A stretch of DNA of 64,000 bases from Acidobacteriaceae bacterium (lineage in GTDB: Bacteria > Acidobacteriota > Terriglobia > Terriglobales > Acidobacteriaceae). The translations under genes and the position numbers were made by a program. This document shows, in pieces, positions 1-64,000 of this stretch; the first letter of the stretch is position 1, and each line of letters opens with the position of its first letter. The notes under the pieces are model-generated. The model saw only the letters and a program-made list of their open reading frames with translations. It searched no databases and had not been told where the DNA came from. The DNA lies in assembly GCA_021323655.1 (NCBI GenBank), contig JAJPKO010000010.1, positions 124,001-188,000 on the forward strand, written 5' to 3'.

Positions 1-179
1 AAAAGAAAGGCGAGCTTATAAGATCGCATGCAGATGTCCTTTGAGCACGAATGTGATGAAGAATTGCTCTGCTGTTGAGGTACATGAGAATGATCAGGTG
101 AAAAGGGCCGAGGAGGGTATGAAAAAAATGTAAATGCGTGGAATGGGAGTCCTACGAGATTAGAAACCTTAAGAAAACC

Positions 180-1097
180 TTAATTCAGAACAGTGACGCC
201 AGAGGCATTCGCCTGCTCGTGTGCGTGATAAGACGAGCGCACCAGCGGGCCTGACTCGACGTGGCGGAAGCCCATCTTCAGCGCTTCCTGCTTCATGGAG
301 GCGAACTCATCGGGCGTGTAGTAACGGGCCATCGGGAGGTGGTCTTTTGAGGGCCGCAGGTATTGACCAATCGTGAGGACGTCTGTACCTACTGCGGCCA
401 GGTCGCGATAGACCTGAAGCAACTCGTCCATCTCTTCACCGAGGCCAACCATTACGCCGGACTTGGTGGTGACGGTTGGGTCCAGCTCCTTTGCGTATTC
501 CAACAGGCGCAAAGTGCGCTCGTAGCGTGCTCCAGAACGAACGGCGCGGTAAAGGCGCGGAACTGTTTCCGTATTGTGGTTCAGGATTTCCGGGCGCGCT
601 TCGATGACGGTGCGGATGGCTTCTTCATTGCCCTGAAAGTCGGGAACAAGGACTTCTATCTGGCAGCCAGGCGCCTGCTTGCGGATTTCGTCAATGACGA
701 GTGCGAAGGCGCGGGCGCCGCCTAGAATATCATCATCACGATTGACGCTGGTGATGACAGCAAACTTCAGCCCGAGTGTAGCGACGGCTTCGGCCACACG
801 CCGGGGCTCGTCGAAATCAATTGCGTCTGGGCGGCCTTTTGGGACCGCGCAGAACCCGCAGCGGCGCGTGCATGTATTGCCCAGCATCATGAAGGTGGCG
901 GTGCGGTGGTTCCAGCACTCGCCAATGTTGGGGCAGTGCGCCGATTCGCAGACGGTATGCAGATTCAGGCTGCGCGCGAGTTTCTTCAGATTGTGGTAAT
1001 TGTCGCCCATAGGCGCGCGCGCCTTCAGCCATTCCGGCTTGGGAGCAGGTTTGCGTGGAGCGAGATCAATCTGTACTAAATCGGCTGCGGTGGCCAT
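180..1097 (-). CDS. lipA: lipoyl synthase (radical SAM)
   Basis: 305 aa; [13 protein letters not shown] and [10 protein letters not shown] cysteine motifs typical of LipA. Confidence 0.97.
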
Positions 1098-1164
1098 GGC
1101 AATCTTCTATTGTACAGGGTCATGGCCCGCCGGGCCCATGGCCATCATGGTTTCAGGCGGCGCT

Positions 1165-3357
1165 TCACTTCGGCAGGACATCAAATGCAAACCGCTTGTA
1201 ATCCGCTTGAGCGAGCTTTGCTGCACCTTCTTTTACATGAAATGCTCGGTCTGCCGGAACATTCGTGAAGCTTTGTGTGGTTCCTGAAACTGGCCAGAAT
1301 ATCTCTATCTTTTCGACGGATGTCGCTTTGCCGAGACCGATGTGCTGACGCAGAGGATTGCCTCCAAAGCTGGAGCCGTATCCAATGGTGCGATACACGT
1401 GGCGCACTGTACCCTGGTCGCGAAAGGTGAGCGAAATGCGGGCGCCGAAGGCCGCGCGGTTGGTCTGTACGCCTTCGAGCGTAAGCGTGATCCAGTGATT
1501 GCCGTGGCCGGGGTTGCGGTAGAGCACGGGTTGATAGGTATCACCGGGAAAAGCGCCGCCCATTTCTTCAATCACATCTTCATTGCCATTGTTTTCAAGG
1601 TCGGCAAAGGCAATGCCGTGGCCCTTTTGAAGATGGCCGAAGCCGCCGGAAGTGGTCACATCCTGAAAGTCTTTGCCGTTGTGGTTGCGGAACATGCGAT
1701 TGGGCAGCAGCGCTTCGTATTCCGGCTCTCCGGTGCCCAGATAAACATCGAGCCATCCATCGTTATCGAGATCGCCGAAGTTTGCGCCCATGGGAAGGAT
1801 GGCGCGGTCCAGATGCACCTCTTTCGCTATCTCCGTGAATGTTCCGTCGTGGTTATTGAGATAGAGACGCGGAGTGCCTGCATGAAAAGGATGGCCTACT
1901 TGAAAGCCCCCTACATCGTTCAGCGTCAGAGTGTAGTAGCCCAGGTCGAGAATGTCAGGCCAGCCGTCGTTGTTATAGTCAAAAAACCACGCAGCAAAGT
2001 GGTCGCCATGGTCGGTCAGGTGCGCCTGCGCGGTGGCGTCCACAAATTTGCAGCTACCTCCCTGCGCGGTCTCGTTGCGAAAGAAGCGATTATTGCCGCC
2101 CTGGACAGAGATATAGAGATCAGGGCGCCCATCATTGTTGGAATCACCCCAGGCCACGCCCTTTACATAACCGAGATTCGCCACGCCGCACGCTGCGCCA
2201 ACTTCGGTGAATGTGCCGTCGTGATTGTTGTGGAAGAGTAGCGATGGGCGCCGCTCGCGCCCCACAAACAGGTCCAGCCATCCGTCATTGTCGTAGTCGG
2301 CCCAGGCCGCGGTCTGCGTGGGACCGTTATAGAGCAGCCCGGCCTCTTCGGTCACGTCAGTAAACGTGCCGTCGCCATTGTTTTTTAGCAGCGACATCGG
2401 GTATTCGCCGAACTTGTCCCACCACCCTCCGCGCAGCACGAGCACATCCGGGTGGCCATCGTTGTTGTAGTCCGTTTCAACGATGTTGAGCCCACCGAGT
2501 TCTCCTGTGAGTCCGGCCTGGTGGGTCCGGTCACTGAAGGTGCCGTCGCCGTTGTTGTGGAAGAAGTGCATCGGGTCGAGCGGCCCGGAGGAAGACAGCA
2601 TAATATCGAGCAAGCCATCACCATCGAAGTCTTCGACGATGATGCCCCCTGCATGTTCTGTTACTCCCAGATTCGCCTGCGGCGCAACGTCGGGAAATTC
2701 ACTGATGTCGTATTCCGATGCAAAGCGGCTTTCGGGAACCAACCATTGCTTCGGAACCTTCGCCGGATACTGCCCCAATTGCATATAGGCGATGTTCAGC
2801 AGCCAGCGCGCGATGTCGTCTTTCGGGTCATGTTCGAGCAGCCACGTGTATTCGCGGACGGCTCCTTCGGCCCCGCGCGTGCGCATGTGAATGCCTGAAC
2901 CTTTGATGGGAAAGATGCAGGACATTTGCATGTGCATGTCGTTGCAGTTTTCCTGCTCACCGAGGCGCAGATAGGCCACGCCCAGGCTGCGGTGCCAGTC
3001 GCGTTCGACCTCGGGGGGCATGGTGGAGAATTTGCGGAGCTTTTCGAGTTCGTCTACGGATGCGGCGCTTTCTCCGGCGCGCAGAAGCTCCTTGCCCAGC
3101 TCGAGCCGGACGGTGATTTCCTGCTCGGGCGTGAGGTTGCGCTCAAGCAGCGCGCGGTAATATTTCGTGCGCACGGCCGGTTTGTTGGGGTCGGCTTTCC
3201 AGTCGTTTTGCGCGTAGATCAGGCGGAGGCGGGCTTCCATTTTGGTGGTGCTCGCCGACTGGGGCAGTGCTGCGCTGAAAGCAGCGCCGAGAGCTATGCT
3301 GCAAACTGCAAACCTGATTCTGCGCATGGATGGAACTTTATCACTCAGGTGAGGCAA
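1165..3357 (-). CDS. TPR + FG-GAP/VCBS repeat protein with C-terminal ASPIC/UnbV-like domain (CRTAC1 family)
   Basis: Repeated DxDxDGxxD motifs (DFDGDGLLDI, DYNNDGHPD, DYDNDGWLDL, DLDNDGWLDV); C-terminal VEKIEIFWPVSGTTQSFTNV; signal peptide. Confidence 0.88.
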   Translation of the reverse strand: MPHLSDKVPSMRRIRFAVCSIALGAAFSAALPQSASTTKMEARLRLIYAQNDWKADPNKPAVRTKYYRALLERNLTPEQEITVRLELGKELLRAGESAASVDELEKLRKFSTMPPEVERDWHRSLGVAYLRLGEQENCNDMHMQMSCIFPIKGSGIHMRTRGAEGAVREYTWLLEHDPKDDIARWLLNIAYMQLGQYPAKVPKQWLVPESRFASEYDISEFPDVAPQANLGVTEHAGGIIVEDFDGDGLLDIMLSSSGPLDPMHFFHNNGDGTFSDRTHQAGLTGELGGLNIVETDYNNDGHPDVLVLRGGWWDKFGEYPMSLLKNNGDGTFTDVTEEAGLLYNGPTQTAAWADYDNDGWLDLFVGRERRPSLLFHNNHDGTFTEVGAACGVANLGYVKGVAWGDSNNDGRPDLYISVQGGNNRFFRNETAQGGSCKFVDATAQAHLTDHGDHFAAWFFDYNNDGWPDILDLGYYTLTLNDVGGFQVGHPFHAGTPRLYLNNHDGTFTEIAKEVHLDRAILPMGANFGDLDNDGWLDVYLGTGEPEYEALLPNRMFRNHNGKDFQDVTTSGGFGHLQKGHGIAFADLENNGNEDVIEEMGGAFPGDTYQPVLYRNPGHGNHWITLTLEGVQTNRAAFGARISLTFRDQGTVRHVYRTIGYGSSFGGNPLRQHIGLGKATSVEKIEIFWPVSGTTQSFTNVPADRAFHVKEGAAKLAQADYKRFAFDVLPK

Positions 3358-3363
3358 AGTGGT

Positions 3364-3783
3364 TTATTGCAGTAAAAGCATCTGCAACCTCCGACCAATT
3401 TCACAGTTTCGAGGCGGACATCCGACGGCAAACTTCTTGTTCATTTCTGCGCGGAGGTCGTCCTTGCTGTCTTTGGCCTCCCAATAGCCTCGCGGAAGGT
3501 TGAAGGCGTCGAGGAGGGCTGCATCAAGGCGGAGCGGATGCTTGCCTTTGCGGGTGAGGTGGTATTCGGGGACGACAGTCCAGTCAAACTGCTTCGCGCA
3601 TTTTACCAGCAATGTTTCAAAGGCGTGGCGCAGATTGCCTTCGTTATCGAAGTCGAGTTTGCCGAATTTTTCTAGCGTCTCGTAATACGCCTTAACAGGC
3701 GCGCTTGTGGGCTTGAGTTTGAGCGTTCCATCGTTCGCTGGAAGTTTACGGGGAAGGTCACTGCGATGACCATCTGTTTTACT
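3364..3783 (-). pseudogene. N-terminal fragment of a type ISP restriction-modification (helicase/methyltransferase) protein
   Basis: Reading upstream of the called ORF gives ...LKLKPTSAPVKAYYETLEKFGKLDFDNEGNLRHAFETLLVKCAKQFDWTVVPEYHLTRKGKHPLRLDAALLDAFNLPRGYWEAKDSKDDLRAEMNKKFAVGCPPRN, which resembles the N-terminal nuclease region of ISP enzymes; no start context and a stop after about 140 codons. Confidence 0.7.
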
Positions 3784-4117
3784 AGCGCAGCCGTTCGATG
3801 ACCTCAGGGCGCACCAGGTAGAGGAAGAAAATCAGGTTGACTACGACCATGAGCATGAGTTGAAGTTGGTGGAGATGGAAGACCATATATGTTCCGTAGC
3901 ACATGGAGAGGAAGGCGGCGGCAAGAGTGAGGGCCCATCCCCAGCGGCGCTGTTGCAGCAGTCCGCTGGCGGCGGCGGCAAAGAGCGCGCAGAGTACGAT
4001 CACCATCCAGGGGAAATGGCGGGTGATGACGCCGTACAGGCCAATACCGCAGAGAATGAGCATCCAGAGCGAGATGACGGCCATTCCGGGGAGGGGTCCG
4101 GTGATCTGTTTGGTCAT
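3782..4117 (-). CDS. small multi-pass membrane protein
   Basis: 111 aa, several hydrophobic segments; overlaps the downstream end of the cytochrome gene by 4 nt. Confidence 0.65.
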   Translation of the reverse strand: MTKQITGPLPGMAVISLWMLILCGIGLYGVITRHFPWMVIVLCALFAAAASGLLQQRRWGWALTLAAAFLSMCYGTYMVFHLHQLQLMLMVVVNLIFFLYLVRPEVIERLR

Positions 4118-4524
4118 AGCGTATGCAGATAGGCGAGCAGCGCCTGCAACTGTTTCTCATCCATGGTATTCCCCATGGCGGGCATCATGCCGCGTCCGTG
4201 CTCGATAATGTCGGTCACGCGGTCATCATTGGCTGGAGCGCCGTTGCGCAAATACTTTTTGCGGTAGAGGCCGAACAGCCCCGGGCCGTTCAATCCGGCG
4301 GTGCTGTCGGTGCGGTGGCAGCGCGCGCAGCGGCTGAGGAAGAGCTGCCGTCCTGCAGCTTCTTCTGGCGTGAGCTGATTGAGAGGCTTTGAGGGCGGCA
4401 GGGACGGACGGCATCCGGGAAGCATGAGCGCGCCCGCGAAGAGGGCCAAGGCCAAAACATATCGTGGAGGATTCACGTGAGGATTCAAGCGCTTTTCTTT
4501 TTCACCGGATGATGTCTCAGCCAA
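4114..4524 (-). CDS. c-type cytochrome, probable lipoprotein
   Basis: FLSRCARCHRTDS heme motif, GPGLFGL, MMPAMG, lipobox MLPGC; real start may be an internal GTG (VNPPRYVLALAL) near 4467. Confidence 0.82.
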   Translation of the reverse strand: MAETSSGEKEKRLNPHVNPPRYVLALALFAGALMLPGCRPSLPPSKPLNQLTPEEAAGRQLFLSRCARCHRTDSTAGLNGPGLFGLYRKKYLRNGAPANDDRVTDIIEHGRGMMPAMGNTMDEKQLQALLAYLHTL

Positions 4525-4792
4525 TCCTGAAGGGCCTGGTCACTTTTGTTTGCCACCCCTTGCCCATAGCGTGAAACTCAGTGACCACTTGAGGTGAGGG
4601 ACGGACCGTGATTTTCTCTTTCGGTAGCGACTTTTGCGGGCTGCGCTTGCCAGAGGACAATACACGGCGCAGGCAGACTGGAAGTCCCGAAAAAGGAACA
4701 GCATTCGCAACGTCCTCGCTGCTCCATTCCGGGTTTTCGGAGTCAAGTGGATCGAACTCGAGTTTCACGTTGTTTCTCTCATTGTAGGACAC
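4483..4792 (-). pseudogene. BrnA-like antitoxin with C-terminal frameshift
   Basis: ENPEWSSEDVANA...LPKEKITVRPSPQVVTEFHAMGKGWQTKV; the next frame continues as QALQDWLRHHPVKKKSA* (stop near 4485), matching the BrnA layout after a 1-nt loss. Confidence 0.68.
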
Positions 4793-4824
4793 ATGATCCC
4801 TCGTGCAAACATAGACGCAAGGTC

Positions 4825-6411
4825 CTAATTCGCCTCCGCAATCGCCTCGACAATCTTGTCCATTGCGGCCCGGGTGTTGTCAGTCACCGGAGAGTGGTCG
4901 TTGCACAGGACGGAGAAGGCCAGCGTGCGACCGCTGGCAGCGATGAGGTATCCGCTCAACGTATGCACCTCAGCCAGTGTTCCTGTTTTGGCGAAGACCT
5001 TGCCCTTCAGCGGACTGTTTTTGAAGCGGTTTGACAGCGTACCGTCCACTCCGCCGACGGGCAGGGATGCGCGATAGACCTCGCCCCAGGGCTGACGGGC
5101 CGCGTAGGTCAGCAATGTGGTCGCTGCGCGCGGAGTGATTACGTCCTGCGGCGACAGGCCGGAGCCATCTACGAAGAAAAATCCGTCGGGTGAGACTCCA
5201 GCACTGGTGAGGAACTGCCGCACCACGCGCGCGCCCTGTTCGATGGAGCCATCCTCGCCTTCGGCCTTGCCCAGGAGCCGCAGCAATATCTCTGCATGCA
5301 GGTTCTGGCTCACTTTGTTCACTACGGTCACAATCTGCGCCAGCGGCGGAGAGGTGCGTTCGGCCACGATGCGTGCATTGGCAGGCGGCGTAAATGGAAG
5401 CTGTGTTACGGTCAGAGGTTTTAATGCTATGGGCTGATGTGTTTCAGCGTTGAAGTCCTGCGTGTCACCGGAGAGCCGATGGCTCGACTGCACCGTACCA
5501 CTAATCTGGATACCCTTTGCGGTGAGCGCCTGGGCAAAGATATCGCCTGCAAACTTAGCCGAGTCCTGCACGGTGATGCCAAAGTTCTGGGGCTTGCTGC
5601 CTTGCGGAATGGAGCCGAAGGCGCGGAGAACGTTCTGGTCTACTTCGCGGTCCAACCCAAGATGCGATGGCGTGCCTGCCGTGGAGGTGACAACTTCATT
5701 CCTGAGCAGCAAGGAATCGCCTGGCAGTGCCAAATCCCATGTAGCCAGGGCGGTATCGCCAGCATTCGCGCCGGGGGAAATGGTAAGGGTGCGGGTATTG
5801 TCGTTTACCGTGAGTGCGGAGGCGGGCGCTCCATAGTCCCACATCAGGTCGTCCTGTCCCCAACCTGATCCATAGCGCTCATAGGTAAAGAGCGTATCGT
5901 CTGCAACCAGGGTGCCGTCGAGCGATCGAATGCCGCTTGAGGCCACCTGCGCGGCCAGATCATCGAGCGCCTGCAGAGGATGGTCTTTGGAAAATTCAGA
6001 GTGACTGTTGTAAGGATACGTGCGTGCTGAGATGGAAGGATCACCTCCTCCTATCAGGCGGAGTGATCCGCGCAGGCGGCCGCCGGAATCCAGCGTCCCT
6101 TCTGCGACGACATAGGTCTTCATGCGGAAATCCGGGCCCAGCAGAGCGAGCGCTGTTGCCGTGGTAAATAGTTTGGCGTTGGATGCGGGCTGAAAATACT
6201 GTTCATCGTTCAGCGCGAATACGGGGCTGCCATCGAGCCGGACGACGGAGATGCCCCAATGCGCGCGCGCTACCATCGGGTCTTTTAGGATGGCCTGAAT
6301 TTCAGCGGCGAGCTGTTTATGATTTACACGATGTTTTTTGGCGAAAACGGGCAGCGTGCAACAAAGGGCAAGCAAAAATGCAATGAGGGAAGAGCGGGCC
6401 TTGATACGCAT
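4825..6411 (-). CDS. dacB: D-alanyl-D-alanine carboxypeptidase / PBP4
   Basis: PASNAKLFTTATAL (SxxK), VDGSGLSPQDV (SxN-like), KTGTLAEVHTLSGY (KTG); start chosen at MRIKARSSLIAFLLAL. Confidence 0.93.
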   Translation of the reverse strand: MRIKARSSLIAFLLALCCTLPVFAKKHRVNHKQLAAEIQAILKDPMVARAHWGISVVRLDGSPVFALNDEQYFQPASNAKLFTTATALALLGPDFRMKTYVVAEGTLDSGGRLRGSLRLIGGGDPSISARTYPYNSHSEFSKDHPLQALDDLAAQVASSGIRSLDGTLVADDTLFTYERYGSGWGQDDLMWDYGAPASALTVNDNTRTLTISPGANAGDTALATWDLALPGDSLLLRNEVVTSTAGTPSHLGLDREVDQNVLRAFGSIPQGSKPQNFGITVQDSAKFAGDIFAQALTAKGIQISGTVQSSHRLSGDTQDFNAETHQPIALKPLTVTQLPFTPPANARIVAERTSPPLAQIVTVVNKVSQNLHAEILLRLLGKAEGEDGSIEQGARVVRQFLTSAGVSPDGFFFVDGSGLSPQDVITPRAATTLLTYAARQPWGEVYRASLPVGGVDGTLSNRFKNSPLKGKVFAKTGTLAEVHTLSGYLIAASGRTLAFSVLCNDHSPVTDNTRAAMDKIVEAIAEAN

Positions 6412-6444
6412 TTTTCTCCTTGCCGCGAAGTGTAGCATCTTCGT

Positions 6445-7341
6445 ATGGCCTTCACGCACCGCCGCAACGCAATATGGAAATTGCGCACCCGCTCGCTGGC
6501 ACTCGGCAGGCGGACGCTGGTGATGGGTGTGCTGAATGTCACGCCGGATTCCTTCTCAGATGGCGGGCAGTTTCTTGATATGAACGCGGCGATTGCGCAA
6601 GGTTTGCGCATGATCGAGGATGGAGCCGACATTCTCGACGTTGACGGCGAATCCACGCGCCCGGGCCAGCAGCAGACCGTCTCCGCAGAAGAAGAGCAGG
6701 CGCGCGTGCTACCCGTGATTGAGGGACTGCGCAAGGTACAACCAGACGCCATTCTCTCCATTGATACTTATAAGGCCTGCACTGCTGTGGCTGCGGTGCG
6801 GGCCGGTGCCGAGATTGTGAATGATGTGAGCAGCTTTTTGTGGGACCAGGAGATGGCCGCAGTCTGCTCGCAATGGAAGTGCGGAGTAGTCCTGATGCAT
6901 ACGCGCGGCAAGCCTGACGAGTGGAAGTCTCAGGCAGCACTGAAGCCGGACGAGGTCCTGCCTCTGGTCAGAGATGGTCTGGGAGAACGGCTCGCAACCG
7001 CGCTTGCGACAGGCATCGAGCGCGAAAAGATCGTCCTTGATCCCGGTTATGGTTTCGGCAAGCGACTGGACGAGAATTATCCACTGCTTGCGCATCAGAG
7101 TGAATTGCTGGAACTTGGGCAACCGCTGCTTGCCGGGGTTTCGCGCAAGTCGTTTCTGGCGCATGCGCTCAGGCAGCTTTACCAGGGAAAGGATGCGCCG
7201 ATGGAAGCGCGTCTGAATGCAACGGTTGCTGCCACGGTTGCAGCCATTCTTGGCGGGGCCTCTATCGTTCGCGTGCATGATGTTCGTCCAGCGACAGAAG
7301 CTGCGCGGGTTGCGGATGCCATTCTGGCAGCAGCGAATTAA
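6445..7341 (+). CDS. folP: dihydropteroate synthase
   Basis: MGVLNVTPDSFSDGG, DVDGESTRPG, DPGYGFGKRLDENYPLL, GVSRKSFL. Confidence 0.97.
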   Translation: MAFTHRRNAIWKLRTRSLALGRRTLVMGVLNVTPDSFSDGGQFLDMNAAIAQGLRMIEDGADILDVDGESTRPGQQQTVSAEEEQARVLPVIEGLRKVQPDAILSIDTYKACTAVAAVRAGAEIVNDVSSFLWDQEMAAVCSQWKCGVVLMHTRGKPDEWKSQAALKPDEVLPLVRDGLGERLATALATGIEREKIVLDPGYGFGKRLDENYPLLAHQSELLELGQPLLAGVSRKSFLAHALRQLYQGKDAPMEARLNATVAATVAAILGGASIVRVHDVRPATEAARVADAILAAAN

Positions 7342-7970
7342 GACTTCACTCTCAGTCCTTTAACCAGCAAAGCGGTCACCGTCTGGGCGAGGCCTCGCGG
7401 AGATTGTCTTCCGCGCTTCAGTTCTCCGCCTGCGATAAGCTGCGTCAATCCATGAACCAGCGACCATGCCGCCACTGCGATCGTTTCTTCATCGCCATGC
7501 AATGTGCCGCTCTCCAGAGTTTTTCTGACAGAACCCCTCAGCAGCTCGTATGCGTGCTGAGCAGCCTTTTGTAATGAAGGCCACTGATCGAAGCCACCAA
7601 AAATTCCGCCGAACATTACCTGCAGATGTTCCGGATGGCCGACCCCGAATTCGACATAGGCCACCCCGCTGGCGTTCAATGCGGCCACTGCGTCTTCAGG
7701 GTGCTGGTCCAAGGCGGACTGGAGGGCCTGGCTGAGCATCATGAAGCCCTGCTCAGCAATGGCGGCGAGGAGGTCTTCCTTACTGCGGAAATGGCGGTAC
7801 GAGGCGGCATGGCTGACGCCCGCCCTGCGGGCCACTTCGCGAAGACTGAGCGAATGCGCGCCATTGGAAGATATTTCGGCCAGCGCTGCGTCTATGAGTG
7901 CGTTTCGCAGATCACCGTGGTGGTAGCCACGCTTTCGCGATGGTGTGCCGGCTTTTTTCTTTGCGACCAT
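7338..7970 (-). CDS. TetR/AcrR family transcriptional regulator
   Basis: N-terminal HTH: DLRNALIDAALAEISSNGAHSLSLREVARRAGVSHAASYRHFRSKEDLLAAIAEQGF. Confidence 0.93.
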   Translation of the reverse strand: MVAKKKAGTPSRKRGYHHGDLRNALIDAALAEISSNGAHSLSLREVARRAGVSHAASYRHFRSKEDLLAAIAEQGFMMLSQALQSALDQHPEDAVAALNASGVAYVEFGVGHPEHLQVMFGGIFGGFDQWPSLQKAAQHAYELLRGSVRKTLESGTLHGDEETIAVAAWSLVHGLTQLIAGGELKRGRQSPRGLAQTVTALLVKGLRVKS

Positions 7971-8019
7971 GTTGACACTGGAAACATCTGTATTATATCA
8001 ATGTTTCCAGTGGTAACAT
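7969..8019. promoter_or_regulatory. probable TetR operator pair between divergent genes
   Basis: ATGTTGACACTGGAAACAT (7969-7987) and ATGTTTCCAGTGGTAACAT (8001-8019) form an inverted pair with perfect 12-bp cores (CACTGGAAACAT/ATGTTTCCAGTG). Confidence 0.75.
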
Positions 8020-8037
8020 CGGAACAGGAGAGTGGCC

Positions 8038-9009
8038 ATGAAGTACGCAGTCTGGATTCTTGTATGGATCGGCACCGCATCTTTGGCAGGATGCAGATTG
8101 GTTGCCGTGGCGACAGCGCCGGGGAAAAAGCCGGCCCAGACGCGGAGTCAGGAGGCCCTGAAGGCGGACGCGCTCTTCTGGGAGACGTTCCATGGCGGCC
8201 GTTATGACCAGATTCCCGAGGCGCTGAATGCAGAGACGGCGGCGTATCTGGCCAACCCCTCGGACGCGGTCACGGCGGCGCATGTGGCCTTTCTACATAC
8301 ATGGCGCGTGTCGGAGATGGCGCGGCTGGACACTCCTCCTGCGACCATCACAGACGATATCGTGCTTGGTCAGAAATATTTTCAGGAAGCCGTGAAGCTG
8401 AATCCACATGAGGCAAGATACCAAGGATTTTTGGCCAGCATGATGCTGGCGGAGGGGAGCATCAACCAGGACGAAAAGCTCACCCGGGATGGATATTACC
8501 GTCTGCTTGACGCAGTGAAGGCCTGGCCGGAGTTTAACCTGTTTACTGCCGGGTACGTCATGAGCCAGCAGCCTGCCCACTCTGAACGCTACCAAAAAGC
8601 GATTGCCTGGCAATGGGAGACGCTCGACCGCTGTGCTGGCGAAAAGATTGATCGCAACAACCCGGATTTTTCCCGCTTTATGCATCAGGCCACGACAGAG
8701 GGGCCGAGGCGAGTGTGCTGGAATTCATGGATTGCGCCGCATAACTTTGAAGGCTTCTTTATGAATATGGGTGACATGCTGGTAAAAGAAGGCGACTGGC
8801 AGATGGCCCGGAAGATTTATGCTCAGGCAAAACTGTCACCTACTTATGGCCAGTGGAAATATAAGGACGTGCTGGAGCAAAGGATCGTGGGCGCGCAGGC
8901 GAACGTTGTGAGCTTCAACAGCAACGACCCGAAACTGGACAAACTCCATCAGCGTATCATGATTGACACGCCGGTGGCCTGCATGGCGTGCCACGAATCC
9001 ACAAAATAA
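8038..9009 (+). CDS. lipoprotein with C-terminal CxxCH motif, unknown function
   Basis: Lipobox SLAGC; C-terminus IDTPVACMACHESTK; divergent from the TetR gene. Confidence 0.75.
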   Translation: MKYAVWILVWIGTASLAGCRLVAVATAPGKKPAQTRSQEALKADALFWETFHGGRYDQIPEALNAETAAYLANPSDAVTAAHVAFLHTWRVSEMARLDTPPATITDDIVLGQKYFQEAVKLNPHEARYQGFLASMMLAEGSINQDEKLTRDGYYRLLDAVKAWPEFNLFTAGYVMSQQPAHSERYQKAIAWQWETLDRCAGEKIDRNNPDFSRFMHQATTEGPRRVCWNSWIAPHNFEGFFMNMGDMLVKEGDWQMARKIYAQAKLSPTYGQWKYKDVLEQRIVGAQANVVSFNSNDPKLDKLHQRIMIDTPVACMACHESTK

Positions 9010-9288
9010 AGGGATTACGGGAGGACGGGCTTCTCGGATACCGTGGTGCCGCCTTTTTCCGGGAATAGGAAAAAGATTTCCATTGCGGGGTCAGAATATT
9101 GCCTTTTCTCTCTTGAGAAAGGGACCATCCTGCTGTCTTTCGGGCGAGAAGGCCCTGCCTCGCCACGGATTTTCATAAAACTAGGCGATTCGAGCAGTTT
9201 TTCTCACTTCCAAGTGCCGCCGCACTATGGCACGCCTCGTGCTACATAACAGGCGCGGAGACGGATTGGCCCTCCGGGAGGTTGGAAG

Positions 9289-9897
9289 ATGAAATTGTAT
9301 GCTGCGCTCTTACTGTCCACGCTGGTTCCGGTGTCAGCGCAGACATTTGTAAGCAAGGGGGCCCCAGATGTGCAGGCAGGCGCCCACAAGCCGGTGGTGA
9401 ATGATGCGGCCGACCCGGCGTATCTGATTGGTGCGGATGATGTTCTGGCTGTGACGGTGTGGAAGGAGCCGGAACTGTCGGCCACCGTGCCTGTCCGTTC
9501 CGATGGCAAGATTTCGCTTCCGCTGTTGAATGATGTGCAGGCCGCCGGGCTGACTCCGGCGCAACTGGCCGCAGACGTAAGCGAAAAGGTGAAGAAGTTT
9601 ATTACCGATCCGAGCGTGACTGTCATTGTGACCCAGATGAACAGCCGCAAGGCCTACATTATGGGCCTGGTCAACCATCAGGGCATGGTGCGCCTTCAGG
9701 CGAATATGACCGTATTACAGGCGCTTTCCGCTGCCGGTGGGCTGGCCCCGTTTGCGAACCGCAAGAAAATTTACGTCCTGCGCACTGAGAACGGGCAGGA
9801 GCAGAAGTTGCCTTTTAACTATGACGCAGTCATCAAGGGCAAGGACACGGACCAGAACGTGCTGTTGAAACCGGGAGACACAGTGGTCGTCCCATGA
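9289..9897 (+). CDS. polysaccharide biosynthesis/export (Wza-like, SLBB) protein
   Basis: YLIGADDVLAVTVWKEPELSATVPVRSDGKISLPLLNDVQAAGLTPAQL plus SLBB-like second half. Confidence 0.92.
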   Translation: MKLYAALLLSTLVPVSAQTFVSKGAPDVQAGAHKPVVNDAADPAYLIGADDVLAVTVWKEPELSATVPVRSDGKISLPLLNDVQAAGLTPAQLAADVSEKVKKFITDPSVTVIVTQMNSRKAYIMGLVNHQGMVRLQANMTVLQALSAAGGLAPFANRKKIYVLRTENGQEQKLPFNYDAVIKGKDTDQNVLLKPGDTVVVP

Positions 9898-11345
9898 GGC
9901 AATCCATGAAATCTTTTGTGAGTAAATTTCCTTATCTGCTTTGGGTCTTTCTGATTGCGACTGCGCTGATGGCGCAACAGCAGGAACAGCAATCCTCGAC
10001 GGCCTCCATTCATCCTGAAGACGGCGATGGTGTGGTGTTAGACCAGGCAGATGCTGCCCCGGACGCTACCGATGGCGTGATGGCAGTCACGCCCGATGAT
10101 CGCCCACTGACGGGCGGCCGCGTTATCGGAACAGGTTCGCGCGGGCCGCGCCACAGCTTTTTTGTGCCCGGCTTCCGGGTGGCGCAGATACTCGACTCCA
10201 ACGCTGAGATGGTGGCTAACAGCCATTATCGTGGCTTTTCCAGCCTGAATGGCGACCTACAACTGATCCATTATTTTGGCGCCAGCACCAGCATTCGCTA
10301 TGCCGGCGCGGTCCGTTATGATACGCGGGCAGAAGTGGAAGGGCTGCAGCAGTTTACCAATGCACATGCGCTCTCCATCTCGCACCTGAACAGGTTCCGC
10401 ACCTGGGACCTGCTCTTTGACAACGAGACACAGTATTCGCAGGGCTCAAACTTTGGCGCTACCGGCATGGAAGGGCTTGGTTCCATAATTACGGCAACCA
10501 GTGCGTGGGGAGGGGTGGGAAATATCCAGCTTGAATCCACAGCATTGCAGCCTGACCTCGCTCCGAACCAGAGCATCCTCACGCTGCGGTCGGGCAGGGT
10601 AAGCAACACTGTTTTGGGGGAAGCGGACTACCGGCCAGACGAGCGCAACACGTTTACCATGACAGGTTTTTATGGGCTGCTCCACTTTACTGATCGCGGG
10701 CTGATTGACACGTCGCAAACAGGATTTGTGTTGGGCGCAAATCGCGCGCTGTCTCCTGTGGATTCAGTGGCCGTGGAGTATGGCTTTTCCAATTTCGGCT
10801 TCTCGGGTACTACGGAAACGCTCAAGAACAACTATGTTGGGCTTCTGTATGGGAGAAAGCTGACCGGACATATTGCCGTTTCTGCTGGGGCAGGACCGCA
10901 GTTCATTTCCGACAGGACTTCCATCAGTAATGATGATCGTCTGGGATGGCAGGGGCGCGCTACGCTGGACTGGCAGATGCGCCGCATCGGTCTTCACGCA
11001 GGGGTGCTGCGGAACCTTACGTCAGGTTCCGGTGTGCTATTTGGCGCATACACCAACAGCATACAGGGCGGAGTCAGCTACGGAATCTCGCGCAACTGGG
11101 ACTCTTCCTTCATGTTTGGATGGGCGCGTAACACGGGAGTTTCGTCGCCGCTCCGCTACAACACGCAATATTTTGGAGCTTCAGCCGCGCGCCACATTGG
11201 CCGCGACCGCAGCCTCTTCTTCAGCTATGACCTCCAGCACCAGACATCGTTTGGGTGTGCGCAGACCACCTGCGCCGTCAATGGCGTGCGGCATGTGTTT
11301 GGAGCGGGCTTCTCGTGGACCCATCAACCTATCGGTATGTATTGA
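9894..11345 (+). CDS. outer membrane beta-barrel protein of the EPS locus
   Basis: Signal peptide; alternating hydrophobic/polar strands, aromatic-rich; 4-nt overlap with the Wza-like gene. Confidence 0.75.
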   Translation: MRQSMKSFVSKFPYLLWVFLIATALMAQQQEQQSSTASIHPEDGDGVVLDQADAAPDATDGVMAVTPDDRPLTGGRVIGTGSRGPRHSFFVPGFRVAQILDSNAEMVANSHYRGFSSLNGDLQLIHYFGASTSIRYAGAVRYDTRAEVEGLQQFTNAHALSISHLNRFRTWDLLFDNETQYSQGSNFGATGMEGLGSIITATSAWGGVGNIQLESTALQPDLAPNQSILTLRSGRVSNTVLGEADYRPDERNTFTMTGFYGLLHFTDRGLIDTSQTGFVLGANRALSPVDSVAVEYGFSNFGFSGTTETLKNNYVGLLYGRKLTGHIAVSAGAGPQFISDRTSISNDDRLGWQGRATLDWQMRRIGLHAGVLRNLTSGSGVLFGAYTNSIQGGVSYGISRNWDSSFMFGWARNTGVSSPLRYNTQYFGASAARHIGRDRSLFFSYDLQHQTSFGCAQTTCAVNGVRHVFGAGFSWTHQPIGMY

Positions 11346-11353
11346 GGACAGAA

Positions 11354-12802
11354 ATGGAAGAACAAGGCCCACAATTTAAACTTCAGGACGTTCTGGCCAT
11401 TTTGAAGAGACGGCTTGGTTGGGTGCTGGTGCCAGCATTGCTGGGGCCGGTCATAGGGATGATTGTCTCATTTGGAATCAAGCCGGTCTATACTTCGCAG
11501 ACGTTTGTGCTGGTGGAGCAGCAGAAGGTGCCCGACACAATTGTAACTCCAGTAGTTACAGACCAGCTTGAGATGCGGCTGATGACTATGCAGGACCAGA
11601 TTCTGAGCCGGTCTAATCTTGAGCCCATCATCAAGCGCTTTGATCTGTATCACCAGGACAGATTGCGTGTTCCTATGGAGACACTGGTGGCGCGTCTGCG
11701 CAAAGATATTAAGGTAACGCCGCTGCGGCCTGACGGAACAAGCGACCTGCGCGGGTTCTACATTGCCGTGAGTGCGGAAAAGCCGCAAATTGCGCGAGAA
11801 GTCTGCGCGGAGATTCTCTCCATGTTTATGGCGGAGAACCTGAAGGTGCGCGCGCAGCGGGCCGAAGACACCACCACGTTTCTGGCTGGTCAGCTGCAAG
11901 ACGCGAAAAGCAAGCTCGATGACTACGATGCCAAGCTGGCAGCCTTCAAAAGCAAGTATCTTGGCCAGCTGCCCACAGACCAGGACCGCAACCTGCAAAT
12001 GCTCTCAACCCTGAGCTCGCAGCTGGATGCTGCGAACCAGGCGCTGGCGCAGGCATTGCAACAGAAGGCAGCGCAGGAGGCGCTGATAGCCCAGGCGGTG
12101 AACAGCCTCCAGGCTTCTCAGAAAGGTACGGACAGCCCGACAGATCTTGAGCACGAACTCCAGGCGCTGCAAATGCAACTGGCTACGCTGGAAGCGCGCT
12201 ACACGCCTGAGTATCCTGATGTGGTCAGAACAAAGGCGCAGGTTCAAACACTGACAAAGCAACTGGCCGCCGCCAGAAAAAATGCCGCCAGCGGAAACAG
12301 CCCGACTGCAGCGAATGTTCCGGACACGCCGGAGCTGGCCCAGTTGCGCGTAGCGCTGCGTGGAATGGATGAGACCGTCCGCCTGAAACGCGCCGAGCAG
12401 ACCCGGCTTGAGGGCGAGATTCGCAGCTTCCAGTCACGAGTTCAGCTAAGCCCGGTGGTGGAGGAGCAGTACAAATCACTCACTCGCGATTACGAGAGCG
12501 CGTTGCAGTTTTACAACGATCTGTTGAACAAGAAGACGCAGGCGGAGATGGCAACAGACCTGGAATTGCGGCGCGAAGGAGAGCAGTTCCGTGTGATGGA
12601 TTCGCCCGATTTGCCGGCGCGTCCCAGCTCTCCCAACCGGTTGAAGTGCGCGTTGGCCGGATTTGCGGCGGGACTCTTCCTGGGTGCTGCGCTTGCGGCG
12701 ATGTTTGAGCTGAAGGAGCGGTTTATCCGCACAGAGGAAGATGTAACGAAGCACCTGGACCTGATTACGCTGATCGGCATCCCTGATTTCGCGGAAAAGT
12801 AG
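11354..12802 (+). CDS. polysaccharide chain-length determinant (Wzz/GNVR family)
   Basis: N- and C-terminal TM segments flanking a coiled coil; SPNRLKCALAGFAAGLFLGAALAAMFEL; start chosen at MEEQGPQFK. Confidence 0.9.
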   Translation: MEEQGPQFKLQDVLAILKRRLGWVLVPALLGPVIGMIVSFGIKPVYTSQTFVLVEQQKVPDTIVTPVVTDQLEMRLMTMQDQILSRSNLEPIIKRFDLYHQDRLRVPMETLVARLRKDIKVTPLRPDGTSDLRGFYIAVSAEKPQIAREVCAEILSMFMAENLKVRAQRAEDTTTFLAGQLQDAKSKLDDYDAKLAAFKSKYLGQLPTDQDRNLQMLSTLSSQLDAANQALAQALQQKAAQEALIAQAVNSLQASQKGTDSPTDLEHELQALQMQLATLEARYTPEYPDVVRTKAQVQTLTKQLAAARKNAASGNSPTAANVPDTPELAQLRVALRGMDETVRLKRAEQTRLEGEIRSFQSRVQLSPVVEEQYKSLTRDYESALQFYNDLLNKKTQAEMATDLELRREGEQFRVMDSPDLPARPSSPNRLKCALAGFAAGLFLGAALAAMFELKERFIRTEEDVTKHLDLITLIGIPDFAEK

Positions 12803-12847
12803 CCATGCAGGACTTGTTCAAAGCAGGAAAGGCGGAACAGCAGAGAC

Positions 12848-13678
12848 ATGTATGAAAAATATTTTCAGTTGAAGACGGCGCCTTTCAGCGTAAGTCCCGA
12901 TCCTAAGTTTTTGTATCCCACCAGCGCTGTGAGAGAGGCACTGGCCACGCTCGCATATGGGGTCAATCATCGCAAAGGCTTCATTTTGCTTACCGGAGAT
13001 GTAGGTACAGGCAAGACCACTATCCTTAACATTTTTATGCAGTGGCTGCGTTCACAAAACGCGGCCACTGCCTTTATCTACAATCCTCGCCTGCGGCCGG
13101 AGGAGCTTCTGGATTTTATGCTGGCTGATTTTCATGTGCGCTGTCCTTCCACGGTGAAGAGCCGCCGCCTGCTTCGGCTGACGGATTGGCTGCTGGAGCG
13201 GCACCGGGAAGGACAGCCTGTTGTGCTCGTGGTGGACGAGGCGCAGCAGCTTTCCGCCGATGTACTTGAGGAGCTTCGTTTACTGACGAACCTGGAGACG
13301 CCGACGGAAAAGCTGCTGCAGATTGTGCTCTCAGGCCAGCCGGAGTTGGTGACGCTGCTGGCGCATCCTTCTTTGCGTCAATTACGGCAGAGAATTACGC
13401 TGTGCTGCCGCACCGGTCCGTTTTCTCAGGAGCAGACGCGGGAGTACATCGAGCAGCGGCTGAACATTGCCGGGGCTGAGCGCAAGGACGTGTTTTCTCC
13501 GGAGGCTGTCGCACGGGTCCACGATATCTCAGGAGGTATCGCACGTGTCATCAATGTTCTGTGCGAACAGGCGCTCATTTATGGCTACTGCGAGAACAAA
13601 ACCACGATCGGCCCGGAAGCCATTGACTCGATCGCGCGTGAATACAACCTGACCGGGGCGGAACTGACGCGCGTTTGA
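12848..13678 (+). CDS. ExeA/GspA-like AAA ATPase of the type seen in exosortase-A EPS loci
   Basis: MYEKYFQLKTAPFSVSPDPKFLYPTSAVREALATL, GDVGTGKTT Walker A, VVLVVDEAQQL Walker B. Confidence 0.9.
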   Translation: MYEKYFQLKTAPFSVSPDPKFLYPTSAVREALATLAYGVNHRKGFILLTGDVGTGKTTILNIFMQWLRSQNAATAFIYNPRLRPEELLDFMLADFHVRCPSTVKSRRLLRLTDWLLERHREGQPVVLVVDEAQQLSADVLEELRLLTNLETPTEKLLQIVLSGQPELVTLLAHPSLRQLRQRITLCCRTGPFSQEQTREYIEQRLNIAGAERKDVFSPEAVARVHDISGGIARVINVLCEQALIYGYCENKTTIGPEAIDSIAREYNLTGAELTRV

Positions 13679-13699
13679 TCGCGAGAAAAGGAAAGCATT

Positions 13700-14548
13700 A
13701 TGAGCCGCATTTACGAAGCATTGCAAAAGGCGCAAAATGAACATCGAAACGACCAGCCGTCATCCGTTTCCGTGATTGAGGAAATGATTCGGCCCCGGTG
13801 GGAAGCTGCGCCGCAGAAGGAAACCGTAGACCGCGGGCCTGTTCTGTCGCTGGCAACCCGAAAGGCGTGGTCGCCAGAGAAAAAGAGGATGCCTTTTTTC
13901 GATGAAGCTGATTCGATTGGTAAAGAGCAGTTTCGTACACTGCGTTCACGCCTCTATCAGTTGCGCGAGCAGCGCAAGCTTTCCGCTCTGTTGATTTCAA
14001 GCGCGATGGCGGAGGAGGGCAAAAGCTTTACGGCTGCGAACCTGGCCCATGTTTTTGCTTTGCAGCCTGAACGCCGCGTTGTGCTTGTGGATTGTGATCT
14101 GCGTCGCGGCTCGCTTGCTTCCTTTCTGGGAGCTCCGCATACGCCGGGGCTTTCCGAATACCTGAACGGAGAGTGCGCACTTGAAGAAGTGCTGCAAGCA
14201 GGCGGAGCGGAGAATTTCTTTCTTCTTCCATGTGGCAGTCGCGTGCAGCAACCCGGAGAGCTGATTGCCAGCCCCCGCATGGCCAAGCTGGTGGAGCAGT
14301 TGCGTGCGCGCTTTGATTGGGTCATTGTAGACACACCCCCAGCCACGCTGTTTTCTGATGCAAGCGTGCTTGCAGATTTATGCGATGGAGTGCTGCTGGT
14401 GGTCAAGTCCGGCGCAACGCCAATCCGTATGGCGAAAAATGCGAGTCTGGAATTCAAAAAGAAGAGCCTGCTCGGTGTTGTGCTGAACAAATCCGCCGAA
14501 GTGCTGCAGGATTCTTCATATTATGCTTATGCCACGGCGGAAGCTTAA
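13700..14548 (+). CDS. CpsD/CapB-like BY-kinase (tyrosine autokinase)
   Basis: EQFRTLRSRL, SSAMAEEGKSFTAANLA, VVLVDCDLRRG, VIVDTPPATLFSDA; short C-terminal Tyr cluster SSYYAYA. Confidence 0.9.
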   Translation: MSRIYEALQKAQNEHRNDQPSSVSVIEEMIRPRWEAAPQKETVDRGPVLSLATRKAWSPEKKRMPFFDEADSIGKEQFRTLRSRLYQLREQRKLSALLISSAMAEEGKSFTAANLAHVFALQPERRVVLVDCDLRRGSLASFLGAPHTPGLSEYLNGECALEEVLQAGGAENFFLLPCGSRVQQPGELIASPRMAKLVEQLRARFDWVIVDTPPATLFSDASVLADLCDGVLLVVKSGATPIRMAKNASLEFKKKSLLGVVLNKSAEVLQDSSYYAYATAEA

Positions 14549-14554
14549 GAACCA

Positions 14555-16009
14555 ATGCGATTCAGACAAATTGCTCTGTTTGCTGCAGCTTTGATTTGTG
14601 TGCACGCGTACGCCAAGGATGTGTACATTGCGCAGGCCGCTGCTGGTTTGCAGGACGGGTCTTCATGTGCAAACGCGCAATCGGTTGCATGGTTTAACCG
14701 TACCTCGGGCCAGATTGCGCCAGGGGATACGGTGCATCTTTGCGGTGTGATCTCCACTATGGTTGAGCCCAAGGACGATGGAATTTCCGGCTCTCCCATT
14801 ACGATTGTGTTCGAGAAGGATGCCAAAATTTCTGCACCGTCCTTTTGGGTCGGGGTGCGACAGTTCGGGACGGGAATCAATCTGGACAAACGGCACTTTT
14901 ACATTGTGGATGGCGGCCAAAACGGAACCATCGAGGCCACCAGCAATGGCACGCCGGGCGTAAACGAACATAGTGATGACATTTCAGGAGTAGATACAGA
15001 CCGGGCGGGCGACATCACCATCCACAACCTGACCATTACCGGAATGTACCGCCGCACACCGTACTCGCATGATGCGAATAAATATGGATGCGGATCATGG
15101 GGCGGCTCGATGACTGGCACAAACATATTTGAAAACAACACGGTCACGGATGCGAATTGCGGAGTGCAGTGGAACACCGACAATACGCAGGGCGGGACGA
15201 TGATTGTCCGTAACAATTCCATCAGTCGCGTCTCCTGGGGGTTTGCTTCTGGCGGGGGCGGGCCGGTACGTCTGCAGTTTTATGGCAACCAGCTTTTCGA
15301 CGGATATGTGTGGTCAGGGCAGATCCAAACCGGCGATGGACACTTTCACAACGATCCATTCCACATCTGGACCACAAGCTCTACGACTTCGTTCCAACAA
15401 CTGGCTGTATACAACAACTGGGTCTTTGGCGATTGGGGAGACAACAGCACCGGGGCATTTTATTTTGAATGCCAGGGGCCCGCGAATGACTGCCCTGCGC
15501 TCATCTACAACAACATTGTTTCCAGCAAAAGTGGATTCACGAACGGAGCAGTCGCCCTCAAGTATGCAGAGCATGTCCGCATTTTCAATAATGTTTTCGC
15601 GTCGCCGGGCAATGCAATCCAGATTGAAGATAATACGCTGGGTGATACTTCCACTCCGACGCGTTATGTGGATGTGGAGAACAATCTCTTCTATGGCGTA
15701 AATACGCCGATGGCGCTCAATGACAACTCCACCTATGGCACGGTAGACCACAACGCTTACTGGGACACATCCGTGGGCAATGACGCGCACAAAATTACAG
15801 GCAACCCAAAGGTGGATTCAAACTTTGTGCCAGCGCCCGGATCGCCTTTAATTGGCCAGGGTGTAAATCTGAGTGCCTACTTCACTGTCGATCGCGTTGG
15901 TAGTCCGCGGCCATCCAGTGGTGCCTGGACCATTGGCGCCTACGAAGGTGCATCGGGAAGCGGAAGCAAGCCAGCCGCGCCTCCGAGGCTGACTGCAACA
16001 CCGAAGTAA
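14555..16009 (+). CDS. secreted right-handed parallel beta-helix protein
   Basis: Signal peptide; repeated HNLTITG, IFENNTVTDAN, IVRNNSISRV, IYNNIV, IFNNVF, VENNLFYG. Confidence 0.85.
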   Translation: MRFRQIALFAAALICVHAYAKDVYIAQAAAGLQDGSSCANAQSVAWFNRTSGQIAPGDTVHLCGVISTMVEPKDDGISGSPITIVFEKDAKISAPSFWVGVRQFGTGINLDKRHFYIVDGGQNGTIEATSNGTPGVNEHSDDISGVDTDRAGDITIHNLTITGMYRRTPYSHDANKYGCGSWGGSMTGTNIFENNTVTDANCGVQWNTDNTQGGTMIVRNNSISRVSWGFASGGGGPVRLQFYGNQLFDGYVWSGQIQTGDGHFHNDPFHIWTTSSTTSFQQLAVYNNWVFGDWGDNSTGAFYFECQGPANDCPALIYNNIVSSKSGFTNGAVALKYAEHVRIFNNVFASPGNAIQIEDNTLGDTSTPTRYVDVENNLFYGVNTPMALNDNSTYGTVDHNAYWDTSVGNDAHKITGNPKVDSNFVPAPGSPLIGQGVNLSAYFTVDRVGSPRPSSGAWTIGAYEGASGSGSKPAAPPRLTATPK

Positions 16010-16045
16010 ATCCAAGGCGAGGTGTAAGGAGCTACAAGAGTTTGA

Positions 16046-16738
16046 TTATCGTGAAAGCGGCGCGACACCGCCCAGCACCCACATCTTCTTGTCCGCGTCG
16101 TACTGGCTTACTACTCGCGCCGGGTTTCCGCTGATGACGCAGTAGTCCGGAAAGCTGCGAGTCACCACGGCATTTGCTGCAACCACACAGTGTTTACCTA
16201 ACGTAAGCCCACCCTTGGAGCAGACAATGGCTGCGCCGAAACCAAGAAACGATCCTTCTCCGATACGTACGGTGCCGCCTTCGGTCACGCCTTGTTGTTC
16301 AACGGGGCGCGTCACATCTTCATAGGCGTGATTATGGTCCATGATGAGCACGCCAGGCCCGGTAGTTACATCTTGTTCCAGAAAGATCTGGTTCCGAGCA
16401 GAAAGCATTGTGCGGCGTCCAATCACGCAGCGGTCGCCCAGCACAATGGCAGGGCCGTCGTTCTCAGGTGTAAGCGTCACATTCAGCCAAACATCTTTGC
16501 CGATGTATACACCGCTGCCCATGGCAATGCGGTCGGCCTTGCTGCGCCGTACGTCAGCAGAGTAGTGGAAAGCAACACCATTGCCCACGGAGGCAAACGG
16601 ATAAGTTGCCGTCATCCACAAAGTGCGCAGCTTGGAGATCAGCCGCTCAGCAAAGTAGAGGGGGTCGTCATGGATTTGCGGAGCCACCACGTTGGAAGGG
16701 AGTGCCATGTCTTCGGCGATGTCAAGGTATGCGTTCAT
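16046..16738 (-). CDS. hexapeptide-repeat acyltransferase
   Basis: IGKDVWLNVTLTPENDG, IGRRTMLSARNQI, GPGVLIMDHNHAYEDVTRPVEQQG, VVAANAVVTRSFPDYCVISGNPARV. Confidence 0.92.
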   Translation of the reverse strand: MNAYLDIAEDMALPSNVVAPQIHDDPLYFAERLISKLRTLWMTATYPFASVGNGVAFHYSADVRRSKADRIAMGSGVYIGKDVWLNVTLTPENDGPAIVLGDRCVIGRRTMLSARNQIFLEQDVTTGPGVLIMDHNHAYEDVTRPVEQQGVTEGGTVRIGEGSFLGFGAAIVCSKGGLTLGKHCVVAANAVVTRSFPDYCVISGNPARVVSQYDADKKMWVLGGVAPLSR

Positions 16739-16751
16739 TTGCGTGTATGCC

Positions 16752-17957
16752 TCACAAGAGAGGGGATGTTTGTGGCAATGCCTTCTGTGCCGGCGTTTTT
16801 CTCACAAGACCGTCGAGCATATCCAGATAAAGATGTTGTGCGCGCGCCCAGGAATGCTCTGCTGCAAAGCGCGACGCATTGGTCACGCGCATTGCGCGCA
16901 GGTCCGCGTCGGTAGCGATACGTAACGCGGCACGGGCAAAATCGCGCTCGTCGCCGCTGCGGAAAAACTCCACCAACGAATCGTCAAAATAATAGTGTTC
17001 GATTTTTGTGTCCGTTACGACCACAGAAACACCAAGGGACATGAATTCGAGGATTTTTGTGCTTTGCGCCTCATTGGCAAAGGACTGCGCATCTTTCGTA
17101 ACCACCCCAAGATCGGCCTGAGACATGATTTCGGCGATCTCACGAATCGGCCGCGGAGCATGAAAAAAGACGCGGTCCTCCAGGCCAAGCTGACGAGTGA
17201 GCTCAATCAGGCCGTTCTTTGCGTCTCCCTCGCCATAAAGATGAAGTTCAACGTTGGGAAGATCTTTCACAAGCAGCGGCAAAGCGCGGACAGCAATATC
17301 CAGCCTCTGGAAGCCTTGCAGTGTACCCGGATACAGAAGGACAAACTTGCCATCTTTACGTGTTATTTCTCGTGGATAAAAAATTGTCTGGTCCGGATAA
17401 TTCATCAGCGCGATGCACTTTTCCGCTGGTACGGAACGCGCCACCAGGCGTTCGCGCCACAGGTGATTGGCGATGATGACGTAGTCGGCAAATGCGGTGG
17501 AAATTCGCTCGACGAACAAAAGCATTCGGAAGAGGAGGCCCTGTTGAGAAAGGCCGAACTTGCTGGCATACAACTCGGGCAGAATATCATGGATATCGAG
17601 GACAAGCTTTGCCCCCATCCATTTCGAAATCGTTGCCGCGAAGACCAAAAAATCCGGGACGGAATGCACGTGGATGATGTCATATTTTTCCCTAGCGTGG
17701 TGCACGGTCAGCCACGCAGCGGCGGCCGCAAAAAAGCGCAGAATGCGCCACAGATAAGTGAATTTTCCGCGCTCGTTACGGCTACGTTCCTGCAACCGGT
17801 AGACATTCACACCATGGGGGTGCCCTTTTTCGGCCTGGCCAGGGCGGCGCAATGAAATTACGTCCACCGTGTCTCCGCGTGCAGCAAGTGTTTCTGCGTA
17901 TCGCATCACGCGGTTGTCGTTCTCATAGAACGAGTACGTGACCATGCAGATTCTCAT
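16752..17957 (-). CDS. glycosyltransferase family 4
   Basis: VHSVPDFLVFAA, LVLDIHDILPELY, LLYPGTLQGFQRLDIAVRA, GEGDAKNGL, KILEFMSLGVSVVVTD. Confidence 0.92.
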   Translation of the reverse strand: MRICMVTYSFYENDNRVMRYAETLAARGDTVDVISLRRPGQAEKGHPHGVNVYRLQERSRNERGKFTYLWRILRFFAAAAAWLTVHHAREKYDIIHVHSVPDFLVFAATISKWMGAKLVLDIHDILPELYASKFGLSQQGLLFRMLLFVERISTAFADYVIIANHLWRERLVARSVPAEKCIALMNYPDQTIFYPREITRKDGKFVLLYPGTLQGFQRLDIAVRALPLLVKDLPNVELHLYGEGDAKNGLIELTRQLGLEDRVFFHAPRPIREIAEIMSQADLGVVTKDAQSFANEAQSTKILEFMSLGVSVVVTDTKIEHYYFDDSLVEFFRSGDERDFARAALRIATDADLRAMRVTNASRFAAEHSWARAQHLYLDMLDGLVRKTPAQKALPQTSPLL

Positions 17958-18613
17958 CGAAGGGCCTCCTGAGCGGAATGTGAGCGGCGAGGCCTGAAAA
18001 CGAGCACAATGGTGGGATCGCCTTCCGGGGCAACTTTCTCTACTACCTCATATGCATTCATGATGTGGGAAACAATTTTTTCGTAGCGATTGCGATCATG
18101 CAAGCGCACCACGAACACACCCCCAGGACGAAGAAACAGAGAGTGTTGTTTAAGAATGCTCTTGATCTGCGCCAGAGCAAAGTAATACAGGCACTCGCGA
18201 TAAAGCACGACATCGAATTGGCGTTGTGATGTAAACGCCTCAATCGGGGCCACCGCAAACTCAGTTTTCAACAGCTTTTCCGGGACCTGCGCAATGTTCT
18301 TTCTGGCCCATTCAATGGCCACGGGTGAGATGTCCGCCCCCAGATAGGAGCGGTACACATCGGCAATCTGCACAGCGGTGGACCCGGTGCCGCATCCCAG
18401 GTCAAGAATGTCGCTGGCATTTCCCCATTTTTCCAACACGCCGTAGACCAGATCACGCTGGATATATTCCGCATCTTGCGGGTCAATCGCCTTCCACTTG
18501 CCGGATTCGTATTCCGCGTTCCAGATTTTCTGCTTGATTTGCGAAGCGCCCCAGCGTTTAAGAACCGCATGAAATGCGCGCACGGGAGTGCTGATAAGAG
18601 TGCTGGCAGTCAT
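17954..18613 (-). CDS. class I SAM-dependent methyltransferase
   Basis: DILDLGCGTGSTAVQIADVYRSYLGADISPVAIEWARKN. Confidence 0.9.
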   Translation of the reverse strand: MTASTLISTPVRAFHAVLKRWGASQIKQKIWNAEYESGKWKAIDPQDAEYIQRDLVYGVLEKWGNASDILDLGCGTGSTAVQIADVYRSYLGADISPVAIEWARKNIAQVPEKLLKTEFAVAPIEAFTSQRQFDVVLYRECLYYFALAQIKSILKQHSLFLRPGGVFVVRLHDRNRYEKIVSHIMNAYEVVEKVAPEGDPTIVLVFRPRRSHSAQEALR

Positions 18614-19962
18614 TGGAGAGCTCCTTCCCACTGCAGGTCGCGCCAGGAGCGGCGCACCTTTGCAGGCGCCGCGACGCGTTCTTCCGCTGGCTTAAGCGTT
18701 GCCAGGTGCGAAATCATGGCGAGCAGCAGATACCAGGAAACAAAATTCTGATCGAAGTATGAAACTGAAATAAATGACACAGCGTGGGCCAGCAGTGCTG
18801 CGCCCAGCGACCATATCATCATCTGTTCCCATCTGGGCTGGCGTGCAGCGGCCTTGCGCGCGCGTCCCACCGCGCCAAAGGCGTAAGACACAACAGCAAG
18901 GAAGAGCACGAGGGTAAGAAATCCGCCTTCCACCCCTTGCCGCACGTAATAGTTCGTCACGTCCATCAGCTCGTACCCCCAATGCGCGGTTGAAGGGGTA
19001 CCCACAAACCACCACTCAGAGAAGTTGTGGATGGCAGCATCAATCAGCATGGCGCGATGAAAGCCGGTAGACGCCTGAAACACAGTGATGCGGCCAATGA
19101 GGAACCACACGGGTGCTTTCATGATGATGTTTAGCACCACTGCAAGCCCGAGCAGCCCCCAACGCAGTGCGCGCATGTGCTGGCGCATGGGCCACAGGCA
19201 AAAGGCAATGATGGCGAAGATTAGTGCGAACGCAGGGCCACTCGACCCGGAACTGAAGACAATGATGAGCGCTGCCGCCATCCCTGCATAGCCAAGCAGC
19301 TTGTCGTTCCCTCTGCGAAAGCGCAGTGCTAAAAAGAAAGAAAATACGGTCGCTCCGAAGGTGCCGCCCAGAATCGAATGCCCAAAAGGACCCTGGGAGC
19401 GGATGCGGCCTTCACGCACCTCGCTGATTGCCGGAACACCGCCGAGAAATGCAAACATGTTGTGTCCGGTCATGTGCTCCCAAAGCATCAGCAGTGAAAG
19501 GGGAATAACGAACCACGCAAGGAGACGCATTACGGTGACAACGTCTTCACGCTCACGCAGTAAGTAGCGCATCAAAAAATAAGTGCCCACGCAGTTGTAC
19601 GCTACTCCCAGACGGTAGGCTGTGTCGTTTGGTTCAAGAATGGAGTGCGCAATAAAGCCGGAGATGGCCCACGCGATGAGGCAGATGTCTATGGCATTCC
19701 ACTTGATGCGCCGGAACTCCCCATGAAAGGCCAGCCGCGCCCAGCCAAAGAGCAGCAGAATGCGGATCATGGTGAAATTCAGCCCGCCCAGCACCACGCG
19801 CTGGCCCATGGTCATAAAGCAGGTCAGCGCCAGCACAGGAACGATTGCATAGCGGCGCGGCAAGAACAACAGCGCAAGGCAGAACACAAGCGTTACGCCC
19901 AGTCCAAGAGGACTGACGAACGTCATGTTGTCTGTCACCCAAGCATAGTGGTTTGGATTCAT
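18610..19962 (-). CDS. O-antigen ligase/polymerase-like membrane protein (Wzy candidate)
   Basis: Multi-TM protein with a large periplasmic loop (HNFSEWWFVGTPSTAHWGYELMDVTNYYVRQGVEGG). Confidence 0.8.
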   Translation of the reverse strand: MNPNHYAWVTDNMTFVSPLGLGVTLVFCLALLFLPRRYAIVPVLALTCFMTMGQRVVLGGLNFTMIRILLLFGWARLAFHGEFRRIKWNAIDICLIAWAISGFIAHSILEPNDTAYRLGVAYNCVGTYFLMRYLLREREDVVTVMRLLAWFVIPLSLLMLWEHMTGHNMFAFLGGVPAISEVREGRIRSQGPFGHSILGGTFGATVFSFFLALRFRRGNDKLLGYAGMAAALIIVFSSGSSGPAFALIFAIIAFCLWPMRQHMRALRWGLLGLAVVLNIIMKAPVWFLIGRITVFQASTGFHRAMLIDAAIHNFSEWWFVGTPSTAHWGYELMDVTNYYVRQGVEGGFLTLVLFLAVVSYAFGAVGRARKAAARQPRWEQMMIWSLGAALLAHAVSFISVSYFDQNFVSWYLLLAMISHLATLKPAEERVAAPAKVRRSWRDLQWEGALQ

Positions 19963-20951
19963 GCGCGTTGTACCTTTACTTCAAGTTGCCGGGACCAGTC
20001 TTCCTGTCCCAATGACCAGCGCAGCACCTTAATCCACTTCTGCGTAGCGTAAAGGAGACGTGTTCGCGCATCCTTGTTTCGAACCATCATCCTGGCGATC
20101 ACGAGTGCAGAAATTCTCACTGCGGCGCTGAAGGCCGTCGTGATGCGATAGCCCACCGCGTAGAAATCGCCGTACCATGCCGTCATAAAACGCCACCGCG
20201 ATTCGCGCATGACTACCGTAGCAAAATGGCTTTGCGGCTCGAGCGCGCTGCTGCGTCCGCCATGATGTACTACACGTGCGCGCGAAGCGTAGACAACCTT
20301 GCCCCGGGCCAGCTTGATCTTGTAGCAGAGATCAACGTCCTCGGTATACATAAAGTAGCGGGTGCTGAACATGCCTACAGCGGAGAACACTTCGCGTTTC
20401 ATCAGCATGCACGCGCCAGACACGCAGTCCACTTCCACTACATTGCTCTGCCGGTCATGAAACGGCCGCGTGGCGAAGAAGTCTGAGTGGGGCCATTTCT
20501 TCCGCAGGTAATCGCAGTCGAGCAGTTGGTTCAGGATTGTAGGAAACCGCTGGATGCAGCTGTCCTGCAGGCTCATATCAGAGTTCAACAGCTGCGCACC
20601 CACCAGCGCGATCTCTGGAGAGGAATAAAGTGCGCCCATCATTTGGCGTATGGCCCCGGGCAGCAGTTCAGTGTCAGGATTCAGAAACAGGACTGTGCGT
20701 CCTACGGAACGTTCGAATGCCAGGTTGTTGGCACCTGCAAATCCCAGATTCTTGCGGCTGGCAATAAAGGCAACTTCAGGGAACTCAGCAGCAAGCATCT
20801 CGCCGCAGCCATCGCCGGAAGCATTGTCTATGACGATGATTTCGCAACGCAGCGAGGACACATCGGCATAGATGCTCCTCAGACACTTCCGCAAATAGTC
20901 CACTGACTTCCAGTTGACGATGATGATGGAAAGATCGGCGCCCGATTTCAT
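19959..20951 (-). CDS. glycosyltransferase family 2 (rhamnosyltransferase-like)
   Basis: SIIIVNWKSVDYLRKCLRSI, VIDNASGDG, NLGFAGANNLA, FLNPDTELLPGA, YTEDVDLCYKIKLARGKVVY. Confidence 0.93.
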   Translation of the reverse strand: MKSGADLSIIIVNWKSVDYLRKCLRSIYADVSSLRCEIIVIDNASGDGCGEMLAAEFPEVAFIASRKNLGFAGANNLAFERSVGRTVLFLNPDTELLPGAIRQMMGALYSSPEIALVGAQLLNSDMSLQDSCIQRFPTILNQLLDCDYLRKKWPHSDFFATRPFHDRQSNVVEVDCVSGACMLMKREVFSAVGMFSTRYFMYTEDVDLCYKIKLARGKVVYASRARVVHHGGRSSALEPQSHFATVVMRESRWRFMTAWYGDFYAVGYRITTAFSAAVRISALVIARMMVRNKDARTRLLYATQKWIKVLRWSLGQEDWSRQLEVKVQRA

Positions 20952-22852
20952 GATGCGGCCTCGTACGCGGGACGTCCCGCCTGTATGAATGCGCGGTGCC
21001 AAAGCTCAAAAGAGATCAACAGATAAATGTGACGCAGGCGCTCATGCCGTCCGGCCTCGTGATCGTTAAGCAACTGCTGGATGTAGGCAGGATTGAAATA
21101 CTGGTTGACCGCAGAAGTCCCTGAAAGGAGGCACTCGCCAATGTACTTTTTCATGCTGCTGCGCAGCCATTGGTCTACAGGATTTGCAAAGCCTTTCTTT
21201 TTGCGATAGACGATTTCACGCGGCAGATATTTCTCCATCGCTTTCTTGTGAAGATACTTGCGCGTAAAGCGATGCAGCTTCAGGTGTGCCGGCAGAGACT
21301 CAACAAATTCCACCAGCCGCGGATCAAGAAATGGCACGCGCGCTTCCAACGAGTTTGCCATGGAAGTTTTATCACCCACCATCAGCAGGTCGTCGGGCAA
21401 ATTGGAGCGCGTATCTATATACATCATCTGCGCTACAGGATCGAGATGCGAAACCGGCGACTGCAGCGTTGCCAGTGGCCCCCACGCCTGCTCGCCATCG
21501 GTGCCGATTGCTTCACGCAGCCATGGCCGGAAGAGGCCCTGTTTCATGTTTGAGTCATAAAAGGAGTAAATGTTGATGAAGCGCTTCAGAACGTCAGGTT
21601 CAGTCAAAGAGATCACGCCGCGCCGCAGTTTTTCCTTCTTGATGAATGAGCAAACCAGAGGACGCACAATGCCATTTGTAAGCCCGCGCGGGAGCCGGCT
21701 GTATGTTTTCGAGAGCTGTACGCCAATGTATCGGTGGTAGCCGCCCCACGGCTCATCGGCCCCCTGGCCCGTAAGCGCTACTTTCACGGAACGGCCGGCA
21801 ATCAGGCTCACGAAATAGAAGGCCGCAGCGCTCTCGTTTCCGACTGGCTCTTCGATGTCCCACAGATAGCGTTCGTAATAGTCTTCGTAATCGCGGGCGC
21901 TCACGATCATTTCAGAGTGGTCAGCTCCGAACATCTTTGCCATGGCCCGCGCTTCACTGGTTTCATTGGTCCTTTCGCCACCGTCAAAGCCAATGGTGAA
22001 AGTCCTGACCGGATGGTTGGTGAATCGCCCCATCAGTGCCAGCAGTGCTCCGGAGTCTACGCCCGAGCTGAGAAACAAGCCCACAGGTACATCGCTGCGC
22101 ATCTGGAGGCGGACTGCATCTTCCAGGAGCGACTGGTACCGATCGATTAGTTCGCCTTCCGAAGTTGTGGTATTGATTTCAGGCACACGGGACCAGTAAT
22201 GCTTCATCTCGACGCCGCGGGCTGAGACGCGCATCCAGTGTGCCGGAGGCAACTTGCTGATGCCTTGAAATAAGGTGCTGGGAGAAGGAACATACCGCAG
22301 CGTAAAAAGCTGCGCCAGCGCAGTCAGGTCCACATCGCGGCCACATTCAGGATCGGCCAGCAGGGCCTTGATTTCTGAAGCGAAAGAGAAGCGCTGTCCG
22401 CGTTGGGTAAAGTACAGCGGCTTTACTCCCAGATGGTCGCGTGCGATGAACAGCTCGCGTTTGTTCTGGTTCCATAGAGCAAAGGCAAAGATGCCATTGA
22501 AGTGCAGGACGCAGTCCGTCCCCCACTGCTCATATGCATGGACAATCACTTCTGTATCCGAGTTAGTTACAAAAAGATGGCCATGCGAAAGTAATTCATT
22601 CCGGAGTTCAATGTAGTTATAAATTTCTCCGTTAAAGACGATTTGGAGAGATCCATCTTCATTGCAGATGGGCTGCCCGCCTCCGCTCAGATCAATAATG
22701 CTCAGCCGCCTGTGTCCGAGGCCGATTTCACCCCGCACGTAGCTGCCTTCCCCGTCGGGGCCGCGATGAGCAAGCGACGCCATCATGGCGGCGATCTCTG
22801 TTTTCAGCACCGGCCTTCCGCCCAGCTCCATTACTCCGCAAATACCGCACAT
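20948..22852 (-). CDS. asnB: asparagine synthase (glutamine-hydrolysing) / amidotransferase
   Basis: MCGICGVMEL N-terminal Ntn Cys; GLFLSSGVDSGALLALM PP-loop; exosortase-A-amidotransferase-like context. Confidence 0.93.
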   Translation of the reverse strand: MCGICGVMELGGRPVLKTEIAAMMASLAHRGPDGEGSYVRGEIGLGHRRLSIIDLSGGGQPICNEDGSLQIVFNGEIYNYIELRNELLSHGHLFVTNSDTEVIVHAYEQWGTDCVLHFNGIFAFALWNQNKRELFIARDHLGVKPLYFTQRGQRFSFASEIKALLADPECGRDVDLTALAQLFTLRYVPSPSTLFQGISKLPPAHWMRVSARGVEMKHYWSRVPEINTTTSEGELIDRYQSLLEDAVRLQMRSDVPVGLFLSSGVDSGALLALMGRFTNHPVRTFTIGFDGGERTNETSEARAMAKMFGADHSEMIVSARDYEDYYERYLWDIEEPVGNESAAAFYFVSLIAGRSVKVALTGQGADEPWGGYHRYIGVQLSKTYSRLPRGLTNGIVRPLVCSFIKKEKLRRGVISLTEPDVLKRFINIYSFYDSNMKQGLFRPWLREAIGTDGEQAWGPLATLQSPVSHLDPVAQMMYIDTRSNLPDDLLMVGDKTSMANSLEARVPFLDPRLVEFVESLPAHLKLHRFTRKYLHKKAMEKYLPREIVYRKKKGFANPVDQWLRSSMKKYIGECLLSGTSAVNQYFNPAYIQQLLNDHEAGRHERLRHIYLLISFELWHRAFIQAGRPAYEAAS

Positions 22853-23739
22853 CAGAAAGCCCTCCCAAGTCCGCGCCGCATGCCATCGAAGATGCGCTGG
22901 TTTAACAGCGCGCGGTAGTGGCGCGCCTCTTCAGAACTCACCAGGCGCTTCTGCCCTTTGAAGCGTGCTGAGAAAAATCCATACAGCATGGCCGCTCCTC
23001 CTATCACAGGAGGCCGTCCATGCAGCGCGCGTGCGGCTGCTTTTCCCAGGAAGAAAAATGTCCCACCTCCGATCTTATAAAAAATTTCCCCGTGCATCGC
23101 ATTGGTGCGCAGATGGCCGATCCCTGTACCTTCCGGCTTCAGGTGGTCCATCACCAGATCGTCAAAGTGGCAGGTGCGCCATCCGCGGGTCTGTGCTCGA
23201 ATTTCATCCAGAGTGTCCCATCCGCGCTCTGGTACAAAGCCGCCAATTTCTTCAAAGCATTTCGCGCGCATCATCTTGCTTGCGCCTGCCGCGTGGTAAG
23301 AAGGCATCTTTACCAGGTGCACGTTTGCATTCTTTTCTTCCTGATAGACGCCCGAGGCGATCCCCAACTTTGGATCAAGCTCAAAGCGTGACAACAGTCG
23401 CTCAAAGTAGCAGATGGGGAGGCGCAGGTCGCAGTCGAGCTTCACGATAAAGCCATACCGTTCGTCGCGCAGGTACTCCAAGCCGTATTGGAAGGCGCGA
23501 ATGACTGCTGAGCCGGGCTGCCGCTCGCCACCTGGCGTTCGCACCAGCGTGATCCAATCGAAGCGCGCCGCATACTCTGCAACAATATGTGCGGTCCGGT
23601 CGCGAGAGCCGTCATCCACAATGATCCAGTGCTGTGGCAGCACAGTCTGCCGCGTTACGGACTCGAGCGTCTCGCGGACAAATCTCTCCTCGTCCTTTAC
23701 CGGGGAAACGATCACGTACGACCCAAGGCGTTTATCCAT
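22852..23739 (-). CDS. glycosyltransferase family 2
   Basis: YVIVSPVKDEERFVRETLESV, WIIVDDGSRDRTAHI, GFIVKLDCDLRL. Confidence 0.9.
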   Translation of the reverse strand: MDKRLGSYVIVSPVKDEERFVRETLESVTRQTVLPQHWIIVDDGSRDRTAHIVAEYAARFDWITLVRTPGGERQPGSAVIRAFQYGLEYLRDERYGFIVKLDCDLRLPICYFERLLSRFELDPKLGIASGVYQEEKNANVHLVKMPSYHAAGASKMMRAKCFEEIGGFVPERGWDTLDEIRAQTRGWRTCHFDDLVMDHLKPEGTGIGHLRTNAMHGEIFYKIGGGTFFFLGKAAARALHGRPPVIGGAAMLYGFFSARFKGQKRLVSSEEARHYRALLNQRIFDGMRRGLGRAF

Positions 23740-24568
23740 GCTTCACCCTTTGCATGATGCGTTTTCTCACGGTCTGCACAGTGCCTAGCCAGTCATATGC
23801 GCCTTCAAGCTTTGCCTGAAAGAAGTCCGCGTCATCAAACCCATTCATAGGCAGGCGGCGCCGGAAGTACGGATCCCCTGAGGCATTTTCGAGACCCAGC
23901 GCGGTGCATACACCCGCGCGATAGCCGTGTTTCGCCAGCAGATCCCGCAGCCGGTCCGAGTATGTGGAATCCGACGGGAAAGCATAAGGATGAGCAAACG
24001 TGCGGACAGGGACGCCTAATTTCTCTTCGATTGCGTTCTTTGATTCGCTGATTTCCATCTCCAGCGCATCTTGCGAAAGACCATAAAGGCGTGCATGTGA
24101 AACAGTGTGTGAGCCAAATTCGATTCCAGCACCGTGCAGTTCTTCCACTTCACTCCACGTCATGCAATCCAAACCAAGAAACTGTTGCCGGTTATGGCTT
24201 ATGTATGCGGTCGGTAGAAACACCGTCGCCGTCAAGCCGTATTTCTGCAGAATGGGAAATGCTGTTGTATAAAAATCGCGAAACCCATCGTCAAAAGTGA
24301 TGGCCACATGCTTTCCGTCTTGTCCGTCCAGAACGGCGCCCTGCAACCCACTCACGGGAAGCGAGCGGTAGTCGTTTTGTGCCAGCCATTGCATGTGTTC
24401 TTCAAAAATGTTGGCTGGCGTACGCAACTCGTAATAGGGATGGCGAAGACCATCGGTGATCTCCGAGATGCTGTGGTACATCAGGACAGGCAAACCCCGG
24501 CGTTTGAGCCATGACCGCGTTAGATGTACCGTAATTGCTCTGTCCAATCGAAGCATTTTGTTGGTCAT
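23732..24568 (-). CDS. polysaccharide deacetylase (NodB-like)
   Basis: VLMYHSIS, VAITFDDGFRDFYTTAFPIL, GIEFGSHTVSHARL; start chosen at MTNKMLRLDRA (ATGA overlap). Confidence 0.92.
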   Translation of the reverse strand: MTNKMLRLDRAITVHLTRSWLKRRGLPVLMYHSISEITDGLRHPYYELRTPANIFEEHMQWLAQNDYRSLPVSGLQGAVLDGQDGKHVAITFDDGFRDFYTTAFPILQKYGLTATVFLPTAYISHNRQQFLGLDCMTWSEVEELHGAGIEFGSHTVSHARLYGLSQDALEMEISESKNAIEEKLGVPVRTFAHPYAFPSDSTYSDRLRDLLAKHGYRAGVCTALGLENASGDPYFRRRLPMNGFDDADFFQAKLEGAYDWLGTVQTVRKRIMQRVKHG

Positions 24569-25518
24569 ACCGTGACGTATTCCAGCACGGGTTTCGTTTG
24601 CAGTTTTTGCACTTTCATCTGCGGGTAGCAGGCAGACCTTTTCAACAGCGCGGTCCGGCAATGTTCAGAAAAAGAAATGCTGTTTCCTATGCCCCTCTTC
24701 CAGAGGCTTGCAGAGCTCTTCAGACGCAGAGCCAGAAGCTCGCGTCGTGCGCTCCTGATCTTGCCGCGCAATAACTCCGCTGGATGGTGACTGCTATCGA
24801 GTGCCTTCTGGTGCACGAGAAGCGCGGATTCGCACAGCACGACGCGGTCTTTTGCCGCTTGCGTTACCAGGCTCTCATTGCTGCCCGGGTTCCACACGGC
24901 AAACGGCTCTGCTGTATAGACCCAGCTGGATCCAGCAGAAAGTCGTAGCGCCAAGTCCCAGTCTTCAAGCAGCTTCAGGCGCTCATCAAAGCCGTTACAC
25001 GCCAACAGGGCCTGGCGCCTTATCGCAGCCACCTGATTAAAAAACAAAAACCTTGAAGCCAGTACTTCCGCCGGATTGGTCCAGATCCCCTCCGGCATCG
25101 GCGGCCGAATCTCAGCCACATCAAAGGAGAATTTTTCTGAGCCATCCGCATCGCGCAAGATCGCGTTGCTTATGCAGCATGGGACGGACGGCCCGGCATC
25201 CTGCAATAGTTCCACCTGGCGGCGCACTTTCCCCGGGAGCCACGTATCATCCGAATCGAGAAACATGATGATCTCTCCTGAGGAGAGCCGGATACCATGA
25301 TTTCGCGCCGCGGATGGCCCGCTATTGCGCTGCCTTGCAAAGGACACCTGAGGATATTTTCGAAGCATTAACTCCGGGGTGTTGTCCGTCGAGCCATCGT
25401 CCACAACAATGATTTCGAGCGGCCCGTAATCCTGTTGCAGAACGCTGCCGATCGCGCCTTCTATCAGGTGCGCGCGATTGTAGGTAGGGATGATGACGCT
25501 GACGAGCGGGGACGACAT
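24565..25518 (-). CDS. glycosyltransferase family 2
   Basis: VSVIIPTYNRAHLIEGAIGSVLQQ, VVDDGSTDNTPELM, SGPSAARNHGI, FLDSDDTWLPGKV. Confidence 0.93.
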   Translation of the reverse strand: MSSPLVSVIIPTYNRAHLIEGAIGSVLQQDYGPLEIIVVDDGSTDNTPELMLRKYPQVSFARQRNSGPSAARNHGIRLSSGEIIMFLDSDDTWLPGKVRRQVELLQDAGPSVPCCISNAILRDADGSEKFSFDVAEIRPPMPEGIWTNPAEVLASRFLFFNQVAAIRRQALLACNGFDERLKLLEDWDLALRLSAGSSWVYTAEPFAVWNPGSNESLVTQAAKDRVVLCESALLVHQKALDSSHHPAELLRGKIRSARRELLALRLKSSASLWKRGIGNSISFSEHCRTALLKRSACYPQMKVQKLQTKPVLEYVTV

Positions 25519-26606
25519 CAGTGCGCCCCCTTCAGCACCGCGAATGGTGTTTCCAGCAGAATTCTTAAATCCAGCCACAGAGACCACTTGCGCGCATAAC
25601 GCAGGTCGAGCCTCACCATCTCGTCAAAGGTTGTGCGGCTGCGACCTTTGACCTGCCACAGGCCGGTCATGCCCGGCTTCACTTCCAGCACGCGCCTCTT
25701 ATGCCACAGGTCATAGCAGGAAACTTCGTAAGGAATAGGCGGACGCGGACCCACCAGTGACATTTCGCCGCGAAGCACATTCCATAGCTGCGGCAGTTCG
25801 TCCAGGCTTGTCTTTCTTAAAAATGATCCGACGGGTGTAATCCGCGGATCGCCTGTCATTTTAAAAATTGGCTTCCCGTCTTTGTCCTTTTCCTGCGCGG
25901 CCTTGCCTTCAATCAGCTGCCGGCAATAGGCCTCATGAATGGAAGGATCGTTCCCTGCCCGCATGGAACGGAATTTCAAAAAGGTAAAGTGCTTGCCATA
26001 ACGCCCCACCCTGATTTGCCGAAAGAAGACAGGGCCGCGGGAGGTACATTTCACCGCGATCGCGATTGCAAGAAAGACGGGAAAGAAAAGTGCCAGCAAA
26101 AAGGACGCGCCCGCTATGTCGCCTATCCTCTTTATGGCCTGTTGCATCCGTTTTTCATTCGCCTCAAGCGAGCAGAAGATGTCAGAGAGGTCTTCTGCGC
26201 CATGGTCATCCTGGGAAGCAAAGCGGGCGGGTAACACATAGGCCGAACAGGCAATGTCTTTCATTCCGGCCTGGAGAAGCTGCGCCTCAATCTTTGTCAA
26301 AATCACGCGCCGCGCCTCTTCGACCGGAGCAATGCCAAGCTCGCAAAAGATGGCTCCCAGGGTGGTGTTCTGCTCAAACCATCCCCATATATCTGTTTCA
26401 CGCGAGGCCGGAGCAAGCACCTCCGCCACGGACGCCAGCTGAGTGGAGTTTCCTTCTCTGCGCTCAAATAGAACCAGCAGCAACGGGCGCCGGGACCGTT
26501 CGGCACGTTTCCACTCATGCGCCAGCTTCTGCAGAAAGACTTCTTCTGTCTCAGTGCGCCTTTGAATAGAGGCAAATGACAGGCCTGTGGCTGATGTTGT
26601 CACCAT
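25518..26606 (-). CDS. polyprenyl-phosphate sugar-1-phosphate transferase (bacterial sugar transferase) with atypical soluble N-terminal domain
   Basis: [57 protein letters not shown]...[25 protein letters not shown]. Confidence 0.93.
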
Positions 26607-26832
26607 ACGTCTCCTCATTTGCGCAATGCGGAAGGGCCACACTGCGGCTGTTATTGAGGAGAGCAATTACTGTTCCAGAACCACTGTCTTCCGCGGAAAA
26701 GAGAGGCCGATCTCAGGACTTTCTTTGGTGGATGTAGCGAATCCAGGCAAATCGTCAACTTCATCCAGAAGAAAAGGGGACCTGGAGTGGAAAAGACTTT
26801 CTCCGGGCATGAAGCGCTTTCCATAACTCGGT

Positions 26833-27309
26833 TCAAGAGGTGGGCACTGTCGCCTGTGCCTCGGGTGAGTAGTCGCTTTCTGCACCATTGCCATCCACCG
26901 CAGTCACTACGTAGTAGAACGTGTCGCCTGCAGCCACCTGAGAGTCTGTATAGGTGGTCCCAGTCACAAGGGCCGGGCTGATCAGGGAGTAAGGTCCATC
27001 GTGCTGGCTGGCCCGGTAGACATGGTATCCAGCCACATGGGAAGGGCTGGCTGCCCACTGGAGGTCTATTTCATGCTGCGAAGCGCCTGTTCCCGGCGTG
27101 GTGGATGTGGCAGGCGAGGAGGGTCTGTGAACTCCACAACTGGTTAAAAGCAGGGGCACGCCAAACATGCATAGACCGCGGGCGCTTCTTCGCAAAGCAG
27201 GTCTCCGGAGAAAAATCTCTCGAGATGAGTGTAAACCGCAGGCCGCCAGTTCCCCATATAACCCACTTGCGAGGCCGTATGGGGATGGTTCTGCGTCATT
27301 GCGCAACAA
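26833..27309 (-). CDS. fibronectin type III domain lipoprotein
   Basis: Lipobox LLLTSC; HEIDLQWAASPSHVAGYHVYRASQHDGPYSLISPALVTGTTYTDSQVAAGDTFYYVVTAVDGNGAES; true start probably internal (MFGVPLLLTSC). Confidence 0.75.
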   Translation of the reverse strand: MLRNDAEPSPYGLASGLYGELAACGLHSSREIFLRRPALRRSARGLCMFGVPLLLTSCGVHRPSSPATSTTPGTGASQHEIDLQWAASPSHVAGYHVYRASQHDGPYSLISPALVTGTTYTDSQVAAGDTFYYVVTAVDGNGAESDYSPEAQATVPTS

Positions 27310-28492
27310 CAGCGCAGTCTAATACGCGGCAAAGTGCCTGGACCACATATTCCTGGTCCTGAAGTGACAACCCTGGATACATGGGCAGCGAGAGCGCGGA
27401 TGCCGCCGCTGCTTCTGTTACTGGAAGATCACCCTGGGAGTACCCGAGGAAAGAGTATGCCGGCTGAAGGTGCAGTGGGACGGGATAGTGAATGCCGGTC
27501 CCCACACCCTGTTCCGCCAGCTTTTCCAGAACGGTGTCACGGTCTTCTACACGCACGACATAGAGGTGGTAGACGGCCTCAGAATTTTCTCTCTCGCAGG
27601 GAAAAACAATTCCATCCATGTCCGAGAGCATTCTGTCGTAAGCGCGAGCCACGGCGCGGCGCTGTTCTGTCCATCGAGGCAGGTACTTCAACTTTACATC
27701 CAGAAAACCGGCCTGGATGGCGTCCAGCCGCCCGTTGTAGCCAATTGCTTCATGGAAGTATTTCCGCGGCTGTCCGTGATCGCGCAGGACACGGACCTTG
27801 CGCGCCAGTTCCGGGTCATTTGTTGTGACCGCGCCAGCTTCGCCACACGCTCCCAGGTTCTTGCCCGGATAGAAGCTGAACGCCGCCGCCTTGCCGACAG
27901 AGCCGGCTGTTAACCAGCGATTTTCGCGCCGAGAAAAGTATTTCGCCCCGTGCGCCTGACAGGCATCTTCGTAGACCTGCAAGCCAAACTCTTCCGCAAT
28001 TCCCAGGATTGCATCCATTTCCGCCATTTGCCCATACAGGTGCACCGGGACCACGGCGGTAATCGGATTTCCGGTCCGCTGGCCCAGCCGCTTTCCGGTG
28101 ACCGGGTCGGGCCTACAGCCCTCAAGATAAGACCGCAGCTTTTCCGCATCCATCGTGCACGTGCGTTCATCCACATCAATGAATTCGGGTACAGCGCCGG
28201 CCTGGGTGATGGCCTCGGCCGTAGCGATAAACGTATGCGCCACGGTCAGCACGGTTTCACCCGGCTTAATTCCTCCGGCAAGGAATGCGAGCAAGAGGGC
28301 ATCCGTTCCGCTGGCCACACCAATGCACTCAGCGGCTTCGCAGTAGGCGGCAAAGTGTTGTTCAAAACTGGTTACAGGCCCTCCGCCGATGAATCCGGCG
28401 GTGTGGAGCGCTTTACGAAAGACCTGCACCAGCTCTTCTTCCAGCTCTTTGTGCAGGGTGATGAGATCGAGAAACGGGACAATCGTCTTCAT
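27296..28492 (-). CDS. DegT/DnrJ/EryC1/StrS aminotransferase (WbpE-like)
   Basis: VPFLDLITLHKELEEEL, GVASGTDALLLAF, VYEDACQAHGAKY, FSFYPGKNLGACGEAGAVTTND. Confidence 0.93.
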   Translation of the reverse strand: MKTIVPFLDLITLHKELEEELVQVFRKALHTAGFIGGGPVTSFEQHFAAYCEAAECIGVASGTDALLLAFLAGGIKPGETVLTVAHTFIATAEAITQAGAVPEFIDVDERTCTMDAEKLRSYLEGCRPDPVTGKRLGQRTGNPITAVVPVHLYGQMAEMDAILGIAEEFGLQVYEDACQAHGAKYFSRRENRWLTAGSVGKAAAFSFYPGKNLGACGEAGAVTTNDPELARKVRVLRDHGQPRKYFHEAIGYNGRLDAIQAGFLDVKLKYLPRWTEQRRAVARAYDRMLSDMDGIVFPCERENSEAVYHLYVVRVEDRDTVLEKLAEQGVGTGIHYPVPLHLQPAYSFLGYSQGDLPVTEAAAASALSLPMYPGLSLQDQEYVVQALCRVLDCAVVAQ

Positions 28493-28986
28493 TGCATCAG
28501 CGTCTTTTCTTCGTCGAGAGAGCGCAGCACGCGCGCGGGTACTCCGGCGACAATGGCGTTGTCCGGAACATTTCTTGTAACCACGCTGCCAGCTCCGATG
28601 ATTGCGTTTTCGCCAATAATCACGCGGGAAAGAATCGTTGCTCCCGATCCAATGGAAGCCCCCCTTTTCACCAGCGTCTTTTCTACCACCCAGTCTTTTT
28701 CCGTCTGCATCTGGCCATCGGGAGTTGTGGCGCGGGGATAAGAATCATTAATAAAAGTAACGTTGTGGCCAACGAAGACGTTGTCTTCGATCACCACCCC
28801 TTCGCAGACAAACGTATGACTGGAGATTTTACAGTTGCGGCCGATCTTCGCATTCTTTTGCACTTCGACGAATGCGCCGATCTTCGTGTGGTCGCCAACC
28901 TCGCAGCCGTACAGATTGATGAATTTCGACAGCTTTACATCTTCCCCCAGTTTTACGTCGGGGGCCATGGAAATAAATTCGTTCAT
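28489..28986 (-). CDS. hexapeptide N-acetyltransferase (WbpD-like)
   Basis: YGCEVGDHTKIGAFVEVQKNAKIGRNCKISSHTFVCEGVVIEDNVFVGHNVTFINDSYPRA. Confidence 0.92.
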   Translation of the reverse strand: MNEFISMAPDVKLGEDVKLSKFINLYGCEVGDHTKIGAFVEVQKNAKIGRNCKISSHTFVCEGVVIEDNVFVGHNVTFINDSYPRATTPDGQMQTEKDWVVEKTLVKRGASIGSGATILSRVIIGENAIIGAGSVVTRNVPDNAIVAGVPARVLRSLDEEKTLMQ

Positions 28987-30110
28987 ATCAGGACCTGTGT
29001 TCCACGATGCTTTAAGGATTCGTCGGCGGCCTGCAGCATCTTTACGATGCGCAGTCCGGAGATTCCGTCATTGATGGGCCGGCGGTTTTCGCGGATGCAC
29101 TCATTGAAATGCTCGATTTCCAGCTTCAGTGCCTCTGCATTTTCAAGCTGCGGGGCCCACATATCACCCGTGCGGTAACGCACCAACAGGTCGTAAATGC
29201 CCTCGCCCGTCCGGGTGTGATGAACTCCGCGATCGTAGACCTTGATCTTTTCGTCTGACTCAAGGTCGTTCCAGATCAGCATCTTCTTGTCGCCGCCTAC
29301 CAGCGTAGTGCGCACCTTCACAGGGGACAGCCAGTTCACGTTGACATGCGCAATCAGCTTGTTGGGATAGTAGATCGTGACAAAAGCGACATCTTCCACG
29401 CCATTCACATGCTTCTGGCCAGTGGCTACGACCGCTTCGGCGCGCTCCGGCAAAAGATAATCCATGATGGCGAAATCATGCGGCGCCAGGTCCCAAATTA
29501 CGTTAACGTCGTGTTGAAACAGCCCCAGATTCACGCGCATCGCGTCGTAATAGTAGATGTCACCCAGCTCACGCGTCTCGATCAGGTGCTTGATCTTGCG
29601 CACGGCCGGGGTGAACAGGAAGGTGTGGTCCACCATGATTTTCAGGCCCTTGCGTTCCGCCAGCCCAATCAGCTCTTCGGCCTGGTCTGCATTCGATGTG
29701 AAAGGTTTTTCCACGAACACGTGCTTGCCGTTCAGCAACGCAGCCTTGGCCAGCTCGTAGTGGGTCCACACTGGAGTGACCACCGCAACCACATCAATAT
29801 GGGGTGAGCGGATGACTTCCATGACGTCTGCCGCCACTTCGACATCGGGATGGCCCTTCATCACACGGGCCAATGCCTCCGGCCTGCGGTCACATACCAT
29901 CGTTACCTGTGAGTGTTCCTGGGCGCTGAAGTTGCGAACGATGTTCGGCCCCCAGTATCCATAGCCAACCACTCCCACCCGCAGCACATCTGATCTCAGC
30001 GCTGGCCTTGGGGCCATTTCGGCCCAAGGCATCGGCATCAGCCGGGTCGCGTTGAAAGCTGTGTCCGTCATTGCCGGGCGCACATCTACTGCTACTGGTA
30101 TATCTCCCAT
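28983..30110 (-). CDS. Gfo/Idh/MocA oxidoreductase (WbpB/WlbA-like)
   Basis: LRVGVVGYGYWGPNIVRNFS, VFVEKPFTSNADQAEEL, MVDHTFLFTPAVRKIK, YDAMRVNLGLFQHDVNVIWDLAPHD. Confidence 0.92.
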   Translation of the reverse strand: MGDIPVAVDVRPAMTDTAFNATRLMPMPWAEMAPRPALRSDVLRVGVVGYGYWGPNIVRNFSAQEHSQVTMVCDRRPEALARVMKGHPDVEVAADVMEVIRSPHIDVVAVVTPVWTHYELAKAALLNGKHVFVEKPFTSNADQAEELIGLAERKGLKIMVDHTFLFTPAVRKIKHLIETRELGDIYYYDAMRVNLGLFQHDVNVIWDLAPHDFAIMDYLLPERAEAVVATGQKHVNGVEDVAFVTIYYPNKLIAHVNVNWLSPVKVRTTLVGGDKKMLIWNDLESDEKIKVYDRGVHHTRTGEGIYDLLVRYRTGDMWAPQLENAEALKLEIEHFNECIRENRRPINDGISGLRIVKMLQAADESLKHRGTQVLI

Positions 30111-30407
30111 CCTGCCTCCGGGGGGATGTCATATGAATTACTGCGCTTACCAGTGCAATCATCGTGCCAAAGCCTGGGAGCAGGTTCCTGTATGCATTTG
30201 CGCGCTGATGTCGCATGGGCGATGCAAATCCTCTGCATTTTGCAGGAATGAAGAGAAAATCTTTTCCTTCAAGGTAAAGGTGCTTCTTTCACATCTGCCC
30301 TGCCTGCAGTGGTTTTACCCATAATTCTGGACAGAAATATTCGCAGGCGCTTTTTTGTCGCAGGGAAGAGTCGAGTTTGGTCTGGCGAATGCAAGTAAGC
30401 CGGGTGC

Positions 30408-31565
30408 ATGAAAGTGTCAGTTATCCTGGGCACACGCCCGGAAGCCATTAAACTTGCGCCTGTCATTCTTGCTCTGAGGGCGAGCAACGAATTCGAGTGC
30501 CATGTCTGCGTCACTGGCCAGCACCGGCAGATGCTCGACCAGGTGCTCGAAGTCTTTCAGATTGTTCCTGATGCCGATCTCGACCTGATGACTGACAGCC
30601 AGACGCTCAGCGGCCTTACAGCACGGGCACTTACGGCCCTTGATGCCTATCTATCGCAGGAAAAGCCGGACCTAGTACTGGTGCAGGGCGACACAACAAC
30701 CGTCTTCACTGCTTCTCTGGCCGCTTTTTATCACGGCATTCCGGTGGGACACGTCGAAGCCGGGCTGCGTACCGGGAACCTGCATTCTCCATGGCCGGAA
30801 GAAGCAAACCGCGTCCTGACCAGCCGGCTTACCGCTCTGCACTTTGCCCCGACCGAAAGTGCGCGCCAGGCACTTTTGCGCGAAGGTGTGCCGCAAGGTG
30901 ACATTTTCGTGACAGGAAACACCGTCATAGATGCTCTTTATCTTGCCGTGGACCGCGCGAAGAGTTTGCTTACGGAAATCTCCGGACTGCCGCGAGAGAT
31001 CATGGCAAGGAATGCTCCGGTCGTGCTGATTACAGGCCATCGCCGCGAGAGTTTTGGCGAAAAGCTTGAAGCGATATGCCAGGCCATCCTTGACCTGGCT
31101 GAAACATTCCCTGAGGCGCAGTTTGTTTACCCTGTGCACCTGAATCCGCAGGTGCGCCAGACGGTCATGCGCATGTTGTCGGTACCACAGTGCAACAATA
31201 TTCACCTTATTGCGCCATTGTCTTATCTACCCTTTGTTGCGCTGATGCAGCGCGCCACCCTCATCATTACTGACTCCGGCGGCGTGCAGGAAGAAGCGCC
31301 GGCGCTGGGAAAACCCGTTCTCGTTACGCGCGATACTACGGAACGGCCAGAAGCCCTCGCTGGCGGCACCGTCAAGTTAGTAGGCGCAGACCGCGCGGCG
31401 ATTGTGTGCGAAGCGACCAGGCTGTTGAGCGATCCCGAACATCTGCGCGCGATGTCCCATGTCTGCCTGCCTTATGGCGATGGCAGGGCAACGGAAAGAA
31501 TTCTGGCCGCTATGGCCGCGCGTTTTGCCCTGCAGCAAGATCTTGTCCCGGTGGTGGGCCAGTGA
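30408..31565 (+). CDS. wecB: non-hydrolysing UDP-N-acetylglucosamine 2-epimerase family
   Basis: KVSVILGTRPEAIKLAPVI, VTGQHRQMLDQVL, VQGDTTTVFTASLAAFY, GHVEAGLRTGN, ITDSGGVQEEAPALGKPVLVTRDTTERPEA. Confidence 0.95.
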   Translation: MKVSVILGTRPEAIKLAPVILALRASNEFECHVCVTGQHRQMLDQVLEVFQIVPDADLDLMTDSQTLSGLTARALTALDAYLSQEKPDLVLVQGDTTTVFTASLAAFYHGIPVGHVEAGLRTGNLHSPWPEEANRVLTSRLTALHFAPTESARQALLREGVPQGDIFVTGNTVIDALYLAVDRAKSLLTEISGLPREIMARNAPVVLITGHRRESFGEKLEAICQAILDLAETFPEAQFVYPVHLNPQVRQTVMRMLSVPQCNNIHLIAPLSYLPFVALMQRATLIITDSGGVQEEAPALGKPVLVTRDTTERPEALAGGTVKLVGADRAAIVCEATRLLSDPEHLRAMSHVCLPYGDGRATERILAAMAARFALQQDLVPVVGQ

Positions 31566-32920
31566 TGAAGCAGCCGCCACGGATCCTGATGATCAGCCCG
31601 CTCTTTCCGCCTATGGCGGATTCCGAGGCATTTTGTGCCGGAAAAATGGCGCTCGCTTTGCGCAATGCCGGCTGCGATGTCCAGATCATCTATTGCAGTA
31701 ATTACCCCGGCGCCGGGCGTAAAGACAGTTCGCAGATGTGGAAAGAGTTTTCCTGCTGCGCGCATGATGTGCCACTTCCTCCCGGCAGTTGGATCAGGTC
31801 TCTCCCGTATGCAATGCGCTACGGGATGCCATTCTTTTCTCAGTGGCTACGCGACGCTGTGAAGTTGGCAAAACAGCTTCATGCTGCGGCGCCGTTCGAT
31901 CTGGTGCAGTCCCGGTCACTCCCCATGATTTCCCATGTGGCCGGATACCACGTGTCCCGGCAGCTCAATCTTCGCTGGAATGCGAACCTCAATGATCCGT
32001 GGGACTTTCATTTTTTTCCTGATGCCGTCCGCATTCGCGGGCTACGGCGATACGCCCATGCTGCGCGTGCTGCGCTGCGATTTCGCCGCATTGGACCAAT
32101 TTCAAACTACTGGATGCGAAAGACCTTTCGCACGGCAGACCTGGTGACCTTCTGTTCTGCGCGGCTTCGTGACTATCACGCATCCTTTACAGCACTTTCG
32201 CCGAAGAGCGCGATTGTGCCCCACATCGGCGGGGCGGCCAATCTTCAGGCTTTGGCAGAAATTCCGGGCGGTCTGCGCCTGGTCCACGCAGGAAAACTCG
32301 GGGCGAACGAATTTACCGGACGCTCTACAAGGACCCTCCTTCAGGGCATGGCGGCATTTGTGCAGATGTACCCGCAGCATGATCTCGACTTTTCCCTGAC
32401 TCTGGTTGGCCCGGAAGACAAAGAGACGACGGGCCTGGTCCGTGCGCTCGGGCTGGAGAAATTTGTGCGTAGCATCGGGCCGGTCAGTTACGAAGAGAGT
32501 CTGCTATGGATTGCACGCGCCTCTGTCTGTGTCCTCGTAGAGGCCCGCATGGAAGAAGGAATCTTTTTCCCGTCCAAATGCGCCGACTACATCGCGATGG
32601 GGAAACCTATCCTTGCCTTCAGCCCGGAAAAGGGCGTTGTTGCTGATCTTGCAGCACTCGGCAGCGGAATTACTCGCATTCATGGCGAAGACGCTGCAAG
32701 TGTCGCCTTCACGCTCGAACGCTATTATGCCGCGCAGCAGAAAGGCCAGCTTTCCCAGTACGCTCCCGATGAAAATCTGCGCAGCCTCTGCTCTCCGGAA
32801 CACGCGGCAGACACTTTTCTCTATCTCTGCCGGGCAAAGGTGAAACAGGCAGTCACATTTCCCCGTTGGGAAAAAACTTTCTCACAACCGAAGCCGGAAG
32901 CCCAGGGCACACCTAAATGA
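31565..32920 (+). CDS. glycosyltransferase (GT4-like)
   Basis: Starts MKQPPRILMISPLFPPMADSEAFCAGKMALAL, overlapping the wecB stop (TGATG); LRLVHAGKLG, LTLVGPEDKET, CADYIAMGKPILAF. Confidence 0.85.
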   Translation: MKQPPRILMISPLFPPMADSEAFCAGKMALALRNAGCDVQIIYCSNYPGAGRKDSSQMWKEFSCCAHDVPLPPGSWIRSLPYAMRYGMPFFSQWLRDAVKLAKQLHAAAPFDLVQSRSLPMISHVAGYHVSRQLNLRWNANLNDPWDFHFFPDAVRIRGLRRYAHAARAALRFRRIGPISNYWMRKTFRTADLVTFCSARLRDYHASFTALSPKSAIVPHIGGAANLQALAEIPGGLRLVHAGKLGANEFTGRSTRTLLQGMAAFVQMYPQHDLDFSLTLVGPEDKETTGLVRALGLEKFVRSIGPVSYEESLLWIARASVCVLVEARMEEGIFFPSKCADYIAMGKPILAFSPEKGVVADLAALGSGITRIHGEDAASVAFTLERYYAAQQKGQLSQYAPDENLRSLCSPEHAADTFLYLCRAKVKQAVTFPRWEKTFSQPKPEAQGTPK

Positions 32921-34299
32921 CAGCACTTTCCCGATATCTGCCGAAACCGCTCCAGCAATGGATCCATAACAATCCCATGGGGCAGCGCCTCGCCCGCGGC
33001 GCTTTCTGGACACTGCTCGGAACCATTGCATCGCGTGTGCTGAGTATTCCCGTTTCTGTCATTCTGGCTCGCTGGATGGGCCCTTCGCATTATGGCGAGC
33101 TGGGCGTAATCAACAATAGCGTTGATCTGTTTATCGTCTTCGCTGGCTTTGGGCTCGGCCTGACCGCAACCAAGCATATTGCTGAATTTCGCACAACTGA
33201 TCCGGAACGCGCGGGGCGCATTCTTGCACTTTCTAATGTGACCGCAGGATTCACCGCGACAGTCACTGCCATTGTGCTCTGGCTGGCTGCGCCATATCTT
33301 GCCATGCATACCTTAAATGCTCCGCAGCTTACCGGATCACTTCGTATTGGAGCGATCATTCTTCTCCTTGCGGCCATCAATGGGGCGCAACAGGGCGCGC
33401 TGTATGGTTTTGAGGCCTTCCGCACGACCGCGAGAATTCAGGCGATTGTGGCCCTTCTGAATCTTCCCTTCAGCCTGATTGGCTACTGGCTGGGCGGACT
33501 CAATGGTGTGCTCTGGGGGATGGTGGCAACGCGCGCCGCCGACTGGCTCCTGCGCCGCATGGCCCTGCTGAAGGAATCCCGCAACAGCGGCGTGCCCATG
33601 GGGCTGAAAGGATGGACGCGGGAGTTGCACGTCCTCTGGAAATACAGCATTCCCGCGCTGCTCTCGGGGGTGATGGTGGCGCCCGTTAACTGGGTCTGCG
33701 CGGCCATGCTGGTCAATCAGCCCAGAGGCTACGCGCAGATGGGCATCTACAACGCCGCAAACCAATGGTATGGCGCGCTGCTTTTCCTGCCGACGGTCCT
33801 GGGCAGCGGCCTGCTGCCGCTGCTTTCCGAGCGCATGGGCCATCAGGACAGCCACTCTTCGGGGAAGGTCCTCTTCTTTATGCTGCGACTGAACGCGATC
33901 ATCGTGCTGCCTGCGGCCCTGCTGGGCGCAGTGCTCAGTCCCTGGATTATGCGTCTGTATGGCCCTGCTTTTGCACATGGATGGCCGACCCTAGTCGCTG
34001 TTCTCTTTACTGCGGCCATCTTCGCTGTGTTGATTCCAGTCGGTGATGTCATAGCCGCTTCAGGACGTATGTGGATCGGCATGGCCATGAACGCAGGCTG
34101 GGCACTGATCTTCATCTCCGGAACATATATGTTCGTGCACCGCGGCTCATTCGGTCTGAGCCTGGCACGTCTGGTGGCTTATATCGCCCACGCAGCGTGG
34201 ACGATCGCCTTTGCATGGCTGATCATCGCGCGCTCCCGTTCGGCAACGAAGCCAACGATCTCCTCCTCTCCTGTTGCAGCAGGAAGCGAGGCTGCATAA
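32917..34299 (+). CDS. oligosaccharide flippase family protein (Wzx)
   Basis: Polytopic MATE/MVF-like protein: GAFWTLLGTIASRVLSIPVSVILARWMGPSHYGELGVINN. Confidence 0.92.
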   Translation: MTALSRYLPKPLQQWIHNNPMGQRLARGAFWTLLGTIASRVLSIPVSVILARWMGPSHYGELGVINNSVDLFIVFAGFGLGLTATKHIAEFRTTDPERAGRILALSNVTAGFTATVTAIVLWLAAPYLAMHTLNAPQLTGSLRIGAIILLLAAINGAQQGALYGFEAFRTTARIQAIVALLNLPFSLIGYWLGGLNGVLWGMVATRAADWLLRRMALLKESRNSGVPMGLKGWTRELHVLWKYSIPALLSGVMVAPVNWVCAAMLVNQPRGYAQMGIYNAANQWYGALLFLPTVLGSGLLPLLSERMGHQDSHSSGKVLFFMLRLNAIIVLPAALLGAVLSPWIMRLYGPAFAHGWPTLVAVLFTAAIFAVLIPVGDVIAASGRMWIGMAMNAGWALIFISGTYMFVHRGSFGLSLARLVAYIAHAAWTIAFAWLIIARSRSATKPTISSSPVAAGSEAA

Positions 34300-34425
34300 G
34301 TATGCGCAATTGGTTGCACATCTTTAATCGCGTAGATCTTTTGACACAACTCACACGAATGGCAAGCCACATGCAAGTCTCTGCATCGAGGATGGCCAGT
34401 TTTCTCCCGGATGGCTGGAACAACA

Positions 34426-37400
34426 ATGAAAAAAACACTGCTTTTCGCGATTGCGCTCTGCCTGATGGTGGTGCGACCTGCTTCATCTCAGACTGCGGCC
34501 TGGATGGACCCTGCCTGGTTGTATCGCAACCCAGTCACTATCAATAACTCCAGCGGAACGACCCTGACGGGCTTTCAGGTGAACATCAACCTGGGCAGCG
34601 AGACAAACTTTTCAGCGGCCAAGGCTGGCGGCGCCGACCTGCGCGTCACCGCAAGCGATGGCGTCACGCAGCTGCCTTTCTGGATTGAAAGCTGGAACGC
34701 GTCCAGCTCGCAGGCCAGCATCTGGGTCAAGGTGCCCAGCGTTCCCACCACCGGCACATCTCTCTTTATCTATTATGGGAACCCCAATGCCGCGACTGCC
34801 TCAAATGGCAACAATGTTTTTGAGTTCTTCGATGACTTCGAATCGCCCGGCGGAACGCAGACAGGATATTTTGCGCAAAGCGGTCCGGTGACGGTGATGG
34901 TGCAGGACCAGACCTGGGAGGCCAATCCGCCACACACTCTGAGCGTGGTGCAGGCAAACCAGAACGGTTACACCTATTCCGGTTATTACGGCACGTATCA
35001 GTGCGATGGCGTCGGTCTTGCGTACAGCAACGATCTCGTCCATTGGACAAAGACCGGCTCTCCGCTCATTACCGGCGGACGCTGGCCCACCGTCCAGCTT
35101 GTCAACGGCGTCTACTACATGCTGTACGAGAAAAATTTCTGCACTGCCACCAGCTACATCGAGCTGGCCAGCAGCACAGACGGGCTGCACTTTACGGATG
35201 TAAAACCCATCGTCCAGGCCAAGTCCGGCTATCGCAATCAGAACCCGAACCTGTTCCTCAATCCCAATGACCACCTCTGGTATCTCTACTGGTACTACGG
35301 AGACGACTCCTCCAACTTCAATATTTACGTAAGGAGCGCATCGTCCATTACCGCGCTGGACACGGCCTCCACCAGCGTCGTGCTTACATCCAGCGCAAAG
35401 ATGGCCGCGCCCAGCATGTTCTACTACGGCGGCAAGTATTATCTTGCAACCGAGGGCACGGACCCAAATCAGCAGTGGGTCACAAACGTATATTCCAGCA
35501 GCTCGCCCAAGTCCGGATTTACTCTCGTTCCCGGCAATCCCGTTTTGAGCAACGGCGGCGCCTGCATGTTCCAGCAGTCGTTTGGCAGCACACTTTACAA
35601 CTACAATTGCCAGCAGACCAACGGCGCGTGGACACTGCAAATGCGCAGCGCCAGTCTTACTCCCGGGCCGCAGAAGTTCGGCACGTTCAGCACATCCAAG
35701 TGGAAAATCAGCAATGGCGGCGTGTGGGCCATCATTCCTGATACGCAGCCCGATGGTACACAGGGCCACGTGGCTCAAGCGCAGACTGCAAAGCGCCAGG
35801 TACTCGTCACGCCCAACTATTCCGCTGGAGATTACATCGTGCAGGTTTGGGGCAAACAGGTCCTCGGCACGGTCTGGGGGCTCGGTGTCCATGCTACTGC
35901 ATGGTCCAATCTGGACTCCGTCAACCTTTATGGAAACATGAACGGAGGCCCAAATCTGTATTCGTACGGCTGGTTCAATAACACCACCGATATAGCCAAC
36001 ATGCAGGTCCTGCAACTGAACGCGGGGAACGTTCAACCTGCCACCTGGTACAAGATCATCACCAAAGTCCATCAGGGGACGATTGAGGTGGGCACTAACG
36101 GTCAGAGCGCCCAGGGATCCGATTCGACCCTGGCGTCCGGCGGCGTAGCCCTGTATGCCGAAGGCGGTACGAATGCCGAGTGGGACAATCTGCTGGTCAG
36201 AAAGTATGCCATCGTTGACCCAACTGCTTCAGTGGGTCAGGCCACACAGGCGGGAATTGCTTCAGTCAGCGTATCGCCGTCATCGGTCCTCGGCGGAGCT
36301 ATTTCACAAGGAACTGTGACTTTGGCCATCGCTGCACCAGCCGGTGGAGCGACGATCTCACTCTCCAGCAACTCATCGGCTGCCGTGGTTCCATCCACCG
36401 TTACCGTGCCGGCCGGGTCATCCTCGGCGAACTTCACGGTAACCACAAGCTCCGTTGCGACTGCGACCTCGGCCACTATTTCTGCCACCTACGGCAGCTC
36501 GGGTCAATCCACAACGCTTACTGTCAATCCGTATTTGTCGAGCATCTCCCTCTCTCCTTCTACGGTACAGGGAGGCAGCTCCTCGCAGGGCACTGTGAAG
36601 TTGTATGCAGCAGCGCCTTCCGGAGGGGCCACCATTTCGCTTTCCAGCGGAAGTAACGCGGCCATGGTGCCGACCAGCATCATCATTCCCGCAGGACAGG
36701 CATCGGGAACCTTCAACATCAGCACCAGCGCGGTCAATGTCAACACTACTGCACAGATCCAGGCCAGCTATGGAGCAGCCAGCGTGACATCCACGCTGAC
36801 GATTCTCCCGCCGTTGTCCTCCTTTGTGGTCAGTCCGTCTACGATCATTGCCGGGGCAACTTCGCAGGGCACCATTACTCTGGGCAGTGCTGCTCCTTCA
36901 GGCGGTGCAGTAGTTTCGCTGAGCAGCAATAATCCGGCGGCAAATGTGCCTGCATCTGTTACAGTTCCTGCTGGCGCCACATCGGCAGCATTCACCATCA
37001 CTGGAGGCCCCACCGCCACCAGCGCTTCTGCCACCATCACTGCGTACTATCAGGGAGCGACACAGACAGCATCCATCACGGTGTTGCCGGCGCTTGCTTC
37101 GCTCTCCCTCAGCCAGAACAATGTCTTTGGCGGAAACAGCACGCAGGGTACCGTCACCCTCAGCGGGGCTGCACCAGCCGGTGGAACAGTCGTCAATCTG
37201 TCGAGCAACAGCACTGCGGCGAATGTGCCGGCCAGTGTGACCGTGGCCGCAGGAGCCACCAGCGCGACCTTCATCGTAACTACAACCACAGTTACCTCGA
37301 ACACATCAGCGGCCATTACAGCGTCGGCTTTCGGATCTTCGCAGGTCGCATCGCTTACTGTCGCTCCGGCTTCCGGAAACTGGTACTCGCCTTCGTGGCA

Positions 37401-40400
37401 GTATCGCAGCGCTGTCACCATCACCAACTCAAACAGCACTACGCTCACAAACTTCCAGGTGAAGGTGCAGCTGGGTTCCAGCTTTGATTTCACCAAGGCC
37501 CTGGCGAATGGGGCAGATATCCGCTTCACCGCCTCTGATGGCCTCACGGTCATTCCCTTCTGGATAGAGAGCTGGAACAGCACGAGCGCTGTACTGTGGG
37601 TGAATGTGCCTTCCATCCCAACATCCGGCACTACCATCTTCATGTACTACGGCAATCCAGCCGCCACCACTGCATCGAATGGCCCGGCAACTTTCATGTT
37701 CTTCGATGACTTCAGTGGGGGCACCATTGATTCCAGCAAATGGGTCTCTGCGGGCGGAACGTGGTCTGTCATCTCTGACACGAACGAAAATGGCGTGAAC
37801 GCCAGTGTGGCGCACGGCGCAACCACCAATCGGCAGGTGCTCTACTCTACCTGGACGGGTACCGACTATGTTGCCGACGTCTTTGGCAAGCAGACCGCCG
37901 GACGCGTCTGGGGACTGGGTGTTCGCGCCACCAACAACTCCAATCTGTACACGCTCAATCTGTACGACGACCTGAACGGTGGTACCAACCTCTATGTCTA
38001 TAGCTGGGTAAATGACTCCGGCGGAAATGCCACAGCTACTCTTGGCGGCGGGAATGCCGGAACGGTCACTGGAAACAATTGGTATCGCCTCACCGCCAAG
38101 GTGCACGGCAACGGGATCGACATTCTGGCCAACAACGTTCCGGTCACGTCTGTTACAGACAGCACGAACGCACTTACTTCCGGTGGTGTCGCTCTCTATG
38201 GCGAAGCCGGAACGACAGCAGAATTTGAGAATGTTATCGTGCGGCAGTATGCGGCCACAGACCCTGCTACCAGTGTTGGCCCAACCACCACACAAGGTGG
38301 AGGGACCACCGGCGGCGGAGGCGGCAATAATGCCCGCGTCTATCGCATTTGCATGACGCAGGCTGAAGTCAATGGCGGAGCAAGCCAGCCCGCAACCTGC
38401 ACTCTGCCCAGCGGGGTCTCTGTTCCCGCAGGACACGGCGTGGTGGTCTTCGTCTCCTTCCCGAGCACGACCACAATTGCAACTAATGCCGTCTCAGATA
38501 CAGAGGGCAATACTTACACCTATCTCACGACCCAGCAGGATGAGGGCACCGCAGACACAATCTGGGCCTGGTCCTCTGTGCTCAGGAACCCGCTGAACGC
38601 CGGAGACATCATTACCCTTGTTCCTCCGCAATTCTGGGGCGCATGGAACCTCTACATCTATGACATTGGGCCGGTCACCGGAACAGATACTTACGCCGCT
38701 GATCCGCTCTACTACAACACCTCATGGACCCTGGGGCCAACAACTGCCACGACAGGCGCCAAGGACGTTTGTCTGGGTGCTGCGGGAGTCAATCAGATAG
38801 CCACGCCACCTGCCTCTGATTTCTCAGTGACGAACAACTTCACGCTGCTCGACGTCACCAACTTCCACAATCCGCAAAGCGCCAACTACCCAGGCAAAAA
38901 CCTGGTCACGATGTGGGGTGAGTTCACTTCGGGCACTCAGGTCTCAACCACGCTCACCAGCACCATTGGCCCGGACACAGGCTCGTCTATTCTCGGCTGC
39001 TGGATCGAGTCCTCCACTTCGCAAACCCAAACGCAGATCAAAGCCAATCTCCAATTGCAGCCCGCCGTGGTGACCTTTTCCGGCACCGTGGTTGGCGCAA
39101 CCGCCACGGCGCAAAACATTATCGTCTCCAACACGGGAAATGCCAGCGCATCGCTCCAGTCCTCCACTGTCAGCGGCGATTTCCAGATCAATAACAGCAC
39201 CTGTGGAACAGCGCTAGCGCCAAATGCAAGCTGCACCGTGTCACTGGTTTTCGTTCCTAAGGCTTCTGGCGCCCGCACGGGCGCATTGAGTATCCAGGAC
39301 ACGACGGGGCCGCATCTTGCGCAGCTTTCCGGCACTGGACTTACTCAGGCCACAGCTACTCTCTCGGCCCTTGGTCTTGACTTCCCGCTGCCTATCACAA
39401 TCGGAGCAAACAGCGCGGCTGAGGTGGTCACGCTTACCAATAATGGGGACGCTGCGCTTAATCAAATCGCGATGAGTGTTTCCGGTGATTTTTCTGTAGA
39501 AGACGGGTGTGGTACGCAGCTCGCAGGCCATGCCACCTGCCCGGTTCTGGTCACCTTCGCACCTACAAAAGCAGGAGTTGAGCAGGGAACGCTCCAGATT
39601 GCCACCATGCTGGGCCCGCAACAGGTCAGGCTCTCCGGCACTGGACTGTCTCCGCCGCTCCTTTCTCTGATCTCCACTCTGACCGGTTTCGGCGGACAAG
39701 GTCTGAACACTACCAGCAGTAAACAATCCCTAACAATCAGCAATCGCGGAGGGGCCTCTCTCACCGGCCTCAGCTTCGCAGTCCATGGCGACTTTGCCAT
39801 TGCAGACAGCACCTGCGCAGCAGGTACCGTGCTCGCTTCCGGAAGCGCATGCACCTTTGGCCTTACTTTTACCCCGACCCAAACAGGAACCCGCCTCGGT
39901 ACCCTGACCATTTTCGGCACCAACCTTGCTTCTCCTCTTGCCGTGCCATTGCAGGGCATTGGAGAAGACTTCCAGATCGCCGTCGCGGGCCCGGCATCGC
40001 AGACCGTGAAAAGCGGACAGCCCGCGACTTATCAGATCCAGTTCACATTTGTTGGAGGATCCCATGGCATGCCGTTCATCGCTTGCTCCGATCTTCCACA
40101 GAACGCCACCTGTACGGTAAACAATCCGGCAGTGAATGGCAATACGCTGAATGCAACCGTGACTCTTGCGCCGGCGACGAATACCGCGAGCGCCTCCGGA
40201 GCAACAGCGTTTACCCTGGTATTCTTTCTCCCGTTCTTTGCGGGATTCGCGAAGCGCCGCAATCTTTTGCATGTCATGCTCATCTGCTTTGTTTCCGTGG
40301 CGCTGTTTTCTACCCTTGCCTGTGGCATCCAGCCGGGAAGCTTCGGGGCAGGACTCCAGCCCGGCGTCTACACCGTCCACATCAACGCAACGCTCGACGG

Positions 40401-40440
40401 CTTGACAAAAAGTGTTCCCGTCATCTTGAGGGTGCAGTAA
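34426..40440 (+). CDS. giant secreted multidomain protein: DUF2341-like modules, beta-propeller (GH43-like) insert, Ig-like repeats, choice-of-anchor-D/ASPM-like repeats, C-terminal TM segments
   Basis: Signal peptide MKKTLLFAIALCLMVVRPASSQ; WLYRNPVTINNSSGTTLTGFQV and WQYRSAVTITNSNSTTLTNFQV; four ASVSVSPSSV-type repeats; three SGDFxIxxxxCGTxLxxxxxCxVxxxFxPxxxGxxxGxL repeats. Confidence 0.9.
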   Translation: MKKTLLFAIALCLMVVRPASSQTAAWMDPAWLYRNPVTINNSSGTTLTGFQVNINLGSETNFSAAKAGGADLRVTASDGVTQLPFWIESWNASSSQASIWVKVPSVPTTGTSLFIYYGNPNAATASNGNNVFEFFDDFESPGGTQTGYFAQSGPVTVMVQDQTWEANPPHTLSVVQANQNGYTYSGYYGTYQCDGVGLAYSNDLVHWTKTGSPLITGGRWPTVQLVNGVYYMLYEKNFCTATSYIELASSTDGLHFTDVKPIVQAKSGYRNQNPNLFLNPNDHLWYLYWYYGDDSSNFNIYVRSASSITALDTASTSVVLTSSAKMAAPSMFYYGGKYYLATEGTDPNQQWVTNVYSSSSPKSGFTLVPGNPVLSNGGACMFQQSFGSTLYNYNCQQTNGAWTLQMRSASLTPGPQKFGTFSTSKWKISNGGVWAIIPDTQPDGTQGHVAQAQTAKRQVLVTPNYSAGDYIVQVWGKQVLGTVWGLGVHATAWSNLDSVNLYGNMNGGPNLYSYGWFNNTTDIANMQVLQLNAGNVQPATWYKIITKVHQGTIEVGTNGQSAQGSDSTLASGGVALYAEGGTNAEWDNLLVRKYAIVDPTASVGQATQAGIASVSVSPSSVLGGAISQGTVTLAIAAPAGGATISLSSNSSAAVVPSTVTVPAGSSSANFTVTTSSVATATSATISATYGSSGQSTTLTVNPYLSSISLSPSTVQGGSSSQGTVKLYAAAPSGGATISLSSGSNAAMVPTSIIIPAGQASGTFNISTSAVNVNTTAQIQASYGAASVTSTLTILPPLSSFVVSPSTIIAGATSQGTITLGSAAPSGGAVVSLSSNNPAANVPASVTVPAGATSAAFTITGGPTATSASATITAYYQGATQTASITVLPALASLSLSQNNVFGGNSTQGTVTLSGAAPAGGTVVNLSSNSTAANVPASVTVAAGATSATFIVTTTTVTSNTSAAITASAFGSSQVASLTVAPASGNWYSPSWQYRSAVTITNSNSTTLTNFQVKVQLGSSFDFTKALANGADIRFTASDGLTVIPFWIESWNSTSAVLWVNVPSIPTSGTTIFMYYGNPAATTASNGPATFMFFDDFSGGTIDSSKWVSAGGTWSVISDTNENGVNASVAHGATTNRQVLYSTWTGTDYVADVFGKQTAGRVWGLGVRATNNSNLYTLNLYDDLNGGTNLYVYSWVNDSGGNATATLGGGNAGTVTGNNWYRLTAKVHGNGIDILANNVPVTSVTDSTNALTSGGVALYGEAGTTAEFENVIVRQYAATDPATSVGPTTTQGGGTTGGGGGNNARVYRICMTQAEVNGGASQPATCTLPSGVSVPAGHGVVVFVSFPSTTTIATNAVSDTEGNTYTYLTTQQDEGTADTIWAWSSVLRNPLNAGDIITLVPPQFWGAWNLYIYDIGPVTGTDTYAADPLYYNTSWTLGPTTATTGAKDVCLGAAGVNQIATPPASDFSVTNNFTLLDVTNFHNPQSANYPGKNLVTMWGEFTSGTQVSTTLTSTIGPDTGSSILGCWIESSTSQTQTQIKANLQLQPAVVTFSGTVVGATATAQNIIVSNTGNASASLQSSTVSGDFQINNSTCGTALAPNASCTVSLVFVPKASGARTGALSIQDTTGPHLAQLSGTGLTQATATLSALGLDFPLPITIGANSAAEVVTLTNNGDAALNQIAMSVSGDFSVEDGCGTQLAGHATCPVLVTFAPTKAGVEQGTLQIATMLGPQQVRLSGTGLSPPLLSLISTLTGFGGQGLNTTSSKQSLTISNRGGASLTGLSFAVHGDFAIADSTCAAGTVLASGSACTFGLTFTPTQTGTRLGTLTIFGTNLASPLAVPLQGIGEDFQIAVAGPASQTVKSGQPATYQIQFTFVGGSHGMPFIACSDLPQNATCTVNNPAVNGNTLNATVTLAPATNTASASGATAFTLVFFLPFFAGFAKRRNLLHVMLICFVSVALFSTLACGIQPGSFGAGLQPGVYTVHINATLDGLTKSVPVILRVQ
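36246..37374 (+). repeat. four tandem Ig-like repeats of about 90 aa inside the giant gene
   Basis: Each copy: (S)LSxSPSxVxGGxxSQGTVTLxxAAPxGGAxxSLSSNxxAAxVPxSVTVPAGxxSAxFxxTT...ATITAxYxxxxxTxxLTVxP. Confidence 0.88.
39040..39970 (+). repeat. three tandem choice-of-anchor-D/ASPM-like repeats of about 100 aa inside the giant gene
   Basis: SGDFQINNSTCGTALAPNASCTVSLVFVPKASGARTGAL / SGDFSVEDGCGTQLAGHATCPVLVTFAPTKAGVEQGTL / HGDFAIADSTCAAGTVLASGSACTFGLTFTPTQTGTRLGTL. Confidence 0.88.
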
Positions 40441-40552
40441 CTCCTGTCATCTGGAATTAACACGTTTGAGCTGAATTTTTTTTGAGTGCTGATCGAGAAC
40501 CCTTCTATTCGGCTTGTGAATCCAATTGTCTGAATGGAAGGGAGTTGTCTCG

Positions 40553-41170
40553 ATGCTTCATACACCGGAATCGCTTGAAAAGCTCAAGCACGCTCCTGGA
40601 TCGCCGGGAGTGGCGGATGTGATCCATGCGCGCTGGAGTCCGCGCGCGTATGCGGACAAAGAAGTGTCTTCAGAAGATTTGAAGAAGATCTTTGAAGCGG
40701 CGCGATGGGCTGCATCCTCGTACAACGAGCAGCCGTGGCGCTTCTTTGTGGGCCGTCGCGGAGATGCGACCTACCAGAAGATTTTTGATTCGCTGGTCGA
40801 GTTTAACCAGCAATGGGCCAAAAGCGCTCCGGTGCTGATTCTTTCTGTTGCTAGCAAGAAATTCGCGCACAACGGCACGCCGAATTACCACGCGCTGCAT
40901 GACACGGGCGCGGCGACGGCGACACTTTCGCTGGCGGCGACATCGCTCGGCCTGCACACGCATTCGATGGCAGGATTCGACCATGAGAAGGCGCGCAAGG
41001 CGTTCAACGTTCCTGAAGACTACGACATCGGAGCGGTCACTGCGCTTGGTTATCTGGGCGATCCGGAGACACTGCCTGAGCAGATGAAGAAGAACGAGCT
41101 TTCTCCACGGCAGAGGAAAGACCTGGAGCAGTTCGTATTTTCTGAGTGGGAGAAGCCTGCGGTGCTGTAA
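40553..41170 (+). CDS. nitroreductase family protein
   Basis: RWSPRAYADKEVSSEDLKKIFEAARWAASSYNEQPWRFFVGRR; HDTGAATATLSLAATSLGLHTHSMAGFD. Confidence 0.95.
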   Translation: MLHTPESLEKLKHAPGSPGVADVIHARWSPRAYADKEVSSEDLKKIFEAARWAASSYNEQPWRFFVGRRGDATYQKIFDSLVEFNQQWAKSAPVLILSVASKKFAHNGTPNYHALHDTGAATATLSLAATSLGLHTHSMAGFDHEKARKAFNVPEDYDIGAVTALGYLGDPETLPEQMKKNELSPRQRKDLEQFVFSEWEKPAVL

Positions 41171-41181
41171 TATCAGGAACC

Positions 41182-42501
41182 ATGCAAGATTGTATTCCTG
41201 CGCAGGAGCGGCGCGAACGAGGCCGCCTGCACCGCAAGCAAGTCCGTCGGCAGGACCACTGCCATTGGCAACCGAAAGAACGGCGGCACGATCCGATTGC
41301 GCTGATGGAAGAGTCTATGCGCGGACGCGTGCCGTCGCTGATTGCGCTCAAATATGAGCGGATGGCGGCTTCGCCCTTCGGCTTCTTTCGTGGCGCCGTT
41401 CCGGTGATGGCGGCCGATCTCTCTCTGCTGCCGCACACTACGATCTTCAGCCAGATATGCGGCGATGCGCATGTGCGCAATCTGGGCGCATACGCTGCTC
41501 CGGACGGGCGGCTTGTCTTTGACATCAATGACTTTGACGAAACCATTCGCGGGCCTTTCGAGTGGGACCTGAAGCGGCTTGCGACGAGCCTGGTGCTGGC
41601 CGGGCGCGAGGTGGGGGACAAACGCGCGCAATGCGAGGAGGCGGTGCATCGGCTGGTCTTCCAGTACCGGAAGTATGCGGACATGTTTGCGCGCATGCCT
41701 GTTCTGGATATGGTGCGGTTCCAGATACACCGGTTGCAGCGCATCAGTCCGGTTTCTGCCGCGCTGCTGAAGGCCGAGCGCTCGACTCCGATGCATACGC
41801 TGGAGCAGATCACGGTCCCGGCCAGGGGGAGGGCGGGGGAAGAGGGCAAGCGCGTCCTGAAGGAGAACAAGCCTGTGCTGACGCGGCTCTCGGCGGCGCA
41901 GGCGCGCATGGTGCTCGCGTCACTGCACGAATACAAGCAGACGCTGCAGCCGGAGCGGCGGCACTTCTTTGCGCAGTACCGGCCGGTGGATGCCGGGTTC
42001 AAGGTGGTCGGCACCGGATCAGTGGGGCTACGGGACTACCTGGTCTATATGGAAGGCAATGGCTCTGCCGATCCGCTATTTCTCCAGATCAAGGAAGAGC
42101 CGGCTTCTGCTTATGCGAAATACATTGAGTATCATGGGCCGCACCATCAGGGGCAGCGCGTGGCAGAGGGGCAGAGAGCGATGCAGTTCCAGTCCGATCC
42201 CTTTCTGGGCTGGACGACGATCGGTCATCGCCAATACCTTGTGCGGCAGCTGAATGACCACAAGGCCAGCATTGAAGTAGAAGACCTGAAGGGGCCGGGG
42301 CTGCTGGAGTACGCCGAGATATGCGGAGAGCTGCTGGCCCGTGGGCATGCCCGCTCGGGTGACCCCTGCCTGATTGCCGGATATCTGGGGAACGGCAAAC
42401 GCTTTGCCGAGGCCATTCTAAAATTCGCCGAGGCGTATGCCGATCAGACGGAGCGGGACTGGGAGGCGCTGCGAAGGTCAAAGCATGTGACCAGCAGGTA
42501 G
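41182..42501 (+). CDS. DUF2252 family protein
   Basis: LIALKYERMAASPFGFFRGAVPVMAADL, ICGDAHVRNLGAYAAPDGRLVFDINDFDETIRGPFEWDLKRLATSLVLA. Confidence 0.93.
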   Translation: MQDCIPAQERRERGRLHRKQVRRQDHCHWQPKERRHDPIALMEESMRGRVPSLIALKYERMAASPFGFFRGAVPVMAADLSLLPHTTIFSQICGDAHVRNLGAYAAPDGRLVFDINDFDETIRGPFEWDLKRLATSLVLAGREVGDKRAQCEEAVHRLVFQYRKYADMFARMPVLDMVRFQIHRLQRISPVSAALLKAERSTPMHTLEQITVPARGRAGEEGKRVLKENKPVLTRLSAAQARMVLASLHEYKQTLQPERRHFFAQYRPVDAGFKVVGTGSVGLRDYLVYMEGNGSADPLFLQIKEEPASAYAKYIEYHGPHHQGQRVAEGQRAMQFQSDPFLGWTTIGHRQYLVRQLNDHKASIEVEDLKGPGLLEYAEICGELLARGHARSGDPCLIAGYLGNGKRFAEAILKFAEAYADQTERDWEALRRSKHVTSR

Positions 42502-42565
42502 CTGCGTGTGGGGGGGTCCCCCTCCCCTCCTGCTCAGTCCCGGTTTCCTTTATTTTCAATGACTT

Positions 42566-42586
42566 AGCGGGGGATCATCCCCCGCT
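42566..42586. repeat. perfect inverted repeat AGCGGGGGATCATCCCCCGCT in convergent intergenic region
   Basis: 10-bp arms around a single C; flanked by TATTTTCAATGACTTAGCGGGGG and TATTTTCAATAACTTACGAGGGG near-repeats. Confidence 0.75.
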
Positions 42587-42854
42587 ATCTTATTGATTTG
42601 GCTTGACTTAGGCTCGATCTAGTATTTTCAATAACTTACGAGGGGTCTTCCGTTTCGGTGTTGCGCATCTTCGGAAATCTTTGCTGTTAAATTCAGGATA
42701 TCAAATTAGGCGGAAATTCCCGGCACACTGCTGTTTGGACATAACCCGTTTGGTTTGTGCGATTTCTGGCGGAAGTAGGGGTAGAAAGTGTCTTGACAGG
42801 AATTTCCACAGGGTCTCGGACGGAAGGTTAGTTGAACCTAAATCCTGTGAAGAG

Positions 42855-42894
42855 GCCTTGCTTGTGCAAGGCAATCAGCGCACCGTGCGGTGCG
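42855..42894. repeat. two adjacent short hairpins (GCCTTGC-TTGT-GCAAGGC; CGCACC-GTGC-GGTGCG)
   Basis: Direct inspection; no clear T-tract. Confidence 0.65.
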
Positions 42895-42967
42895 GGTCCT
42901 TCGGTTCCGCTCAGGATTACAAAATTTTCGTGGTGCTTGCATCTCTGCGAAGGTGTCCGGCTGATGT

Positions 42968-43810
<843 letters not shown>

Positions 43811-43824
43811 GCCAATCCTTTCTT

Positions 43825-44361
43825 CTAATACTCTATTCCCCGCTGCGCGAGAATGCCTTTCTGATAGGCGTGTTTCACCTCGCGCATCTCGGTCACGGTG
43901 TCGGCAATTTCTATGAGTGAGGGATGGGCGTTGCGCCCAGTGAGGATGACGTGCACCATCTCCGGACGGGTGTTGAGCACCTCGACCACTTTTGCGGGGT
44001 CGAGCATTCCATAGCTGATGGCGTAGTTGATTTCATCGAGCACGACCATGTCCCACTCGCCGGAAAGGATGGCCTTGCGGGCCTCTTCCCAAGCTTCCTC
44101 GACCATGCGGATGTCTTCGGGGTCGGTCTCGGCCCCGCCGATTTTCACGAAGCCGCGTCCCATCTGGCGCATGACGAAGTTGCCGTCGAAGGCCTCGACC
44201 GCGTCCAGCTCGCCGTAATGCCAGGAGCCTTTGAGGAACTGGAGCATGAGCACTTTCATGCCGTTGCCGACGGCGCGCAGGGCGGTGCCCATGGCAGCAG
44301 TGGTCTTGCCTTTGCCTGGCCCGGTGTTGATGAGGACCAGTCCTTTTCGAGACTCAGCCAT
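43825..44361 (-). CDS. cobO: cob(I)yrinic acid a,c-diamide adenosyltransferase
   Basis: LVLINTGPGKGKTTAAMGTALRAVGNGMKVLMLQFLKGSWHYGE; VVLDEINYAISYGM; VILTGRNAHPSLIEIADTVTEMREVKHAYQKGILAQRGIEY. Confidence 0.96.
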   Translation of the reverse strand: MAESRKGLVLINTGPGKGKTTAAMGTALRAVGNGMKVLMLQFLKGSWHYGELDAVEAFDGNFVMRQMGRGFVKIGGAETDPEDIRMVEEAWEEARKAILSGEWDMVVLDEINYAISYGMLDPAKVVEVLNTRPEMVHVILTGRNAHPSLIEIADTVTEMREVKHAYQKGILAQRGIEY

Positions 44362-44367
44362 ATGGAA

Positions 44368-44808
44368 TCAATGGCCCGTGTGATACGGGTGCCCAGAAAG
44401 GATTGTAAATGCACGGTAGATTTGTTCGCAGAGCACGACGCGGGCCAGTTCATGCGGCAGAGTCATGGCAGAAAGCGAAAGCAGCAGCCCGGCACGCCTG
44501 CGCGCCGCATCTGACCAGCCGCCGGCAGGACCAATGGCGAAGATGATGCGTTGCCGACCCTCGTCCCGCTGGCGCCCAAGCCAGGCAGCGAATTGCTCAG
44601 AGGTAAGCTGCTGGCCGCGGCTGTCCAGGAGGACGAGAACAGGTGCGGTGCGGGAGGCGGACTGGGAAGTGGCTTTGGTGAAAAACTCCTGCTCTGAACG
44701 GAAGAGGGCGACCTCGGCTGGAGCATAGGGCTGGATGCGCCGCAAGTATTCGGCCTCCGGGGCGTTGCGGGAATGGCGAGGACCGATCCAGGCGATCAGT
44801 AACTTCAT
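44368..44808 (-). CDS. rlmH: 23S rRNA pseudouridine1915 N3-methyltransferase
   Basis: LLDSRGQQLTSEQFAAWL, IIFAIGPAGGWSDAARRRAGLLLSLSAMTLPHELARVVLCEQIYRAFTILSGHPYHTGH. Confidence 0.95.
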   Translation of the reverse strand: MKLLIAWIGPRHSRNAPEAEYLRRIQPYAPAEVALFRSEQEFFTKATSQSASRTAPVLVLLDSRGQQLTSEQFAAWLGRQRDEGRQRIIFAIGPAGGWSDAARRRAGLLLSLSAMTLPHELARVVLCEQIYRAFTILSGHPYHTGH

Positions 44809-45162
44809 GCGGGAGAAATTCAGGACCTTTCTATTCTATACAGTTTTCCATAGCGGCAGGGGCTTATCTTCAAAATTTAGGAGCCCGCGCCTTATCCATC
44901 GTAACTGCACTAATGACTACTCTTACAACAATCTCTATTTGTTAGTTAGTAAGATTGCATAAACATCTCTTCGTCCAAGTTCAGGAAAATAAAAGGATTT
45001 GCTCTGAATGCTTCCTGAAGAGAGGCGGCACATAATTCTGCTCCTCCAAAATGGCCCCTTACTTGCACATGGCACCAGCAAAAATCACAAACCATTCCAT
45101 GGTTGGGCGATACACAAAGCCGACTGCACGCACGTAACGCAGTCATTTTGAGGAAGGGTGAT

Positions 45163-48100
45163 ATGAAAAAGCTACTCTCTCTGTTTCTGGTGATCTTTGC
45201 CTCGGTGTTTGCGTTTGGGCAGAGTGACACAGGATCCATTTCAGGCACAGTCGTAGATGCATCAGGCGCTGTGATTGCAGGGGCAACCGTTACCGTCACG
45301 AATGTTGGAACGGGCGCAGCGCGTACGCTGGTCACGGACTCCAAAGGGTTCTACACTATAGCGGGCCTGCAACCGGCCACCTACAATATCAGCGTTTCAG
45401 CGACAGGTTTTGCCACCACAACGACGAAGATCATTGTATCTGTCGGCTCTGCCAACCAATTCAATGTGAAGCTGTCCGTTTCCAGCGGCACAGAAGAAGT
45501 GCAGGTGGTTGCTGATAACTTTTCCGGTATTCAGCTGGAGAACCAGGAAACATCGCAGGTTGTAGACACGAAGCAAATCCTGGAGTTCCCGACGATCACG
45601 AGAAACCCTTATGATCTGGCGGCGCTCTCCGGTAACGTCTCGCGCGACCCGAGCGTAGGCGGACGCGGCGTTGGATTAAACTTCAGCGGTTCGCGTGATG
45701 CTTCCGTAGACATTCTGCTGGACGGAGCTGAGAATACTGATTTGTTCGCCGTGGGTGTAGGCCAGACGGTCCCTCTTGATACCGTGCAGGAATATCGCGT
45801 CATCACTTCCAACTTCGGGCCTGAATATGGCCGCGCGTCAGGCGGTGTGGTCAATGTGGTGACCAAGACGGGCACCAATAAGCTGCATGGCACGGCGTAT
45901 GAGTTCAACCGCATTTCTACGTTCGCTTCGAATGACTACAACAGCAACGCCAACTTTATTCCGAAAGCAAAGTTTGTGCGGAACAACTTCGGCTTTGCGC
46001 TGGGCGGCCCGATTGTAAGAGACAAGCTGTTCTTCTATAACAACACCGAGTGGCTGCGTGTGCGCAGCGCGCAGAATGTGATTGCGCTTGTGCCGACGCC
46101 GCAGTTGATTGCAGCAGCCGCCCCTGCCACGCAGGCGTTCTTTGCACAGTATGGAACGCTGAAGCAGGCAATCAACGGACAGACCTACACGGTCTCTCAG
46201 GTCCAGCAGAGCGGACAGTTTGCCACGGCTGCTGACAGCCAGTTCACGGCCCTCGGTCCGAACTTTCCCGCATTCGGGCAAGTGAAATATCAGGTGCCCG
46301 GAGATTCCGGCGGTGGCGCACCCCAGAACACGTATAACAGCTTTACGCGCGTGGACTGGACGATTTCAGAAAAGACGTCCATCTTTGGCCGTTACACCAT
46401 TTACAGCGAAAGAGACCAAGCCGGATTTGTGAGCAATAGCCCGTACAAGGGTTATGACACAGGCCAGACCAATTTTGACAACAACGGTCTTGGTTCTCTC
46501 ACCCATGTCTGGGGGCCTTCCACGGTCAGCACAACAAAGGTCTTGTTCAGCCGGCTGAACAATTCTCAGCCGCTGGGTACTGCTCCGGTAAGCCCCACGC
46601 TCTACACCAACAGCTCGGGCGCGACGGCAGTCGCCGGGCAGGACATTTATTTCCCGGGCTATCTGCCAACGTCGCCCGGTAGCGCAATTCCATTTGGCGG
46701 GCCGCAGAACTTCTTCCAGGTTGTTCAGGATGTGGACTGGAAGAAAGGCAACCACGATTTCCACTTTGGCGGCGAGTATCTCTACATCAAAGACAACCGC
46801 ACCTTCGGCGCTTATCAGAATGCGGTGCAGGCCCTTCTGCAGACAGGATCCAAGGGCGCTATGAACGCGTTCCTGAATGGCCAAGCGAACTACTTCCAGG
46901 TCGCAATTAATCCTGGAGGGGCCATGCCCTGCTATCGTGATCCGGCCACAAATAAATATATTCACACTGCATCGTGCCTGGTGCAGCTGCCTGTGAGCGA
47001 GCCGAGCTTCAGCCGCAGCAACCGTTACCATGATGCGGGACTATATTTTGAAGATTCTTATAAGGCCACGCCGCGGTTTACTCTCAACCTCGGGCTGCGC
47101 TGGGAGTTCTATGGTCCGCAGCACTCGACGCACGAACAGAACGATGCGAACTTCTGGCTGGGATCGGGGAGCACCATCTTTGACCGGATTCGCAATGGAC
47201 AGGTGCTGACCCGCGCCCAGTCGCCCAGCCATGTCTTGTGGAAGCCAAACTGGAAGCAGTTCGGGCCCCGCATTGGATTTGCCTATGACCTGACTGGTGA
47301 TGGAAAGACCAGTCTGCGTGCCGGATACGGCATCTCTTACGAACGCAACTTCAACAACGTTACCTACAACGTGCTGCAAAACCCACCGGGCCAGGCGAAC
47401 GTTACCTACACCAACGGCATACCTGTGACGACGCAGAACCTGGGGCCCTTCGCGGCGCAAAGCGGCTCCATTTATCTGCCTAATGCTTCTTTGAGGGCAG
47501 TGGATCCGCATATCAAGCCAGCGTATAACCAGTTCTACGGCTTATCAGTAGAACGACAGATCAATAACACGACGAGCGTGGGTGTAAGTTACACCGGCGA
47601 GCGCGGTATCCATAACTATTCCATTGCCAACGTGAACCGGCTGGGCTATGGCACGCTGTATCATGGCGACCCTGCATTTACTCGCAACAACCTGCAGTTC
47701 AGTAACATCAACTGGCGCGGGGCAGATGGCGACAGCTACTACAACGGGGTCAATGTCAGCGTAAAGAGCAGCGATCTGCTGCATCAGGCACTGACGACCA
47801 TCATCAACTACACCTATGCCAAGAGCACGGACAACACCAGTTCCACCTTTACAGATGGAGGCTCAGAGTCCGGGCCGGTGCTTGGATATCTGGATCCGTT
47901 CAATCCCGGACTTGATCATGGGTTGTCGGATTTCGACGTTCGGCATCGCATCGTAGCTGCGCTGATCTGGGACATTCCCTATGCGAAGCATACGACTGGC
48001 TTAGCGAACCGCCTGCTGGATGGATGGGAGATCAGCCCGATCTATACGGCCTCCACGGGAACGCCGTTTACTGAGTTCGATTGCACCTACTCCTACACTG

Positions 48101-48570
48101 TCTGCCCCCGTGCGATCTTCGACTCAAGGCCAAAGTTCAAGGGGAATGGGCATAATACGCTGCTGAACCCGGCCACTTATGGCTACAACACCTTCAACTA
48201 CCTGACGCTGCCGGGATATCAGCAGAATGAGTATGTCAATCCCACTCTGGGCATCAGCGACGTACCCACATGCAGCGGTCCGGAAGGGCAAGGCTGCGCA
48301 TGGCCGAGCATGCTGGCGCGCAATTCCTTCATCGGGCCCGGCAAGTGGAACCTGGACAGCAGCGTAAACAAGAACATCAAAATCACTGAATCCACGCACT
48401 TGCAGCTTCGCGCTGAACTCTACAACGTCTTTAACCACGCAAATACATTCCTGAATCTGGGATTTGCGGATGACGTTGCAGAGAGCCAGTTGCCGGATGG
48501 CTCGCCCTATGTACCTGCTTATAAGAGCGGACGCAGGCAGCTTCAGCTCGGGGCGAAGTTCGTCTTCTAG
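45163..48570 (+). CDS. TonB-dependent receptor with N-terminal carboxypeptidase-regulatory-like domain (Oar-like)
   Basis: GSISGTVVDASGAVIAGATVTVTNVGTGAARTLVTDSKGFYTIAGLQPATYNISVSATGF; plug and barrel; ends QLGAKFVF. Confidence 0.93.
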   Translation: MKKLLSLFLVIFASVFAFGQSDTGSISGTVVDASGAVIAGATVTVTNVGTGAARTLVTDSKGFYTIAGLQPATYNISVSATGFATTTTKIIVSVGSANQFNVKLSVSSGTEEVQVVADNFSGIQLENQETSQVVDTKQILEFPTITRNPYDLAALSGNVSRDPSVGGRGVGLNFSGSRDASVDILLDGAENTDLFAVGVGQTVPLDTVQEYRVITSNFGPEYGRASGGVVNVVTKTGTNKLHGTAYEFNRISTFASNDYNSNANFIPKAKFVRNNFGFALGGPIVRDKLFFYNNTEWLRVRSAQNVIALVPTPQLIAAAAPATQAFFAQYGTLKQAINGQTYTVSQVQQSGQFATAADSQFTALGPNFPAFGQVKYQVPGDSGGGAPQNTYNSFTRVDWTISEKTSIFGRYTIYSERDQAGFVSNSPYKGYDTGQTNFDNNGLGSLTHVWGPSTVSTTKVLFSRLNNSQPLGTAPVSPTLYTNSSGATAVAGQDIYFPGYLPTSPGSAIPFGGPQNFFQVVQDVDWKKGNHDFHFGGEYLYIKDNRTFGAYQNAVQALLQTGSKGAMNAFLNGQANYFQVAINPGGAMPCYRDPATNKYIHTASCLVQLPVSEPSFSRSNRYHDAGLYFEDSYKATPRFTLNLGLRWEFYGPQHSTHEQNDANFWLGSGSTIFDRIRNGQVLTRAQSPSHVLWKPNWKQFGPRIGFAYDLTGDGKTSLRAGYGISYERNFNNVTYNVLQNPPGQANVTYTNGIPVTTQNLGPFAAQSGSIYLPNASLRAVDPHIKPAYNQFYGLSVERQINNTTSVGVSYTGERGIHNYSIANVNRLGYGTLYHGDPAFTRNNLQFSNINWRGADGDSYYNGVNVSVKSSDLLHQALTTIINYTYAKSTDNTSSTFTDGGSESGPVLGYLDPFNPGLDHGLSDFDVRHRIVAALIWDIPYAKHTTGLANRLLDGWEISPIYTASTGTPFTEFDCTYSYTVCPRAIFDSRPKFKGNGHNTLLNPATYGYNTFNYLTLPGYQQNEYVNPTLGISDVPTCSGPEGQGCAWPSMLARNSFIGPGKWNLDSSVNKNIKITESTHLQLRAELYNVFNHANTFLNLGFADDVAESQLPDGSPYVPAYKSGRRQLQLGAKFVF

Positions 48571-48589
48571 AACAACGAACCTGTAACAA

Positions 48590-48619
48590 GGCCGCCAGTG
48601 GAGTGCTGGCGGCCTTTTT
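48590..48619. terminator. rho-independent terminator after the TonB-dependent receptor gene
   Basis: GGCCGCCAG-tggagtg-CTGGCGGCC followed by TTTTT; 19 nt after the stop; lies between convergent genes. Confidence 0.87.
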
Positions 48620-48640
48620 CCTTGTGTAAGAAGTACCCTG

Positions 48641-49153
48641 CTATTTGGGCGATTTCTTTTTTGCTGCGGCTGGCCTTGCCTTCTTTGCCGCGGACTTGGT
48701 CGCAGCTTTTTGGGCCGGGGCCTTCTTTGCAGCGGCCTTCTTTACGGCGGTCTTCTTTCTTACGGCTGCGGTCTTTTTCCTGAGCGCCGACTTCAGCTCC
48801 TCTACATCCACGGCGCGCGCGGACTTCCACAGCCGCTCAAGGTCGTAGAAGGCGCGCTTCTCGTGCAGAAAAATGTGGACAACGAAATCCACGTAATCCA
48901 TCAGGATCCATTCACCGGCGCGACGGCCTTCGACCGAGTTGGGAAGGGTGTTGAAGTCGCGCTTCAGGCGCAGGTCTATCTCATCGCTGATGGCCAGGGC
49001 CTGCCGGTCGTTCGCCGCGCTGGTGATCAGGAAGAAGTCGGTGAAGCCGGAGTCGGCGGGGTCCAGCTCAAGGATGCGCGTGTTTTCAGCCTTCTTGTCT
49101 TCGCAGGCCGAGGCGGCGGCCAGCACCATTTGACGGGTTTCAGTGGATGCCAT
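48641..49153 (-). CDS. rsfS: ribosome silencing factor with Lys/Ala-rich C-terminal tail
   Basis: KKAENTRILELDPADSGFTDFFLITSAANDRQALAISDEIDLRLKRDFNTLPNSVEGRRAGEWILMDYVDFVVHIFLHEKRAFYDLERLWKSA, then a KKTA/AKK tail. Confidence 0.95.
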   Translation of the reverse strand: MASTETRQMVLAAASACEDKKAENTRILELDPADSGFTDFFLITSAANDRQALAISDEIDLRLKRDFNTLPNSVEGRRAGEWILMDYVDFVVHIFLHEKRAFYDLERLWKSARAVDVEELKSALRKKTAAVRKKTAVKKAAAKKAPAQKAATKSAAKKARPAAAKKKSPK

Positions 49154-49237
49154 TCGGTTTGTGGGTTCTCCAACGCTTCATCGTACGGCATTTTTGCGGA
49201 TACCGTATAGCTTATCCTCGCAGGGGAGCCGGCCTGG

Positions 49238-49903
49238 TCAGTAGAGTCCATGTTGATGGATGTAGTCCGCCACGGACGACGGTAATACCTGCCCAGCCTG
49301 TTCTCCTTCCGCGAGGGCTGTGCGAATCCGGGTGGCGGAAATATCTTCGTGCAGGTCGGGCAATAAATAAAGTACCGAGTGCTGCGCCCGAGTATTTTGC
49401 AGGTGGAAGCGGACTACTTCAGAAGATATTTCAGGCGGCCCGCTGAGCGTGATTCCGGCGGGCAGCGCTGTGCTGATTTCGTCGAGATGCGTACCGGGGC
49501 GGCCGGCAACGATGAAGTTGCAGACAAAGAGTATCTCTACGGCACGGTACCAATGCTGGAGCGTCAGAAACGAGTCGGCGCCGACGAGGCAGAACATCTC
49601 GTCGTCTGCGGAGAGAGAGGCCTTGAGGCGGAGCAGCGTGTCTATGGTGTAGTTTGGCTTGCCGTCGGGACGGGGCGCGTCGAGCGTGGAAAGCCCAAAG
49701 GCCGGGTAGGGCGCGATCGCCAGCCGTACCATGGCGACACGATCAGCGAAGTGTGCGGTTGGGCCGTCGTGCTTGAGCGGCTGCTGGCCGACGGGCGCGA
49801 AGAGGACGCGGTCCAGATGCAGACGGGCTGCGGCGGCCTCGGCAATCTTCAGATGTCCGCAATGGGGCGGGTCAAAGGTGCCGCCAAAGAACGCGATCCT
49901 CAT
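49238..49903 (-). CDS. nadD: nicotinate-nucleotide adenylyltransferase
   Basis: MRIAFFGGTFDPPHCGHLKIAEAAAARLHLDRVLFAPVGQQPLK; ISATRIRTALAEGEQAGQVLPSSVADYIHQHGLY. Confidence 0.96.
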   Translation of the reverse strand: MRIAFFGGTFDPPHCGHLKIAEAAAARLHLDRVLFAPVGQQPLKHDGPTAHFADRVAMVRLAIAPYPAFGLSTLDAPRPDGKPNYTIDTLLRLKASLSADDEMFCLVGADSFLTLQHWYRAVEILFVCNFIVAGRPGTHLDEISTALPAGITLSGPPEISSEVVRFHLQNTRAQHSVLYLLPDLHEDISATRIRTALAEGEQAGQVLPSSVADYIHQHGLY

Positions 49904-49933
49904 CCTCTTGTGATCGTAACTTAATCTATATCT

Positions 49934-50425
49934 GTGATTGCATATGTCGGTATCGGATCGAACCGGGCTTCTCACGCGGGCCCTCCGGCAGAAACGGTAA
50001 AGGCCGCATTGGCTGCGTTGTCCGAACTGGGCGAGGTGGTGGCGCAATCTTCGCTTTATGAGACGGAGCCGTTGGAATACACCGAGCAGCCTGTGTTTAT
50101 CAACGCCGTGGCCGCTGTCCGGACGGAGCTCTTGCCGGAAGCGGTACTGGGAAAACTGCTCGAAGTCGAGCGATGCTTTGGACGAGACCGCAAAACCGGC
50201 ATTCCCAAAGGTCCACGCGTGCTCGATCTGGATTTGCTGATGGCGGACGACCAGGTGTTACACACGCCCACTCTCACTGTGCCGCATCCGGCCATGGCAA
50301 AGCGGCGATTTGTGCTGGCGCCGCTGGCTGAGATCGCTCCCGGGCTGCGGCATCCCCTTCTGCATAAAACCATGCGCGAGCTGCTGCGTGAGCTTCCGGA
50401 GGAGGGCGTCCGGCGGCTGAGCTAA
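49934..50425 (+). CDS. folK: 2-amino-4-hydroxy-6-hydroxymethyldihydropteridine diphosphokinase
   Basis: AYVGIGSNRASHAGPPAETVKAALAAL, VERCFGRDRKTGIPKGPRVLDLDLLMADDQV, PHPAMAKRRFVLAPLAEIAP. Confidence 0.96.
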   Translation: MIAYVGIGSNRASHAGPPAETVKAALAALSELGEVVAQSSLYETEPLEYTEQPVFINAVAAVRTELLPEAVLGKLLEVERCFGRDRKTGIPKGPRVLDLDLLMADDQVLHTPTLTVPHPAMAKRRFVLAPLAEIAPGLRHPLLHKTMRELLRELPEEGVRRLS

Positions 50426-50536
50426 GGGACTGTTGCAGACATGGCGTTACCGTGAAGGTGCTGCAAGCCGACGCCTTGCAGACCCATGGAGGCCCTGCTT
50501 CTACTGAACCGCAACGAATTCACTGCGGACAGTCCA

Positions 50537-51835
50537 CTAGGAAATGGTCCGTGCTGCCAGATTGATCGTCACCTGATCGTCCGGTGTCTTAACGGTCGAG
50601 CTGTCGTACGCCGGGTGATACTCAACACGCATGGTCTGTGCGTTGACCACCACGCGCAGATATCCATAATTCATATCGTCGTAGCTTTCGAGCGTCAGGG
50701 TATTGTCAATGGGGTAAGGCGTGCGAAGGGTGTTGCCATTGGCACCGGTACGCATCCTGGCCAGCGCGTGTCCGCCGCTTCCGCATACCAGATAGGGAAT
50801 CTGCATGTTGTTGACCGTGCGGGTATAGCGCTGGTAATTGTGCGCGTGTCCGGAAAAGATGGCGTGGGGCCAGAAGCCGGCGGACTGCGCGGCGGTATCA
50901 ATGTCCTGAGACATGCGCGGGCTGCCGCCGTGCGTTACGCCTCCTGTATAGGGAGGATGATGCACGGCGATGATGACGGCCCCGGTGTAATTTTCAGTCT
51001 TGCAGCGCGTCAGCGCCGCTTCCAGAAAGTTGAGCTGCACATCGCTCAAGGGTCTTGTTCCGCCTTCGCTGGAAATTACGCCGGGGTCCTCGAGCACATT
51101 CGAGTAGACGCCAAGAATGCGCACAAATGGCGCGTCGAAAGTAAAGTACACGCCGGGCGCAATCATCGAGGTGCGCAGCAGGCCGCCCGCGTCGCTCGTA
51201 TGCGTGGGGGCATCGGCGCAGAAGTTCCGCAGGAAGGCATCGAGGGAAGGCGCGGCGTCTCCGGTATACACAAGGCCGTCGTGGTTGCCAGGGATGGCGA
51301 CGATGGGACCCTGGTATTCACGGTATGGCGCATAGAACTGGTCGTAGTAATACTTGGCTTCGCCAAAGCTGTAGACCACATCGCCCAGATGAAAAAAGAA
51401 CGAGGGCACATCGGCTGCGCTTGATTCGCTGAAGTCGGAGACCATCTTGTCGGCCACCAGCGTTTCGCTTTTCGGCCCGATGACGCTGCCGGTGTCGCCT
51501 ACGGAATGGAAGACGATTTGTCCTGCCTGCTGGACCGCGCTGACTTTGGCCGCTCCCGCGCTTCCGTAGACCTCCTCAAGCGTAAGCACCGGCTCGGCAG
51601 CGCCTCCGCGTGCCGCAGGAATGGGCTGCACGAGGCTGTTATTGACTTTCTTGTAGAGGCCGGAGTCGGAGGGGTGCGGTGTCTTGAAGGAGCTGGGGTC
51701 AGGGCTGGGCTGCGGCTGTCCGAAGACTGGGTCCATCGCCTGTGGAAAGGGCGAAGGGGTTGGCTTTTTTGTGGGAGGGTGCTTTTTCGGGTGGGTGGTT
51801 TTCTGAGGATGATGCGATGAGGTGTGTTTTTTCAT
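50537..51835 (-). CDS. metallophosphoesterase family protein
   Basis: FHSVGDTG, FFHLGDVVYSFGEAKYYYDQFYAPYREYQGPIVAIPGNHDG, VIIAVHHPPYTGG, AIFSGHAHNYQRY. Confidence 0.93.
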   Translation of the reverse strand: MKKHTSSHHPQKTTHPKKHPPTKKPTPSPFPQAMDPVFGQPQPSPDPSSFKTPHPSDSGLYKKVNNSLVQPIPAARGGAAEPVLTLEEVYGSAGAAKVSAVQQAGQIVFHSVGDTGSVIGPKSETLVADKMVSDFSESSAADVPSFFFHLGDVVYSFGEAKYYYDQFYAPYREYQGPIVAIPGNHDGLVYTGDAAPSLDAFLRNFCADAPTHTSDAGGLLRTSMIAPGVYFTFDAPFVRILGVYSNVLEDPGVISSEGGTRPLSDVQLNFLEAALTRCKTENYTGAVIIAVHHPPYTGGVTHGGSPRMSQDIDTAAQSAGFWPHAIFSGHAHNYQRYTRTVNNMQIPYLVCGSGGHALARMRTGANGNTLRTPYPIDNTLTLESYDDMNYGYLRVVVNAQTMRVEYHPAYDSSTVKTPDDQVTINLAARTIS

Positions 51836-52111
51836 GGAAGCGCTTCTTTTCTGAGATGCTCAACCCTGAAGATACGCCCATTGTCATAGTGAAAGTCATC
51901 AACAAAACGTGACAGGGTAAAAGTGGATAGACTAAACGGCTCGTCCCACTCTGCCGATGAAACTGCTAACAAAGTTTTCGCGGAATCAAAGAAGTACCTT
52001 GCGCTTTATCGGATTTTCATACATCACTAATGCAGAACAGGACTTTTCCGGGAAAGACGGGTTGGTGCTTGCAGGTGCTTTTCCGGAGCGGCGAGAAGGA
52101 GAAGTCAGAAC

Positions 52112-52657
52112 ATGGTGCCTGAAGATCATGCGCTACGTCAGTTCTTTCATGAAGTTGTGAACGATTGCTACCAAGAGTATCTCCAACTGGAGGACAGCGA
52201 GATTACCTCTTATGTGGCTGATCTGCTGACTGACTTCTGTTCATCTGACCGGCTCTATCCGATCCGCGACCCCCAGGGCCGCCGGTTGAAAGATGTAGGC
52301 GAGATGCTATTGGCATCCGACCCAGTGAATGGGACCGCAGCGTCGTTTGACGTGGAGCGCCGCATTCGCAAGCATATCGGCGACTACGCGCTGTTCTGCA
52401 CCGGCATGTATCCGGAAGCGGTCCACAAGTGGCGCGAGAACGAGAATGCCAATCTGTATGAGATGATCCGTACCGGCAAGGAGAGCTACTACATCGTTTC
52501 GCAGTTTGATCAGTTTGAGTATGCGGAAGAAGCGCCGCTGTTCGGGCGCCTGTCAGAATGCTTTGAAAGCTGCATGTACGGCCTGAACCAGGTGCGCGAG
52601 GAGATGGAAAAGCGCAGGCCGGGCCTACAGAAAAAGAGCCAGAAATTCCTGATGTAA
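52112..52657 (+). CDS. conserved hypothetical protein, 181 aa
   Basis: Uninterrupted ORF with GAGAAGGAG ribosome-binding-like sequence upstream; no recognised motif. Confidence 0.65.
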   Translation: MVPEDHALRQFFHEVVNDCYQEYLQLEDSEITSYVADLLTDFCSSDRLYPIRDPQGRRLKDVGEMLLASDPVNGTAASFDVERRIRKHIGDYALFCTGMYPEAVHKWRENENANLYEMIRTGKESYYIVSQFDQFEYAEEAPLFGRLSECFESCMYGLNQVREEMEKRRPGLQKKSQKFLM

Positions 52658-52658
52658 G

Positions 52659-52686
52659 GGAATAAATGCCCCGGGGCATTTATTCC
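52659..52686. repeat. perfect 28-nt palindrome GGAATAAATGCCCCGGGGCATTTATTCC
   Basis: 14-nt self-complementary arms, starting 2 nt after the stop of the 181-aa ORF. Confidence 0.85.
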
Positions 52687-52833
52687 GGCTGCCAGGGATC
52701 CACAACTATGGCGGGTATGTCCTGAAAATGCTTCACTTGCGCGTTGCGAGGGTCGCATGCGAAGAAAGCACGACTCCAGCGATCTTTCTTTTTTTCTGAC
52801 GTGCAGCCATAAGCTCAGTTGCCTGCTGAGCGG

Positions 52834-52863
52834 CCCATACAAGTCCTTTTCGACTTGTATGGG
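52834..52863. repeat. perfect inverted repeat CCCATACAAGTC-cttttc-GACTTGTATGGG
   Basis: 12-bp arms, 6-nt loop, about 10 nt past the frr stop; no T-tract on either strand. Confidence 0.8.
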
Positions 52864-52873
52864 TATACGTGCT

Positions 52874-53461
52874 CTACACCTGCATGATCTCGGCTTCTTT
52901 CTTCTTCGCCATCTCGTCCATGCGCTTGATTTCCTCATCGGTGAGCCGCTGGATTTCTTCGAGGGAGCGCTTCTCCTCGTCTTCTGAGATTTTCTTGTCC
53001 TTAGCGGCCTTTTTGATGAGTTCGTTGCCATCGCGGCGAATGTTGCGTATGGCGGTCTTGTGGTCTTCGAGCACGCGGCTTACGTGCTTCACCACTTCGC
53101 GGCGGCGCTCTTCCGTCATGGGAGGAACAGGTACGCGGATGATTTTACCGTCGTTCTGCGGATTGAAGCCGAGGTCAGAGGAGCGCAGCGCCTTTTCAAT
53201 TTCGCCCAGAATGCTCACGTCCCAGGGCTGGACGGTGATGGTGTTCGCGTCAGGGGTGTTGAGCTGCGCGACCTGGTTCAGCGGGGTGGGGGTGCCGTAA
53301 TACTCCACTTTGATCTGGTCGAGCATGGCCACGCTGGCCCGGCCTGTGCGCGTGGAGGCGAGGTGTCCCTGAAAGTCTTTTACCGCCTTGTCCATGCGTG
53401 TCTTCAGTTGCTGCTGTACTTCTTTGAGGGCCGGAATGCCGGCCATTGCTGAAACTGCCAT
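52874..53461 (-). CDS. frr: ribosome recycling factor
   Basis: MDKAVKDFQGHLASTRTGRASVAMLDQIKVEYYGTPTPLNQVAQLNTPDANTITVQPWD; PPMTEERRREVVKHVSRVLEDHKTAIRNIRRDGNE. Confidence 0.97.
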   Translation of the reverse strand: MAVSAMAGIPALKEVQQQLKTRMDKAVKDFQGHLASTRTGRASVAMLDQIKVEYYGTPTPLNQVAQLNTPDANTITVQPWDVSILGEIEKALRSSDLGFNPQNDGKIIRVPVPPMTEERRREVVKHVSRVLEDHKTAIRNIRRDGNELIKKAAKDKKISEDEEKRSLEEIQRLTDEEIKRMDEMAKKKEAEIMQV

Positions 53462-53526
53462 TGTCGTCTTCCTTTAAGAACAAGCTGCTGCAAAAACTGT
53501 ATTTTAATTGCCGGAAAGGGCAGAAG

Positions 53527-53973
53527 TCACATGGAAGTGTGGATGCCGAAGGCACTGGAGACCTGAGAAAGCTCAGCACGCACCTTTTCCCACTGCGAGC
53601 TGACCTTCGGGCTGACCTGAATGCGGCCCACCACGCGCCCAAGCTCTTCGGCGCTGTTCATTGTATTTTCTACCGCAACATCACCTTTTTTGGTCTTCCT
53701 GAATTCATCCAGCATTTCGCCGGTCTGCTTTTCAAAGTCCTGGGCCAGCTTTCTTGCATCTTTTTCCTGACTGGTTTTGCGGATAGTGCTTTTCTTCAGG
53801 TCCTGATCAAAGCCTTCGCGAAAGGCCTTTGCATCTTCATGCAGGTTGCGCATCATGGCTTCTACGTCCCGGTCACTGACGCGCTGGGCGTGCAGCGGTG
53901 GAACAAACAATGTGCCCAGCATTCCGCCAAGCAAAGCAAATCCAAACCATAGACGCGACGTGCGGTACTTCAT
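53527..53973 (-). CDS. hypothetical secreted/coiled-coil protein
   Basis: MKYRTSRLWFGFALLGGMLGTLFVPPLHAQ signal peptide, charged helical remainder. Confidence 0.65.
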   Translation of the reverse strand: MKYRTSRLWFGFALLGGMLGTLFVPPLHAQRVSDRDVEAMMRNLHEDAKAFREGFDQDLKKSTIRKTSQEKDARKLAQDFEKQTGEMLDEFRKTKKGDVAVENTMNSAEELGRVVGRIQVSPKVSSQWEKVRAELSQVSSAFGIHTSM

Positions 53974-54089
53974 CCCTGCAATTTTCTCCTGTTTTTGTTG
54001 GGTTTGACACTTACAGTACGATGCAATGCGTGCTACACCGTTTTCCGGACGGTATTCTTTTATACAACTGAAACCGAAAGTATAGACAC

Positions 54090-54722
54090 GTGACAAGGCA
54101 ATTCCACTCGGCGGCGCTGCTGCTGTCCTTAGACCTGATCGGCACCCTAGTTTTTGCGGTCGAAGGCGCAATGGCCGGGGCGCAGAACAATCTCGACATT
54201 CTTGGCCTGATGGTGCTGGCTTTTTTTACGGCGCTCGGCGGCGGAATCATCCGCGATGTGCTGATTGGGGCCATTCCTCCCAGCTCCATCCGGGACTGGC
54301 GCTATCCGGCCACCGCCTTTGCCGGGGCGGTGCTGGTCTTCTTCGAGGCCAGAATGGTGAGCCACTTTCCTGCCATGCTGCTGATTACGCTCGATGCCGC
54401 AGGACTGGCCCTTTTTGCTGTTGCGGGAGCAGCCAAGGCCCTGGACCATAAAATTCACCCCTTTCTGGCCATCCTGATGGGCGGACTGACCGGGGTAGGA
54501 GGCGGAACGATCCGCGATATGCTGCTGGCGCACATCCCTAATGTGCTGCGCGCCGATGTGTATGCAGCGGCAGCGCTGGCCGGGGCAGCGGTGATGGTCC
54601 TTGCCCTTGAGCTCCAGGCGCGCCCAGCCATCGCTACTCCTCTGGGTATTACCGCCTGCTTCTTTCTGCGGATGGTGGCGGTCTGGAGGCACTGGAACCT
54701 GCCTCATGTGATGGCACGCTAA
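54090..54722 (+). CDS. trimeric intracellular cation (TRIC) channel family protein (UPF0126/YadS-like)
   Basis: LDLIGTLVFAVEGAMAGAQNNLDILGLMVLAFFTALGGGIIRDVLIGAIPPSSIRDWRY; second repeat LMGGLTGVGGGTIRDMLLAHIPNVLR. Confidence 0.93.
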   Translation: MTRQFHSAALLLSLDLIGTLVFAVEGAMAGAQNNLDILGLMVLAFFTALGGGIIRDVLIGAIPPSSIRDWRYPATAFAGAVLVFFEARMVSHFPAMLLITLDAAGLALFAVAGAAKALDHKIHPFLAILMGGLTGVGGGTIRDMLLAHIPNVLRADVYAAAALAGAAVMVLALELQARPAIATPLGITACFFLRMVAVWRHWNLPHVMAR

Positions 54723-54769
54723 AAAAAAGCTTTTCCGGAAATGGCTGCTAGCGCAGGTCCAGGCAGAAA

Positions 54770-54979
54770 TCAGATGACTTCTTTATGGAAGAGATCGTCT
54801 TTCTCTTCGCACGGCGTGCAGACGCACCCGACCGCGCATCCGATGAGCATGGCCACCCCCACCGTGATGAGAATGGCAGGCAAAAAGTCGCTCAAGTGCG
54901 ATAGATGATTCAGAACATCATACATTTTCAGGAACCACATACTACAGCTCCACCCAGTTAGACCGTAAAATCGGCCCAA
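54770..54979 (-). CDS. possible small single-TM protein
   Basis: MYDVLNHLSHLSDFLPAILITVGVAMLIGCAVGCVCTPCEEKDDLFHKEVI reads as a TM segment plus Cys-rich tail. Confidence 0.35.
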   Translation of the reverse strand: MGRFYGLTGWSCSMWFLKMYDVLNHLSHLSDFLPAILITVGVAMLIGCAVGCVCTPCEEKDDLFHKEVI

Positions 54980-55128
54980 TAGTTTTCTGTGTGCCTATAT
55001 CATGCATCGGCAATTTCCCGAATGGGAAGAGAGAAATGCAGCACCGACAGTAAATGACGATGGAACCAGGAAATAAGTTTAAATAAGCGAACAAAAGGAG
55101 AATATAAGGGGGGGTAACGCTTCGCTGA

Positions 55129-57195
<2,067 letters not shown>

Positions 57196-57291
57196 AGTGG
57201 CCAGCTATTTGCGCCTGAATTATTGCTTTCCTATTGCGCACAATTCTTGTCTGGTTGCGCCCTTGGAATGCGATGATATTTCGGGCCATAG

Positions 57292-58056
57292 ATGGAGCGA
57301 AACCTGCCTGCTCAAGGTATGATTCTGCGCATGCCTGATACGCCTGATTATGGAATTGACGCTCCAAAGGTGCTGCGCAATTTATTTCTGTTTGGTGTTC
57401 CTCTGCTGCTGCTTGGTATATACGGGCCGCGGCAGTTCCACATTTCTCATGTGATTTTTCTGCTGCGTCCGATGTTTTTCTGGACCGGGTTGTTTTTGCT
57501 GCTGGAAGGGCTGCTGTACCTCTTTTACGTGAAGTATGGGAAATTTCGTCATCGTGACCAGATGCTTTCGCTTTACGCATGGCGAGGCTATGAGCAGGTG
57601 CTGGATGTGGGTTGCGGACGCGGTCTTCTGCTGGCCGGAGCAGCAAAGCGGCTCACGAGCGGACACGCTTCCGGAATTGACATCTGGTCGAACGAAGACA
57701 TGGGTGGCAATTCGGAGGCGGCCACGCGGCGTAACCTGGAGCTTGAAGGGCTAAGCGAAAGATGCGATCTGGTGAGTGCTCCGGCGCAGGAGATGCCTTT
57801 TCCGGATGCCTCATTTGATGTGATTATGTCAAACCTCTGCCTGCACAACATTTATGAGAAGCAAGGCCGGTTGCGCGCAGTGCAGCAGATTGCACGTGTG
57901 CTCAAGCCCGGGGGCGTGATTATCATCTCTGATTACAAACATACCGGTGAGTACGCGGCGGAGTTTGAGCGTCTAGGGCTGAAGACGGAGATGCACTGGG
58001 CAAATCCGTTGTATGTTTTTCCGCCGCTCAGAATTGTGGTGGCGAAGAAGGGCTAA
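57292..58056 (+). CDS. class I SAM-dependent methyltransferase with N-terminal TM segments
   Basis: VLDVGCGRGLLLAGAAKRLTSGHASGIDIWSNEDMGGNS; IARVLKPGGVIIISDYKHTGEYA. Confidence 0.9.
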   Translation: MERNLPAQGMILRMPDTPDYGIDAPKVLRNLFLFGVPLLLLGIYGPRQFHISHVIFLLRPMFFWTGLFLLLEGLLYLFYVKYGKFRHRDQMLSLYAWRGYEQVLDVGCGRGLLLAGAAKRLTSGHASGIDIWSNEDMGGNSEAATRRNLELEGLSERCDLVSAPAQEMPFPDASFDVIMSNLCLHNIYEKQGRLRAVQQIARVLKPGGVIIISDYKHTGEYAAEFERLGLKTEMHWANPLYVFPPLRIVVAKKG

Positions 58057-58070
58057 GCCTTGAGGATTCA

Positions 58071-58105
58071 GGTATGGCTTCCGTGCAAAACGCGAAAGCC
58101 ATACC
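58071..58105. terminator. hairpin between convergent genes (possible bidirectional terminator)
   Basis: GGTATGGCTT-15 nt-AAGCCATACC, perfect 10-bp arms, no T-tract. Confidence 0.45.
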
Positions 58106-58145
58106 CGCCAGAGACCGCGTAATGGACTTATCGGCAAATCAACCT

Positions 58146-58895
58146 TTAACGAGCGCCGCCTGCAATGCGCAGGGTTTCGCCTGTGATCCAGGCTGCATCG
58201 TCTGAGGCGAAGAAGACCGCGGCCGGAGCGATGTCCTCGGGCAGGCCAACGCGCCCAAGCGGCGTAATGGATTCGATATAGGAGCGAATCTCACTCTGGT
58301 CCATTCCAGCGGACTGGGCACCTTCAGTCACCACCAGGCCGGGATTGATGGCGTTGACGCGAATCTTGCGCGGGCCAAGTTCCCTGGCCAGCGTGCGCGT
58401 GATCGCATCCACAGCGCCCTTTGTGCCTGTATAGATGGCCATATTTGGCGGTGTAAGGCTGGTGGCAGTCGAGCTGATGTTGATGACACTTCCGCCTTCA
58501 GCCGGGAAGTGCTTCACTGCTTCCTGCGTGGCCAGCACCAGGCCGAGCACGTTCAGATCAAAATGCTTCCGATAGTGCTCCTCCGTGATCTCTTCGAGCG
58601 TGCCAAAGGCATAGACGCCAGCGTTGTTCACCAAGACGTCAATTTTGCCGAAGGCCTTCTTTGCCTGGACAAAAAGTTTGCCTATCTCGGATGGTTTTGA
58701 GAGGTCTGACTGCACCGCGATGGCCTTGCCGCCTTTGCTGGTGATTTCAGACACGACACGGTCTGCGCCTTCCCGGCTGGAAGAGTAGTTCACAACCACC
58801 GACGCGCCTTCTGCGCCAAACTGCTTTGCGATGCCGGCGCCAATGCCCTTCGATGCTCCTGTGACGACGGCAACTTTTCCCTGAAGCTTACCCAT
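58146..58895 (-). CDS. short-chain dehydrogenase/reductase (glucose/ribitol-like)
   Basis: GKVAVVTGASKGIGAGIAKQFGAEGASVVVNYSSS, LVNNAGVYAFGTLEEIT, YTGTKGAVDAITRTLAREL. Confidence 0.95.
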   Translation of the reverse strand: MGKLQGKVAVVTGASKGIGAGIAKQFGAEGASVVVNYSSSREGADRVVSEITSKGGKAIAVQSDLSKPSEIGKLFVQAKKAFGKIDVLVNNAGVYAFGTLEEITEEHYRKHFDLNVLGLVLATQEAVKHFPAEGGSVINISSTATSLTPPNMAIYTGTKGAVDAITRTLARELGPRKIRVNAINPGLVVTEGAQSAGMDQSEIRSYIESITPLGRVGLPEDIAPAAVFFASDDAAWITGETLRIAGGAR

Positions 58896-58928
58896 TTGCA
58901 GAATTCTCCTTGAAATCTATATTTCGAT

Positions 58929-58948
58929 AATTCGATAACTATCGAATT
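58929..58948. promoter_or_regulatory. probable ArsR-family operator upstream of the SDR gene
   Basis: Perfect inverted repeat AATTCGATA-ac-TATCGAATT with an extra TTCGATA half-site immediately before it (58923-58929). Confidence 0.7.
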
Positions 58949-58985
58949 GATGTGGAAGAATGTATTTGGTCGCAAGAGTAGTGAA

Positions 58986-59273
58986 TTAAATTTTTGCTAA
59001 ATGGTAGAGGTAGGCCTGCCACACGTCGCGGCGCAGCGAAAGGGTGGCGAATTTGCCTTCCCGCTCAATCTCGATCAGCCCGGCATTGGCCAGTTCCTTA
59101 ATGTGATGAGAGATGGTGGCTGGGGCAATGGAGAGCGCTCCGCGCAGGCCCTGGCATGGGCAGCAGCCCTTGGCTGCGATTTTCTTCAGAATTTCATAGC
59201 GATGCGGATCTGCGAGCGCGCGGGAGATGCGCGTCACCTGGCGGGCCGTCAATGTTGTGTTTTTTGAGACCAC
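58986..59273 (-). CDS. ArsR-family winged-helix regulator
   Basis: ISRALADPHRYEILKKIAAKGCCPCQGLRGALSIAPATISHHIKELANAGLIEIEREGKFATLSLRRD. Confidence 0.92.
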   Translation of the reverse strand: MVSKNTTLTARQVTRISRALADPHRYEILKKIAAKGCCPCQGLRGALSIAPATISHHIKELANAGLIEIEREGKFATLSLRRDVWQAYLYHLAKI

Positions 59274-59321
59274 TTTCTCATTCTGGAGGAAATTGCGCTG
59301 AAATAAGGCGGCCTTCCGTAA

Positions 59322-60674
<1,353 letters not shown>

Positions 60675-60697
60675 AAAGCACTTCAGATAATGACAGA

Positions 60698-60723
60698 AGC
60701 CCGTCTTCGTGACGGGCTTTTGT
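60698..60723 (+). terminator. rho-independent terminator after ahcY
   Basis: AGCCCGTC-ttcgt-GACGGGCT followed by TTTG, 24 nt after the stop. Confidence 0.88.
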
Positions 60724-60761
60724 CTATGCTTAGCACTCAGTCGTGAATGCGATTTCCTGTG

Positions 60762-61562
60762 TCATGGGAGAGAGGCCAGCGTTTCGAGCAGCCGTTTGGC
60801 GACGGCCTGACGGCCGGCCCCGTTCAGGTGGCCGCCGTCATAGGTGTATTCGGGAGCGAGTGTGTAAATTTTTTCGCCATGTGTTGTGTAGTAGACGCGC
60901 GCACCGCTGGGCAGAGTGGATTCTGCCTCAGCGAGATCGAAGATCGGCTCTTTGCCTGAGTATTCCTGCCGCAGGAGCAGGTTGAACTGATGGCGCTTTT
61001 CTGCCAGGGCGCGCTCGGTGGGGCGCCCCAGCAGGCCTTTGATGGCCGCCTTCCAACCTGGCTCAACGGTGGTGAGCGGGATGGTGGCGTGGACGATGGT
61101 CAATCCGGGGTAGCGGGCATGAAGGTCGCGCATGTTGTCGTGATAGTCGGCGAACATGCGGGGGACGTCGGTATCCGGACGCACATCAACAAAACAGTAT
61201 TTATAGAGCGCAATGCCGCCCTGGTTGCCGAAGCCCTTGTCGAGGGCCTCACGGAAGGCAACGTTCTTTGAGGCGGGGTCTCCATTGCGGCCGACGTGTG
61301 ACTCGATGATGGCAGGGCCTTCCACAGCAGCCGGGTTGTCACTGGCAACGATGCGCAGGCTGTTGCGGTGCGACTGCTTTTCGAGATCACGGACGCCGTC
61401 GAGGACATTTTCTCCTACAGATTGATGGCCGAAGTAAATGCGCAGGCTTTCAAGCCTGCTCCACTGGGTTGCTGAAATCATGTGTGGCGGTTGCTCCTTT
61501 TTTGTGCAGGAGGCGAGGATCGGGACTATAAACACGAGCGCGATGGCCAGTCTGCGAATCAT
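60762..61562 (-). CDS. SGNH/GDSL-like lipoprotein
   Basis: Lipobox ILASC; IYFGHQSVGENVLDGV near the N-terminus and YDGGHLNGAGRQAVA (DxxH-like) near the C-terminus. Confidence 0.75.
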   Translation of the reverse strand: MIRRLAIALVFIVPILASCTKKEQPPHMISATQWSRLESLRIYFGHQSVGENVLDGVRDLEKQSHRNSLRIVASDNPAAVEGPAIIESHVGRNGDPASKNVAFREALDKGFGNQGGIALYKYCFVDVRPDTDVPRMFADYHDNMRDLHARYPGLTIVHATIPLTTVEPGWKAAIKGLLGRPTERALAEKRHQFNLLLRQEYSGKEPIFDLAEAESTLPSGARVYYTTHGEKIYTLAPEYTYDGGHLNGAGRQAVAKRLLETLASLP

Positions 61563-63088
61563 GAGGGTGTACGCAATGCCGATTTGGCTACTTTGCCGGA
61601 TGCGTTCTTGGGCAACGCGTCGAGAAAGACAAATTCGCGCGGCAACTGCGCCGGCAGCAGATTGCGCATGCAGAACTGGCGCAGAGGCGCCTCAAGTTCA
61701 GCAGCGTTGCCCTCGCGCGTGACGACAAATGCCTTGACGGCCTCGCCAAGGATTTCATCGGGCACGCCAACAACTGCGGCCTCAAGCAGGCCGTCAAATT
61801 CAAGCAGCTTTTCTTCTATCTGGCGGCAGCTTACGCGGTTGCCGCCGCATTTAATGAAGTCCTTGGCCCGGTCCACGATAAAGATATAGCCGTCTTCGTC
61901 CACAGTCGCGAGGTCTCCGGTGTAGAGTTGTCCGTTGCGGAAGATGGCGGCGGATTCTTCTTTTGCGCGCCAGTAGCCCTGAGTGATATTTTCTCCTTCG
62001 GCGACAATTTCGCCCACTTCGCCGGGACGGGCGTCACGACCGTCATAGAGCACACGAAGCCTAACGCCCGGGATGCCTTTGCCGATGGAGCCAGGTTTTT
62101 TGTCCAGCATTGCGGGCGGCATATAGGAGAGGCGCGCTGTGGCTTCCGTCTGGCCGTACATCAGGAAGACTTCCGCTGCGGGAATCGCCTCGCGCAACTC
62201 GCGGACAAATGCCGGAGCGAGATGACCACCGGCCTGCTGCACGTAGCGCAGGTGCGGAAAGCAATAATTACGCAGTGAAGACTTGCGCAGCAGTATTTGG
62301 TAGTGGCTGGGCACTCCGGCGAACCCTGTGCACTCGGTTTCGCGCATGCGCTCCAGGATTTTTTCCGGGAACATGAAGCGCGGATCTATGACAAGACTTC
62401 CGCCCACGCGCAGGTGCGTGTGCAGCAGCGATGCTCCATAGCAGTACTGGAACGGCAGTACGGTCATGATGCGATCGCGGCTGGTAAGGCGGAGATATTC
62501 AATGATCGATCGGGTATTTGCAATGATGTTGCCGTGCGAGACCATTACCCCGCGAGGCTTGCCAGTAGTTCCGCTGGTAAACATGAGTGCAGCGAGGTCC
62601 TGACGCGAGATGCGGGAGACGCCGGGAACGGAAACGTCGAGGCTGGCCTGTTCGGTCTCGGACTTTTCCTGCGGTGCCATGGAGATGTCGCTGAGGACCG
62701 GGACCTGCAGGCCCAACCTGGTTTTAAGAAACACTCTTCCGGGAACGCATGCGGCTTTGGCTCCAGTGTTCTCGGCAATGTAAGTAACCGTCTCCTGCGG
62801 TGTATTAGCAGGCAGCGGAACGCACACCAGACCTGCGCGGAGAATGCCAAGATAGCTCGCAACCCAGAAGAAGCTGTTTTCCGCAATCAGAAGGACGCGG
62901 TCTCCTTTGACGCAACCCTGCCGGAGCAGATGGGAGGCGACCTGCTGTGAGCTGAAAGCTATGTCTCCATATGTCTTCTCGCTGTCGAGAAAGATGAGCG
63001 CGGTCTGCTCGGGGTCTTTGCCAGCGAGAAGAAAATCATAGACGTTTGAGCAGTCTTCGTTCTGCTGTACGGTTGTTTCTGGAAGCAT
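61559..63088 (-). CDS. AMP-dependent acyl-CoA/acyl-ACP ligase family
   Basis: LAALMFTSGTTGKPRGVMVSHGNIIANT, LMYGQTEATARLSYMPP, YTGDLATVDEDGYIFIVDRAKDFIKCGGNRVS, FLDALPKNASGKVAKSAL. Confidence 0.94.
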   Translation of the reverse strand: MLPETTVQQNEDCSNVYDFLLAGKDPEQTALIFLDSEKTYGDIAFSSQQVASHLLRQGCVKGDRVLLIAENSFFWVASYLGILRAGLVCVPLPANTPQETVTYIAENTGAKAACVPGRVFLKTRLGLQVPVLSDISMAPQEKSETEQASLDVSVPGVSRISRQDLAALMFTSGTTGKPRGVMVSHGNIIANTRSIIEYLRLTSRDRIMTVLPFQYCYGASLLHTHLRVGGSLVIDPRFMFPEKILERMRETECTGFAGVPSHYQILLRKSSLRNYCFPHLRYVQQAGGHLAPAFVRELREAIPAAEVFLMYGQTEATARLSYMPPAMLDKKPGSIGKGIPGVRLRVLYDGRDARPGEVGEIVAEGENITQGYWRAKEESAAIFRNGQLYTGDLATVDEDGYIFIVDRAKDFIKCGGNRVSCRQIEEKLLEFDGLLEAAVVGVPDEILGEAVKAFVVTREGNAAELEAPLRQFCMRNLLPAQLPREFVFLDALPKNASGKVAKSALRTPS

Positions 63089-63122
63089 GGTTGCGAGCGC
63101 CACTTTGTTTTTTCCCTTTCTG

Positions 63123-64000
63123 CTAAGCGTGCATCTCGCATTCGGTGACTGGGTCCACGAGCAAAGGCTGCGCGCGCAGATAGTGGGTGACTGCACGCTT
63201 GGAGTCAATCTGCTGGTAGGCACGCTCCACTGCGCCTGTGGTGAGCCCTGCGAGTTCAGCTATCTCCTCAGGCGCGAGGCCATTGTTCTTGCCAAAGAGA
63301 CAGAGATCGAACTGCGGCAACGGCATAGAGAAGTAGAACTCTTCCTGTGTCTGCTCAAGAGAATAGGTATCTGTGGTTGGGGTGCGCTGCCGGATTTCCT
63401 CGGGAACCCCTAAGTATTCGGCCAACTGATAGACCTGCGACTTATACAAGTGGGCGATCGGCTTGAAGTCTGCGGAGCCATCGCCGTTTTTTACAAAAAA
63501 GCCCTGGTCATATTCAAGGCGGTTTGGGGTCCCTGCTACGGCATACTGATACCGGTCAGCGTAATGGTACTCGATCATTTTGCGCGCGCGCTGTTTAAAG
63601 TTTGTGGAGGCCAGGATGCCGAGATAGGCGTCGGCAGTAAGTCTTTTTTTATGGATGGTGCCATCCGGGGCCTGCACGACGAGAGAGAAGAGCGAGTACT
63701 TGCTGTCCTCTTTGATGGAGGGCAGAACGATCTTCATTTTATGTTGCGGGCCAAAATCAGGAAAAACCTGACGGATGGCTTCATCGCGGCGTTCATAGCA
63801 CTTTGCGCCCTTAAGGATAGGGCTGATGTCTTCCACAAACGAGCGGACACCGAGCGCTCCGGCAACGCTCTGGCCCAGGCGAAGGCTGTCGCTGGACGAG
63901 TCGAGTTCAGGCGTAAAAAGCACGACCACGCGCTCCGGCCCGAGGGCGCGGGCACAAAGAAAAGCAACGACGCTGCTGTCTATTCCGCCAGAGACGCCAA
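63123..64000 (-). CDS. nadE: NAD(+) synthase family (ammonia-dependent), cut by the right edge
   Basis: Reading past the called ORF to the window end gives LGVSGGIDSSVVAFLCARALGPERVVVLFTPELDSSSDS (SGGxDS PP-loop); downstream TPNRLEYDQGFFVKNGDGSADFKPIAHLYKSQVYQLAEYLGVP. Confidence 0.88.
   Translation of the reverse strand, partial: GVSGGIDSSVVAFLCARALGPERVVVLFTPELDSSSDSLRLGQSVAGALGVRSFVEDISPILKGAKCYERRDEAIRQVFPDFGPQHKMKIVLPSIKEDSKYSLFSLVVQAPDGTIHKKRLTADAYLGILASTNFKQRARKMIEYHYADRYQYAVAGTPNRLEYDQGFFVKNGDGSADFKPIAHLYKSQVYQLAEYLGVPEEIRQRTPTTDTYSLEQTQEEFYFSMPLPQFDLCLFGKNNGLAPEEIAELAGLTTGAVERAYQQIDSKRAVTHYLRAQPLLVDPVTECEMHA

Follow-up and report, generated by a model that had tools for sequence, protein, structure and literature searches.

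A GH43/GH32-like propeller enclosed by the first of two DUF2341 modules in a giant secreted protein encoded beside polysaccharide genes of an Acidobacteriaceae bacterium

The window analysed here (64,000 nucleotides of the Acidobacteriaceae assembly GCA_021323655.1, contig JAJPKO010000010.1, positions 124,001 to 188,000 of the forward strand) holds a gene for a giant protein in which two related modules occur, one of them longer than the other by an entire domain. The locus raises the question of what this additional domain is, how it came to lie within one module only, and what such a protein may do beside genes of polysaccharide export.

Two modules and the domain nested in one

The gene and the parts of its product, in positions of the window, are:

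34411..40440, + strand: whole gene, 2009 aa; a single ORF with a signal-peptide-like N-terminus
34501..34824, + strand: module A DUF2341 (Pfam PF10102, found in two stretches of the protein, and HMM search of the genome)
34825..34839, + strand: module A FFDDF, ConA-like strand 1 (aligned with the module B FFDDF, strand 108-110 of the confident module B model)
34846..35679, + strand: nested GH43/GH32-like five-bladed propeller, aa ~146-423 (missing from module B; Pfam GH43, Foldseek PDB matches and stand-alone relatives)
35680..36237, + strand: remainder of the module A ConA-like domain, 46-47% identical to module B
36238..37377, + strand: Ig-like repeats in tandem, separating module A from module B (S.S.GT.VTL...P.GG..V.LSS recurs in the translation)
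37381..37698, + strand: module B DUF2341 (Pfam PF10102)
37699..38280, + strand: module B ConA-like domain, unbroken (AlphaFold2 model; Foldseek best match CBM66)
38326..39045, + strand: unnamed conserved segment, aa 1306-1545 (~90% identity to the congener; no Pfam match)
39046..40110, + strand: three ASH / choice-of-anchor D repeats (Pfam and NCBIfam NF012200)
40192..40329, + strand: two hydrophobic segments around KRR, within the last Ig-like domain (hydropathy scan)

A second in-frame ATG lies at 34426, ahead of the signal-peptide-like stretch, and the boundaries of the insert are accurate to a few residues. The Ig-like repeats gave no Pfam match at E 1 except a weak one to DUF6476, the segment at 38326..39045 is more conserved than most of the rest of the protein, and the choice-of-anchor D assignment rests on an NF012200 score of 107 bits (cut-off 45) over three stretches. 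The protein is probably secreted, with its C-terminal region keeping it at the cell surface, and the hydrophobic segments at 40192..40329 are a possible membrane anchor built into the Ig domain, as judged from the sequence. A similar-looking hydrophobic stretch was seen ahead of the last strands of a related protein from another family of the class (G172).

Modules A and B each consist of a DUF2341 and a ConA-like domain and are 53% identical, and their DUF2341 domains scored 98.5 and 90.9 bits against a curated Pfam cut-off of 23.4. BLASTP of A against B returned two blocks, of 136 bits (46% identity, ConA) and 129 bits (61%, DUF2341), whereas 200 shuffles of B scored at most 24.6 bits. In module A, FFDDFESPG starts at aa 139 (34825) and TSKWKISNGG at aa 428 (35692); in module B, FFDDFSGG starts at aa 1097 (37699) and TIDSSKW at aa 1105. 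The FFDDF-to-SKW spacing is therefore 7 residues in B versus ~285 in A, and the surplus of A, ~275 residues, falls between ConA strand 1 (FFDDF) and SKW. A first-pass annotation of this DNA had described a module duplication with an extra domain in one copy only, and both BLASTP and the spacing of these motifs confirm it, at the coordinates that had been given.

The isolated insert scored 34.5 bits against Pfam GH43 (cut-off 32.2), and Foldseek with the module A model ranked GH43 xylosidases first (E 6e-9), with GH43 and GH32 enzymes leading the list; this model was weak overall (pLDDT 57, from a small alignment), but the propeller core was well modelled (pLDDT ~80-90). On the Pfam and Foldseek results the insert is a five-bladed GH43/GH32-type propeller, as the first-pass annotation had proposed from blade motifs, and the structure prediction suggested there as a check did reveal a propeller in this region. 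Compared with its counterpart in a congener (G001), the insert showed 88% identity over 266 aa with zero gaps and a low dN/dS of ~0.03, dS being saturated; it is, on this basis, a coding domain under selection. A chance match or frame artefact is ruled out by the shuffles, the low dN/dS and the gap-free insert of the congener. Recent foreign DNA was likewise rejected, the GC content (56.1%) and GC3 (73.4%) of the insert matching those of the module A DUF2341 (57.4% and 73.1%). Secreted, stand-alone GH43-like relatives (L003-L010 and L015-L018, from Acidobacteriota and others) were 36–42% identical over the full length of the insert.

The scaffold was modelled on module B in place of A because adding plain modules to the alignment made MAFFT misplace their ConA parts. 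The AlphaFold2 model of module B, from 36 sequences (pLDDT 86, pTM 0.86), has a ConA-like beta-sandwich fold, and the best Foldseek match of its ConA part was CBM66, with a TM-score of 0.75-0.77 by target length. From this fold match and general knowledge of such domains it follows that FFDDF should belong to the ConA sheet. In the model FFDDF gives a short strand at 108-110 and the next strand begins at residue 122, so that the module A insert maps to an 11-residue loop; together with the CBM66-like character of the ConA part, this places the propeller as a nested domain within a discontinuous lectin-like sandwich.

The same loop in other surface proteins

The congener has the same protein in the same place, with the insert in module A only. 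G172 and G208, genomes from two further families of the class, each encode a protein with one recognised DUF2341 that carries a homologous propeller at the corresponding point (in G208 on a contig of only 3.9 kb); no further nested copies were found within the families of G172 and G208. These two proteins rule out an insertion private to the protein studied here. We regard module A as an evolutionarily stable composite.

In the DUF2341 modules with a findable ConA end motif, plain spacing is the rule: FFDDF and that motif lay 147–197 aa apart in 45/56 modules and 407–572 aa apart in only 11/56, with no intermediate values (one more row, a truncated match, was due to chance). Pfam identified unrelated propellers in the long-insert modules, namely Kelch in L093 (5e-24), BNR_4 in L107 (3e-28) and BNR_2 in L112 (1e-38), while the inserts of L071, L083, L091 and L147 had no Pfam name and the DUF2341 of L147 fell just below the cut-off. 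The ConA domain visibly resumes past the insert in six of these modules. A GH130-like propeller, with a sub-threshold score (23.0 vs 26 bits), occupies the same loop in G641, which belongs to a different family of the phylum. An HMM search also found a relative of the GH43-like propeller within DUF2341 itself, in a different loop (L076:4623-6431, E 1e-24); on viral contigs, searches by the insert family's own motifs confirmed no member.

The finding of different wheel-shaped domains in the same loop of other microbes makes this loop look like a reusable mounting socket. In our view the loop after ConA strand 1 probably serves DUF2341-ConA modules as a general socket, one that has taken up unrelated propellers (GH43-like, GH130-like, Kelch, BNR_2 and BNR_4) as interchangeable heads of surface proteins, both in bacteria and in sequences whose origin is uncertain and may be archaeal or viral.

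The modules with unrelated propellers are mostly on IMG/VR contigs without host assignment and may be cellular; L093, L094, L107, L112, L083 and L091 are such contigs, with DUF2341 modules containing Kelch, BNR and other inserts. In the G641 protein (L063:3998-11215), several copies of a 'SPADYVEGTL...PY.DRSY' domain alternate with PKD-like and cadherin-like stretches.

Gene neighbourhood, catalytic positions and probable function

Three genes precede the composite gene:

30408..31565, + strand: UDP-GlcNAc 2-epimerase gene (Pfam Epimerase_2)
31565..32920, + strand: adjacent glycosyltransferase gene (Pfam Glyco_trans_4_4 / Glyco_trans_1_4)
32917..34299, + strand: adjacent Wzx-type polysaccharide flippase gene (Pfam Polysacc_synt)

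The order in the window is thus Epimerase_2-GT-Wzx-composite gene, and a WecB-like/GT/Wzx order stands beside the composite gene of the congener. The order in G172 is Asn_synthase-Wzy-GT-Wzx-GT2-composite gene; in G641 the gene with the other propeller as head is followed by Wzx, and in G338 a plain relative comes after carbamoyltransferase and FkbM methyltransferase genes, likewise of polysaccharide type. This comparison covers three lineages with nested modules and one plain, the G208 contig being too short to tell. The earlier suggestion of a propeller in one module of a giant cell-surface protein, encoded beside an EPS locus, is supported as far as the nested propeller, the giant secreted protein and the adjoining polysaccharide locus are concerned. 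The nearest stand-alone relatives of the insert adjoin MFS transporters, and their neighbours suggest sugar breakdown. One such relative (L067:156-5583) has a GH42/GH5-like enzyme, a ROK kinase and an MFS transporter encoded close by, possibly as a sugar-use set.

Alignment with the B. pumilus xylosidase placed Asn278 opposite Asp127 and Ala332 opposite Glu186, and hhalign with the canonical GH43 sequences L011/L012 paired these two residues with the equivalent Asp and Glu. In two independent alignments, therefore, the general acid Glu is replaced by Ala332 and the pKa-modulator Asp by Asn278, so that on those residues the insert falls outside GH43 as an enzyme family, and its earlier description as glycan-active becomes doubtful. 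The position of the catalytic base Asp in blade 1, which lies outside both alignments, is occupied by His175 as read by eye.

The reading that we favour, with some reserve, is that the composite provides a glycan-binding head, displayed at the surface on a lectin-like scaffold and probably non-hydrolytic, which would serve the polysaccharide of the cell itself. The scaffold would consist of DUF2341 and the CBM66-like ConA sandwich; the propeller, tethered at both ends to the loop that joins ConA strands 1 and 2, would be the head. The Ig-like repeats would space out this secreted protein, and its C-terminal region would keep it at the surface. The propeller pocket and the ConA face may bind glycan without classical GH43 hydrolysis, the glycan most likely being the polysaccharide that the cell itself exports, and module B would add another lectin-like contact that lacks a head. 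Support for a glycan-binding head comes from the nesting and the fold, conservation, the same-site occurrence, the split of embedded from stand-alone propellers, the L076 propeller, the replaced catalytic residues, the polysaccharide neighbours, the CBM66-like ConA domain and the pairing of propeller and sandwich in type II GH43 enzymes, and glycan binding by the nested propeller is plausible. The sugar-breakdown setting of the nearest stand-alone relatives speaks against this reading.

Second in rank, and in our judgement rather unlikely, is that the nested propeller works as an enzyme through non-canonical catalytic residues, trimming or remodelling the polysaccharide while ConA and DUF2341 hold the substrate. 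Glu170, His175 and Glu348, together with Trp/Arg positions, are invariant across 15 sequences, and these three residues could be catalytic; the stand-alone relatives occur within sugar-use gene sets; and enzymes of GH43 subfamily 24 use Gln in place of the catalytic Asp base (PMC7939473), so that missing canonical residues are no proof of lost catalysis. However, the general acid and pKa-modulator positions are both replaced in the family, and the embedded copies also lack Asp/Arg conserved in the stand-alone group (TRDYDT -> EKNFCT and RACLFQH -> GACMFQQ). A pilus-tip-like adhesin, with a foreign surface and not the cell's own polysaccharide as its target, seems improbable: DUF2341 has a published link to archaeal type IV pilus tip adhesins and to PilY (PMC4858521), and unrelated interchangeable heads would suit changing targets, but the neighbours examined included polysaccharide genes and no pilus genes.

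Order of events and comparison with known systems

In scaffold trees built with the insert removed, module A grouped with G172 and not with B (95/85 with 51 rows; 65/87 with 14 rows), although an A+B clade was not rejected (AU p 0.16), and these trees give no clear answer on which copy came first (AU p 0.16 and 0.25). An unrooted tree separated the propellers embedded in DUF2341 proteins from their stand-alone secreted relatives with 100/100 support. Given the same nested propeller in G172 and G208, the grouping of A with G172 and this split, the nested insert is most likely older than the protein that now carries it. Plain module B either never had a propeller or lost it, and if A and B are sisters after all, loss from B is the simplest account. 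The order proposed in the first-pass annotation, in which the propeller jumped into A alone, in this lineage, after an internal duplication had made A and B, is the least likely and finds very little room: the two modules do share one gene and 53% identity, and their clade was not rejected, but the congener has the same arrangement, and the homologous propellers in the same loop of G172 and G208, the A-G172 grouping and the 100/100 split would together require that members of a single propeller lineage had entered this one loop more than once.

DUF2341 is a domain without assigned function, and its nesting of propellers, with polysaccharide export neighbours in several lineages, provides a testable idea of the role of giant surface proteins; the loop itself would be a natural site for the insertion of large domains, already exploited by evolution. 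Repeated propeller nesting at one DUF2341-ConA loop was not described in the open literature searched. Both modules pass the Pfam cut-off for DUF2341 (PF10102), as do surface proteins that include archaeal pilus-associated ones. The stand-alone GH43-like proteins are single-domain proteins of ~310 aa and, unlike the insert, are not embedded, some of them lying near sugar transport genes. CBM66, a fructan-binding module of B. subtilis, comes closest in structure to the module B ConA part but shares only 18–19% sequence identity with it, and the ConA part is here fused to DUF2341 and, in module A, split by the propeller. Type II GH43 enzymes pair a propeller with a beta-sandwich, by which the groove of the active site is closed (PMC5919610), and the type II GH43 beta-xylosidases and GH32 levanases, the top Foldseek matches, combine the same two folds with the sandwich beside the propeller. 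There the two domains stand in tandem, whereas here they are nested, the sandwich starting before the propeller and ending after it, and the propeller is without the acid and pKa-modulator residues of those enzymes.
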